The position numbers were made by a program, and so were the translations under genes. From a virus, in IMG/VR virus record IMGVR_UViG_3300034166_000594, positions 1-40,634 of that record: DNA of 40,634 nucleotides; one strand, written 5' to 3'. The notes under the pieces were generated by a model. That model did no database searches and had not been told where the DNA came from. It worked only from the letters and a program-made list of their open reading frames with translations. This document shows positions 1-40,634 of this stretch, one piece after another (within the stretch, counting starts at the first letter, position 1; each line of letters starts with the position of its first letter).

Positions 1-344
1 GTCACCGTCGTGGACAGCGCGCCGGTGCGGGCGGTGTACGTCCACGGAAACGCGCCGTAGGTCGTCGTGTACAGCACGCCGTTGCCCACGACCAAGATGT
101 CCACGCTGCCGCTGTCCCGGCGCCAGGTATAGCCGTTGGCGATGGCGTGGGCCGACAGCACGGCGGTGGACGTGCGCCGGGTGCCCCCGCGCTTCGTGGC
201 CGCGCCGTAGTCGGTCAGGCGCGCGTTGATCGCCCGCCGCATCTGGTTCTCGGCCAGCACGGCGTCGTCCGAAATAGGATTGACCCCGCCGTCGAAGCGG
301 GGCTGCATGTCGGCCAACCGTGTGCCGCCAGGCTCGTTCGCCAT
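1..344 (-). CDS. Tail hub / DNA-stabilisation-like protein, N-terminal part (cut by window edge)
   Basis: This is the first third of a gene whose remainder is at the right end of the window (39252-40634). The ATG at 344 shares one base with the TGA of the upstream adaptor gene (TGATG). The N-terminus contains FDGGVNPIS and MRRAINARLTDYGAATKRGG, a pattern I associate with phage proteins at the head-tail junction that fold as beta-propellers, such as P22 gp10. Joining the ends at the 127-base overlap gives about 513 codons, against 472 for P22 gp10. The position directly after a head-tail adaptor and before a tail fibre fits the tail hub role. The family call is inferred from gene order, size and composition, not from a diagnostic motif. 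Bases 1-58 are a second allele of the same gene. Confidence 0.6.
   Translation of the reverse strand, partial: MANEPGGTRLADMQPRFDGGVNPISDDAVLAENQMRRAINARLTDYGAATKRGGTRRTSTAVLSAHAIANGYTWRRDSGSVDILVVGNGVLYTTTYGAFPWTYTARTGALSTTV
59..185. repeat. 127-base end overlap, left copy
   Basis: These 127 bases are identical to 40508-40634 at the end of the window. They lie inside the tail hub gene and join it in frame, so they mark where the assembly closes on itself. The first 58 bases of the window are not identical to 40450-40507 but are clearly homologous. The length equals a common maximum assembler k-mer, so this is more likely an assembly overlap than a biological terminal repeat. Confidence 0.9.
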
Positions 345-1030
345 CAGCCGCCGCTCCAGTCCCACTTCTGGTCCGGGTACGCCAGCCGCGTCGGGTTGAT
401 CGTCTGCCGGCGCAGGTCGTCCAGCATCGTCGCCCGCTCCTCCTCCGCCAGCTTCTTGAGGTAGCTGGCCGACTGCGCTTCCGCCCCGCCCTTGAGCAGC
501 AGCTGGTACGCGCCTTGGTAGACGAGGACCAGGTGCGAGTTCGGCGGCCAGTCCAGCACCGAGGCGTCCGAGGCGAGGTCGGAGAGCGCGGTGGGCTTGT
601 AGTTGATGCCGATGTACAGCCCCACGCCAAACGCCACCGGCAGCGCCTGCAGGTACGTCCCGGTGAGGTAGTACAGCCGGTCGTAGACGGGCAGGTAGTT
701 CGTGGTGGTGGCCAGCGGCACGTCCTGGAACCGCGTCTCGGTGTACAGGATGTTCCCGTCCGAGACGGACATCACGCGGTAGAGCAGTTGCTGGCTGTCG
801 CCGCCCCCGCTGTCCAGCGCGGTGAGCGCGACCTGCCCGTTGGCGTCCGTGGTCACGTTCCGCTGCGCGAACCGGTAGTACGGCGCAGCGTTCAGGATGT
901 TCGACCACTCGGCGTCATAGACGGCGTTCAGCACCGTCTGGATGAAACTGTCGGACCAGCGGGTAGACTGGACGGCGTCCATGTATTCCCGCGTGTCGCT
1001 TATCAGTTGGGCACGGGTCACAGCGGGCAT
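344..1030 (-). CDS. Probable head-tail adaptor protein
   Basis: The product is 228 aa. The N-terminus begins MPAVTRAQLISDTREYMD and is followed by amphipathic helices with RWSD and an aromatic patch (YYRFAQRN), then a beta-rich part. This resembles the adaptor proteins of podoviruses (SU10 adaptor / P22 gp4 type) that sit under the portal. It lies between two small virion genes and the tail hub gene, which it overlaps by one base, and it follows the portal-scaffold-capsid block as expected for an adaptor. The leader holds GAGG about 6 bases before the ATG. The adaptor call rests on N-terminal pattern and gene order; no catalytic motif is expected. Confidence 0.55.
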   Translation of the reverse strand: MPAVTRAQLISDTREYMDAVQSTRWSDSFIQTVLNAVYDAEWSNILNAAPYYRFAQRNVTTDANGQVALTALDSGGGDSQQLLYRVMSVSDGNILYTETRFQDVPLATTTNYLPVYDRLYYLTGTYLQALPVAFGVGLYIGINYKPTALSDLASDASVLDWPPNSHLVLVYQGAYQLLLKGGAEAQSASYLKKLAEEERATMLDDLRRQTINPTRLAYPDQKWDWSGG

Positions 1031-1051
1031 GGGCGCCTCAGAGGGGGAACG

Positions 1052-1501
1052 CTAGATGGCGGGGGAAACCTTGACCTTGCGACCCCGCCGCACCTTCGTC
1101 AGCCCCGTGGGGTCCGGGCTGTCCGTCAGCTCCTGCAGCACCGCGTTGACCTGCTCGTTCAGCGCCTCCGTCTCGTTGAACCGGAGGATGCGATCCGCCA
1201 GCGCCGCCACTTCCTCCTTCGGGAACGTCCGCATGACGCGGTGCAGGTGCGCGGGCGCCTCGTCCACGGAGCAGTCCATCGGCAGGTAACCGACGATGTC
1301 GTGCGCGCGGGCGGGATCGACCTCCCCACTCTGCACCGTCTCCCAGCGCCGGTCGTTCTCCGGCCACTGCCAGCAGATCGCCCAGTGCGTCCCGAGATGG
1401 TCGATGAAGCGCAGGAACAGGTTCGGGTGGACCGCCCGAAGCCGCCGCTGGACCTCCGGCGACGGCTCAGGGCGCCCCAGTGCGTTCACCAGGACCGACA
1501 C
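1052..1501 (-). CDS. Hypothetical virion-module protein, 149 aa
   Basis: I do not recognise this family. The product is 149 aa and probably starts at a GTG at 1501, three bases after the TAG of the preceding gene, with AGGA (inside TAGGAC) as ribosome binding site. The N-terminal half is rich in aromatic residues (RFIDHLGTHWAICWQWPE), the middle is a charged helical region and the C-terminus is basic (KVRRGRKVKVS). It lies between a small head protein and the adaptor gene. A role in head completion or a structural chaperone would fit the place, but nothing in the sequence proves it. Confidence 0.5.
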   Translation of the reverse strand: MSVLVNALGRPEPSPEVQRRLRAVHPNLFLRFIDHLGTHWAICWQWPENDRRWETVQSGEVDPARAHDIVGYLPMDCSVDEAPAHLHRVMRTFPKEEVAALADRILRFNETEALNEQVNAVLQELTDSPDPTGLTKVRRGRKVKVSPAI

Positions 1502-1504
1502 GTC

Positions 1505-1939
1505 CTAGTCCTGCACGAGCAGTTCGACCACGATGAGCAGATCGTCCGGCTGCACCGACACCGCGCCGACCGTCACGATGGCCACCCGGAGACTGTCCCC
1601 GGGGAGCAGCGTGCGCTGGGCATCGGTCAGCGTGCCGGTCACCGCCACCTGAATCGGCGTGTCAGCCGTCTTGGCGTTGACGTCCACCGCCGCCGTCAAG
1701 GCCAGCGCCGTCACCCCCGTCATCTTGAACAGCTGCAGCGTGCAACTCGTCGCCGCTGTGGGGAACGTCTCGGCGCAGATGGTGGCGCGCGAAACAACGC
1801 ACGTCGCCGCCATCGCCCCGATGTTGTGGTTCTGCGTGCCAGCGGCCAGCGTGCCGGTGTTAATGCGCCCGCTGGTCAGCGGCACCGGCTGCGTCCCGAA
1901 CCGGCCGGGCCGAGGCATGAAAGCGTTTCCTACGCTCAT
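1505..1939 (-). CDS. Small virion protein, possibly a head decoration or stabilising protein
   Basis: The 144-aa product is rich in Ala, Thr and Val with few charges and reads as an all-beta protein. Conserved-looking segments are FGTQPVPLTSGRINTG near the start and a C-terminal hydrophobic beta strand (LLIVVELLVQD). A strong ribosome binding site, AGGAG, lies 6 bases before the ATG. It follows the capsid gene, separated only by the LAGLIDADG endonuclease gene, which suggests that it directly followed the capsid gene before the endonuclease arrived. Capsid-adjacent small beta proteins are often decoration proteins, so that is the best guess. Confidence 0.45.
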   Translation of the reverse strand: MSVGNAFMPRPGRFGTQPVPLTSGRINTGTLAAGTQNHNIGAMAATCVVSRATICAETFPTAATSCTLQLFKMTGVTALALTAAVDVNAKTADTPIQVAVTGTLTDAQRTLLPGDSLRVAIVTVGAVSVQPDDLLIVVELLVQD

Positions 1940-1951
1940 GGGTGACTCCTG

Positions 1952-2569
1952 TTAGTTGACACCACGTTTGTTGAGGATACGCATCTCAGAGAAGAAACGA
2001 TGGTGCAGGCGCGTAATTCTTTCCGTCCGCTCTCGTCCCGTCCGCTGCGCGTACCTCTGGAACCTGCGGCCCAGCTTGCACTGCGTCCGCTTGATTACCA
2101 AAAACTCGTACACCTCGTCCAGCACACGCAACGCGTTGTTTGCCGTTACCGACCACGACCACTTCGCCTTGCGGTTAAGCTCCGACTTTTCAGGAGTGTA
2201 AGCGGTAGCCCCACCCCAATTTTCCACCAGCCAGTCAATCAACGGCTTTGACGTGTTGACCACCTGCACGATCAACGTGTACTGCCCTATGTGTCCTGTC
2301 TTGCCGCCTTTTGTGCCATGGCACCGTATCTGAATGGATCCTTCTCCGTCAACGATGCCAGCCATGTACGCACGCTGCTCATCGGTGTGTTCTATGCGTA
2401 TCGCCTTGTTCTGCTGCTCCTTCTCACGCCGTGCAGCAAGCAGCTTTTGCCGATACTTCGCATAGTACCGCGCCGTGTTGGACGCGTTTGTACACAACTT
2501 GCACTTCGACTTCGACTGCGGATAAAACTCGGTTGCCTCTTTTTCCTGCTCACAGTGCTTGCAAAGCAT
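1952..2569 (-). CDS. LAGLIDADG homing endonuclease with N-terminal zinc ribbon
   Basis: The 205-aa product carries one LAGLIDADG-type motif, YMAGIVDGEGSI, at about residue 68-79, where the acidic residue in DGEG would be the metal-binding catalytic side chain. One copy means it probably acts as a homodimer. The first 30 residues form a Cys4 zinc ribbon (CKHCEQEK ... CKLC). The C-terminus is basic (RTGRERTERITRLHHR), suited to DNA contact. The gene is free-standing between the major capsid gene and a small virion gene and is visibly poorer in GC than its neighbours, which suggests recent arrival. Its ribosome binding site GGAG sits in the arm of a perfect 15-bp inverted repeat, so translation may be restricted. 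Confidence 0.85.
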   Translation of the reverse strand: MLCKHCEQEKEATEFYPQSKSKCKLCTNASNTARYYAKYRQKLLAARREKEQQNKAIRIEHTDEQRAYMAGIVDGEGSIQIRCHGTKGGKTGHIGQYTLIVQVVNTSKPLIDWLVENWGGATAYTPEKSELNRKAKWSWSVTANNALRVLDEVYEFLVIKRTQCKLGRRFQRYAQRTGRERTERITRLHHRFFSEMRILNKRGVN

Positions 2570-2575
2570 AGACTC

Positions 2576-2623
2576 TCCGGTGGAGTGTGAGCCTGTAAGA
2601 TAACAAGATCACACTCCACCGGA
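2576..2623 (-). promoter_or_regulatory. 15-bp perfect inverted repeat covering the LAGLIDADG gene ribosome binding site
   Basis: Bases 2576-2590 and 2609-2623 are perfect reverse complements, with an 18-base loop between them. On the leftward transcript the hairpin lies just after the capsid stop codon, and its 3' arm ends within GGAGAG, the ribosome binding site of the endonuclease start at 2569. There is no T-run after it, so it is not a typical intrinsic terminator. Masking of the ribosome binding site, or processing between the capsid and endonuclease messages, is inferred. Confidence 0.7.
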
Positions 2624-2632
2624 AGCCTATCC

Positions 2633-3949
2633 TCAAATGACGTGTGAGTAACGGGCAGTATCGGTGTATCCGACGATAATCCCGTGCGCGTTCCTGGCGA
2701 GGCAACTAAGGTTGCCGTACCAGCCATAGGTCGTCTCGAACGCATCGCGGCCCTGCAGCCAGCGCCACGGCCCGGCGCCCTCGAACTCGACGAAGCCCCA
2801 GTCCTTTGCATCCACCCATGAGAGCGAGGGGATGTGCAGGAGGTAGATGGTGCCGGCGGGGACGTAGTAGTCCTGCACCATGTTGATCCCGCAGATTTCG
2901 ACGGCGCGGTAGCCGCCCTTGATGGTGCGCGAGAACTCGCCCGCCGTAAACCGGCGCTGCGCCACCATCGACTCCATGAGCTTCTTGGTCACGCCCGGGG
3001 TGGACATGAGCAGGAACTCCTGCGGGCGGGTCATGGCGTCCTTGCCGGAGAGCCCGTTGATCCGCTGGATGAGATCCCAGATGTCCGACTCGGTCGGCTG
3101 GTTCGCGTCCGGAGTGTCGGTGCCGGCAGTCAGGCGCACCGTGTTCCAGATCGGGTAGGTCGAGGCCGCCACGCCGTGCAGCGTCCCGTAGGAGCCGCCA
3201 CGGTTGGTGATGTTAATCAGCCCGTTCATGGCGCTGTTGTACGACGTGTCGCTGGCGGTTGCTTTGACCACCCAGTCCGACCCGGCGGTGCCGGAGATCG
3301 CGGCCGACAGGGTCAGGGTCGAGTTGTCGCCGGAGACGCTGATCGCGGTGACCTGCGCCCGCCCGCGCACTGCCGGGCCCGTGGGGTTCAGGATGGCGAT
3401 GGTGTCGCCCACCGAGATGAGCAGCGAGCCCTGCCCGGCGTTGGCCAGCCCGTAGGGGCTGTTGACCACGACGGTGACCGGCGGGCCAGCGGAGTAGCTG
3501 GACACCAGCGCGACGATGCCGTCCGGCTTGTTGTGGAGCGCCTGCTGCATGAGCAGCTTGGAAGCGTCCTTGATCTCCTCCATCGTCTTGCGGAGGATCG
3601 TGGTGAACGCGGCCTCCTTCGACTGCGTCCCGACGAAGGCGAGGCCGTCCACCTGACGGGTGGTGTAGGCGCGGACCACGCCGACGTTCGCCTGAACTTC
3701 CTGCGCGGTGGTGTCACCGGGGAAGTACCCGGCGCTGGAGAACGTGGCGCCCGACGCGCGGCCGGTGACCACGTCGAAGAACACGTTGTTGCCGCCCCAG
3801 CGCATGTTGCGGATGCCGCCCGCCTTGGCCTTCTCTAGCTGGGCGAGGAGCGGGGTGACCTGGTTCTGGACCTTCTCGCGGAACTGGGCGTAGACGTTCT
3901 TGAGGAGCCCAGTCAGCTCCGTATCGGTAATGACTGTCGGTGCAGGCAT
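2633..3949 (-). CDS. Major capsid protein (HK97-fold type)
   Basis: The 438-aa product matches the length of P22-type coat proteins (about 430 aa). It follows portal and scaffold, has an excellent ribosome binding site (TAGGAGGG) before its ATG, and has the mixed alpha/beta composition of HK97-fold capsid proteins. The N-terminal helix region (TELTGLLKNVYAQFREKVQN) and the loop around RWGGNNVFFDVVTGR lead into the fold. A segment around residues 175-230 (SVGDTIAILNP, then VTAISVSGDNSTLTLSA) looks like a small beta-barrel insertion domain. The C-terminal part contains KDWGFVEFEGAGPWRW. The call rests on order, length and texture; no single diagnostic motif exists for this family. Confidence 0.8.
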   Translation of the reverse strand: MPAPTVITDTELTGLLKNVYAQFREKVQNQVTPLLAQLEKAKAGGIRNMRWGGNNVFFDVVTGRASGATFSSAGYFPGDTTAQEVQANVGVVRAYTTRQVDGLAFVGTQSKEAAFTTILRKTMEEIKDASKLLMQQALHNKPDGIVALVSSYSAGPPVTVVVNSPYGLANAGQGSLLISVGDTIAILNPTGPAVRGRAQVTAISVSGDNSTLTLSAAISGTAGSDWVVKATASDTSYNSAMNGLINITNRGGSYGTLHGVAASTYPIWNTVRLTAGTDTPDANQPTESDIWDLIQRINGLSGKDAMTRPQEFLLMSTPGVTKKLMESMVAQRRFTAGEFSRTIKGGYRAVEICGINMVQDYYVPAGTIYLLHIPSLSWVDAKDWGFVEFEGAGPWRWLQGRDAFETTYGWYGNLSCLARNAHGIIVGYTDTARYSHVI

Positions 3950-3970
3950 GGTGGTCCCTCCTATGGGACG

Positions 3971-5074
3971 CTAGCGAATCGTGGAAAGAACGCTGGCGAT
4001 GGCACTTTCCATCGCCTCGTCAACCGTGGTGATCGGTTTGGCTTTCGGCTTGCTCGCCGCTGGAGCAGCGGACCCGGTGACGGGCTTGAGCGCCTGACCG
4101 ATCTGTCGCTTGGCTTTCTGCGCCTCGACGCGCGCCCGATCTCGCTCGACCAGCGCCTGTTCCCGAACGGGATCGGTGGCTGATTCGCTGCGGTACCGAT
4201 GCGCCATCTGCGCCCAGAGGGCCAAGTCCTCCACGATGTACTTTCGCACCGCATCGTAGCGTGACGCGGGAATGTATCGGTCCCCCGTGGGGGCGATCAC
4301 CGCGTGCGCCTGCATGGCGTCAGCCAATCGTGTTTCCAGTTCCGCCAGCTGGATGGTTGGCAGGGTCTGAGTGATCAGACTCAGGGCCGGTGCCACCTCC
4401 TGCATGTGGAACTGCTGTCCTACGGCCGAAATATGCTGCAACTCCTGCTGCAGTTGCAAGTTGCGAAGATCCTGCTCCGCCCGCTCCGCCCGACGCTCCG
4501 GGCTGTTCTCGCGGGCAAACTGCTCCTGTACGGCCAGGAAGAACTCGTCGTCCGTCAGCAGGCGCTCTAGCTGCGCCTCGCGCTCGGCCAGTATCTCGGC
4601 CAGCTCCTCGCGCTGCTTGGCTACGGCCTGCGCCTCCTGCTCGACCGACTGGACCCGCTCCTCGCGCTCCTGGTTGTACACCCCGAACTGGGCCAGCTTG
4701 ACCACTTGGTCCAACCGGTCCCGGCGCACCTTCCCGTTGGCCTTGTACTCGACCATGAGGGCCGGCACCTCCAACTCCTCGCCCTCGGCATCCTTGAGGA
4801 CAAAGTCGGTCGCCAGCGTATCGGCCACCGGCTCGACCATGACGAAGCCCTCGGGGAGCGCCACCTCCTCGGTGGCTGCCTCCTCGCCCTCCTCCGCCTC
4901 TAGGACCGGCTGGTCCGATTCCTCGGCGCCCTCGGTAGGCTGCGCCTCTGCCTGTTCGGCCGCCTGCTCCTGCGTAAACTCCGCGATAGCCGACTCGACG
5001 GCGTTGTCCATCGCGGCGCTGATGTCGGATGGCGCCTCGGCGGCTTGGGTGGGTGTGGCGACAGCGGATTCCAT
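3971..5074 (-). CDS. Capsid scaffolding protein
   Basis: The 367-aa product has the layout of a phage scaffold: a very acidic, low-complexity N-terminal third (about residues 20-75), a long coiled-coil centre (residues 115-205, with REELAEILAEREAQLERL), and a basic C-terminal tail with KPKAKP. It lies between portal and major capsid genes, the normal place. The motif DNAVESAIA near the N-terminus recurs as DEAMESAIA near the C-terminus. No protease motif is seen, so a separate maturation protease is not indicated. No clear ribosome binding site precedes the ATG at 5074, so a downstream start is possible. Confidence 0.75.
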   Translation of the reverse strand: MESAVATPTQAAEAPSDISAAMDNAVESAIAEFTQEQAAEQAEAQPTEGAEESDQPVLEAEEGEEAATEEVALPEGFVMVEPVADTLATDFVLKDAEGEELEVPALMVEYKANGKVRRDRLDQVVKLAQFGVYNQEREERVQSVEQEAQAVAKQREELAEILAEREAQLERLLTDDEFFLAVQEQFARENSPERRAERAEQDLRNLQLQQELQHISAVGQQFHMQEVAPALSLITQTLPTIQLAELETRLADAMQAHAVIAPTGDRYIPASRYDAVRKYIVEDLALWAQMAHRYRSESATDPVREQALVERDRARVEAQKAKRQIGQALKPVTGSAAPAASKPKAKPITTVDEAMESAIASVLSTIR

Positions 5075-5095
5075 AAAGGGAAGGACTGGGGTGTA

Positions 5096-7378
5096 CTAGG
5101 TCTGCCGGGATAAGGCGTCCGCTTGGAGCGCGGCTTGCTCGGCCTCGTCGGTGCCAGCCATCGTCTGCTGCATGAGGTTGGCGACACCGATGGGGGGATT
5201 GCCGCTCGCCAAGGGCAACTGGCCCGGCGGGAGCGCAGGCACGGAGGCAGCCGGTGGCCCTTCGCCGGGGCCGCCCATCGGCGGGCCAGCGGGGGCACCG
5301 GGGGGCATCCCGCCCTGCTTCTGGTTCGCCTGATTGGCCAGCGCCGTCCACCGTTCTTGCGCGGCGGCGATGATCTCAGGCGACAAGTCGTCTTGCAGCA
5401 GGATCTGGCGCTCCAGCACGTCCTGGTGGATCGCCTCGTTGTCCTGCCACCGCAGCTCGGGGGGCGCGTAGCCCATCCGGATGGCCTCGGCTACCCGCAT
5501 GGCGCGCGCTTCCTGGTCCTCGTCCGGTGTCCCCAGGTCCCGCGCCACGGCGAACATCTGCCGGCGCCGGTACTCCTTGAGGTCGATCACGCCGGTCTGT
5601 AGCCAGTTGTCCAGCAGGTACATGCGGAACGCCATCGGCATCGGCATCATCGTGGCGGCGTCCACCTTTACGTCCGACACGCCGTCAAAGTCCGTGGCCG
5701 ACACCGCGCGCGCGAGGTCCGGGCGCCCCTTGCCCACGGCGCCCAGCGCCCGGGGCACGTCGTAGCCCCACGCCATGCCGGCCAGCGTCACTTTGGCCCA
5801 GTCCGTGAACGCCATCGCCAGCGCGTTGACGGCGGGACTGAACACGCGCTCTAGCTGCTCGCGCGAGGCAATGATGGCGCGGCCGGACTCGCCCGTGACC
5901 TGCCCGCGCGAGACGGCATTCCAGCCCGAGGCGTCCTCGAACGCGGTCTTTTCCAGCGCCAGCGCCTCCTTTACGTCGTTGCCGACGCTGAAGCCCTGCA
6001 CCGGCTGGATCGTGTCGCTCATGGGGCCAGCGCCCCGGATCTCGATCATGGACGTGACGCCGCCCATGAACGTCTCGGTCGCGATGGCGTTGGGGCGCGT
6101 CAAGAACCGCCCGCCTGCGTTGACGCGGATGTTCTCGACCCACTTGGAGAGCAGGGCGTTGACCCGCATCTGGTGGTCCAGCCACTGCTCCATCACGGGG
6201 CGCGGAAAATACGACGGGTCGCTAGAGCCGTCACGCACGGGGATTACGGGGATGACGCCCCACATCAGCCGATCCGGCCCGAACACGACCTTGTCGCCCA
6301 CCACGACCAGGTGCAGCCCTTCGGGGAGGGCGTCGGCGTGGGGCGCCACATAGACCGTGAACCGCTCGGTCACGTCCTCGTCGCGCAGCCGCTGCCCTTC
6401 CCCGATGGTTGTCTGGGTCAATACCCACGCGCCCAGCCCTTCCGACCCGTTGTAGGTCGGGGCGTTGCCGGTGGCCAGCGTGGTGTCGGCGGCGTCCAGC
6501 CCGGTCACGCCGTAGCGGAACGCCGCCTCGGAACGCGAGATCACCTCCCGGATGATGACCCAGTACGGTGGGATGCTGGCGGTGGCGTTGGGCGCCACGC
6601 GCACCTGTTCGACTCGCAGCGTCTGCGTGACGAGGTCGCCCAGCGGCTTGCGCTCGCCCGGCTGGTCCCCCATTCGTTCGTCCCACGGCCCCCGGTCGGG
6701 GTCCCACGACTGGTGCCAGAAGGACACGCCGTCCGTCTGCGCCCAGAACACGGCCTCCCGCCCGATCCGCGTCATCTGCTGCTGTTCGTGCTGGTACTCC
6801 AGCGCCACTTGCTGCGCCTGCGCCTTGCGTCGGTCCTCGGGGTCCTGCGTGGTGGGGGTCACGCTGAACCCCGGGCGCTGATCCATGATGATCTGCATCC
6901 GCTGGTCCAGCGCCTTGTCCACCATGTTGTACACCACGCGGGCGGCGTCACGCGGTCGGGCCGGTTCGCTCCACGGCCCCACGCCCTTGGACGAGATCCA
7001 CTGCTGCCCGGCGCGAAACAGGCGGTTGCGCTCGACCAGGTGCAGGTGCATCTGCACGGACTCGCGCCGCGACTCCCACAGCCCGCGCGTCCACGACGCC
7101 CAGGCGTCCATGTCCTCGGCGCTGCCGGGGGTCGCCATCGGGAAGTCGGCGCCGTAGAGCGCCTTGCGGAGCGCGGCCAGCCGTTCGGCCTTGGTGCGGC
7201 CGTCCTTGTCCGGGGCGTTGGGCGCCACCTGCTCGTTGGGCGAGAGCGGGTTGGTGGACTCGCCCAGCGCCTCACGGATAATGGCATCCATGTCCACGCC
7301 CAGCATCTCCTCCCCCTGCACGCCGCCCAGCGGGTCCATGAAGGGGTCGATATTGGCGTCCAGCGGGGGCATGGTCAT
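5096..7378 (-). CDS. Portal protein
   Basis: The 760-aa product forms the dodecameric channel at the capsid vertex through which DNA is packaged and ejected. The length is close to P22-type portals (725 aa). It contains typical portal features: an early region with WASWTRGLWESRRESVQMHL and NRLFRAGQQW, VYNMVDKALDQRMQ, a wing-like beta region in the middle, a long helix region (VENIRVNAGGRF and onward), and a Gly/Pro/Gln-rich C-terminus that could be the barrel or a disordered tail. It follows small head genes and precedes the scaffold. GGAG lies about 7 bases before the ATG. Confidence 0.85.
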   Translation of the reverse strand: MTMPPLDANIDPFMDPLGGVQGEEMLGVDMDAIIREALGESTNPLSPNEQVAPNAPDKDGRTKAERLAALRKALYGADFPMATPGSAEDMDAWASWTRGLWESRRESVQMHLHLVERNRLFRAGQQWISSKGVGPWSEPARPRDAARVVYNMVDKALDQRMQIIMDQRPGFSVTPTTQDPEDRRKAQAQQVALEYQHEQQQMTRIGREAVFWAQTDGVSFWHQSWDPDRGPWDERMGDQPGERKPLGDLVTQTLRVEQVRVAPNATASIPPYWVIIREVISRSEAAFRYGVTGLDAADTTLATGNAPTYNGSEGLGAWVLTQTTIGEGQRLRDEDVTERFTVYVAPHADALPEGLHLVVVGDKVVFGPDRLMWGVIPVIPVRDGSSDPSYFPRPVMEQWLDHQMRVNALLSKWVENIRVNAGGRFLTRPNAIATETFMGGVTSMIEIRGAGPMSDTIQPVQGFSVGNDVKEALALEKTAFEDASGWNAVSRGQVTGESGRAIIASREQLERVFSPAVNALAMAFTDWAKVTLAGMAWGYDVPRALGAVGKGRPDLARAVSATDFDGVSDVKVDAATMMPMPMAFRMYLLDNWLQTGVIDLKEYRRRQMFAVARDLGTPDEDQEARAMRVAEAIRMGYAPPELRWQDNEAIHQDVLERQILLQDDLSPEIIAAAQERWTALANQANQKQGGMPPGAPAGPPMGGPGEGPPAASVPALPPGQLPLASGNPPIGVANLMQQTMAGTDEAEQAALQADALSRQT

Positions 7379-7390
7379 GCGGAACTCCGG

Positions 7391-7669
7391 TTAGTCGTCG
7401 ATGCGGCCGATGCCGAACGCGGCCCGAACGCGGTTCCAGTCGCGCAGCTGCTCGTACCGCTCACGGATCGCCTTGAGCGTGTCCTCCTGCGCCCACCCTT
7501 CGCTCTGCGTCATGGCGAGCGCCACCAGATCCTCCGGGATGTCCGCATTGTCCACGGCGTCCGGCGTTTCCGGTGAACGGACTGGCGCGAATAGCTCCAC
7601 GACCGCCGCCAGCCGCCAGACGGCGTAGGCCGCCACAATGGCCCAGAGGACATGCGCTGCGTCGGACAT
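7391..7669 (-). CDS. Small protein with N-terminal membrane helix
   Basis: The 92-aa product starts MSDAAHVLWAIVAAYAVWRL, a single predicted membrane segment, followed by an acidic linker and an amphipathic helix (LKAIRERYEQLRDWNRVR). I do not recognise the family. It begins six bases after the preceding structural gene and ends 12 bases before the portal start, so it is co-expressed with head proteins. The membrane helix is unusual for a gene in this position; it might be a membrane-associated assembly factor or a misplaced host-interaction gene. Confidence 0.5.
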   Translation of the reverse strand: MSDAAHVLWAIVAAYAVWRLAAVVELFAPVRSPETPDAVDNADIPEDLVALAMTQSEGWAQEDTLKAIRERYEQLRDWNRVRAAFGIGRIDD

Positions 7670-7674
7670 AGCGA

Positions 7675-8298
7675 TCAGATTCCGTACAGCTCGATGAGCA
7701 GCTTGCCGGCGGTATAGGTGGCGTTGGCGGTGCCCTGCCCGACAAGGTACAGGTAGTCGGTGTTCGCGGCCGGCATGGCGGCGGCGGCGACGACGTTGCC
7801 GGACGCCAGCGCGCCCGAGTTGATGAGCTGCACCTCGGTCAGCGTCGTGATGGCGGTATCCTCGACGCCAGTGCCTTCGGTCGCAGAATACAGGTCGATG
7901 TCGGTGTCGCCTCCGGCCGGTGTCTCCAGGCACGTCATGCGAATGGCGGTGACGGTGCCGTTGGCGGGCGAGAGGCGGGTGATGAACGCCGCGCCGGAGC
8001 CATTGAGCCCGATGATGTCGCCAGCGGTCCCGCCGGAGTTGAGGCCGGTCAGGTCCACCAGCATCGTCGTGACGGTCAGGTCACCCATCTTGACGATGGC
8101 CTGCTTGAGGACGGTGCCGGTGCCCAGCGTGCCGGCGCCGCCCTGCGTGACGGGAACGCCCGTCATGCCGTTGGCCAGCGTGGCGTAGACCAGCGCAGGC
8201 GCGTCCATCGACGCCGTGGGCTCGACCCCCACATCCTGCAGGGCGTTGACGAAAGCGGCCTTGGCGGTGTCAGCGTTGGTGTATTCGATGTACGGCAT
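7675..8298 (-). CDS. Head fibre or decoration-like structural protein
   Basis: The 207-aa product is rich in Gly, Ala and Thr and has beta-strand texture. Segments such as KMGDLTVTTMLVDLTGLNSG, GDIIGLNGSGAAFIT and MTCLETPAGGDTDIDLYSA resemble a protein found near capsid genes in many environmental podoviruses and thought to be a surface or fibre protein of the head. The first 40 residues look more helical and could anchor it. It sits between a small Ig-like protein and the portal module. The pattern match is from memory of such phage proteins; the exact role is inferred. Confidence 0.5.
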   Translation of the reverse strand: MPYIEYTNADTAKAAFVNALQDVGVEPTASMDAPALVYATLANGMTGVPVTQGGAGTLGTGTVLKQAIVKMGDLTVTTMLVDLTGLNSGGTAGDIIGLNGSGAAFITRLSPANGTVTAIRMTCLETPAGGDTDIDLYSATEGTGVEDTAITTLTEVQLINSGALASGNVVAAAAMPAANTDYLYLVGQGTANATYTAGKLLIELYGI

Positions 8299-8330
8299 GG
8301 CTCAGATCCTCAACAGAAGGGGGAAGTCGA

Positions 8331-8669
8331 TCAGGACGCGGCGTAACGGACGGTGACCACGGGGTCGCCGCTGGTGTAGGCGCTGCAGCGCGCGCGGAAG
8401 CCGGCAAGGCCGAAGGTCGGGACGCTCCAGATGCCCACGGCCGTGGCGGTCGATACCGGCGTGGCATAGGCCGGCTGCTGGCCGACCGGCACCATGCTGG
8501 CCGCGACCCAGTTTGTGCCGTCCACCGTGGCCTCAAACGTCATCGTCAGGCTCAACGTGCCGGTAATCTGCACCGAAACGGCGCCGGGCGAGGGGAAGCC
8601 GAGGACTGTGGCAGCCTGGTCCTGCGCCGACACGGTGATCTTGTTGGACTTGAGTACGGTGGCGGCCAT
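8331..8669 (-). CDS. Small Ig-like beta protein, probable virion decoration protein
   Basis: The 112-aa product is all beta by composition and looks like a single immunoglobulin-like domain: VSVQITGTLSLTMTFEATVD, TNWVAASMVPVG, then a final strand GDPVVTVRYAAS. Domains of this type commonly decorate phage heads or tails and may bind surface sugars. The ATG shares one base with the stop of the endonuclease VII-like gene (TGATG), so it is translationally coupled to an endonuclease gene that probably inserted later. Confidence 0.5.
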   Translation of the reverse strand: MAATVLKSNKITVSAQDQAATVLGFPSPGAVSVQITGTLSLTMTFEATVDGTNWVAASMVPVGQQPAYATPVSTATAVGIWSVPTFGLAGFRARCSAYTSGDPVVTVRYAAS

Positions 8670-9127
8670 CAGTCACACTCCACTCCCAGAGGGAAAAAGA
8701 GATCAGTGTTCTCGTCTGCTGCCGGAGCCTTTCCGCCCCAGTACGGTTGACACTCACCACACGCGCATCGCCCCTCAAGATACAACGCTGCCAACCGCAG
8801 AAGCTCAGGATCATCACGAAACTGCCCGATGCCCATGTTGCAGCGCATACACAGTCCGCCCCGCACATGGCCAGTAGCGTGATCGTGGTCTACGGCAAAC
8901 CCTTTGCTTTTAGGTTCTCCGCAAATCACGCACTCGTCAAGTTCACGGGCTGCCTTTGCGCGAACTTTGTCTTTGACGCCTTTGGGAAACAGATTGCGCC
9001 CTTTGTAGTCGTTGCGGCACTTTCTGCACCACGAATCAAGTCCGTTTTTTTTGTACTTGTGCGACGGAAAAAACTCAGCCGTAGCCGGTTTTTCCGTTTT
9101 GCATCGAGTGCAAGTTAGCAGTCCCAC
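8669..9127 (-). CDS. Endonuclease VII-type (His-Me finger) homing endonuclease with N-terminal zinc ribbon
   Basis: The product is about 152 aa if it starts at the GTG at 9127; no ATG is available near the start. It has an N-terminal zinc ribbon (CTRCKTEK ... WCRKC) and then an endonuclease VII fold: CVICGE, the catalytic stretch [14 protein letters not shown], and LCMRCN, which together give the zinc-bound beta-beta-alpha-metal core. It is followed by the family's usual [11 protein letters not shown] helix. Lower GC than its neighbours and a position between unrelated small virion genes point to a free-standing homing endonuclease. A true packaging-linked resolvase role cannot be excluded, but RusA is also present in the genome. 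Confidence 0.8.
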
Positions 9128-9378
9128 TTGCGCCTCGCTTTCCGTAGCCGGCTGTCCGGATCGTTGGCGGCCTTGGGCCACATCTTCATCTGCCCGGCGC
9201 TCCGCTTGCAAAACGCCACCCGGCGCTTGGCCTTGGCGGGGCTGGCGGCGGCTTCCTTGGCGGAGACGGGCGGCTTGATGTCCCGCCCCTCGGCGCGGAG
9301 CGAGGCACGGCCCTTGGCGTTGAGGCCACCGGCCGGATTCTGTCCCTCTGCCCGCTGCCACGCCGGGGTTTTCGGCAC
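9115..9378 (-). CDS. DUF6321-type small basic protein
   Basis: The 87-aa product starts at a GTG at 9378 that overlaps the TAG of the preceding gene (TAGTG). The pattern [20 protein letters not shown], then CKRSAGQMK and a C-terminal KARRKWDC, matches the DUF6321 family that is frequent in phage structural modules; its function is not known. It is basic and contains conserved Cys residues. Its ribosome binding site AGGAGGA is formed by the last codons of the acidic tail of the preceding protein. The start of the endonuclease VII-like gene lies inside its last codons. Confidence 0.7.
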
Positions 9379-9752
9379 TAGTCCTCCTCGTCCTCGTCCT
9401 CGTACCCCTCGTCCTCCATCTCGTCGCCCATTTCCTCGTCCTCGGCCAGCTTCGCCTCCAGCTGGGCGATGCGGGCTTCGAGGCGGGCGATGATCTCGTC
9501 CTTGGACTTCGGGCGCTCGCCGGGCATGGGCATGGGGCCTCCTTTGCCGCCTTTCTTGGGCATCCCGACCGCGATCATCACGGTCATGCCGGGGCCTTTG
9601 GGCGGGTTTTTTCCGTTACCAGCGCCTTTTTTCCGCAGAATCGGGCGCTTTTTCGGCGGTTTGTTGAATTCCTTGGTGCGCTCCAGCACGGCCTCCATGC
9701 CGCGCTCCTTTTTCGTCCTGGGCTCCATCGGTTTGGCCATCGGGGCTACCAT
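9378..9752 (-). CDS. Lys-rich/acidic-tailed small protein after terminase
   Basis: The product is 124 aa from the ATG at 9752, which overlaps the terminase large subunit stop by seven bases; a second ATG at 9740 is also possible. The first two thirds are strongly basic and Pro/Gly rich ([18 protein letters not shown]), then comes a short helix ([16 protein letters not shown]), then a tail made almost only of Asp and Glu. I do not recognise the family. Such bipolar charge suggests binding of nucleic acid or of basic partners during head assembly; this is inference. Confidence 0.5.
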
Positions 9753-11113
9753 CCGGCAGGAAGTTGGGCGGCAAAGTCACCGGGGGCGGTGTGAGTGGCG
9801 GGTGCGGCCACCCAATCCTCCCCCTCCTGCCGAAGATTAGGGTCGTCCCCGGTCGGTTGCCAAGGGGCAATCCCTTCCGGCGGCACCCCCTGCACCCGAT
9901 CCCACCCGTGGAGGGCCAGCGCCAGCGCTACCACGCCGTCGTCGTGGAGCCCCGGCGGGGCCTCGTAGCGCACACCGGAGGCGGTGTAGGTGAACTCGAA
10001 CGCCTCCAGCTCGGCCTGCAGCGCCGCTTCGTGGTCCAGCGCCCGGACCAGCAGTTCCTTGTTCTGGAACGCGGCAATGAGGCGTTGCATGAGGCGCAGC
10101 TTGGACGGCTGGGTGAAGACGTGGGGGGTGATGACGGCGCCCATCTGCTGCAGGTCGCTGACGATGGCGTCGCCGACGCCGGTCGCGTCGGCCACCACGG
10201 GGGTCTGGCCCACGATCTCCATGATCCGGGCCTTGGTCGCGGCCCAAGGCATCTGCCAGCGGTCAAGGGTTACCACGCGGCGCCAGGCGTCCATGCCGAC
10301 CAGCCACGTCCAGTCCTGGCTGCGGGCCAGATCCAGCCCCCAGACGACCACGGGGCCCTGCTCGGCCCCCTTGGCGCCCTCGGTGAAGGCGTGGCGGATG
10401 GCGTCCAGGCCGAAGGGGTTGGCGCCATCGTCGGTCGGGATGCCCTCGAACTCTTGGGCAAAGACCTCGGGGGGGAGTTCGCGCCGGGCGATCTCGACTT
10501 CTTCGGCGGGGATGTAGGGGTTGTCCAGCGTGCGGGCGCGGAAACTCTGCCAGTCGGGGTCCTCGCCGCTCAGGCCCCGGTTGAACAGGGTCACGAACCC
10601 GTGCCGGCGCCCTTTGGGCGTCCCCAGGATCAGCGCCTTCCCGGCCAGATCGACCAGCGTGGGGCGGATCGCGGCCTGCCAGACGGTCAAGAGGTCGCGC
10701 ACAATGCCGGCCTCGTCAATCACCACCCGGGCGTACTTCCGGCCGCGCGCGGGGTCGGGTCCGTCCAGCGTCCAGACCTCAACCACCCCGCCGGTGACCA
10801 ACTCCAGGCGCTTGTCCTGCTCGTTCATGCGCGCCGTCAGCGGCCCCAGCCGGTCCACCAACTCGCGCCACGCCTCCAGCGCCACCTTGTACGACGGGGC
10901 GAACCACGCTACCGGCTGGCCCGCTATCCCCCCATCGCACAGCCAGCGCACCCCGCCCGCCGTCTTTCCCCACCGGCGGCCACACATCACAATCTTGAAG
11001 CGCGCCGGGTTCTCCACCACCTCCCGCTGCCCGGGATGCAGCTTGGCCAGCCGGACCTCGACCGCCTGGTCCCCGCCCGACCGCCCCCCTCGCTTCCCCG
11101 GCCGATGCGCCAC
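9746..11113 (-). CDS. terL: Terminase large subunit (ATPase and nuclease)
   Basis: The 455-aa product pumps DNA into the prohead and cuts it. The N-terminal ATPase has a Walker A, CGRRWGKTAGG, near residue 45, and a Walker B, RVVIDEA, near residue 130 with the catalytic Glu, followed by the coupling motif LILGTPKGR. The C-terminal RNase H-like nuclease shows GLDLARSQDW with the first Asp, VVADATGVGD with the second, and HDDGVVALALAL with the third acidic pair. The likely start is a GTG at 11113 with AGGAG just before it. It lies 343 bases downstream of the small subunit. Motif spacing fits the P22/Sf6 group. Confidence 0.95.
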   Translation of the reverse strand: MAHRPGKRGGRSGGDQAVEVRLAKLHPGQREVVENPARFKIVMCGRRWGKTAGGVRWLCDGGIAGQPVAWFAPSYKVALEAWRELVDRLGPLTARMNEQDKRLELVTGGVVEVWTLDGPDPARGRKYARVVIDEAGIVRDLLTVWQAAIRPTLVDLAGKALILGTPKGRRHGFVTLFNRGLSGEDPDWQSFRARTLDNPYIPAEEVEIARRELPPEVFAQEFEGIPTDDGANPFGLDAIRHAFTEGAKGAEQGPVVVWGLDLARSQDWTWLVGMDAWRRVVTLDRWQMPWAATKARIMEIVGQTPVVADATGVGDAIVSDLQQMGAVITPHVFTQPSKLRLMQRLIAAFQNKELLVRALDHEAALQAELEAFEFTYTASGVRYEAPPGLHDDGVVALALALHGWDRVQGVPPEGIAPWQPTGDDPNLRQEGEDWVAAPATHTAPGDFAAQLPAGW

Positions 11114-11456
11114 AGTCTCCTGTACCCCTCTCGATGTCTCGTTAACGCGCTGACTCGCTCCCTACTCGTAACGCTCACCGCGTTACTCGTCGCTTCCCGT
11201 TACTCGGGACGCTTACTCCTTCCCCGTTTCCCCCTCTAACTCTTGCTTGTTGCGAAGCAACCAGCAAGGACAAGCGAAGCGCGTCAGAGTAACCAGTAGC
11301 TAACTGCACCAGCGCCCCCCTCTTACTCCCCCCAACCTTCCGGCGCTGGGCAGGTTCTGTCAAGTGGGACCCCCCCAAATTGTTACACAAAACGGGCTGT
11401 TTGCCCAGAAACACAATGCCTCTGGGCGCAAACTCTCTAGTCTCCCCCTGTTTCGT
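11114..11456. other. Gap between terminase small and large subunit genes
   Basis: This 343-base stretch has no convincing gene. A leftward open frame (11175-11414) exists but lacks a good ribosome binding site and coding texture. The gap holds a strong hairpin (11242-11268), repeated ACTCGT/GTTACTCG units flanking an inverted AACGC-GCGTT pair between about 11165 and 11205, and C-rich tracts. Its place next to the terminase genes makes it a candidate packaging start (pac/cos) region or a leader controlling terminase large subunit levels; this is inference. Confidence 0.5.
11242..11268 (-). other. Strong hairpin upstream of the terminase large subunit gene
   Basis: Arms 11242-11253 and 11257-11268 pair over 12 positions with one mismatch and a 3-base loop. 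On the leftward transcript there is no T-run after it, so a regulatory or processing role, or a DNA structure recognised in packaging, is more likely than termination. Confidence 0.55.
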
Positions 11457-12002
11457 TCAGGGCCCCTTGACCTGCACCACAGGGTTGCTGCTTGGCGCGA
11501 TGCTGCCCACCACCGCCCGCTCCAGCGCCGCACTCTCTGCCGCTTTCAGCGCCTGGACGTTCCGCACCGTCCCCTCCTCCTCCACGATCTTCACCTGGAG
11601 CGTCTGCGACCCCTGGTGCTCCACGGTCTGCTTCTCCCCGAACTCCACCGGGTTCGCCTTCGCCGCCGCCCACTTCAGCGTCTCGATCCGCACCCGGTCC
11701 ATCGCCGTCGTCTGCGACGTACTCTCCCGCGCCGTCACCACCGCCTCGTCCGCATACGCCTGCCCCAGCAACGCCTTCGCCCGCTGATACCGCCGGAACC
11801 ACTCCTCGTCCAACCACAGCCACCCCCGCACCAGCCCAGGCGTCAGCTTCCCCGGATACCGCTCCGGCTCCCGCGCACTCAGCCGCCGCTGCTCCCGCTC
11901 CACCGTCTCCTGCAACGTCACCCCCTCCGCCATCCCCTCCAACACCAGCCCCAACACCTCCTCCCGCTCCTCCCGCGTCCACTGCCGCATACCCTGCTGC
12001 AT
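11457..12002 (-). CDS. terS: Terminase small subunit (Sf6 gp1 type)
   Basis: I choose the ATG at 12002 because GAGGAGGT lies just before it; the longer upstream frame is low-complexity GC. The 181-aa product has an N-terminal DNA-binding helical part (TREEREEVLGLVLEGMAEG ... LTPGLVRGWLWLDEEW), a YQRAKALLGQAYADEAV helix and the signature DRVRIETLKWAAAKANP followed by EFGEKQ. This signature is typical of Sf6-like small terminases, which form a ring that binds the packaging site and activates the large subunit. Residues after the signature are acidic and then variable. It is the first gene of the leftward virion block. Confidence 0.85.
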   Translation of the reverse strand: MQQGMRQWTREEREEVLGLVLEGMAEGVTLQETVEREQRRLSAREPERYPGKLTPGLVRGWLWLDEEWFRRYQRAKALLGQAYADEAVVTARESTSQTTAMDRVRIETLKWAAAKANPVEFGEKQTVEHQGSQTLQVKIVEEEGTVRNVQALKAAESAALERAVVGSIAPSSNPVVQVKGP

Positions 12003-12355
12003 ACCACCTCCTCGTCGTTGACGTGTACCCGTGCCCACTGGCCGGGGGGATGCCGAATCGTACTCGCTTGCCCTCCGCCGGGGGACACCCCCCCTCCCCC
12101 CCCGCCGCCGCTGCCGCCGCCGCGCGCGCCACGGGCCAGCCCCGCGCCATCGGCGCCGCGCGCGCTGCGCTACCGGGGCCCCGCGCGCCCGGTGCGTCAC
12201 CGGCTACGCGCACGATAGCCGGTTACGGTACGCGCGCGCGGGCGGGGCCGGACGCACTGCCCCCGCCGTGGACGCGTGCCCCGGTGGCGTGCGGCCCGGT
12301 AGCGTGCGACCCCGGTGCGGCGCCCCCGGGGTTGCACGGGGTTGCGCGTCTACTA
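12003..12355. other. GC-rich divergent intergenic region
   Basis: No gene is supported in these 353 bases. They are extremely GC rich and carry short direct repeats: a block near 12280-12320 with a 15-16 base period (CCGGTGGCGTGCGG and CCGGTAGCGTGCGA type units), and two copies of CGGGGTTGC at 12327-12335 and 12337-12345, just upstream of the rightward promoter. This is the divergent control region between terminase genes (left) and the rightward cluster. No clear leftward sigma70 promoter for the terminase genes is visible. Confidence 0.5.
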
Positions 12356-12384
12356 TTGACAGGATGACGCGGTACATGTATAAT
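12356..12384 (+). promoter_or_regulatory. Consensus sigma70 promoter for the rightward cluster
   Basis: TTGACA (12356-12361) and TATAAT (12379-12384) are perfect consensus hexamers separated by exactly 17 bases, in a region where AT-rich hexamers are rare. Transcription should start near 12391, giving a leader of about 50 bases before the first gene at 12441. Host RNA polymerase should use it immediately after infection. Two CGGGGTTGC repeats lie immediately upstream and could bind a regulator. Confidence 0.9.
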
Positions 12385-12440
12385 GTAGGTGCGCCCCCGA
12401 CTCCCCGGCGGCGCGCCACCCGATACGCGAGGAATCCGCC

Positions 12441-12692
12441 ATGGACCGTACCACTACTCCCGCCCTTTACACCCCGGAAGGCGACGCCCTGTTGGTGGCG
12501 TATCGTGCGGCCGGACAGTCCGTTGACGACGCATGGTATGCCCTGTGGCGCGCGCAGCACTGGAACGCCAACTACTCAGACAAGGTGGACACTCTCCCAC
12601 TGGTGGCAGCCTTGAACGACGCCATCGCTGCCTTCCGTGGGCATACGGCGCTGGTGGATGGCATGCTAAGCGGCCCCGTCGTCGCCAAGTAG
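12441..12692 (+). CDS. Small early protein, 83 aa
   Basis: I do not recognise this 83-aa product. It is mildly acidic and helical, with LYTPEGDALLVAYRAAG near the start and aromatic residues WYALWRAQHWN in the middle. It is the first gene behind the consensus rightward promoter and has the leader GAGGAATCCGCC (12429-12440) shared with other genes in this cluster. First genes behind strong host-type promoters are often host-takeover proteins; that role is inferred only from position. Confidence 0.6.
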   Translation: MDRTTTPALYTPEGDALLVAYRAAGQSVDDAWYALWRAQHWNANYSDKVDTLPLVAALNDAIAAFRGHTALVDGMLSGPVVAK

Positions 12693-12701
12693 TCACCCCC
12701 C

Positions 12702-12726
12702 GGGGGCGTCCACTCCGGGCGCCCCC
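12702..12726 (+). terminator. Intergenic GC hairpin (attenuator-like), cassette linker 1
   Basis: GGGGGCG (12702-12708) pairs with CGCCCCC (12720-12726) around an 11-base loop. There is no T-run, so it is probably a weak attenuator or an mRNA end stabiliser rather than a full terminator. It is one of a family of similar hairpins between genes of this cluster and is followed by the shared leader GAGGATTCCCGCC. Confidence 0.5.
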
Positions 12727-12757
12727 ACAACCCCGCATAACCCAGAGGATTCCCGCC

Positions 12758-13378
12758 ATGAAGCTTCGCATCTCCGCCCCCGCTCTTCGTATCGTCGCCC
12801 CCCACATTTCGGAAGATCCATCCCGCCCCATCCTAGGGGGGGTGTCGGTGGAAACGTCGGGGGTGATTGTCGCCACCGACGGAACGACACTCTGCGCGCA
12901 CCACCACGGGGCGACCATTGCCGATTCTGATTCCGGTTCCGTCGCCCCCGTTATCGTGCGGTTCCGCCGCATCCGCGAAGCACTCGCCCGCAAGGTGGAA
13001 ACGGTGGAGGTGGACGTCGGCAGCAACCGGGGGGCGGCCGATCTCGTCGCCCAGTTGGAGGATGCGCGCGGGGCGTTGATCGGCACGACGCTGGTGGACA
13101 TCGTGGATGGCCCATACCCTCTCTGGCGTGGGGTGGTTCCGGCGGTAGATCGGGAACCGGTGTCGATTGCAGCTGTAGGGATTGATCCTAGCCTGCTTGC
13201 CCGGTTCGGCACCTTCCCGAGCGGCAAGAGTGGCGCCGCACACTTTCGGTTTACCGGGCAGGAATCCGCCATTCTCGTGACGCATCCCCACCGTACCGAT
13301 ATCATTGGCCTGTGCATGCCCTATAAGTACGTCGACAATGGGGCGGGGGCGGCCGCGTTCGCTTGGGCCGCAAAGTAG
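12758..13378 (+). CDS. DnaN-like sliding clamp protein
   Basis: The 206-aa product resembles phage-encoded relatives of the DNA polymerase III beta clamp. It has VIVATDGTTLCAHHHG, equivalent to the clamp's VATDGHRL strand; a central DGPYPLWRGVVPA, equivalent to the D..FPDYR..IP segment; and a C-terminal DIIGLCMPYKYVDN, equivalent to the final GVVMPMR-like strand that lines the partner-binding pocket. It is shorter than bacterial DnaN (about 370 aa), so perhaps it holds one to two clamp domains and assembles with more subunits. No phage DNA polymerase gene is present, so it may recruit or redirect host polymerase. Leader GAGGATTCCCGCC precedes the ATG. Confidence 0.75.
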   Translation: MKLRISAPALRIVAPHISEDPSRPILGGVSVETSGVIVATDGTTLCAHHHGATIADSDSGSVAPVIVRFRRIREALARKVETVEVDVGSNRGAADLVAQLEDARGALIGTTLVDIVDGPYPLWRGVVPAVDREPVSIAAVGIDPSLLARFGTFPSGKSGAAHFRFTGQESAILVTHPHRTDIIGLCMPYKYVDNGAGAAAFAWAAK

Positions 13379-13389
13379 CGCACACAACC

Positions 13390-13418
13390 GGGGGCGCCTC
13401 TACTTCGGGGGCGCCCCC
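13390..13418 (+). terminator. Intergenic GC hairpin (attenuator-like), cassette linker 2
   Basis: GGGGGCGCC (13390-13398) pairs perfectly with GGCGCCCCC (13410-13418) around an 11-base loop. It is followed by CTACCTTC and then the shared leader, not by a T-run. It lies directly behind the clamp gene. Confidence 0.55.
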
Positions 13419-13444
13419 TACCTTCACCTTAGAGGATTCCCGCC

Positions 13445-13660
13445 ATGTCCTACGCTACCCGTTCCGGCATTGTCCCCCGTGTTTCCGTGCGGTGGCATCG
13501 CATCCCCCATAGTGGGGCGGTCGTCGTATCCGCCCTGCTTTTCAACCGTTTGGTCACCCGGACCTATTACGACTATTCCCCCCGCGAAGCGCTCGCCGAG
13601 TTCCGGGCGGAAATGGCGGAAGAATATGGGGCGGGGTGGTCCACCCGGGGGGCGGAATAA
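13445..13660 (+). CDS. Small early protein, 71 aa
   Basis: This 71-aa product is not a family I recognise. It has a beta-rich N-terminal half (PRVSVRWHRIPHSGAVVVSA) and a C-terminal amphipathic helix (YSPREALAEFRAEMAEEYG). The shared leader GAGGATTCCCGCC precedes the ATG. Its stop overlaps the start of the next small gene (TAATG), so the two are translated together. Confidence 0.55.
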   Translation: MSYATRSGIVPRVSVRWHRIPHSGAVVVSALLFNRLVTRTYYDYSPREALAEFRAEMAEEYGAGWSTRGAE

Positions 13661-13845
13661 TGCCCCCCCGCACGTCCCTCCCCGCGCGTCCCCGGGTGGC
13701 CCTTTCCGGCCGCCTGGACGACCTGCGCCAGCTCGTCGCATGCTACGGGGATATCCCCCTCCGCGTCCTGGCGCGCGACCTGGCGGGCCCGGATGCTCCC
13801 GACTATCCGCCCGCACATATGCCCGCGCGCGCACTCTTGACGTGA
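13660..13845 (+). CDS. Small basic early protein, 61 aa
   Basis: The start at 13660 shares a base with the preceding TAA (TAATG coupling), and no shared leader is present, unlike most genes of this block. The 61-aa product is basic at the N-terminus (MPPRTSLPARPRVALSGRLD) and then helical (DLRQLVACYGDIPLRVLARD), a pattern that could bind nucleic acid. I do not recognise the family. Confidence 0.45.
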   Translation: MPPRTSLPARPRVALSGRLDDLRQLVACYGDIPLRVLARDLAGPDAPDYPPAHMPARALLT

Positions 13846-13867
13846 CACTAGCCTAGTCGCATACTAT
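13837..13867 (+). promoter_or_regulatory. Possible second rightward promoter
   Basis: TTGACG (13837-13842) and TACTAT (13862-13867) are separated by 19 bases, two more than ideal. The element overlaps the stop codon of the preceding gene. It would give the LPD29 gene its own start point; the downstream order (GC hairpin, then shared leader) copies that behind the main promoter. Confidence 0.35.
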
Positions 13868-13870
13868 TTA

Positions 13871-13901
13871 CGGGGCGCACGCAATCCGGCGGCGCCCCCC
13901 G
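13871..13901 (+). other. GC hairpin in the leader of the LPD29 gene, cassette linker 3
   Basis: CGGGGCGC (13871-13878) can pair with GCGCCCC plus following bases (13892-13901). It precedes the shared leader GAGGAATCCGCC at 13920-13931. It is probably part of the 5' leader if the promoter at 13837-13867 is real. Confidence 0.4.
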
Positions 13902-13931
13902 TAGTCCCGAACCCATCCCGAGGAATCCGCC

Positions 13932-14525
13932 ATGCCCGCAACCGCTAAAGAAGTTTCCCGCCGTTTGACTGTTACCGAGGTCGCGCGCATGATTCGCGCG
14001 GATCTTCGGCACACGTTTCCCGCCGTGAAGTTCCGGGTATATCAAGGGTCCGGGGGGGGATCATTGAACATCGTGTGGACCGATGGGCCGATCGGGCGCG
14101 AGGTGGACGCCATCGCCGGCCAGTATCAAGGGGCAGGGTTTGACGGGTCCATAGATCTAGCGTATTCCGTGGACGCGTGGGTATTGAATGGGGAAGTTAT
14201 CGGCCATCATACGACCGGCACCGCCGACTCCCGGGGGAGCGTGCCCGCGTATGGGATCATCCCCCCGCACGACGACGCCGAGCTATGGACGCTCCCCCGC
14301 GTCTACGTTTGGACGCGCCGCCGGGCCAGTGTCGCCCGCCTTGCCGAACAAATCGCCCGCCTGGCGCATGCTTGGCGCATGGACGCGCCCGCCATCGCGG
14401 AATGGCACGATAGCGGCGCGTATGTCGACCCTACCCGGGAGCAGGATCTCCAGTGCTGGAACCGTACCCACCGCTATTGGGCCGAACTGCTACAATGGGA
14501 CACCGAGCAAAGCGGCAACGCTTAA
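13932..14525 (+). CDS. LPD29-domain protein
   Basis: The 197-aa product matches the LPD29 pattern (large polyvalent protein-associated domain 29). It begins with LTVTEVARMIRADLRHTFP, then VKFRVYQGSGGGSLNIVWTD with GPIGREVDAIAGQY, then a GFDGSID segment, then a C-terminal region with helices around RLAEQIARLAHAW. LPD domains occur in polyvalent proteins of phages and mobile elements that are thought to be delivered early into the host; their biochemical activity is not established. Here the domain stands almost alone, in an early cluster with its own shared leader. The N-terminal helix-turn region may bind nucleic acid. Confidence 0.7.
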   Translation: MPATAKEVSRRLTVTEVARMIRADLRHTFPAVKFRVYQGSGGGSLNIVWTDGPIGREVDAIAGQYQGAGFDGSIDLAYSVDAWVLNGEVIGHHTTGTADSRGSVPAYGIIPPHDDAELWTLPRVYVWTRRRASVARLAEQIARLAHAWRMDAPAIAEWHDSGAYVDPTREQDLQCWNRTHRYWAELLQWDTEQSGNA

Positions 14526-14529
14526 GCAT

Positions 14530-14566
14530 CCCCCCAGCCCCTCGGCATCCCGCCGGGGGGCGCCCC
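14530..14566 (+). other. GC hairpin between early genes, cassette linker 4
   Basis: CCCCCC (14530-14535) can pair with GGGGGG (14555-14560), which also forms a tight palindrome with the following CGCCCCC. CTACTCTT and the shared leader GAGGAATCCGCC (14575-14586) follow. The GGCGCCCCCTAC string also occurs behind the clamp gene hairpin. Confidence 0.45.
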
Positions 14567-14586
14567 CTACTCTTGAGGAATCCGCC

Positions 14587-15045
14587 ATGCCGCACGCCCC
14601 CGCCGTTCCGTATACCGTCACCGTGTCGTTTGTGGTGGACGGTGCCGCCAATCCTACCGACGCCGCGCGCATCATTGCCGATTATCTGGACGCGGCCGCT
14701 ACCCTCCTCCCGCGCGCGGATATCCCCGCCGTCTATGTGGACACGGCCGCCCCCGCATGCGGCACAGCGGCCGATGCTGTCGCGCGCCAGCTGGGGCACG
14801 ACGGCACGCGCTGGCGCACGGACGACGGTTACACCATAGACGACCTGGTCCGCGCGTTCGGCGGCACCATCGAGCATCACCCCGGGCGGGACCGCGACCT
14901 GGGGCGTTACGGCGACGTGTGGCGTGCCATCTTCCCCGACGGGTCCGTCATCACGGCATCCGGGGGCGCCTGGGATATCGGCTACCCCGAGTGCTGGTGC
15001 TGGCAAGGCAACGGGCACGAGAACTGCTCGGCCGGGGAGGGCTGA
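14587..15045 (+). CDS. Early protein, 152 aa, with C-terminal Cys/Trp motif
   Basis: I do not recognise this 152-aa family with certainty. The N-terminal part reads as an alpha/beta domain (VTVSFVVDGAANPTDAARII). The C-terminal half has GDVWRAIFPDGSVITASGGA and then WDIGYPECWCWQGNGHENC, a pattern seen in small phage proteins of unknown role; the clustered Cys and His could bind metal. The shared leader GAGGAATCCGCC precedes the ATG. The first 15 bases of the coding sequence are the same as those of the next gene (MPHAP), which may reflect cassette duplication at the start. Confidence 0.55.
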   Translation: MPHAPAVPYTVTVSFVVDGAANPTDAARIIADYLDAAATLLPRADIPAVYVDTAAPACGTAADAVARQLGHDGTRWRTDDGYTIDDLVRAFGGTIEHHPGRDRDLGRYGDVWRAIFPDGSVITASGGAWDIGYPECWCWQGNGHENCSAGEG

Positions 15046-15048
15046 ACC

Positions 15049-15276
15049 ATGCCGCACGCCCCCCGCCTCCACCTTCCCCCGGCCGTGCTGGACGTGGTGC
15101 GCGACCTGCTAAGGGACGCGCGCGCTACCTACCGGCACGTCCGGCAGGACCCGCACCGCCCCGACGCGGCCGACCTGGTGGCGTATGCCGACCTCTGCCG
15201 CGAACAATCCCGCGTACTCCGCTCCGGCCGGGACTATCGGCTCAACAAGTACGGCTGGCCGGAGATCCTCCCCTAA
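15049..15276 (+). CDS. Small helical early protein, 75 aa
   Basis: This is the last gene of the rightward cluster, three bases after the preceding stop. The 75-aa product is helical and basic (PAVLDVVRDLLRDARATYRH, then LCREQSRVLRSGRDYRLNKYGWP). I do not recognise the family. Coding ends just before a hairpin with a T-rich tail, so this closes the operon. Confidence 0.55.
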   Translation: MPHAPRLHLPPAVLDVVRDLLRDARATYRHVRQDPHRPDAADLVAYADLCREQSRVLRSGRDYRLNKYGWPEILP

Positions 15277-15296
15277 CCCCCCGCACCCTCCCCCAG

Positions 15297-15333
15297 CCCC
15301 CCGGCGGCCAGAGCGCTTCCGGGGGGCGCCTTA
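15297..15333 (+). terminator. Intrinsic terminator of the rightward cluster
   Basis: CCCCCCGG (15297-15304) pairs perfectly with CCGGGGGG (15319-15326), a 14-base loop lies between them, and CGCCTTATTT follows. It lies 20 bases after the stop of the last rightward gene. Confidence 0.7.
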
Positions 15334-15445
15334 TTTCCGGCCCGATTCCCCCCGCATCGCACCCTACCCCTTCCCCCGCCCCCGTTCGTGCCCTGGCGAC
15401 CCCTCCACGCGCCCGCACGGGGGCCTTCCGCGCCAGCCTCCCCCG

Positions 15446-15499
15446 CGCGCACCTCCCGCGCACCTCCCGCGCACCTCTCGCGCACCTCTCGCGCATCCC
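15446..15499. repeat. 11-bp tandem repeats (iteron-like)
   Basis: Four full units of CGCGCACCTCY and a partial fifth follow head to tail, in an otherwise gene-free stretch between the operon terminator and the candidate small RNA promoter. The 11-base period is about one helical turn, so every unit faces the same side of DNA, as in protein-binding iterons. Low-complexity GC drift is the alternative. Confidence 0.6.
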
Positions 15500-15536
15500 G
15501 CCCGCTGGCCCGCGCAAGCTCCCCGCGCGCCCCCCC

Positions 15537-15565
15537 TTGCGCGACCTGGCCCGCGCGCGCATAAT
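15537..15565 (+). promoter_or_regulatory. Candidate promoter of a small RNA
   Basis: TTGCGC (15537-15542) and CATAAT (15560-15565) are 17 bases apart. The -10 hexamer has five of six consensus bases and the -35 three of six. No open reading frame follows, but a set of hairpins and a terminator lie within 100 bases. Confidence 0.5.
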
Positions 15566-15570
15566 GGGGC

Positions 15571-15663
15571 AGCGTCACCTTGGCGGGTTGGCGCGACCGG
15601 ACGTGATCCGGCACCTCCTCGGGTGCAACCCCTCCCCGGCTCCGGCTGGCGGAGGGGTTTGTC
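15571..15663 (+). ncRNA. Candidate structured small RNA, about 93 nt
   Basis: Between the promoter above and a terminator, the sequence has three consecutive hairpins: CCGGA/TCCGG (15597-15601 and 15607-15611, loop CGTGA), GCACC/GGTGC (15611-15615 and 15622-15626) with the loop TCCTCG, and the terminator stem. The loop TCCTC is complementary to the GAGGA ribosome binding site in the leaders of the rightward cluster. There is no start codon with a ribosome binding site. It is not a canonical tRNA: the anticodon-like arm has a 5-base loop and the T-arm motif is missing. Function is unknown; binding to ribosome binding sites is only a suggestion. Confidence 0.5.
15627..15660 (+). terminator. Intrinsic terminator, possibly bidirectional
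   Basis: AACCCCTCC (15627-15635) pairs perfectly with GGAGGGGTT (15651-15659), followed by TTGTCGT on the plus strand. It also lies 30 bases past the stop of the leftward HNH gene, so it may block converging transcripts from both sides. Confidence 0.7.
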
Positions 15664-15688
15664 GTATCCGCGCGCCTCGTGCCCGCGC

Positions 15689-16183
15689 CTAGTCCCGCGC
15701 CCGCACGACGAGCCCGAATTTCACGCAGATGTCCCGATGCTTCCGCCGGGAATACTGTCCCCCGCAATGGGCGCAGGTGATGCGGCATCCCGTGGGATTG
15801 GCCTTGGCCTTGTCTCGCGCCTTGGCCTTGGCGATGGCCTTCCGCTTGCGCTCCGCCGCGATGCGCTTTTGCTCCGCGACGGTCCGGAAGGTGTAGCGGG
15901 GATGGTAGTGCGTATGGCAGGGCAAACACACCAGCTGAAGCCACGTCAACGACGGCTCGTGGCCGATCACGTCGGGGTAATAAAAGTGGTGGACGTGTTC
16001 ACCTTTGGCCTGGTGGCACCGCTCGCACCGCCCGCCAGCACGGGCGATCACCCGCTGGCGCTGGGCGTGCCATGCGTCCCGGTCCACTCGCTTCCCTTTC
16101 TTGGGGCGCTGCTGAACACGTTTGCGGCGGCGGAGAAGCTCCTCGGGGGTGTATCCGGCGGGGTCAATCGTCGGAGGTCGCAT
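15689..16183 (-). CDS. HNH endonuclease with C-terminal zinc finger
   Basis: I choose the ATG at 16183 (164 aa); a TTG further upstream (16264) would add a low-complexity Arg-rich extension. The core HNH domain is CERCHQAKGEHVHHFYY, with the H-H pair, then LVCLPCHTHYHPR, giving the Cys4 zinc site and the catalytic His. A Lys/Ala-rich linker helix follows and then a second zinc finger (CAHCGG ... HRDIC). It is the last leftward gene, alone after a 700-base gap. It is either a homing endonuclease or, less likely, a packaging-associated HNH nuclease; the latter usually sits next to terminase. Confidence 0.75.
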   Translation of the reverse strand: MRPPTIDPAGYTPEELLRRRKRVQQRPKKGKRVDRDAWHAQRQRVIARAGGRCERCHQAKGEHVHHFYYPDVIGHEPSLTWLQLVCLPCHTHYHPRYTFRTVAEQKRIAAERKRKAIAKAKARDKAKANPTGCRITCAHCGGQYSRRKHRDICVKFGLVVRARD

Positions 16184-16879
16184 CGTCTGGGAAGGGTCGA
16201 AGGGTCTGGGCGTGCCGAGCCATATCCGGGCACCCCGCGAGCGGCGCCGGGGATGCCTGTGCAACCCGGGGGATACATCGCACGCTTACGCCGAGGCGCC
16301 AAGATACGTCACACCGCTTGGCCGGTGATTCGCCGTGCGGCCCTGGGACCCTATCCGTTGGCAGCGGCGAAGGGCGCAGGGGTTCGCTTGCCGGAGCGGC
16401 GACGGCTCCGATAGACCGCAGGGGGACGGTGCCCGGCCCAGTCGTAGGCCGACGTTGCTGGGAATTACTGTGAATCCCCCCACGGGTTGCCTTGTGGATT
16501 GGTGCGCGGATGACGGTCCATCCGGCGCGCGGGTAAGGCGCAGCAACCCCGCGCTTGGCGTCTGTCTGGCGATCACCTCCAGCACAAAGCCCCCGTCCGC
16601 CGGTGTGACCCCCACCCCCGTTGTGGCAGGGGTGGCACCGTGGATCGGGGGCTCGTTTGTGTCCCGCATAGCGTCCGGGGTCATCGGCCGCTGCCGCCAG
16701 TATGCGCTCCGCACACCGTTCGCGCAATCCCCCCCCCAACAGCAAACGCCCCCCGAGTCTCCCCGAGAGGCGCCGCCTGGCCCAGCTGTCCCATCCGCTC
16801 CGCTCCGCTAGGGCTCTTATTTAATCGCAAACCGGCAGTCTTGATCGGGTTTTGATCCGCGACACTATCGCGACAGCGC
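16184..16879. other. 700-base region without a convincing gene; hairpins
   Basis: Both strands have open frames here, but none has a ribosome binding site or even coding texture. Visible structure includes an extended hairpin at 16601-16640 (CGGTG and CCACCCC pair with GGGGTGG and CACCG around a 10-base loop), a smaller hairpin near 16391-16409 (CGGAGC/GCTCCG), a run of nine C at 16729-16737, and two TTGATC copies near 16840-16855 in the most AT-rich part. It could hold an origin or a decayed gene; nothing decisive is visible. Confidence 0.45.
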
Positions 16880-17173
16880 CTAAACCTTCCCCTTCCGCGC
16901 CATCCGCTCCCGCCACAGCAGCTGCCCGCGCGTAAGGCCCTCCGGGGGCGCCTCCGGGGCCGCTGGAGGCGCTGGGGGAGGCGCTGGAATGGGCGCTGGA
17001 GGCTCCGGGGTGGGTGGGGCTGCTTCCACCTCTGCTTCCACCCCGTCCTCAGCCACCAGCCGCGCCTGCGCCGGCAGGAAGGGCCACTTGCGCCACGCCT
17101 CCTCCCACCCCGATACCGGCCCGCGCCGGACCACCTCCCCGCCGGCCTGGAACGTCACCCAATAGCGGGTCAC
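16880..17173 (-). CDS. Small Pro/Ala-rich protein, 97 aa
   Basis: The GTG start at 17173 overlaps the TGA of the upstream gene (GTGA), which supports this start over ATG alternatives. The product has a short beta-rich N-terminus (YWVTFQAGGEVVRRGPVSG), an acidic part, a long Pro/Ala linker (about residues 55-80) and a basic C-terminus (LTRGQLLWRERMARKGKV). It is the last gene of the long leftward operon. I do not recognise the family; the layout suits an adaptor that holds two partners. Confidence 0.5.
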   Translation of the reverse strand: MTRYWVTFQAGGEVVRRGPVSGWEEAWRKWPFLPAQARLVAEDGVEAEVEAAPPTPEPPAPIPAPPPAPPAAPEAPPEGLTRGQLLWRERMARKGKV

Positions 17174-17445
17174 GGGGCCACCCCCTCCACGGCCGCATAC
17201 ACCGGCTTCCGGCGTGCATTGGTCGACCCCCCGCACTCCCGCCGGTAGCGCACCTCGTCCCACGTCTCCAGCCGCGACACGATCACCCCGGCATGTTCCA
17301 GCCCCCGCAGGTGGTGGCACAGGGTGGGGTGCGTGATGGGGACGTGCCGCAGCAGGTCGTCCACCGTCATGGCGCCATGCTCGCCCAGTAGGGACACGAT
17401 CTGGTCGCGCCGCTGGCGGCTGTACGGCCGGGTCCGGGGGCTCAT
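17170..17445 (-). CDS. Winged helix-turn-helix protein
   Basis: The 91-aa product has a winged-helix layout: RRDQIVSLLGEHGAMTVDDL, then the recognition helix region ITHPTLCHHLRGLEHAGVIV, then a wing with the basic strand EVRYRREC. This resembles ArsR/MarR-like DNA-binding domains used as phage regulators. Start and stop overlap neighbours by four bases on both sides. Its target is unknown; the rightward control region at 12280-12350 with repeats is one candidate. Confidence 0.65.
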   Translation of the reverse strand: MSPRTRPYSRQRRDQIVSLLGEHGAMTVDDLLRHVPITHPTLCHHLRGLEHAGVIVSRLETWDEVRYRRECGGSTNARRKPVYAAVEGVAP

Positions 17446-17618
17446 CGCGGCCCCTCCTCGTCCGACTGCTTACCCGCCTGCTCGTCCGGGTCCGGCCCCA
17501 TGTGGACATCCAGCGACAGGACGATGACGATCCCCCAGAGGAGGGCGATCAAGGCGAAGATCACCCAGGCGGAGGCGGTGGCAGTGGTACTCATGGTGGT
17601 ACTCATGGCGGCACTCAT
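17442..17618 (-). CDS. Small single-span membrane protein, 58 aa
   Basis: After a Ser/Thr-rich N-terminus (MSAAMSTTMSTTATAS) comes one membrane segment (AWVIFALIALLWGIVIVLSL) and an acidic, soluble C-terminus. ATGA overlaps tie it to both neighbours. It lies far from the lysis genes and in the early operon, so it may act on the host membrane or exclude other phages rather than cause lysis. The role is not known. Confidence 0.5.
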   Translation of the reverse strand: MSAAMSTTMSTTATASAWVIFALIALLWGIVIVLSLDVHMGPDPDEQAGKQSDEEGPR

Positions 17619-18175
17619 CGGCGAGATCCTTGGACGCGGATGTTGTGGAGGGGCTGGGACCGAACCGGCCCGTCTTTCGGCCAGCCCAAGAGGTGGTACA
17701 TGGCGCGATTGTGGATAACGTGGTGCTTCATGGTCCACTGGTCCGGCTCCAGCTTCCAGTAGGCCGCCAGCGCCCGCTGCGTGACGCCGAACGGGCTGGT
17801 GTCGAGCTTGGCGGGCGCCTCTAGGGGCATCATCCGCGCCTCCATCTGCGCCTCCACCTGCGCCTCCATCTGCGCCGGCAGCGCCCCCTCTGCTTCCTCT
17901 CCTGCCTCCTTCACCGCCTGCCCCAGGGCCTGCCCCATCGCCCGTCGGGCGGCGCGCTCCTGCGCGATGCGCTCGCGGCGCTGCTGCCGCTCCACCACCC
18001 GCCGCTCCATCCGGCAGGTCATGCACCGCCAGTAGTACCGGCCGTCCCCCTTGGAGGCCAACTTCCGGGCGCCGGGGAGTGTCAGGTCGTGCCCCTTCTG
18101 GCACCGCGTCGGGGTGGACGGCGCCTTGTCCAGGTTTCGGGCCAGCTTCGACAGCTGCCGCAACGACCGGCCCAT
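17615..18175 (-). CDS. Zinc-ribbon protein with amphipathic middle, 186 aa
   Basis: The N-terminus holds a CHCC zinc ribbon (CQKGHDL near residue 25 and RCMTC near residue 50), a module often seen in phage nucleases and DNA-binding proteins. Then follow an Arg-rich helix (RRVVERQQRRERIAQERAAR), a segment with repeated MEAQVEAQMEARM, and a C-terminal domain with KLEPDQWTMKHHVIHNRAM. I see no nuclease motif, so DNA binding without cutting is the best guess. The start shares one base with the upstream stop. Confidence 0.5.
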   Translation of the reverse strand: MGRSLRQLSKLARNLDKAPSTPTRCQKGHDLTLPGARKLASKGDGRYYWRCMTCRMERRVVERQQRRERIAQERAARRAMGQALGQAVKEAGEEAEGALPAQMEAQVEAQMEARMMPLEAPAKLDTSPFGVTQRALAAYWKLEPDQWTMKHHVIHNRAMYHLLGWPKDGPVRSQPLHNIRVQGSRR

Positions 18176-18372
18176 CAGCGTCCCCCCACCTTCGCTGCCT
18201 GCTGTACGGCCTGCTGTACGGCCTGTTGCGCTGCCACTGCTCGCAACACCACCTCGGCACGGCGGCGGTCGTACTCGATCTGCGCCGCCCGAGCCTCCCG
18301 AACGCGGCGGGCAAACCAGGCGGCGATGGCGACCACCATGCCGAACAGGCCGAACAGGACAATAGCACTCAT
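18175..18372 (-). CDS. Small membrane protein with coiled tail, 65 aa
   Basis: It has an N-terminal membrane segment (IVLFGLFGMVVAIAAWF) followed by a charged helix with the Gln-rich repeat QQAVQQAVQQAA. The direct repeat is also visible in DNA as CTGTACGGC copies around 18205-18225. It lies 15 bases after the RusA gene. The pattern could fit an Rz-like or membrane-anchoring protein, but the place in the replication operon argues against lysis. Confidence 0.45.
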   Translation of the reverse strand: MSAIVLFGLFGMVVAIAAWFARRVREARAAQIEYDRRRAEVVLRAVAAQQAVQQAVQQAAKVGGR

Positions 18373-18387
18373 GGCGAATCCTCGGGG

Positions 18388-18780
18388 TTAGGGTGTAACG
18401 TCTGGCAGCAGGACAACAGTAACGGTAGCGCCGGGGTTGTCCTTGTCAACACCAGCGAAGTACCAGAACATCTGCCGCACTTGGCTGTCGTCCCACCAGA
18501 CGGCTTCGCTGCCGTTGATGGCGTCCATGACTTGCTTGGACCAGTTGAAGTCCCGGCGGCGGCGGTCGGGCTCCCGCACGGCGACCATCAGCAGCACCGG
18601 CCCCGTGGCGCGCGCCCACTTGGCCTGCTTGGCGGCCACCCAGGCGTGGTTGGCGAGGCGCGTCTTGGCGCCCCGGTACTTGGGGGTCAGGATGTAACCG
18701 GAGTGCGAGACGTACTTGTCGTTGTCGCTGCACAGCGCGTCCCAGCCCACGTCGAATGTCAGGGTGGGGTGGTCGCTCAT
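18388..18780 (-). CDS. rusA: RusA-like Holliday junction resolvase
   Basis: The 130-aa product has the RusA pattern: basic PDRRRRDFNWSKQVMDAING followed by WWDDSQVRQM, which supplies the conserved acidic residues (the Asp after the Arg run, and DD before SQV) that bind magnesium. RusA cuts four-way DNA junctions, freeing phage DNA from recombination and replication branches before packaging. Length fits the family (about 120 aa). I choose the ATG at 18780 because it makes an ATGA overlap with the methylase gene. Confidence 0.85.
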   Translation of the reverse strand: MSDHPTLTFDVGWDALCSDNDKYVSHSGYILTPKYRGAKTRLANHAWVAAKQAKWARATGPVLLMVAVREPDRRRRDFNWSKQVMDAINGSEAVWWDDSQVRQMFWYFAGVDKDNPGATVTVVLLPDVTP

Positions 18781-19376
18781 GGCGTCCCCCACTGCTCGGC
18801 CATTGCGCGGGCGATGCCGGGGAACGTCCGGGACGCGATACGCGCGCGCTCCTCCTTGCGCGTGCCGCTAGTGATGTGCGACCACTTAGCCATTCTGGCG
18901 CCGTTGGCCTTGACGTAGAACTCTCCCTTGCCGACAATAGCGGTTGGCATGATGGGGGGGAGGCCACGCAGCCAGAGGCACGTCGGCTTGGACGCCTCAT
19001 GGCCGTGTTGCCACGGGTGAATGATCTGGTCAGGCTTGCGCCAGTTCTTGTTTAGGTAACCAATGGGGTTCTCCAGCGCCACTTTGGGGATAGGCGCATC
19101 CCACAGCGCCTGCACGAAATCTCGGGCCGCATAGGTCAAGGGCCACCGCTCCGGGCGCTTCTTGTTCCACCAAATGCCCATTGACGCGAGGTAGGTGCAT
19201 GGCGGGTGGGCCACCATGAGGTCCCATCCCTCCCTTAGCGCCTGCAGCACGTCCACTTGGATATGCGGCCCCGGCGTTTCGGTGGGCAGCAGGTCGCAGG
19301 ACCATGCGTCATGGCCTAGAGCCCGGAACGCATCGCGCACGATGCCGCTAAACTCGCACGCCACCAGGACCCTCAC
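18777..19376 (-). CDS. DNA cytosine methylase-like protein
   Basis: The GTG start at 19376 overlaps the primase-helicase stop (GTGA). The 199-aa product has an S-adenosylmethionine-site-like start, RVLVACEFSGIVRDAF, the motif IV-like AHPPCTYLA with the Pro-Cys of C5-methyltransferases, and KVALENPIGYLN, which corresponds to motif VI (ENV) with Pro in place of Val. It is much shorter than standard Dcm-type enzymes and lacks a separate target recognition domain and the QRR motif. It probably modifies phage DNA against restriction. A non-methyl transfer at C5 is a less likely alternative. Confidence 0.7.
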   Translation of the reverse strand: MRVLVACEFSGIVRDAFRALGHDAWSCDLLPTETPGPHIQVDVLQALREGWDLMVAHPPCTYLASMGIWWNKKRPERWPLTYAARDFVQALWDAPIPKVALENPIGYLNKNWRKPDQIIHPWQHGHEASKPTCLWLRGLPPIMPTAIVGKGEFYVKANGARMAKWSHITSGTRKEERARIASRTFPGIARAMAEQWGTP

Positions 19377-21130
19377 CGCCGCCTCCCGCGTGGCTCCTTC
19401 GTGGCCGTCCCGTCGCTCTCCCCCATCGTCAGGACGCGGGGGTGCAGTTGCAGCGTGCGGTAGTCCCACCTCACCGGAATGTCCATCACCCCCCCGTTTC
19501 GGTTCTTGTCCACGATCAGCCAGGTGTCGGCAATGTTGCCGGCCCGGACGAATCGGCTGTGGTCCAGCAGCCACACCATGTGAGAATCGTTCTCAAGCGC
19601 GCTGCCGCCCATGAGCCCCTGCGACACCGGCCGCTCGTCCCGGTTGCGGCTCTGCTCCCGGTTGAACTGCGACAGGTTCACCAGCACCAGCTGCTGCCGC
19701 ATCGCCACCTCCCGCAGCGTGTGGCTCACGATCTCCACCCGGTCATGGATCTCCCGGACCTTGTCCACCGTCACCAGCTGCAGGTAGTCCACGATGAAGT
19801 ACCGGCTGTTGTGGTACTCCACATGGTACGTTATGGCCTGTACCACATCTGTCAAGCGGGAAATGGGGGTCCGGTTCACCAGCAGGCGCCCCCCGCTCTC
19901 GGCGTGCTGGCGGTTGACGGCGGCCGTTGCCCGGTGGTAGGTGGTCAGGTCGAACTGCGGCCCCTTCTCCAGCATCCCCACCGTCTCGCCGCTGGCAATG
20001 GAGAGGAAGCGGGTGGCCAACTCAGAGCGCCCCATTTCCAGCGACAGGAACGTCACCGTCTCGCCGTGCGTGATGGCGTGCGCGGCCAGGTTGAGCCCGA
20101 TGAGGCTCTTGCCCGTCCCGGTGTTGGCGCCACACGTCACCACCCAGGTGCGGGCCAGCCCGATGCCGCCCCCGTCGCCCCGGCACAGCGCGTTGAGCTG
20201 CGCCAGCGGGGTGGGCACGGCGTCCACCGGGGCCAGCTTCTCGCCCAGCAGCTGGTCTAGCGTGTCGCCCACCACCGCGTCGAAGGCCACCGCCGGGGGC
20301 TCGGCGCCGATGGGCGTGGCGGTGCGGAGGATGGCGGCCCAGGTCGAGCGCCAGTCCTCGCCCCGCTGCTGCACGGCCTGGTGCAGGTCGCAGAAGTCCT
20401 TGACCGGCACCGCGTCCTCCCCTGCCCCCACCTTCACGTCCCGCAGCACAAACGCCTTGGGCAGGTCGGCCGCGACGGACGCCACCAGCGTGGAGCCCCC
20501 TTGGTCCGGTTCTTGCCACACCACCACCTTCCGCCCGGCCAAGAGCGCCTTGTACTCACTCCGCCACTGCGAGGCGCCAGGCAGCCCCACGGCGACCACG
20601 CCCCGCTGCCACGCCGCATGGCAGTCCGACTCCCCCTCGACCAGCAGCACCGGCGCGTCCTTGGGCGCCATCGCCAGCACGTCCTGCCCGTAGAGCGGCG
20701 TGCCGGTGCCGTCCTTCCCCCAGAACGTCCCCTTGCGCGTCCGGTACTTGGTGCGGAGCAAGGCGCCCGTGGCGTCTCGGTAGGGGATGGCCACCATCTC
20801 GTCGCCATACGTCCCCACCGCATCCACCACGCCGGCCTTCTCCAGCGTCGCCAGCGCCAGCCCCTTCCGCTCGGCGTACTCCGCCACCGACAGCCCCCGG
20901 CGCACCTGGTCGCTGGGCAGCTCGACCCGCAGGATCTCGGCCAGCGTGTCGAAGTGTTCCGTGAAGCCGCACGCCGCGCAGCCCCATTGGTGGTCGCCCA
21001 GCCACGCCGACGCATGGCTGTCGTCGTGCCGGGGGCAGCGGAAGGCCAGCGTCTTGCCGGTCTTTTGCGCCCGCCACCCGGCCTGCCGCACCGCCTGCGC
21101 CAGCACCCCCCGTGCGTCCAGCTGGTTCAC
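19373..21130 (-). CDS. Primase-helicase (zinc finger, TOPRIM, DnaB-type helicase)
   Basis: The 585-aa product joins both functions in the way of T7 gp4. Residues 30-60 carry a CHC2-type zinc finger (FRCPRHDDSHAS and WGCAACGF). The TOPRIM domain follows with VLLVEGESDCHAAW, whose Glu and Asp bind metal. The helicase has Walker A GANTGTGKSLIG, motif SLEMG, Walker B YFIVDYLQLV and VLVNLSQFNRE. It unwinds the fork and lays primers. As the phage has no DNA polymerase, host replicase must extend them. It heads the right part of the early operon, three bases before the next gene upstream. Confidence 0.93.
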   Translation of the reverse strand: MNQLDARGVLAQAVRQAGWRAQKTGKTLAFRCPRHDDSHASAWLGDHQWGCAACGFTEHFDTLAEILRVELPSDQVRRGLSVAEYAERKGLALATLEKAGVVDAVGTYGDEMVAIPYRDATGALLRTKYRTRKGTFWGKDGTGTPLYGQDVLAMAPKDAPVLLVEGESDCHAAWQRGVVAVGLPGASQWRSEYKALLAGRKVVVWQEPDQGGSTLVASVAADLPKAFVLRDVKVGAGEDAVPVKDFCDLHQAVQQRGEDWRSTWAAILRTATPIGAEPPAVAFDAVVGDTLDQLLGEKLAPVDAVPTPLAQLNALCRGDGGGIGLARTWVVTCGANTGTGKSLIGLNLAAHAITHGETVTFLSLEMGRSELATRFLSIASGETVGMLEKGPQFDLTTYHRATAAVNRQHAESGGRLLVNRTPISRLTDVVQAITYHVEYHNSRYFIVDYLQLVTVDKVREIHDRVEIVSHTLREVAMRQQLVLVNLSQFNREQSRNRDERPVSQGLMGGSALENDSHMVWLLDHSRFVRAGNIADTWLIVDKNRNGGVMDIPVRWDYRTLQLHPRVLTMGESDGTATKEPRGRRR

Positions 21131-21133
21131 GCC

Positions 21134-21718
21134 TTATCCCTCGGCGCGGTAGATCCGCTCCTGCCGCTGGATACGCGGCACGGGGCCTTGCACGGTGAAA
21201 GACGGGTCGTCCACCAGCAGGTGGTCCTGCGGCACCTGCACCAGGTGGCCCGTCCCCATCAGCGCCACCACAAACAGGTGCTTGTGCTGCCCCGGCGCCA
21301 TGCTGTACCCGTCCCGCACATGGTCCACGGCAAACCACAGCTTCCCCTCGGCGCCACTCAGCGCGTCGAAGTTATGCAGCGTGACGTGCGCGTCCTCCAG
21401 CATGGTCGGCGCGAACAGTTCCGCCTCCCACCCGTACATGTCCCACACCGCCGTCTGCGAGGGGAGCAGCGGGCGCGGCGCCACCATCTGCGACGGGTCG
21501 GCGTTGAGCGCGTGGAGCGGCAGGTCCACCACCAGCGCGCCGGACTCCAGCAAAACGTGGCACCCCAGCATCCGCCCCGGCGTGACGCTGACGCCCCACC
21601 ACACGGCCGGCAGCAGGCGGTGGTCGTGGGCCGCGTCCTTGAGGACGAAGCTGGCGTGGACGCCGATGTAGCGGTGGCGGGGCAGGGACAGGTTGTGACC
21701 GGTGCTATGGCTCGGCAT
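21134..21718 (-). CDS. Hypothetical protein upstream of the primase-helicase, 194 aa
   Basis: I do not recognise this family. The product is all-beta by texture, rich in His (GHNLSLPRHRYIGVHASFVL) and contains HVLLESGALVVDLPLHALN and HKHLFVVALMGTGHLVQVP. It ends four bases before the primase-helicase start, so a replication or nucleotide-related role is possible. The position, size and beta content do not match a known polymerase or ligase. Confidence 0.55.
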   Translation of the reverse strand: MPSHSTGHNLSLPRHRYIGVHASFVLKDAAHDHRLLPAVWWGVSVTPGRMLGCHVLLESGALVVDLPLHALNADPSQMVAPRPLLPSQTAVWDMYGWEAELFAPTMLEDAHVTLHNFDALSGAEGKLWFAVDHVRDGYSMAPGQHKHLFVVALMGTGHLVQVPQDHLLVDDPSFTVQGPVPRIQRQERIYRAEG

Positions 21719-21757
21719 GATTCTCCTCGGGGGTAAGGGTTAGGGGGTGTCAGGGAG

Positions 21758-22009
21758 TTAGGCGGGTTCTTCCAGCGGCGGGTCCACCGGGCGCACCGTG
21801 ACCCGGAGGCGAAACGTATCCGTCTCGGCGCGCCGGACGGAGAGGACCAGCGGGTCGATGCGGGCCTGGAACAGCCCCGGCTTCGTCAGCGCCTGCTTAA
21901 GCACGGCGTGCTTGAACAGGTGCGTGGCGATGGCCCGGAGCCCGTCCGGCACCGTCACCGGCTCGACCACCCGGGCCACCACCTCGAAGGTGCGGGGGGC
22001 TGCCATCAC
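21758..22009 (-). CDS. Small hypothetical protein, 83 aa
   Basis: The 83-aa product reads as alternating beta strands and one helix (RTFEVVARVVEPVTVPDGLR, ATHLFKHAVLKQALTK, DTFRLRVTVRPVDPPLEE). No family is recognised. It overlaps the upstream gene by four bases. A gap of 48 bases follows before the 194-aa gene, with a G-rich stretch but no clear regulatory site. Confidence 0.5.
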   Translation of the reverse strand: MMAAPRTFEVVARVVEPVTVPDGLRAIATHLFKHAVLKQALTKPGLFQARIDPLVLSVRRAETDTFRLRVTVRPVDPPLEEPA

Positions 22010-22218
22010 TTGCTCCGTATGCTGGGGTGAGGATCAATCCCTCGCAGGTTGCCGCTGTAGATGTAGCTGTTGTGCAGCGTCCGTGACGCCTCGTACATGA
22101 GCCGCCACTCCTCCCGCGTCATCGGCTCCGGCAGCCCGCCTGCCTCAGCCTCCTCGCGAGTCAGGCGGCGGCGGGCCGTGCCCGTGCCGGTGGGGATGCG
22201 GTCACCGGAGCGGATCAC
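22006..22218 (-). CDS. Small charged protein, 70 aa
   Basis: The 70-aa product is rich in Arg and Glu (RRRLTREEAEAGG, MTREEWRLMYEASRTLHN) and probably forms two helices. No family is recognised. Start and stop overlap the neighbours by four bases each. Confidence 0.5.
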   Translation of the reverse strand: MIRSGDRIPTGTGTARRRLTREEAEAGGLPEPMTREEWRLMYEASRTLHNSYIYSGNLRGIDPHPSIRSK

Positions 22219-22418
22219 AGCGCTACCTGCTCGCGCCTAATCGTGTACCCGCGATATTCTCCCGCGCCTTCGTTTTCGCAGGCTTTGATAAGTTCACGGC
22301 AGGTTGTCTTAGAAGCATGCCCTTCAACCTCAGCTTCCCTAAGCGCAACGATGTAATTCGTCAGGCTCAAACCGATCACCGTGCCTTGCGGGTCGCGCAC
22401 GACGTAGGCCTCGATCAT
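22215..22418 (-). CDS. Small hypothetical protein, 67 aa
   Basis: The 67-aa product starts MIEAYVVRDPQGTVIGLSLT, a short beta hairpin, followed by a helical part with Cys residues (TCRELIKACENEG). The DNA is locally less GC rich than its neighbours. No family is recognised. It is coupled by four-base overlaps on both sides. Confidence 0.5.
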   Translation of the reverse strand: MIEAYVVRDPQGTVIGLSLTNYIVALREAEVEGHASKTTCRELIKACENEGAGEYRGYTIRREQVAL

Positions 22419-22801
22419 GGTGTGTCCCACCGGATATCCGGGTGAGTGTCCGCCTCTACCAGCGCCTGCTCGCCGTAGGCCTTGATCTCCTCCTCCATCC
22501 CGTAGTAGTCGAAGCCGCACGCCACCCACGACCACAGGTAGGCGGCGAGGTCGACGACGACCGCGAGCCCGTAGGATTGCCGCCACACCCGGCGACGGCG
22601 GCGCACGAAGTCCAGGACATGCACCAGCTCGTGCCCCAGCAGGATGTCGCTCGTCTCGGTCATCGGCTTTCGCAGGTAGACGGTCGTGCCGATGGCGGTC
22701 CCGTCCGTACGAAGCAGCCGGGGCAGCCAATGCTCTGGGCGCAGCGTAACGGTGACCGGCTCGCCGTCGAACCGGGCGCGGATGGTGTAGCGGATCGTCA
22801 T
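22415..22801 (-). CDS. Zincin-like (gluzincin) metalloprotease-fold protein
   Basis: The 128-aa product has GHELVHVLDF near residue 57, the HExxH zinc motif, and further on MEEEIKAYGEQ, the E-x-E-A/K-Y-type segment that supplies the third zinc ligand in gluzincin-type domains such as DUF4157. An N-terminal beta domain precedes (RYTIRARFDGEPVTVTL). Between both motifs lies a hydrophobic stretch (LAVVVDLAAYLWSWVAC) that could pass through or lie on a membrane. A peptidase acting on a host protein is possible; it could also be an inactive fold. It is tied by overlaps into the replication operon. Confidence 0.6.
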   Translation of the reverse strand: MTIRYTIRARFDGEPVTVTLRPEHWLPRLLRTDGTAIGTTVYLRKPMTETSDILLGHELVHVLDFVRRRRRVWRQSYGLAVVVDLAAYLWSWVACGFDYYGMEEEIKAYGEQALVEADTHPDIRWDTP

Positions 22802-23088
22802 GCGTCACCGTCCAAGGCGCGAAGGGTGGGGCAGGGATGCTCCAGAGGATCGCCGCCCTCGTCGCGGCAATGCGGGCATAGATGCCAGACAATCGAACCG
22901 AAGCGTGACGTTTGTGTCTCACGCTCATGCAGCGCCCGCACCCGCTCGATGGCGGCGCGGAGCTGGGCGTTTTCGTCGAGCAGTTTCTGGTAGTCCGCGT
23001 ACTCCACATATTCCCCGTTGTCGTCCTCGACCTCGCCGCACCCGCAGTAGTGATAGTCGTTCACGAAGTTGTACCGTACAACGCTCAT
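22798..23088 (-). CDS. Small Cys-rich coiled-coil protein, 96 aa
   Basis: The product has an N-terminal acidic part with YCGCGE, a coiled coil (YADYQKLLDENAQLRAAIER) and a C-terminal zinc-type motif (HLCPHCRDEGG, then HPCPTLRALDGDA). The C-terminal pattern is common in small phage proteins of unknown function. Two CxC/CxxC groups suggest one zinc site. Confidence 0.55.
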   Translation of the reverse strand: MSVVRYNFVNDYHYCGCGEVEDDNGEYVEYADYQKLLDENAQLRAAIERVRALHERETQTSRFGSIVWHLCPHCRDEGGDPLEHPCPTLRALDGDA

Positions 23089-23345
23089 GCGCCCTCCTCC
23101 TCGGCCTCAAGGGCCAGCCACAGCGCGGCAAGGGCGCGGGGTTCTGGGTTGGCATCAATTGGTAGTCTTGCAAGCCAAAGATGCGCAGCGATACGACCAT
23201 CCATGGTGCTTTCTGTTTCCCGCGTTATTGCGCCTAAAAGAACAAACACTGCGGTGTACGCATACCATTCGCACCACTCCCCCTCCACGATCTTCCGCGC
23301 GATCTCGCGCCATGCTTCGGCTTCAGTCAGCGGGCGCGGGGTCAT
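23085..23345 (-). CDS. Small hypothetical protein, 86 aa
   Basis: The 86-aa product is helical and Trp-rich (EAWREIARKIVEGEWCEWYA), with a central hydrophobic part (YTAVFVLLGAI) and an acidic C-terminus. No family is recognised. Overlaps of four bases link it to both neighbours. Confidence 0.5.
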   Translation of the reverse strand: MTPRPLTEAEAWREIARKIVEGEWCEWYAYTAVFVLLGAITRETESTMDGRIAAHLWLARLPIDANPEPRALAALWLALEAEEEGA

Positions 23346-23437
23346 GCGTTTTCCTCCCCGTCAAGGGCTTGGAAGGCGCCATCGGCTTTGGCGTCGGTCG
23401 GGTCCGGGACCCGGCAGTCGGTCGGGGCGCTAGGCAT
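23342..23437 (-). CDS. Very small coupled ORF, 31 aa
   Basis: An ATG at 23437 opens 31 codons (MPSAPTDCRVPDPTDAKADG and on) that end in an ATGA overlap with the next start and begin inside the stop region of the preceding gene. It fills what would be the only hole in this part of the operon. Acidic and probably unstructured; its reality rests only on this fit. Confidence 0.35.
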   Translation of the reverse strand: MPSAPTDCRVPDPTDAKADGAFQALDGEENA

Positions 23438-23708
23438 GGCTGGCACCCCTCCAGCGATAGTGGAGATCCCCATAGGCATAGCAAAGCGCATCAAGCGGCG
23501 TCGGGTCGGAACCGTCGCACGCCGCCGTGCAAATGACGTATCTGTGCCGGCCATCGCCAATAAAGGGGTACTCCCCGTACCCGTACTTGCGCGTGTCTGC
23601 CGCGTGTTGCTCGCACCGCGCTCGCGCTTCGGCTTCGGTGCGGTAGACGCCCAGCACCTGCTCCACATGCACGCCTCGCGCCTCGGCCCAGTAGACGGTG
23701 TCGTTCAT
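23430..23708 (-). CDS. Small hypothetical protein, 92 aa
   Basis: The 92-aa product starts MNDTVYWAEARGVHVEQVLG and has a helix EAEARARCEQHAADTRKYG followed by a beta part with Cys (RYVICTAACDG). The pattern YRTEAEARARCEQHA suggests a small domain that many phages carry, often named only hypothetical. It overlaps the upstream gene by four bases. Confidence 0.5.
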   Translation of the reverse strand: MNDTVYWAEARGVHVEQVLGVYRTEAEARARCEQHAADTRKYGYGEYPFIGDGRHRYVICTAACDGSDPTPLDALCYAYGDLHYRWRGASHA

Positions 23709-24082
23709 GCGTCCCCCTTGCCGGCCAGCCGGTCCCACTCCAGCACGTCCTGCCCCGCCCGCGCCCACTCCTGCCGGGTGCGGCCGTAGACCGTCACCTC
23801 GACGAACGCGCGCCACATCTCCTCGCTGTAGAACTTCGCCAGCCCCTTGACGTACCGGGGCGCCGTGCCCTCCCGCGCCACATGGTCCCGGTAGCGCCGT
23901 GCCGCCCGCACCAGGTCGTCTGGTGTGGCGCCAGCCGCCAGCTGCTCGGCAATCGCCAGCCGCGCCGGGATGAACACATGTGGCAGGTCGCGCTTGGGGT
24001 AGATCGTCCAGATCTCGTCCACCAGCTCGGCCAACGACGCGGGTGACAGTGGGCTCACGTCCTTCACCTTGACTCTCGGCAT
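23705..24082 (-). CDS. Helicase-loader-like replication protein (DnaT/DnaC C-terminal type)
   Basis: The 125-aa product has the layout seen at the C-termini of phage replication and helicase-loading proteins: EIWTIYPKRD, then a helix AIAEQLAAGATPDDLVRAAR with RYRDHVAREG, then RYVKGLAKFYSEEMW. These domains bind ssDNA and help place the helicase. Its own ribosome binding site (GAGGAG) lies before the ATG at 24082, and a gap of 19 bases separates it from the preceding gene. It could load the primase-helicase encoded further on. Confidence 0.55.
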   Translation of the reverse strand: MPRVKVKDVSPLSPASLAELVDEIWTIYPKRDLPHVFIPARLAIAEQLAAGATPDDLVRAARRYRDHVAREGTAPRYVKGLAKFYSEEMWRAFVEVTVYGRTRQEWARAGQDVLEWDRLAGKGDA

Positions 24083-24101
24083 ATGCTCCTCGGGTGTGGG
24101 T

Positions 24102-24344
24102 CTACTTGCGATGCCGGCTGTGACTGCCGGTGTTGCCCCCGGTGGGGCGGGTGGTGACGCCAGCGCGCTTGAGGAGCCCGCTGACGGCCTGCTTGGTGAT
24201 GCCCACCTCGGCGGCGATCTGCATCACCGTGGCGCCCTCCCGATACCGCCGCGCGCAGTAGTCGCGCTTGGCCTGGCAGGGCGTGTTGCCGTAGTGCTGG
24301 TACGGGTCGAACCCCAGCACCTCGGGGGACAACGGGTAACTCAT
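24102..24344 (-). CDS. Helix-turn-helix DNA-binding protein, 80 aa
   Basis: The core is a classic helix-turn-helix: YCARRYREGATVMQIAAEVG then ITKQAVSGLLKRAGV, similar to those of resolvases and sigma-like factors. A short Cys-containing N-terminus precedes and a basic tail follows (HSRHRK). As a small protein with one HTH it may regulate this operon or mark DNA sites. It overlaps the nuclease gene by four bases. Confidence 0.65.
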   Translation of the reverse strand: MSYPLSPEVLGFDPYQHYGNTPCQAKRDYCARRYREGATVMQIAAEVGITKQAVSGLLKRAGVTTRPTGGNTGSHSRHRK

Positions 24345-25207
24345 CGCTCCTCCTCGTCCGGGACCATGTTTTCCGCCGCCCACTGCGGGCACCAGGGCGC
24401 CACCTCGCAGTAGTGCTGGCACCGCTTGTACTCGCCGCGCCGGACCTCGACACTGCAGCCCTCCGGGATCTCGCTCGGCGCCGGGTCGTGGTCCAGCACC
24501 TTGAGCGCGCGCTTGAGGCCGGGCTTCACGATGGCCCACTGGTCCGGGTCCTTCCACCGCTCCTCGTCGGTGCAGTCCACCTGCACCCCGGCCTGCATCG
24601 ACTGGTGCAGCGCCACCCGCTCGGTGATGTACGCCGCGACGGTGACCGGGTCCCACAGCGCGATGGGGATCACCTGGATCGCGGCCTGCGGGTAGTTGGG
24701 GTTCCGCTCCGCCTCCACCTTCCGCCAGTCGCGGAAGATGCCGACGATCTCCAGCCCGTGGATCTGGTAGCCGTTCGCCCGCGCCAGCCACGCCAGCACG
24801 TTCAGCTGCTGCTCCCACGCCGCCGACCCCTTGGCCTTGAACACCGTGGTCACCTTGTAGTCGCGGATCACGCCGCGCTCCAGGTCGATCACGTCGGCCT
24901 GCCCCGACAGCTGCCACGGGCCGTAGGGGCCTTCGACCTCCGCGAACATCCGGTGTTCCGCGATCATCCCCTCCTGCCGCAGCCCCGCCCGCTCCAGGAT
25001 CGTGTGGACGCATTGGCCCAGCAGGCTCCACACCCGCTCGCTCACGTCCACCTGCACCTGGTCGCGGTACTTGGCCCCCAGCACCTTGACCTGCGGAGCG
25101 TCGATGAGCTTCGTGGCCGACACGTCCCCGCCCCCGACGTAGGGGTCGTTGACCACGGCGTCCACGATGACCGCCGGCAGGTTGTGCTTGTTGGTGTAGA
25201 CGGGCAT
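24341..25207 (-). CDS. Cas4/RecB-like PD-(D/E)XK nuclease
   Basis: The 288-aa product has the PD-(D/E)XK core: a His-containing helix early (QCVHTILERAG), then LSGQADVIDLERGVIRDYKV, where the Asp of QADVI and the Asp-x-Lys of DYKV are the active site, then EQQLNVLAWLAR as the motif Q helix. Four Cys near the C-terminus (EGCSVEVRRG, KRCQHYCEVAPWCPQ) could hold an iron-sulfur cluster as in Cas4 and AddB. Such enzymes make single-strand ends for recombination, or destroy host DNA. A ssDNA-binding protein is encoded in the same operon. Confidence 0.75.
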   Translation of the reverse strand: MPVYTNKHNLPAVIVDAVVNDPYVGGGDVSATKLIDAPQVKVLGAKYRDQVQVDVSERVWSLLGQCVHTILERAGLRQEGMIAEHRMFAEVEGPYGPWQLSGQADVIDLERGVIRDYKVTTVFKAKGSAAWEQQLNVLAWLARANGYQIHGLEIVGIFRDWRKVEAERNPNYPQAAIQVIPIALWDPVTVAAYITERVALHQSMQAGVQVDCTDEERWKDPDQWAIVKPGLKRALKVLDHDPAPSEIPEGCSVEVRRGEYKRCQHYCEVAPWCPQWAAENMVPDEEER

Positions 25208-25503
25208 CAGCAGACCTCGCCAGACGGGCGCAGGAGCGTCACGACACGGTGCGCCACGTCCTCGCCGTAGGTGCCCATGCGGTCCTCGCTCTCCTTAATC
25301 AGCGTCTCCATCTTCCCCATCAGCGCCATGATCGTGCCGGGATGCTCGTTGTTGATCTCGGTCAGGAGCCCCATCCCTTCGGCGCCCCGCTCCAGGTCGT
25401 CCATCAGCAGCGCCCCGATCACGCCGATCATCACGGACAGCGCCGAGAGATGTACCTCGTCCATGACCAGCGAACAGGTCCACGTGCGCTCAGTCGAGGT
25501 CAT
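25207..25503 (-). CDS. Small hypothetical protein, 98 aa
   Basis: The 98-aa product is helical with many Met (LSALSVMIGVIGALLMDDLE, ALMGKMETLIKESEDRMG). The first of these could be a membrane-like helix. It overlaps the preceding gene by 14 bases and shares one base with the nuclease start (TGATG). No family is recognised. Confidence 0.5.
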   Translation of the reverse strand: MTSTERTWTCSLVMDEVHLSALSVMIGVIGALLMDDLERGAEGMGLLTEINNEHPGTIMALMGKMETLIKESEDRMGTYGEDVAHRVVTLLRPSGEVC

Positions 25504-25756
25504 CGGGCGCTCCGGTCAGGGCGGCGGCCATGCGCCGCGTGGCGTCCAGCGCGATCATCCCGATCTTGGGGTCGCCCAGCTGCTCCATGATGCGCTTCCC
25601 CTCCCGCTCGTTGTTGGTCATCACGGCCAGCCCCAGCGCCATGAGGTTGGTCCCCACCGCCAGCTGCGCGGGGGTGAACGCCACGGCGATCTCGGGCTGC
25701 ACCTCCTCCTGCTCGCCCTCGGGCGCGTCCTCCTGCCCCTCGTCGAACGCGATCAT
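25490..25756 (-). CDS. Small acidic/helical protein, 88 aa
   Basis: It has an acidic N-terminus (FDEGQEDAPEGEQEEVQPE) and then helices (VGTNLMALGLAVMTNNERE, IALDATRRMAAALTG). An ATGA overlap with the upstream gene fixes the start at 25756. No family is recognised. The 98-aa neighbour has similar Met-rich helical texture and could be its partner or a distant duplicate. Confidence 0.5.
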   Translation of the reverse strand: MIAFDEGQEDAPEGEQEEVQPEIAVAFTPAQLAVGTNLMALGLAVMTNNEREGKRIMEQLGDPKIGMIALDATRRMAAALTGAPDDLD

Positions 25757-26169
25757 CGGTCGTCTCCGTGGCCATCGGTGTAGAGCCGCTCGGCGCCGGA
25801 CAGCGCCACCAGCAGGTCGTCCATGATCTCCATCATGTCCCGGGCCATGTCCTCCGTCGTCTCCCGCGCCCACGGCACCGGGTTCTCTTTCTCGGCGTGC
25901 AGCCGCAGCCAGCAGATCCGATACCGCAGGTCGTCCAGTGACCCGGCGATGTGCGTGCGGGTCAGGTTCTCGTTCACCGCCCGCACCCCCAGGTTGGCGA
26001 CCAGACTGGCGATCCGGCTGTAGTTGAAGTCGCACTGCCACCGCTGGCCGTCGCGCCAGAAGAACTCCAGCTTGTGTTCCGTCTTGCTGGCCCGGCGCGC
26101 GGCCTCCTGCTGGTCGTTCGCCGGGAACGGGCTGGGGTCCAGCGTGGGGGGCACCGCCGCTCCGCTCAT
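25753..26169 (-). CDS. Hypothetical protein, 138 aa, second gene of the replication operon
   Basis: The ATG at 26169 makes an ATGA overlap with the ssDNA-binding-like gene. The 138-aa product has KTEHKLEFFWRDGQRWQCDF with FNYSRIASLVANLG and a C-terminal helix pair (TEDMARDMMEIMDDLLVAL). I do not recognise the family. The tight linkage to the candidate ssDNA-binding gene suggests recombination or replication. Confidence 0.5.
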   Translation of the reverse strand: MSGAAVPPTLDPSPFPANDQQEAARRASKTEHKLEFFWRDGQRWQCDFNYSRIASLVANLGVRAVNENLTRTHIAGSLDDLRYRICWLRLHAEKENPVPWARETTEDMARDMMEIMDDLLVALSGAERLYTDGHGDDR

Positions 26170-26675
26170 CGCCCCCCTCCATTGCAGGCGATGAACAGGG
26201 TCGCCGCCGCGCTCTGGATCACCGCGCCGTCGAACGGCACCTCGGCCTGCTCCAGCCGCGCGCCCAGCGTGGCCATCGCCAGGTCCACGCACTCGGCGTA
26301 CACCTTGGCCGCCTCGGCCGGGGTCAGGCGGGCCGGACGGGCCGGAGCCGCCGGAGCCGCTGCCGGCTTCGCACCGCTCGGCGCCCCTGCCGCCTTGGCC
26401 GGACCGCCCGTGCCGCGCGAGATGTTGGTGTACTTCGTGCCGTCCTTCGACACCTGCTCGAAGTACAGCTGCTGGCCCAGCGCCGTGTCCACGTCCAGCT
26501 TGAGGCGCCCCAGCTGCGAGGTCAGCGCCTTGGTGGAGACGAACAGCCGCGCCTCCTCCCCGTCCTCCGTCACGCCATCCACCGCGAACTGCGGCCCGAA
26601 CTTCCCCTCCTGCTCGGAGATCTCCGTCACCGTGATCGCCACCGGGCCATGCTCCGCGAGCTTCCAGATCGCCAT
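26166..26675 (-). CDS. Candidate single-stranded DNA-binding (OB-fold) protein
   Basis: I choose the ATG at 26675, with CGAGGGGG as ribosome binding site, over a GTG at 26702. The 169-aa product has an OB-fold-like beta pattern at residues 1-80 (ITVTEISEQEGKFGPQFAVD, then EARLFVSTKALTSQLG, QQLYFEQVSKDGTKYTNI), an Ala/Pro-rich linker and a C-terminal helical domain. First gene behind the consensus leftward promoter, next to nuclease and helicase-loader genes, it fits an early ssDNA-binding or recombination cofactor. It lacks the acidic tip typical of bacterial SSB. Confidence 0.55.
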   Translation of the reverse strand: MAIWKLAEHGPVAITVTEISEQEGKFGPQFAVDGVTEDGEEARLFVSTKALTSQLGRLKLDVDTALGQQLYFEQVSKDGTKYTNISRGTGGPAKAAGAPSGAKPAAAPAAPARPARLTPAEAAKVYAECVDLAMATLGARLEQAEVPFDGAVIQSAAATLFIACNGGGR

Positions 26676-26731
26676 ACAACCCCCTCGGAATGGAAAAGGC
26701 ACCAGCCAACCGTGTTGTTGACTGATGCCTG

Positions 26732-26760
26732 ATCCTACGACCCGTTGACCGACCTGTCAA
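26732..26760 (-). promoter_or_regulatory. Leftward sigma70 promoter of the replication operon
   Basis: On the minus strand TTGACA (26760-26755) and TAGGAT (26737-26732) are 17 bases apart. The -35 is perfect, the -10 has four of six consensus bases including the key A and final T. Transcription would start near 26725, about 50 bases before the ATG at 26675. This allows early genes to be expressed apart from the upstream lysis and virion genes. Confidence 0.75.
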
Positions 26761-26811
26761 GAGTACCGCGCCACATTCCTCCCCGCTCCGGCGCTCCTCG
26801 CCTAAGTCCTT

Positions 26812-26831
26812 GCGCTACAGCGTGTTAGCGC
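26812..26831 (-). terminator. Hairpin at the end of the lysis block
   Basis: GCGCTA and TAGCGC form a perfect 6-bp stem with an 8-base loop that includes the stop codon of the spanin-like gene. No T-run follows, so termination would be weak or factor-dependent. It stands between virion/lysis genes and the replication promoter. Confidence 0.4.
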
Positions 26832-27292
26832 CGGATGAGCAAGCCAGCGGTCAGGCCGGCAGCGGCCGACAGCGCCATCTTCACCCGTTCTTTGTCGCGG
26901 TCCCGGTGCGTCCAGACGGTGAGCTGCTGCTCCGCCAGGTCGGCCCGCTTGGCCTCCAGTGCCACCCGCTGCTCGCAGGTCAGCACCGTCTTGACGCACG
27001 CCCGGATGGTCGTGTCGGCCGCCGCCAGCGTGCCGCGCACCCAGGCAGTGTCCGTGATCCGCTCGGTGATCCGGGTCGTATCGTACAGCGTATCCCACGC
27101 GGTCACCCGCCGCCACAGCCGCAGGGTATCGGTCAGGTACACCGTGTCCAGCACCGCCAGCGACTCGACCACCACGGCGCGTTGCGCCCGTAGCCCCGCC
27201 ACTTCGCCGCCCCGCCGCCCGAGCTCGTAGGCCGTGCCGACCACCGCCGCCACCAGACCCAGCCCAATCACCACCAGTCGCGCTTGGCTCAT
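26825..27292 (-). CDS. Spanin-like (Rz-type) lysis protein
   Basis: The 155-aa product has an N-terminal membrane anchor (LVVIGLGLVAAVVGTAYELG), a long helical, charged periplasmic part (residues 30-130, with ITERITDTAWVRGTLAAAD), and one more short hydrophobic segment at the C-terminus (KMALSAAAGLTAGLL). It follows the amidase gene, as inner-membrane spanin genes usually do. A separate lipoprotein partner is not seen, also not nested in another frame with a lipobox that I could find. GAGGG precedes the ATG. Confidence 0.5.
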   Translation of the reverse strand: MSQARLVVIGLGLVAAVVGTAYELGRRGGEVAGLRAQRAVVVESLAVLDTVYLTDTLRLWRRVTAWDTLYDTTRITERITDTAWVRGTLAAADTTIRACVKTVLTCEQRVALEAKRADLAEQQLTVWTHRDRDKERVKMALSAAAGLTAGLLIRR

Positions 27293-27299
27293 CGTGCCC

Positions 27300-27755
27300 T
27301 CACCCGTAGTCGTGCCGGTAAAAATTGGGGATGTAGTCCGGGTCCGACTTTCGCCCCGGCGCAATCATGGCATGGGTCAGCACGCCTTCCACGGTCGGGT
27401 GGCGCGCCTTGCACGCCTGCACCAGCCGCATCATGGCGTCGATCTGCGCGTCCGATAGCCGCTCCTTGCCGTCATGCCGGTTGGCGAAGGCAATGGAGAG
27501 GGAGTGCCGGTTGAGCCCCTGCACGCCATCCCACGCGCTCACCCCACACGCCCACGCCGACCGGTCATCCGGCACGCAGCGCGTCACGGTGCCGTCCCGG
27601 TGGACGAGCAGGTGGTAGCTCACTGCCGACCGAGGCGAACAGATCCAGTCCAGCGTTGCCCGCTCCGAGGGGCTGGCGTCCGCGTGCAGGACAATCCAGC
27701 GGATCTTCGCGCCCCGGCGGCTGCTGTGGTTGGGGCTTGGGCGCTGATGGGTCAT
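27300..27755 (-). CDS. Endolysin: N-acetylmuramoyl-L-alanine amidase (Amidase_2 type)
   Basis: The 151-aa product is a single amidase domain that cuts the bond between muramic acid and the stem peptide. Zinc ligands are visible as IVLHADAS near residue 22, THAMIAPGRKSDP near residue 130 with His and Asp, and the conserved Lys/Arg in GRKSDP. The central AVSYHLLVHRDGTVTRCV is the family strand pattern, and LNRHSLSIAFANRHDG the usual middle motif. It has no signal peptide and no cell-wall-binding domain, so a holin would have to release it. It overlaps the upstream membrane protein gene by four bases. Confidence 0.9.
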   Translation of the reverse strand: MTHQRPSPNHSSRRGAKIRWIVLHADASPSERATLDWICSPRSAVSYHLLVHRDGTVTRCVPDDRSAWACGVSAWDGVQGLNRHSLSIAFANRHDGKERLSDAQIDAMMRLVQACKARHPTVEGVLTHAMIAPGRKSDPDYIPNFYRHDYG

Positions 27756-28060
27756 GCGTCATCCTCCCCCCGCTCGTTCACATCCATCCCCGGGAACGGC
27801 GGCTGCACCGCCGCCCCCAGCGCGCCCATCGCCTTGGGGAGCGCCGGAGCGAGGAGCCGGGCCCGGTCGATGGGGACCTTGATGATCGCCAGCGCCAGCA
27901 CGCTCACCGCGTTGTACGCCAGCGCCGCCAAGAACGCCTGCCCGCCGTGGAACGCCGCCACCGCCACCAGCACCACCCCCAGCAGCAGGTGCGCGCCGAG
28001 GAACAGCCACAGCGGGTCCAGGTCGCCGTCGCGCGTGTAGAGCCACGTCCCCTTAGCCAT
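27752..28060 (-). CDS. Small membrane protein, candidate holin
   Basis: The 102-aa product has two membrane segments (LWLFLGAHLLLGVVLVAVAA at residues 18-37 and FLAALAYNAVSVLALAII around residues 43-60) and a Pro/acidic C-terminus. Directly before the amidase gene, with an ATGA overlap, is the usual holin position. The neighbouring gene upstream also encodes a membrane protein, so either could be holin and the other a partner or antiholin. Confidence 0.55.
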   Translation of the reverse strand: MAKGTWLYTRDGDLDPLWLFLGAHLLLGVVLVAVAAFHGGQAFLAALAYNAVSVLALAIIKVPIDRARLLAPALPKAMGALGAAVQPPFPGMDVNERGEDDA

Positions 28061-28358
28061 TGGCCCGCTCCCGCGCCTGACCACGCCGCTCCATCGTCCC
28101 TTCGATCCGCGCCACCCGCTCGGCGGTGGCGTGCGTCGTATCGCGGATCTCCCGCACGTCCCGCGTGATGTCCTGCACCTGCTTGTTCAGCGCGTCCACC
28201 GTGGCCCGCAGGATGCCATACGCCGCTCCGGCGCCGACCAGCCCGGACACCACGGGCCACACCCAGCCGACCTGCGAGGGACCCGCCACCTCGACGGCCA
28301 ACGAGCCCAGCGCCGTTAGCGCGCCGACCTTGAGCGATGCGATCACTTCCGTCGTCAT
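28053..28358 (-). CDS. Small membrane protein with cytoplasmic coiled coil, holin-associated
   Basis: The 101-aa product has one or two hydrophobic segments (VGALTALGSLAVEVAG and VWPVVSGLVGAGAAYGILRA) followed by a heptad-like helix (VDALNKQVQDITRDVREIRD) and a basic tail. This layout is common for phage proteins encoded next to the endolysin (holin-like or holin-associated). It starts one base after the ejection-type protein gene. Confidence 0.5.
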   Translation of the reverse strand: MTTEVIASLKVGALTALGSLAVEVAGPSQVGWVWPVVSGLVGAGAAYGILRATVDALNKQVQDITRDVREIRDTTHATAERVARIEGTMERRGQARERANG

Positions 28359-28359
28359 G

Positions 28360-29796
28360 CTACTCCTCGTCCATGAAGCGTGAGCCCGTGACCGCACCGA
28401 CCCCACGGCCGGCACGCTGTGCCATGCGCTGGGCGAACGACGGCGTCCCCCCAAGCTGCTCCACCAGGTTGGCTACCTCACCCGCACCCTTGAACGGTCG
28501 CGCAGCCCGCTGCCACAGCGGACCCGCTGCCGTCCCGCCCTGACTCAGCGCCGCGATCAGCGCCTGCGCCGCTGCTTGCCGCTCCTCGTTCGACCGATAC
28601 GACCGGCTAGCCCACTGCGCCATCGCCTCTGGGCTGGAGCGGGCCGCATCCCCACGCCCAGTACGCAGGTAGCTCACCGTGCGCTGCGCTGCTTGCACAG
28701 CCTCCTCCGACCCCTTCCCCGATGCGTACCGGCGGATCAGCGGGGACAGCGGCCCCTGTGCGGCGGTGTCGATCTCCTTGAGGAACGGCTGCAGCACCAT
28801 CTTCTGCACATCGGCTGCGTCCGGCGTCCCCCGCACCATACGGCTCACGGCGCCATACGCACGGGCCAGCACCATCGGGTGGTTCGACATCAGCCCTAGG
28901 TTGGCCGCCTCCTCGTCCACCGCGTCCCGCAGCAGCTTGGAGTTCTGGTACAGCTTGGCCATGCCGGTCGTCAGCGGGACCGGCGCGCCGCCCTTCCACG
29001 CGCTGATGGCCTCGCCCGCCTTCTCCGTCGCGGACTTGGCGCCCGTCGCTATCTTGCCCAGCGTCGGGCCGACCGTCGCGGCAATGCGGGTGCCGACCAC
29101 TTCGCCCATCTTGCCGCCGAGCAACCCACCGCCGACGCGCTTGGCTACGTCCGTTGCCACCTCGCCCATCGTCCGCTCCTCGCCAGACTCCGGCCCCTCC
29201 AGCACCCCACGGGCGCCTTCGATAGCCACCGTCTGCCCGGCGCCAGCTGCTGGCAGGACGCGACGGCCTACCGCCCCGACGACAGGCGCAGTTCGTGCGC
29301 CACGATATACATTGCCAGCCGCTTGGCTTGCAGCTGACAGCGCCTGCGCTACGCGCCCGGTGGCCTGCGGACTGACCATGCGCCCCACGCCCTGCGCCAA
29401 CCGGCCAACTCCACGCGCCGCACCGGGGCCGGTCATGTAGGGCACGACCTCCCCAGCTAAACGCGCTGCAGCGGCTTGCCCCGGCGCACGCTCACGGTAT
29501 TCTGCCATGTACTGCCCCAGCTTGGCCGCGTCCTCGTCGTCGCGCCCCAGCATCCGGTTCACGGCGCCAACCATGCGCGGGTACTGGCCGAAGGTCGCCG
29601 CGTTGGCCGCCTGCCGCACCGCGCCCACCACCTGCTCGCCCACCGTCAGGTCACGGGGGGCCTCCAGTGTCGGCACATCCTGAGACGCCACACGCTCAGC
29701 CGGCTTCTCGCGCTGCGCAAGATAGGCGTCGATTTCCGCGTCAGACCAGCCTGCCGCTTTGGCGCCTGCCCGATCAAATCCCTTGGGAGGTTGCAT
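28360..29796 (-). CDS. Internal virion / DNA ejection protein, 478 aa
   Basis: The 478-aa product is rich in Ala, Gly and Arg and mostly helical. It starts MQPPKGFDRAGAKAAGWSD with EIDAYLAQRE, a short helical motif often found at the front of internal virion proteins, and has a Gly/Ala-rich middle (residues 130-260) that could insert in membranes. It is the last of a series of four large, structurally similar genes after the tail genes, matching the place of P22 ejection proteins (gp7, gp20, gp16). No lysozyme or transglycosylase motif was found. Confidence 0.55.
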   Translation of the reverse strand: MQPPKGFDRAGAKAAGWSDAEIDAYLAQREKPAERVASQDVPTLEAPRDLTVGEQVVGAVRQAANAATFGQYPRMVGAVNRMLGRDDEDAAKLGQYMAEYRERAPGQAAAARLAGEVVPYMTGPGAARGVGRLAQGVGRMVSPQATGRVAQALSAASQAAGNVYRGARTAPVVGAVGRRVLPAAGAGQTVAIEGARGVLEGPESGEERTMGEVATDVAKRVGGGLLGGKMGEVVGTRIAATVGPTLGKIATGAKSATEKAGEAISAWKGGAPVPLTTGMAKLYQNSKLLRDAVDEEAANLGLMSNHPMVLARAYGAVSRMVRGTPDAADVQKMVLQPFLKEIDTAAQGPLSPLIRRYASGKGSEEAVQAAQRTVSYLRTGRGDAARSSPEAMAQWASRSYRSNEERQAAAQALIAALSQGGTAAGPLWQRAARPFKGAGEVANLVEQLGGTPSFAQRMAQRAGRGVGAVTGSRFMDEE

Positions 29797-29802
29797 GGTC
29801 GA

Positions 29803-31185
29803 TTACCGCTCGAAAGAGGACAGGGGAGGGCGAGACGCCGGAAAACGACCGATATTCGCCGCCTGCGTCTCCTCGTTCACCAAGCTGGCTGCGCCCAGCG
29901 AATCCATGCCGCGCTGCACCCGCTGGTCGAAGCGGCTCTGGGGCGACTGGCCGCTGGGCCGCTGCCCCTGCTGGTACTGCATCGCCTCGGTGTTCGACGG
30001 ACGGATGCCAAGGCCCATGTCCATCGGAGGCGGCGTGAGCGTGCCAGTCCCGCTGTCCAGGGTCCCCTTGTTCGTCGCAAGCCACGACGCCCACTGCGCC
30101 GCACGCTCCATCTTCCGGCGCATCCCTGCCGGAGTGTCCATCGCCGTGAAGATGATCTGGTTGCGGAAGCGGTTGATGTCGAAGTTGGTCAGCACGCCGA
30201 CCTCCGAGGCACGCGCCACCGCGTCAGCCACGGCGCCTGCCCGCTCGACATACTCCAAGTCGTCGTCCGTCACTCGCAACCCACGCGGCGTGAACGGCCC
30301 AAGCGCGCCAGCCGCTGCGCCCGCCAAGATGGACCCGTACCCGCCCTGCTGCTGCATCTGGTTGGCCAGCGCCACGGCGGTCGGGTTGAACCGCTTCACC
30401 GCAGCCCCGGCGTTCTTCTTGTCTGCGATGGTCTGGAAGTAGTTCGCGGCGTCCGCCACGCTGGGCAGCACCGTCTCCTGCCCTGCCGTCGGTGTCGTCT
30501 TCGGCGTCGGCTGCTGCTTTTTCAGGAGTTCCAGTCGTTGCGCTTCCAAGCCAATCCGGCGGTTCTCTGCCTCCTGACGCGCCTTCTCCGCCGGAGACAT
30601 GAACAGGTCGCCATACTTCGCGCCACCACGCACGGCGGCACGGGCCTGCTGCTCCGTCGCACCAGCCGCCACGAATGCCTTGACCTGCTCGTCTTCGGCA
30701 GTCTGCTTCTCCGTCCGCGCCTGCGCCTGCTTGCGCTCCTCGCCCATCCGCTCACGGCCAGCCGCCAGCTCCTGCGCCCGCATCCGCGCCGACTCGGGCT
30801 CAGCGCGCACAAACGTCTGCCCGCCCAGCGTGGCGCGCTGCTGGGGGCCGACCTGCCCCATGCCGCGCACGATGGCCGTGCCGTCGCCCGCGCCGATCCC
30901 CTGGCCAAACGCCGGGGCGCCGCGACCAGCCAGCATCCCCGACGCCGACGCCAAGGCCCGGCTCAACGCCGCGCCCCCCGCCTGCCGCTCCGCCCCCGCC
31001 TCCTCCGGCGTCATGTAGCCCTTGTCGAGCATGCCGATGCGGTCGAGTTCTCGCTGCCGCTCCAGCGCCTGCCGCTGCTGCTCCTCCAGGCGCTTCGCCT
31101 CCCGCTCGGCGCTGACGCCCTCGTAGTACCCGCCCACCCCGCCCAGCGCCGCCCGGAGCGCCGTCATGCCGAATCCGCGTGCCAT
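29803..31185 (-). CDS. Internal virion / DNA ejection protein, 460 aa
   Basis: The 460-aa product has an Ala/Gly-rich front (MARGFGMTALRAALGGVGGY), then a long charged coiled coil (AKRLEEQQRQALERQRELDR, later ERMGEERKQAQARTEKQTAE), and a globular C-terminal half with VTDDDLEYVERAGAVADAVA. Strong ribosome binding site GGAGGAAG. Position between the 1171-aa protein and another ejection-type protein suggests that these form a complex packed in the head. Confidence 0.55.
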   Translation of the reverse strand: MARGFGMTALRAALGGVGGYYEGVSAEREAKRLEEQQRQALERQRELDRIGMLDKGYMTPEEAGAERQAGGAALSRALASASGMLAGRGAPAFGQGIGAGDGTAIVRGMGQVGPQQRATLGGQTFVRAEPESARMRAQELAAGRERMGEERKQAQARTEKQTAEDEQVKAFVAAGATEQQARAAVRGGAKYGDLFMSPAEKARQEAENRRIGLEAQRLELLKKQQPTPKTTPTAGQETVLPSVADAANYFQTIADKKNAGAAVKRFNPTAVALANQMQQQGGYGSILAGAAAGALGPFTPRGLRVTDDDLEYVERAGAVADAVARASEVGVLTNFDINRFRNQIIFTAMDTPAGMRRKMERAAQWASWLATNKGTLDSGTGTLTPPPMDMGLGIRPSNTEAMQYQQGQRPSGQSPQSRFDQRVQRGMDSLGAASLVNEETQAANIGRFPASRPPLSSFER

Positions 31186-31197
31186 GCTTCCTCCGTG

Positions 31198-34100
31198 TTA
31201 TGCGCGCACCCAGCGTAGCGTGCCCGTGCTGTAATCAGGATTGACCTTGAACATATTCTTGCCGTCCGTCATCCAGCTGGCGCCGTCCTGCGCGTACACC
31301 TGATCCGGATTTTGTGCGAACAATGCTTGCATCAACTGCGGCGTGGCCCACGACGGGTTGCCGGTCGTGTTTGCCGTCTGCGTGTTGACCGGCTGCGTGC
31401 TGCCGCCGGGCGAACCCAGCGGATCGACCACGCCGCCAATATCTTCCACCCACCGACCGCCCTTATAAGTGTACCACACGCCGTTTTCCCGCTTCCGTTC
31501 GCCTTCTCGCGGCTCGGTCCCACTACCACCCGGAGTCGTCGTGCCGCCAGGCGTTGTCGTGGTCGTCGTCGGTGGCTTGTTGCCGAACAGCGCAGCAATC
31601 CGCTCCGGGCTCAGGCCACCCAGCGCCTGTGCCAGCTGCATGAGTGTCTGGTTTCGCGCCATCTGCCCCTGCACTGTCTCCGCCCCCGTGCGCGCACCCG
31701 TGATGGGATCGTACACGAAGCCCGTCGCCTCCGACATGCCCAGCGCCGACCGCAGCTGCCGGTCCAGATCCGCTGTCCGGGCCGCCAACGTCTGACGTTC
31801 CGTGCGAAACCTCTGGCCATCGCCATATATGTTGTCAACGATTGGCTGGCCTTCCGCGTCGTACATCACGCCGCTCAGTTCGCTCAGGCCAAGCTGGCGA
31901 CGCAGTTCGCGATCTAGCCGCACCTGATCGGCGGCGAACGTGCGCGCGCTGCCAGCCGTAATCTGGCCAGTTGCAGGGTCCACGGTGTACTGCGTGCCCG
32001 TGATCTGCGAAAGCTGGGCCGCCCGGTCGTAAGCGTTCTGTAGCGCGCTTTGCGTCAACGCGCCACCAAACTTGCCGGTCACGCCAGCCTGCTGCAAGCG
32101 CGCGGCCAGCGTGTCGGTGCCCGCTGTGATCTGCCCGGTTTGGGGGTTTACAGTGTACTGCTGCCCCGTCACCTGCGACAGCTGTGCGGCCCGGTCGTAG
32201 GCGTTCTGCAGCGCCTGCTGCGTCAGATTGCCCTCGAACGTGCCCGTGACCCCTGCCTCTTGCAGCCCCAGCTGACGCATCCCAAGCGTCTCTGGCGCGC
32301 CAACCGCCAGCGTCGCCTGCCCGGTCAACGGGTCGATGTTGTACATCCGCCCCGTCGCCTCGGTCAGCCCCAACTGCCGGCGAAGGTTTAGGTCCAGCTT
32401 GGTCAGCGTCTCCTGCTGCTTGCGCTGCTCTTCCGCCTGCGTGAACGCCGAAGTCCGCACCGGGTTGCCAGCGGCATCCCGCACGATCTCCGGCTGCCCT
32501 TCTGCGTTGACCGTGTACTGCACACCAGACTGCTCAGACAGCCGCGCCGCGTTCTGGAACGCCAGCTGCGACCGCTGGATTCCTGCTTCTTGCGCGGCCA
32601 GCGTTTGCGTTCCGGTTCTCGGTGTGCCCGCTTCTCCGAACTGCGAGACATTGAACTGCTCCGACTGTTGCTTGCGGGCTTCTTCGGCTTGGGTAAACGC
32701 CGAGGTTCTGACGGGGTTGTTCTGTGCATCCCGAAGCGGCACGACATTCCCGTCGGCGTCCACCGTGTGCTGCACGCCAGACTGTTCCGACATGGCTGCT
32801 GCCTGCTGGAACGCGACCTGCCGCGCCTGCAGCCGCTGCTGCTGGGCCGCAAGCGTCTGGCCTGCGGCTTGACCAGTGGCAAGCTGCGCCGCGCCACCGA
32901 CTCCTGCCGTGTAGACGTTCCCCGTTGCCTCCATGAGCCCCAGCCGCTCGCGCAGCTGCCGCTCCAGCGCCGACTCGCCAATCTGCTCCGTTTGCAGCGC
33001 CTGTCGTGCCGTGCGCTCTGCCTCCCCTTCCGTTGCCTGCGCCTTTAGCTGAGCGTTGAGGCGGTCCATTTGGGCCGTGTTGTCCGCCGCACTGATGTCC
33101 CGCTGGGCCTTAGTCCGCGCTTCCTCCACGCTGATCTGCTGACCCGACCGCGTAAACTCGTTGGAAATCTGCGTGGTGCGCGCTTCGATCTCGGCCTCGC
33201 GGTACGCCCGCTGGTCGTCGATCTCCACGCCACGCAGGCGCTGGTCCTCCTGAATCTGCGCTGCTCGCTGGTCCAGTTCGTCGCGGTTCAGGTTCAGCTG
33301 GTCTGCACGGAAATCCTTGTCCGACTCGAATCGGTCGCGCTCCAGCCCACGGATGGCCAGGTTGTTGCGCTCCGTCTCGGTCATCTGGCGATTCTCGGCG
33401 GCAATCTGCGCGTCTACCTGCTGGCGCTTGATGCCCAGTTCCTGCGCCGTGAAGCCGCCTTGATACACGCGCGCCGCCTGCTGCTCGCCAAGCTGCAGCC
33501 CAAACTGACGAGCCTGCTCAGTGATCTGCTGCGTCTGGAGCGCCTTCCGGCTTTCGATGTCGCGGACCTGCTGCGCCTCCTGCGCCGTCAACTCGCGCGT
33601 CTGCATCTGCTCCCGCAGCGTCCGCTCGGCCGCCGTGTCCGCCATCTGCTGCTGCAGCTGCTGCTGCCTGAGTCCCAACTCGCCGCGCTGCACGTCCAGC
33701 CCGCCAAGCCCCAGCTGCTGCTGCAGGGCCTGCTGGATATTGAACTGGCGCTGCTGCTCGGCGGTGCTGACCCCGAACTGCTGCTCCTGCGCCTGCTGCT
33801 GCCGCTGCTGGAGCGACAGGCCGCCGAGTCCCAGCTGCTGCTCCAGCGCCTGCCGGATGTCGAACTGCCGGCGCTGCTCCGCCTGCTGCTGCGCGGCCAG
33901 CGTCCCCATCCCGCCGACCTGACCCGTCAGTTCCCCCGCCCGCAGCCCCAACTCCTGCTGCGCGCGCATCGCGGCCTCCTGCGCCTGCGCGGCCGACAGC
34001 GCCTGGGCGCCCCCAGCCTCGAACTGGCCCTGCTGGAACTGCGCGGTGCGAAGCGCCTGCTCCGCCTGGGCCGCCTGCGCCACGCGGTTCGCCTCGAACG

Positions 34101-34713
34101 CCGCCAGGTCCTGCGCGCCCGCCAGCTCGGACAGCCCCTGAAACTGCTGCATCAGCTGCGCCCGGTCCTGCGCCTGCGTCTCCGCCGCCCGCTGCAGCAG
34201 TTGCGCGTCGATGTCTGCCGCCGCGCGCGCCTGCTGCCCGGCCAAGTCCCCCATGCGCCCAGCCGTCACGGACGAGGCGAACAGCCCCCGGCGTGCCATC
34301 TCCTCGTCCAGCGCCTTCCGCTGCGCGCCGAACTCCGCCTGCAGGTTGGCCTGCTGGGCGCCACGGATCTGCTGGAACGCCTGCGTGTCAAAGCGCGACG
34401 GCGCCTGCGCGGCTTGCCCCAGCTGCTGCTGGAGCTGCGTCCGAAGCTGCTGCGCTTGCTGCGATCCGCCGAACTGCCCGAACTGGGGCGCCTGGGGGGC
34501 CTGCGGGGGCGCTGGGCGGGCCATGCCCTGCTGCTGGAGTTGCGCGAAGGTCTGGGCGGGCTGTTGCTGGCCACCCTGACGCTGCGCGCCGAACTGCTGC
34601 GTGAAGTTGCGCGGGCGACGCTCGTCCTCCGGCGTGGCGCCGACCGTGTTGGTCCGCCCCGTCAGGGTCTTGGTGCTGGGGAGCGCCCCGAACGCCGTAT
34701 TGTAGGTGGCCAT
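31198..34713 (-). CDS. Giant Gln-rich repeat protein, probable internal virion/ejection protein
   Basis: The 1171-aa product is the largest in the genome. Residues about 20-560 are a Gln/Ala/Arg-rich coiled coil (QLGLGGLSLQQRQQQAQEQQ type units recur). Residues about 580-1020 contain roughly eight copies of a unit that pairs a helix ending LGLSEATG-like with a short beta hairpin such as QYTVDPATGQITAG or QHTVDADGNVVPL. Residues about 1020-1110 are Thr/Gly/Pro rich, and the last 60 residues form a small globular end. No enzyme motif is seen. Length and position match the biggest ejection protein of podoviruses that spans the cell envelope. Confidence 0.6.
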   Translation of the reverse strand: MATYNTAFGALPSTKTLTGRTNTVGATPEDERRPRNFTQQFGAQRQGGQQQPAQTFAQLQQQGMARPAPPQAPQAPQFGQFGGSQQAQQLRTQLQQQLGQAAQAPSRFDTQAFQQIRGAQQANLQAEFGAQRKALDEEMARRGLFASSVTAGRMGDLAGQQARAAADIDAQLLQRAAETQAQDRAQLMQQFQGLSELAGAQDLAAFEANRVAQAAQAEQALRTAQFQQGQFEAGGAQALSAAQAQEAAMRAQQELGLRAGELTGQVGGMGTLAAQQQAEQRRQFDIRQALEQQLGLGGLSLQQRQQQAQEQQFGVSTAEQQRQFNIQQALQQQLGLGGLDVQRGELGLRQQQLQQQMADTAAERTLREQMQTRELTAQEAQQVRDIESRKALQTQQITEQARQFGLQLGEQQAARVYQGGFTAQELGIKRQQVDAQIAAENRQMTETERNNLAIRGLERDRFESDKDFRADQLNLNRDELDQRAAQIQEDQRLRGVEIDDQRAYREAEIEARTTQISNEFTRSGQQISVEEARTKAQRDISAADNTAQMDRLNAQLKAQATEGEAERTARQALQTEQIGESALERQLRERLGLMEATGNVYTAGVGGAAQLATGQAAGQTLAAQQQRLQARQVAFQQAAAMSEQSGVQHTVDADGNVVPLRDAQNNPVRTSAFTQAEEARKQQSEQFNVSQFGEAGTPRTGTQTLAAQEAGIQRSQLAFQNAARLSEQSGVQYTVNAEGQPEIVRDAAGNPVRTSAFTQAEEQRKQQETLTKLDLNLRRQLGLTEATGRMYNIDPLTGQATLAVGAPETLGMRQLGLQEAGVTGTFEGNLTQQALQNAYDRAAQLSQVTGQQYTVNPQTGQITAGTDTLAARLQQAGVTGKFGGALTQSALQNAYDRAAQLSQITGTQYTVDPATGQITAGSARTFAADQVRLDRELRRQLGLSELSGVMYDAEGQPIVDNIYGDGQRFRTERQTLAARTADLDRQLRSALGMSEATGFVYDPITGARTGAETVQGQMARNQTLMQLAQALGGLSPERIAALFGNKPPTTTTTTPGGTTTPGGSGTEPREGERKRENGVWYTYKGGRWVEDIGGVVDPLGSPGGSTQPVNTQTANTTGNPSWATPQLMQALFAQNPDQVYAQDGASWMTDGKNMFKVNPDYSTGTLRWVRA

Positions 34714-34740
34714 GCGTTCCTCTTGGGTTATCGACGACGA

Positions 34741-35676
34741 TCAACCGTATCGCTGCGTGATGCTATTCGGCGGCATCACCCCACGGCTCTGCATCATCTG
34801 CTGGTACATCGGCATCAGCAACGCCGCGATGGTTTCCCGGCGGCGCTGCTCCTCCTGCATCTGCTGCCGCTGCATCTCCAGGATCTGCCGCTGCGTTTCG
34901 GCGTTCATCAGCGCCGCCTCGCTCGCCGGATTCGGCAGAGCCATCTGGATGCCCTTCGTGATCCCCTCGATGGTCTTGGAACGACTTTCCAGCCCCTTCG
35001 TGAAGTCCGCAACTGCCTTGCCGAACCCTCTGCCTGTTTCCCGCGGTGCCGGCTTGAGCAGGCTCTCGATGTCAGGAGCCGCCATGCGAGGGGTGCCAAT
35101 GTTTATCGGCGTTGTCACAGCGGCTGATGGCGTCACCCCGACAGACGGCGCGCCAGACATCGACAGGCCTACGGGCGCCCTCATCCGAGGCACGCCGATG
35201 CTCATCTGCATCGGGCCAGCAGCGGACGGGGTCATCCCGACAGACGGCGCACCTGACAATGGCAAGTCCACAGGCGCCCTCATACGAGGCACGCCAATGT
35301 TCATCGGCCCAGCAGAAGTCGGCGTCATGCCAATCGACGGCGCGCCAGACATCGGCAGGTCTGCGGGGAGTGCGCCACCAAGGCTGCTGCCGAGTTCAGG
35401 CATCGCGGCCTTCGGCGCAAACAGCTTACTCAGGCCCGCCTGCCCAGCCTGCGTCAGCTTGCCCGTCGTGTAGCCTTCCGCCGCCCCGCGCAGCCCCTGC
35501 CCCACGTCGAACCCGATGCCGCTCTGGCCAGGACGGTCGAAGCCCCGGAACGCCGCGCCCACCGCCGCCCCAGCCGCCGGACCGCCCAGCAGGGACGCGC
35601 CGATGGTCGAGGCCGTGCGGATCAGCCCCTTGTTGCGGTCGTACAGCCCCGCCAACCCGCCGCGCTTCCGTGCCAT
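34741..35676 (-). CDS. Virion protein with three tandem PSIGMTP repeats, 311 aa
   Basis: The 311-aa product has a Gly/Ala-rich N-terminus (IGASLLGGPAAGAAVGAAF), a set of three tandem units of about 32 residues at about 103-200 (SGAPSIGMTPTSAGPMNIGV and variants, each ending in PRMRAP-like), and a Gln/Arg-rich C-terminal helix (EMQRQQMQEEQRRRETIAAL). It starts the set of ejection-type genes after the tail module. A fibrous or membrane-associated virion part fits. GGGAGGG precedes the ATG. Confidence 0.5.
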   Translation of the reverse strand: MARKRGGLAGLYDRNKGLIRTASTIGASLLGGPAAGAAVGAAFRGFDRPGQSGIGFDVGQGLRGAAEGYTTGKLTQAGQAGLSKLFAPKAAMPELGSSLGGALPADLPMSGAPSIGMTPTSAGPMNIGVPRMRAPVDLPLSGAPSVGMTPSAAGPMQMSIGVPRMRAPVGLSMSGAPSVGVTPSAAVTTPINIGTPRMAAPDIESLLKPAPRETGRGFGKAVADFTKGLESRSKTIEGITKGIQMALPNPASEAALMNAETQRQILEMQRQQMQEEQRRRETIAALLMPMYQQMMQSRGVMPPNSITQRYG

Positions 35677-35677
35677 G

Positions 35678-35866
35678 TCAGTACCCTCCCTTCTTCTTGA
35701 GGACCGCCTTCTTCTTGCCAGAGGCTTTCTCCGGCATGTCCTGGTACGCCTTCTTCGGCGTGGCCTCGATGAACTCCTTGGCCACCTTCCTGCTCGGCCC
35801 GTCCTTCACCTTGCCTGCTGCCGCCGCATACATCAAGCGGCTCTGCGCCTTGCTGGTCATCGGCAT
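35678..35866 (-). CDS. Small basic protein, MTSKAQxR type
   Basis: The 62-aa product begins MPMTSKAQSRLMYAAAAGK, a start seen in a small protein of many podoviruses, continues SRKVAKEFIEATPKKAY, and ends in a Lys cluster (KKKAVLKKKGGY). It starts right at the stop of the preceding small gene. It may bind DNA or another virion part; the role is not known. Confidence 0.65.
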   Translation of the reverse strand: MPMTSKAQSRLMYAAAAGKVKDGPSRKVAKEFIEATPKKAYQDMPEKASGKKKAVLKKKGGY

Positions 35867-36040
35867 CTATCGCTCCTTCGCCTTGCGGGCGACTGCGGCG
35901 TTATCGACCAAGCTTGGATACGGGCGCCCTGCCGCCTTCGCCCGCGCCTTGGCCGACGCCTTCTGCTTCGGCGTCAGCGTGGTCGGCTCCTCGCCCTTCG
36001 GCGCGGGCTTCTTCCAGAACGCCACCTTGCGCTTCGGCAT
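35867..36040 (-). CDS. Small Lys/Ala-rich protein, 57 aa
   Basis: The ATG at 36040 opens 57 codons; the sequence begins MPKRKVAFWKKPAPKGEEP, has a TPKQKASAKARAKAAGRPYP middle, and ends AVARKAKER. It is strongly basic, like DNA-condensing or histone-like small proteins. It ends immediately before the next small basic gene, which it resembles in composition, and begins seven bases after the previous stop. Confidence 0.55.
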   Translation of the reverse strand: MPKRKVAFWKKPAPKGEEPTTLTPKQKASAKARAKAAGRPYPSLVDNAAVARKAKER

Positions 36041-36046
36041 GGCCGG

Positions 36047-36277
36047 TTACGGGTCGTTGACCGGCGGGTCGTCGGCCGCCGGGGTCGGCAGCTGCAGCGT
36101 CCACGCCGTGCCATCGTGGTGGAACGTCGCCCCGCTCTGCGCGAGGCCGTGCGCGTCGAGGACGACGACCAGCTTCGCCGCCGCCTGCTGCTGGATCGCC
36201 TGCTGCGCCGCAGCGGCCTGCGCGGCGATCTCGGAGACGTACGCCTGCTCGACGGGGCTCAGATGCACGATGGACAT
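36047..36277 (-). CDS. Small virion-module protein, 76 aa
   Basis: The 76-aa product has a helical N-terminus (LSPVEQAYVSEIAAQAAAAQ), a beta part (KLVVVLDAHGLAQSGATFHH with GTAWTLQLP) and a Pro/Asp tail. I do not recognise the family. The start at 36277 follows the upstream stop by two bases. Confidence 0.5.
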   Translation of the reverse strand: MSIVHLSPVEQAYVSEIAAQAAAAQQAIQQQAAAKLVVVLDAHGLAQSGATFHHDGTAWTLQLPTPAADDPPVNDP

Positions 36278-36279
36278 GG

Positions 36280-36606
36280 TTACACGGTCTCCGGGGTGGT
36301 GTCGGCGGTCGTCACGCGCTTGGCTGCCAGTTTCGCCGCCATCTTCGCCGCCTTGACCTCCTCCCACACGACGGGCCCCGGCGCCACGCTCACATCCGCC
36401 ACGTCCACGTCCAGCTTCGCGGCGACGGCGGCGCACAGGTCGGCGTCGGTCCAGTCGGGGCCGAGGTCGTCCGACGCGAGCGAGACGCTGCGCCCGACGT
36501 AGGTCGTGCCGATGGTGGGCACGTCCACCGCCACGCTGCACGCGCAGTCGGTGGTGCCGCTCGTGTAGTTGATGCTGGCGGTCGAGATGGTGATCAGGGT
36601 TGCCAT
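36280..36606 (-). CDS. Small protein after the tail fibre module, 108 aa
   Basis: The 108-aa product has an N-terminal beta domain (LITISTASINYTSGTTDCAC) and a C-terminal acidic-then-basic helix (WEEVKAAKMAAKLAAKRV). GGGAG before its ATG lies in the end of the HNH gene. It could be a tail fibre accessory or assembly protein judging by the place, but the HNH gene now separates the two. Confidence 0.5.
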   Translation of the reverse strand: MATLITISTASINYTSGTTDCACSVAVDVPTIGTTYVGRSVSLASDDLGPDWTDADLCAAVAAKLDVDVADVSVAPGPVVWEEVKAAKMAAKLAAKRVTTADTTPETV

Positions 36607-36607
36607 G

Positions 36608-37102
36608 TTATGCTCCCACGCTCTGTCGAGCGTCGAACGAGTAGGTGCCGTACTGCGCCAGCCGTGCCGCTTGCGCTGCCGCTGCTGCCTGCTCCAAGTT
36701 TTTGAAGTAGCCCACCATCCGGTTCTTCCCGTCTACGCTAATGCGTACGATCCACGCCTTCGACTTCTTGTGCCACGATACGCCGCGATGCCCTGACGTA
36801 TTGTTGCGGCACTTGGCCTTGTTGTACTGGTTCTGGCTGCGCGTCACGGCCCGCAGATTTTCGATGCGATTGTCCGCGCGGTCGCCGTTGATATGGTCGA
36901 TCTCTGACGGGACGTATCCGTGGTGCATGAGAAAGACCAGCGCGTGTTCGGTGTAGTACTTGCCGTTCACGCCCATGCGCCGGTAGCCGGTGCCGTTGAT
37001 AGCCCCAGCCGGTTCGCCAGCCTTGAGTCCACGACGGTTCACCTTGTGGTACAGGCGACCGTCACGGTACTCGAAAAGTTCGTGCGCGAGTTCGCTGGTC
37101 AT
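36608..37102 (-). CDS. HNH/AP2-type homing endonuclease
   Basis: I choose the ATG at 37102, two bases after the tail fibre stop (164 aa); a longer frame would run back into the fibre gene. The HNH core is SEIDHINGDRADNRIENLRA, with the catalytic His and Asn, followed by SQNQYNKAKCRNNTSG and then an AP2-like DNA-binding domain (HRGVSWHKKSKAWIVRISVD, then GYFKNLEQAAAAA). The N-terminus has the usual DGRLYHKVNRRGLKAGEPAG beta part. Lower GC than the neighbouring virion genes suggests transfer. It lies next to the most variable gene, the fibre. Confidence 0.9.
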   Translation of the reverse strand: MTSELAHELFEYRDGRLYHKVNRRGLKAGEPAGAINGTGYRRMGVNGKYYTEHALVFLMHHGYVPSEIDHINGDRADNRIENLRAVTRSQNQYNKAKCRNNTSGHRGVSWHKKSKAWIVRISVDGKNRMVGYFKNLEQAAAAAQAARLAQYGTYSFDARQSVGA

Positions 37103-37103
37103 G

Positions 37104-39248
37104 TTAGGCGATCTTGATGGTGCCGCCGTCGCTGTATAGCGTTCCGGCAGGAAGTCCGGCGGATGACGTAGGAATGTCGGCAATGCTTACATGCGTTTTG
37201 GTGGTACTGTGGTTCCACTTGACCGACAGACCGTTCGATGCTCCGGTAATTCCTGCCTGAAAGACATCGCGGTCGGCGCCAGAAGCAACCACACACATTA
37301 GTCTGTACGATCCGGTCGTAAGGCCAACCAGCAAATTCCCAGACGCATCTAAAGTGAGCGCCTGCGTGAACGAGATCGCGTTGCCAGCGGTGCCCGATGC
37401 GGCGGTGTACCATTCGTGGACGTTGCCGTTCAGGTGGTATCGTGCAGCGGTTGCGTTTGCGAGATAACGGTACGCGGCCGACGCAAACGCTGCGTTTTGC
37501 GTAAGATTTAACGAGCCAGCACTGCTCCACATAGCATTGCCAGCAACCCCGATCTCAAATGCTTTGCCGCTGTCCCATCCACTCGGCGTCACCCCGAGGC
37601 CGAGGTTGCCGGAGGCACTAAACTCCGCCATCGTTGCAAACCCGCTGCCGTTGCGAATCGTAATAGAGTTCGCAACGCCGCCAGTGTTGGCGTCCAAAAA
37701 CCAGCCACCGCTGCCAGTGTGACGAATCGCTGTCTGAAGAAACAAGCTAACGCTAGACTCGTTACCGCTTATACGCGCAGCTCCACCTGCGACTTCCAAC
37801 GTGCTTGTCGGCGTTGCCGTCCCCACGCCCACGCGGTTGTTCGCTGCGTCCACGAACAGCGTGTTGGTGTCTACGGAGAAATTGCCGGAGGCGTCGAGGC
37901 GAGCAGAACCGGCAAACGTGGAAAGCTCTGCGTATCCCGTACCAGTAGCAGCCAAGACAGCGCGCCCCGGAGCCGACGCATGGCTGTTGCCAAACACCAA
38001 CAGGTTGGCGCCACCCGTGGCAATCGTACCGCCAAACACACGGATGTAGCTCGTATCAACGGATCGCCCGTTTTCCGGACCGAACACGCCGTTCCCGCTC
38101 ACCGTCAGGCTCGACAGCGTGCCGACGCTGGTGAGGCTGGACGCCGTGACGCCAGACGCCAGCGTGTTGCCCGACAGCGTGCCCGCTGCCGCCGTGACCG
38201 TGATGTCCGCCGTGCCGTTGAAGCTGACACCGTTGATGGTGCGCGCCGTCTGCAAGGCGGTCGCCGTTGCGGCGTTGCCCGTCGTGCTGCCGCTGCTGCC
38301 GCTGACGCTGCCGGTGATCGTGTTCGTGACCGTCAGGTTGGCAAGCGTCCCCACCGACGTGAGCGACGACGACACCACGTTGCTGGCGAGGGTCGTGCCC
38401 GTCAGCGTCCCGGCGGCAGCCGTCACGGTGATGTCAGCGGTCCCGTTGAAGGACACCCCGTTGATATTCCGCGCCGTCTGGAGCGCCGTGGCCGTGGCCG
38501 CGTTCCCCGTGATGCTGCCCGACAGCGTGGCCGTGATCGTGCCGGCCGAGAAATTTCCGCTGGCATCGCGCAGCACCACCGTGGACGCCGTGTTGTCCGA
38601 CCGCTCCACGATGCGCGGCGCGCTGAACTCGACGTAGAGGACGCCGTTGTTGACGTTGGAGCGCAGCACGAACCCGCACGGCTGGTAGTTGCCGCTGGTC
38701 GGCTTGGTCGCCGTGAAGGACCCCGACGTGTTCGGGTACAGGATGTCGCCCACGCTGAACGCATTGGTGGCCACGTCCTGCAGGATGCCCGTGTTCGTCG
38801 CGTACCCCATCGCCCCGGACGCCGTCGCCGCCGTCATCACGGCAAAGGCCACGTCCGTGGCGCTCGACACCTTGGCGACCTCGGGCAGATCCTGCCCGTT
38901 GTTCCAGCCCGTCACCTTCACCACATCGCCCCTGACCAGCGTTTGCGTGGCGTAGACGCTCAACGCCACCGCTTCGCCGGACACCGGATGCCAGTTGGTG
39001 CCGTCGTCAACCCACAGCGTGTAAACGCCCGAGTCCTCCGTGATCCACTTGCGCCCTGCCGTGCCCGCCACCGGGCGCGAGGCCAGCGTGGAGGACTGGA
39101 CGTGGATGCCCGGGTCGCTGTCGTGGTTGTTGTAGCTGGTGCGGATGGTGTTGTCGTTCCCGCGCACCGTGTTGGCGTCAATCGGCGTGGTGCCGTTGAC
39201 CGGGCTGGTGAACGTGGCCACCGTGTGCTGGCCAATCGTCGTCGGCAT
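37104..39248 (-). CDS. Tail fibre / receptor-binding protein
   Basis: The 714-aa product begins with a virion-attachment-like part (TTIGQHTVATFTSPVNGTTP, then GRKWITEDSGVYTLWVDDGT), continues with a region near residues 245-400 holding two copies of a unit (ATALQTARNINGVSFNGTAD with ITVTAAAGTL and SSLTSVGTL) common in phage tail fibres, and ends in a receptor-binding half with Gly/Ser/Ala-rich strands. No peptidase S74 chaperone is visible at the C-terminus. The DNA of the distal half (about 37110-38060) is visibly poorer in GC than the proximal half, as when receptor tips are exchanged. GGAGGT precedes the ATG. Confidence 0.8.
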   Translation of the reverse strand: MPTTIGQHTVATFTSPVNGTTPIDANTVRGNDNTIRTSYNNHDSDPGIHVQSSTLASRPVAGTAGRKWITEDSGVYTLWVDDGTNWHPVSGEAVALSVYATQTLVRGDVVKVTGWNNGQDLPEVAKVSSATDVAFAVMTAATASGAMGYATNTGILQDVATNAFSVGDILYPNTSGSFTATKPTSGNYQPCGFVLRSNVNNGVLYVEFSAPRIVERSDNTASTVVLRDASGNFSAGTITATLSGSITGNAATATALQTARNINGVSFNGTADITVTAAAGTLTGTTLASNVVSSSLTSVGTLANLTVTNTITGSVSGSSGSTTGNAATATALQTARTINGVSFNGTADITVTAAAGTLSGNTLASGVTASSLTSVGTLSSLTVSGNGVFGPENGRSVDTSYIRVFGGTIATGGANLLVFGNSHASAPGRAVLAATGTGYAELSTFAGSARLDASGNFSVDTNTLFVDAANNRVGVGTATPTSTLEVAGGAARISGNESSVSLFLQTAIRHTGSGGWFLDANTGGVANSITIRNGSGFATMAEFSASGNLGLGVTPSGWDSGKAFEIGVAGNAMWSSAGSLNLTQNAAFASAAYRYLANATAARYHLNGNVHEWYTAASGTAGNAISFTQALTLDASGNLLVGLTTGSYRLMCVVASGADRDVFQAGITGASNGLSVKWNHSTTKTHVSIADIPTSSAGLPAGTLYSDGGTIKIA

Positions 39249-39251
39249 GTC

Positions 39252-40634
39252 CTACCTCCGTCCCAAGGAAAACGCCTCGGACTGCAACCGGCTGAACACC
39301 GGCAAGGCATCGCCCGAGTCGATGATGCTGAAATCGACGTAGTACCCCGTGCCACCCAGCGGGATGCGGTAGTTCTGGCTCCCCGCCCCGCCCCACGTCC
39401 CCGTCCCCCAGACCGTCCCCGCACCGCCCCACGACTCGTCCGTGGACGGTGGCAGCGTGAACGAACCGAAGCTGTCGCCCGTGTTCCACTCCACGCGGGT
39501 CTGGTCCGACCCCTTGAGCTGCGCCGTCAGGTACGCCCACCGCAGCGACTTGGCCAGCGCCTCGTCCCCGAAGTAGAGCCGGTGGGCCTGCACGCTCATG
39601 GCGTACCGCTCGCCCCCCGTGCCGGCCGCCGCCACGTTGTCGCGGAACACGTCCGGCGCATCGCACAGCGACACCCAGCCGCTCGCGTCACCCTTCAAGA
39701 TGACCGGCAGCCCCGCCGTGTTCAGCGTCTCGAACAGCGTCGTGGCGTCCGGGTCCACGAAGCCCGTGTCCCACGGACCCGCCCACGCCTGCAGCACCGT
39801 GTGGTAGACGTAGCAGCCGAAGCCGGGCATCGTGACCCACAGCTCCTTCGTGCCCCGGTTGAACACCGACCGCACCAAGTCGAACTGCGCGGCCGAGAGC
39901 GAGCGGACGATCGGGAGCAGCGGGTCCGGCGTCTGGGCCGTGCCTACCGCCGCGACCTCCGCCTCGTTGCAGCGATAGAGGCCGCGCTCCGAGACGAAGT
40001 ACGCCACGTTGTCGTTCGCCACGATGCTCTTGGGCGCGATGAGCCCCACGTCCGCCGAGACGGCCTGCGGTGCCACGGTGATGTCATCCTGCCCAAACCC
40101 CGTCAGGCGCGAGATGCCACGCCGGTGGAAGATGAGGAGCGAGGTGTTGATTGACGCCAGCCCGACCACGTTCTCGTCGCCAAACGTCCGCACGACGATC
40201 TGCCCGCCATCCAGCGCGCCGTTGCCCAGCGTGTCCCCGTTGTTCAGCGCCGAGTAGAAGATCGAGTCCGGGGCCGCGCTGCAGCCGCAGGAGTACAGGC
40301 GCTGGTTGTGGACCGCCAGCATCGTCGCGCCGATAGTCCCAGCGATGTCCACCGTCAACGTGGTGCCGTTCCACTTGTTGAGCAGCCCGCCGTCCCCGAT
40401 GTAGATGACATCCGCGCCCGCCCCGTCGATGAACTTGGCAAACGTCGGCGTGACAGTGGTCGAAAGCGCCCCCGTGCGGGCCGTATACGTCCACGGGAAG
40501 GCGCCGAAGGTCGTCGTGTACAGCACGCCGTTGCCCACGACCAAGATGTCCACGCTGCCGCTGTCCCGGCGCCAGGTATAGCCGTTGGCGATGGCGTGGG
40601 CCGACAGCACGGCGGTGGACGTGCGCCGGGTGCC
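39252..40634 (-). CDS. Tail hub / DNA-stabilisation-like protein, main part (cut by window edge)
   Basis: This is the larger part of the gene that starts at 344 at the other end. The frame is open to the window edge; the true start is not in this part. Repeated beta units such as VDILVVGNGVLYTTTFGAFP, IDGAGADVIYIGDGGLLNKW, MLAVHNQRLYSCG, and LGNGALDGGQIVVRTFGD point to a beta-propeller, with the C-terminal part (residues after about 370) more mixed. This suits the P22 gp10-type tail hub below the adaptor. It ends four bases before the tail fibre start. Confidence 0.65.
   Translation of the reverse strand, partial: GTRRTSTAVLSAHAIANGYTWRRDSGSVDILVVGNGVLYTTTFGAFPWTYTARTGALSTTVTPTFAKFIDGAGADVIYIGDGGLLNKWNGTTLTVDIAGTIGATMLAVHNQRLYSCGCSAAPDSIFYSALNNGDTLGNGALDGGQIVVRTFGDENVVGLASINTSLLIFHRRGISRLTGFGQDDITVAPQAVSADVGLIAPKSIVANDNVAYFVSERGLYRCNEAEVAAVGTAQTPDPLLPIVRSLSAAQFDLVRSVFNRGTKELWVTMPGFGCYVYHTVLQAWAGPWDTGFVDPDATTLFETLNTAGLPVILKGDASGWVSLCDAPDVFRDNVAAAGTGGERYAMSVQAHRLYFGDEALAKSLRWAYLTAQLKGSDQTRVEWNTGDSFGSFTLPPSTDESWGGAGTVWGTGTWGGAGSQNYRIPLGGTGYYVDFSIIDSGDALPVFSRLQSEAFSLGRR
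40508..40634. repeat. 127-base end overlap, right copy
   Basis: Identical to 59-185. It joins the right end of the window to the left end within the tail hub gene. The 58 bases before it (40450-40507) are the counterpart of bases 1-58 and differ from them at 12 positions. Confidence 0.9.

Follow-up and report, generated by a model that had tools for sequence, protein, structure and literature searches.

The locus studied here raises the question whether a small RNA (sRNA) gene lies where rightward and leftward transcription of a phage genome meet and, if so, on which mRNAs its product would act. The window, i.e., the whole 40.6-kb virus record that was analyzed (40,634 bp; about 68% G+C), contains terminase, portal, head and tail genes, endolysin, primase-helicase and exonuclease, and nearly all of its genes are leftward. 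The sole rightward block comprises the genes from 12441 to 15276, 3′ of a promoter at 12356, and is presumed to be an early operon from this promoter and its gene content. The sRNA site was found 3′ of this block and before the leftward genes, the first being an HNH gene (15689–16180), in agreement with the location given in a preliminary description. Comparison with related phages makes it probable that the site encodes a multi-target antisense RNA of the phage, roughly 90 nt long and acting in trans, which would block translation of the early operon.

Structure of the Predicted sRNA Gene and Its Surroundings

The following elements, all on the + strand, were located at the operon boundaries and in the sRNA gene:

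12356..12384, + strand: operon promoter, perfect consensus TTGACA-17-TATAAT (promoter scan)
15313..15336, + strand: terminator-like site at the operon end, ahead of the sRNA gene (one of three found in the scanned region, with 2.9 expected by chance)
15537..15565, + strand: sRNA promoter, −35 TTGCGC (15537–15542), 17 nt, −10 CATAAT (15560–15565) (sequence; relatives)
15572..15594, + strand: hairpin 1 with the conserved loop UUGGCG(GG) (10 homologues; complementarity to start regions)
15597..15611, + strand: hairpin 2, CCGGA-CGUGA-UCCGG (fold)
15611..15626, + strand: hairpin 3, GCACCUCCUCGGGUGC, with UCCUC at the tip (fold; co-fold with targets)
15627..15663, + strand: terminator-like hairpin (15627–15659) and short U-tract UUUGUC (fold; relatives)

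The last rightward operon gene (15049–15276) starts 3 nt after gene 14587–15045 and does not carry the target motif described below. A tandem 11-base repeat (CCTCCCGCGCA-like, about five copies) was observed at 15441–15505 of the window, 3′ of the operon terminator and 5′ of the sRNA promoter, and this repeat is degraded in the relatives L005 and L007. The HNH endonuclease gene that adjoins the sRNA (15689–16180, − strand) is present in the window and in L006 and absent from L005 and L007; it is therefore probably a mobile insertion.

The promoter-like pair reported previously (TTGCGC, 17 bases, CATAAT) was recovered, and a promoter at the matching distance was found in homologues. Taken alone it is weak, with 8 of 12 consensus bases, which is under the cut-off of the promoter scanner. 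The 5′ end of the RNA is predicted near 15572 and the 3′ end near 15662, with a predicted length of about 90 nt. All three hairpins of the preliminary description are there, but the total is four, the one at 15572–15594 having been overlooked. This hairpin 1 is the best-conserved part of the RNA; it is made up of GCGUCACC-UUGGCG-GG(U)UGGCGC with one bulge, has the loop UUGGCGGG and contains the main target-pairing element UUGGCGGGUU (15580–15589). At the position of hairpin 2, several homologues have small hairpins of different sequence. The short T-run after the last hairpin is present (UUUGUC), but as a U-tract it is interrupted, poor and weaker than those of the relatives (CTTTTTGTT).

For the predicted 95-nt transcript, the computed folding energy was −53.7 kcal/mol with a z of −3.5, and one in 200 shuffled sequences did as well. 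The fold of a longer 144-nt stretch was not unusual (z −1.1), owing to the very high G+C content of the region. The site had been described as having no reading frame; a frame that spans the sRNA is in fact open from an ATG at 15564 to a TAG at 15692, though this ATG overlaps the −10 box. As regards sequence features, the locus shows what is looked for in a trans-acting sRNA gene, i.e., its own promoter and an intrinsic terminator without a conserved protein, together with a seed that is conserved and accessible and complements the start regions of mRNAs. A search of Rfam 15, which includes the C4 antisense RNA, gave no family at gathering score in the window, L018, L033 or L037.

Proposed Target Motif at the Operon Gene Starts

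The complement of the sRNA loop, CCCCGCCA, was found over start codons. GAGGA(A/T)TCC(C)GCCATG is present at five rightward gene starts (12441, 12758, 13445, 13932, and 14587), and no exact copies were found in the window outside those five operon starts; the start regions of the leftward genes are ordinary and varied. The five sites and a weaker sixth candidate are:

12429..12443, + strand: target site 1, GAGGAATCCGCCATG, start of gene 12441–12692 (duplex −18.5 kcal/mol)
12745..12760, + strand: target site 2, GAGGATTCCCGCCATG, start of the RusA-like gene 12758–13378 (motif search, duplex)
13432..13447, + strand: target site 3, GAGGATTCCCGCCATG, start of gene 13445–13660 (motif search, duplex)
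13920..13934, + strand: target site 4, GAGGAATCCGCCATG, start of the LPD29-domain gene 13932–14525 (motif, duplex; Pfam LPD29)
14575..14589, + strand: target site 5, GAGGAATCCGCCATG, start of gene 14587–15045 (motif search)
18370..18383, − strand: possible sixth target, GAGGATTCGCCATG/CCCCGAGGATTCGCCATG, start of a 65-aa ORF, also in L053 (weaker: CGCCA only)

Family matches among the target genes were to RusA or to the LPD29 domain, and none of these genes was recognized as an antirepressor. In the window, UUGGCGGGUU pairs with AAUCCGCCA over 9 bp, including one G-U, a contact that needs hairpin 1 partly open. The UCCUC of hairpin 3 pairs with GAGGA just upstream of the main contact, in the correct antiparallel order, and both contacts were predicted for targets 12441 and 12758 by co-folds, which open stems and are only indicative. 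The pairing of the TCCTC loop with GAGGA that had been proposed earlier fits and is used in the co-fold, but it is secondary and less conserved than the contact of hairpin 1. An antisense pairing with the portal mRNA was also considered and rejected, the 18-nt near match having an E-value at chance level.

Homologues in Related Phages

No match to the window was found in a DNA search against annotated phages, no close cultured relative was found, and genome-collection searches gave no prophage relatives or host. About 100 related loci were collected by terminase and helicase searches, and a further viral scan with an operon protein gave no new relatives. L005 and L007 are identical to the window from 15566 to 15665 and also in the −35 box and spacer, have TAGGAT as −10 box where the window has CATAAT, and show 85% identity in the flanking non-coding DNA. 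The 100-nt identity was rejected as proof of constraint, since 9.5% of 101-nt segments are identical; identity of such length is unexceptional for this pair, and more distant relatives were therefore needed. Directly downstream of the sRNA, L007 (10760–10805) and also L005 contain a promoter-like partial copy (TTGCGCGAACGCTGGCCCGCGCGCATGTT), perhaps a decayed duplicate.

A hairpin with the loop (U)UGGCGG followed by a terminator was found in L016, L018, L025/L026, L029/L031, L033, L037, L056, L081, and L099/L101, all uncultured phages, at the end of the operon running away from the small terminase gene and on the same strand. At the terminator position the relatives have a strong hairpin and a U-tract. 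The loop TGGCGG is invariant across 10 homologues and the stems have diverged. In these 10 homologues, 77.5% of the hairpin 1 stem cells were paired compared to 64.8% in shuffles (0 of 500 as high), and at most 62.5% when the alignment was slid; the covariation score of the stems was equaled by 1 of 500 shuffles, and all slid versions scored lower. Promoter-like pairs with the −10 box 15–18 nt before the loop G were present in 11 homologues (combined p 1.5e-10 vs. random positions), and the homologue set was also recovered without the promoter criterion. As the homologues were sought by loop plus terminator, these two features are partly built in, which is not the case for the target test; genomes inside one clade are not independent.

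The window clade alone has UCCUC as a loop, which is missing from most homologues with a conserved hairpin 1, so that an anti-SD loop was rejected as a conserved feature. Covariance matches in L064/L065, L056 (5594), L030, and L073 were rejected on inspection, there being no terminator after them.

For the target test, a simple set of rules defined the gene starts: an ATG, an SD-like sequence and a product of at least 50 aa. Among 11 genomes, CCCGCC was present in the start regions of 19 of the 62 genes in the sRNA operon, compared to 1/57 on the same strand elsewhere and 3/296 on the other strand (19/62 vs. 4/353 elsewhere; Fisher 8e-14, about 1e-13). Counted once per ORF, runs of at least seven complementary bases were found in 32% of the operon start regions and in 1% of those on the opposite strand. 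Duplex energy was −15.3 for operon starts vs. −11.0 kcal/mol (difference 4.3, p 2e-9), a difference that none of 300 permuted loop elements reached. Matches to the own operon are weak in L033, L037, and L081.

Matched Change of the RNA and the Start Motif

Besides the complementarity shared with the window, several relatives showed a different loop together with a different start motif. L016 has the loop GGCGGU and a start with ACCGCC. The G019 RNA contains UGGCGGGGUUCC followed by CCUCCUCUGG, and starts in the G019 relatives L061, L068, L076, and L077 carry GGAACCCCGCC or AGGAACCCCGCC(A), with up to 12 bp matching the G019 RNA. In G021 and G022, the records of L076 and L077, UGGCGGGGUUUC is found 3′ of TTGACA-17-TAAGTT with a 9-bp match, and in G021 the UGGCGGGGUUUC RNA is located at the operon end on the same strand.

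L055, L057, and L058 were found to be without the type-1 loop and without CCCGCC starts. These three have a second sRNA type, organized as a hairpin, a single-stranded UCUCCUCCUCUGA (exposing UCUCCUCCUCUG) and a terminator, at the following loci:

L055, about 13790–13930, + strand: second-type sRNA
L057, about 12550–12660, + strand: second-type sRNA
L058, about 14060–14160, + strand: second-type sRNA, promoter TTGCGC-17-TAGCTT

The second-type RNA is on the strand opposite to the operon that it matches, and the starts of this operon carry CAGAGGAG. Starts with at least seven bases complementary to the own RNA made up 47%, compared to 18% on the opposite strand, and the type-1 loop matched only 3% of starts in these genomes. 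No other argument for the predicted pairing is as strong as this matched divergence. Computation showed the anatomy of the RNA, its conservation, the restriction of the motif to the operon, the complementarity and the concerted change of motif and loop. This comparative evidence lends good support to the earlier proposal that an sRNA gene acts on how the adjacent rightward genes are translated.

The operon starts of L069/L066 and L039/L021 (− strand) showed repeated motifs of their own (ACAGGAG..., CCTCTGAGG...), unlike those of the window. On inspection of the regions no sRNA was recognized for these motifs, for which a matching RNA is predicted.

Alternative Explanations and Proposed Mechanism

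The start motif might instead be a general strong translation signal or an operator for a phage protein, the sRNA being otherwise employed and the complementarity coincidental. CGCC-ATG after GAGGA could be a favored spacer, operon genes may share start cassettes, and C-rich spacers suit G+C-rich genomes. However, other genes in these genomes, structural ones among them, do not carry the motif, RNA and motif vary jointly in other clades, and permuted loop elements never reach the contrast, which makes this explanation unlikely. We consider it very unlikely that the site is only an insulator against convergent transcription, consisting of a promoter remnant and terminator hairpins without a regulatory RNA. 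Its location between convergent gene sets and the strong terminal hairpin would fit, and insulation, one of the tasks suggested in the preliminary description, may come about incidentally through the terminator; an invariant loop with changing stems and a promoter at fixed distance would nevertheless be left unexplained, and a separate terminator-like site already closes the operon ahead of the sRNA locus.

Binding to ribosomes through a 16S-like sequence had been suggested as well. Here the CACCUCCUC loop would copy the 3′ end of 16S rRNA and titrate SD sequences generally or compete for ribosomes. CACCUCCU is indeed the anti-SD core, and the type-2 RNAs of L055, L057, and L058 also expose UCUCCUCCUCUG, but the suggestion found no support beyond the similarity of CACCUCCU: the UCCUC loop is missing from most homologues with a conserved hairpin 1, and the conserved complementarity concerns the spacer plus AUG and is specific to one operon. 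We therefore give hardly any weight to this possibility.

As a multi-target antisense RNA, the transcript of about 90 nt would start from a sigma-70-type promoter of its own and stop at the intrinsic terminator. Hairpin 1 would present UUGGCGGG(UU), whose complement (CCCGCCA or AAUCCGCCA) covers the spacer and start codon in at least five operon genes, and in the window clade the UCCUC of hairpin 3 would make a second contact on the GAGGA ribosome site. Pairing would hide the ribosome site and AUG, so that shared translational repression of the operon would be the natural outcome. Transcription of the RNA, repression rather than activation, and timing are what we infer from these features. The accumulating RNA may switch the early genes off, or the RNA of a resident phage may silence a superinfecting relative. 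Since the operon promoter has a perfect consensus and the sRNA promoter is weaker, early mRNA could at first be made faster than the RNA, with silencing setting in later. The sequence evidence fits both the shutoff and the superinfection-silencing role.

In a broader reading, which is possible though we hold it tentatively, a lineage-private start motif on most early-operon genes and a matching sRNA loop would constitute a coevolving RNA-based silencing of the operon, possibly providing superinfection immunity. A resident phage would then silence its own and sibling early genes and spare other specificity groups, which would parallel repressor/stoperator immunity at the level of RNA. Most of an operon appears to be controlled by a single short RNA via a start-site motif repeated per gene, and within a large group of uncultured phages the RNA/motif pair seems to have split into several specificities that match. 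The system may serve as a directly testable model for post-transcriptional early-gene shutoff or RNA-based immunity, and similar systems could be sought elsewhere as start-region motifs confined to one operon with a complement in a nearby hairpin.

Comparison with Known Regulatory RNAs

Described phage antisense RNAs mostly silence one gene and are usually cis-encoded. In a literature search with incomplete coverage, no description was found of a phage RNA that matches gene starts throughout an operon. Staphylococcal RNAIII and RsaE-type sRNAs have C-rich hairpin loops that pair with the SD and start regions of several mRNAs. Compared by description, these are bacterial RNAs with UCCC-type loops directed against the SD, whereas the main loop of the window RNA is G-rich and would target the spacer plus AUG.

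Nearest in working principle is c4 of phages P1 and P7, which likewise has loops against ribosome-binding or start regions and which is processed from the same transcript as its target. The two RNAs show no sequence relation, and c4 has a single target (ant), whereas the gene for the window RNA comes with a separate promoter and terminator, and at least five genes of the nearby operon are predicted targets. The c4 RNA is small and structured, with loops complementary to the phage ribosome-binding region, and blocks translation; its specificity differs between related phages, as seen in P1/P7 heteroimmunity (PMC12197685). P22 sar and sas and lambda OOP and aQ are also short RNAs of phages, which by pairing with phage mRNAs reduce or change their translation (PMC12197685). 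These four are cis-antisense RNAs for one gene each, whereas the window RNA would use short loops to pair with many start sites elsewhere. PreS of lambda and VpdS of VP882 are Hfq-dependent, phage-encoded trans-acting sRNAs that favor phage replication; PreS targets host dnaN, and VpdS influences host and phage RNAs (PMC12197685). Compared to PreS and VpdS, the predicted targets of the window RNA are in the phage's own operon.
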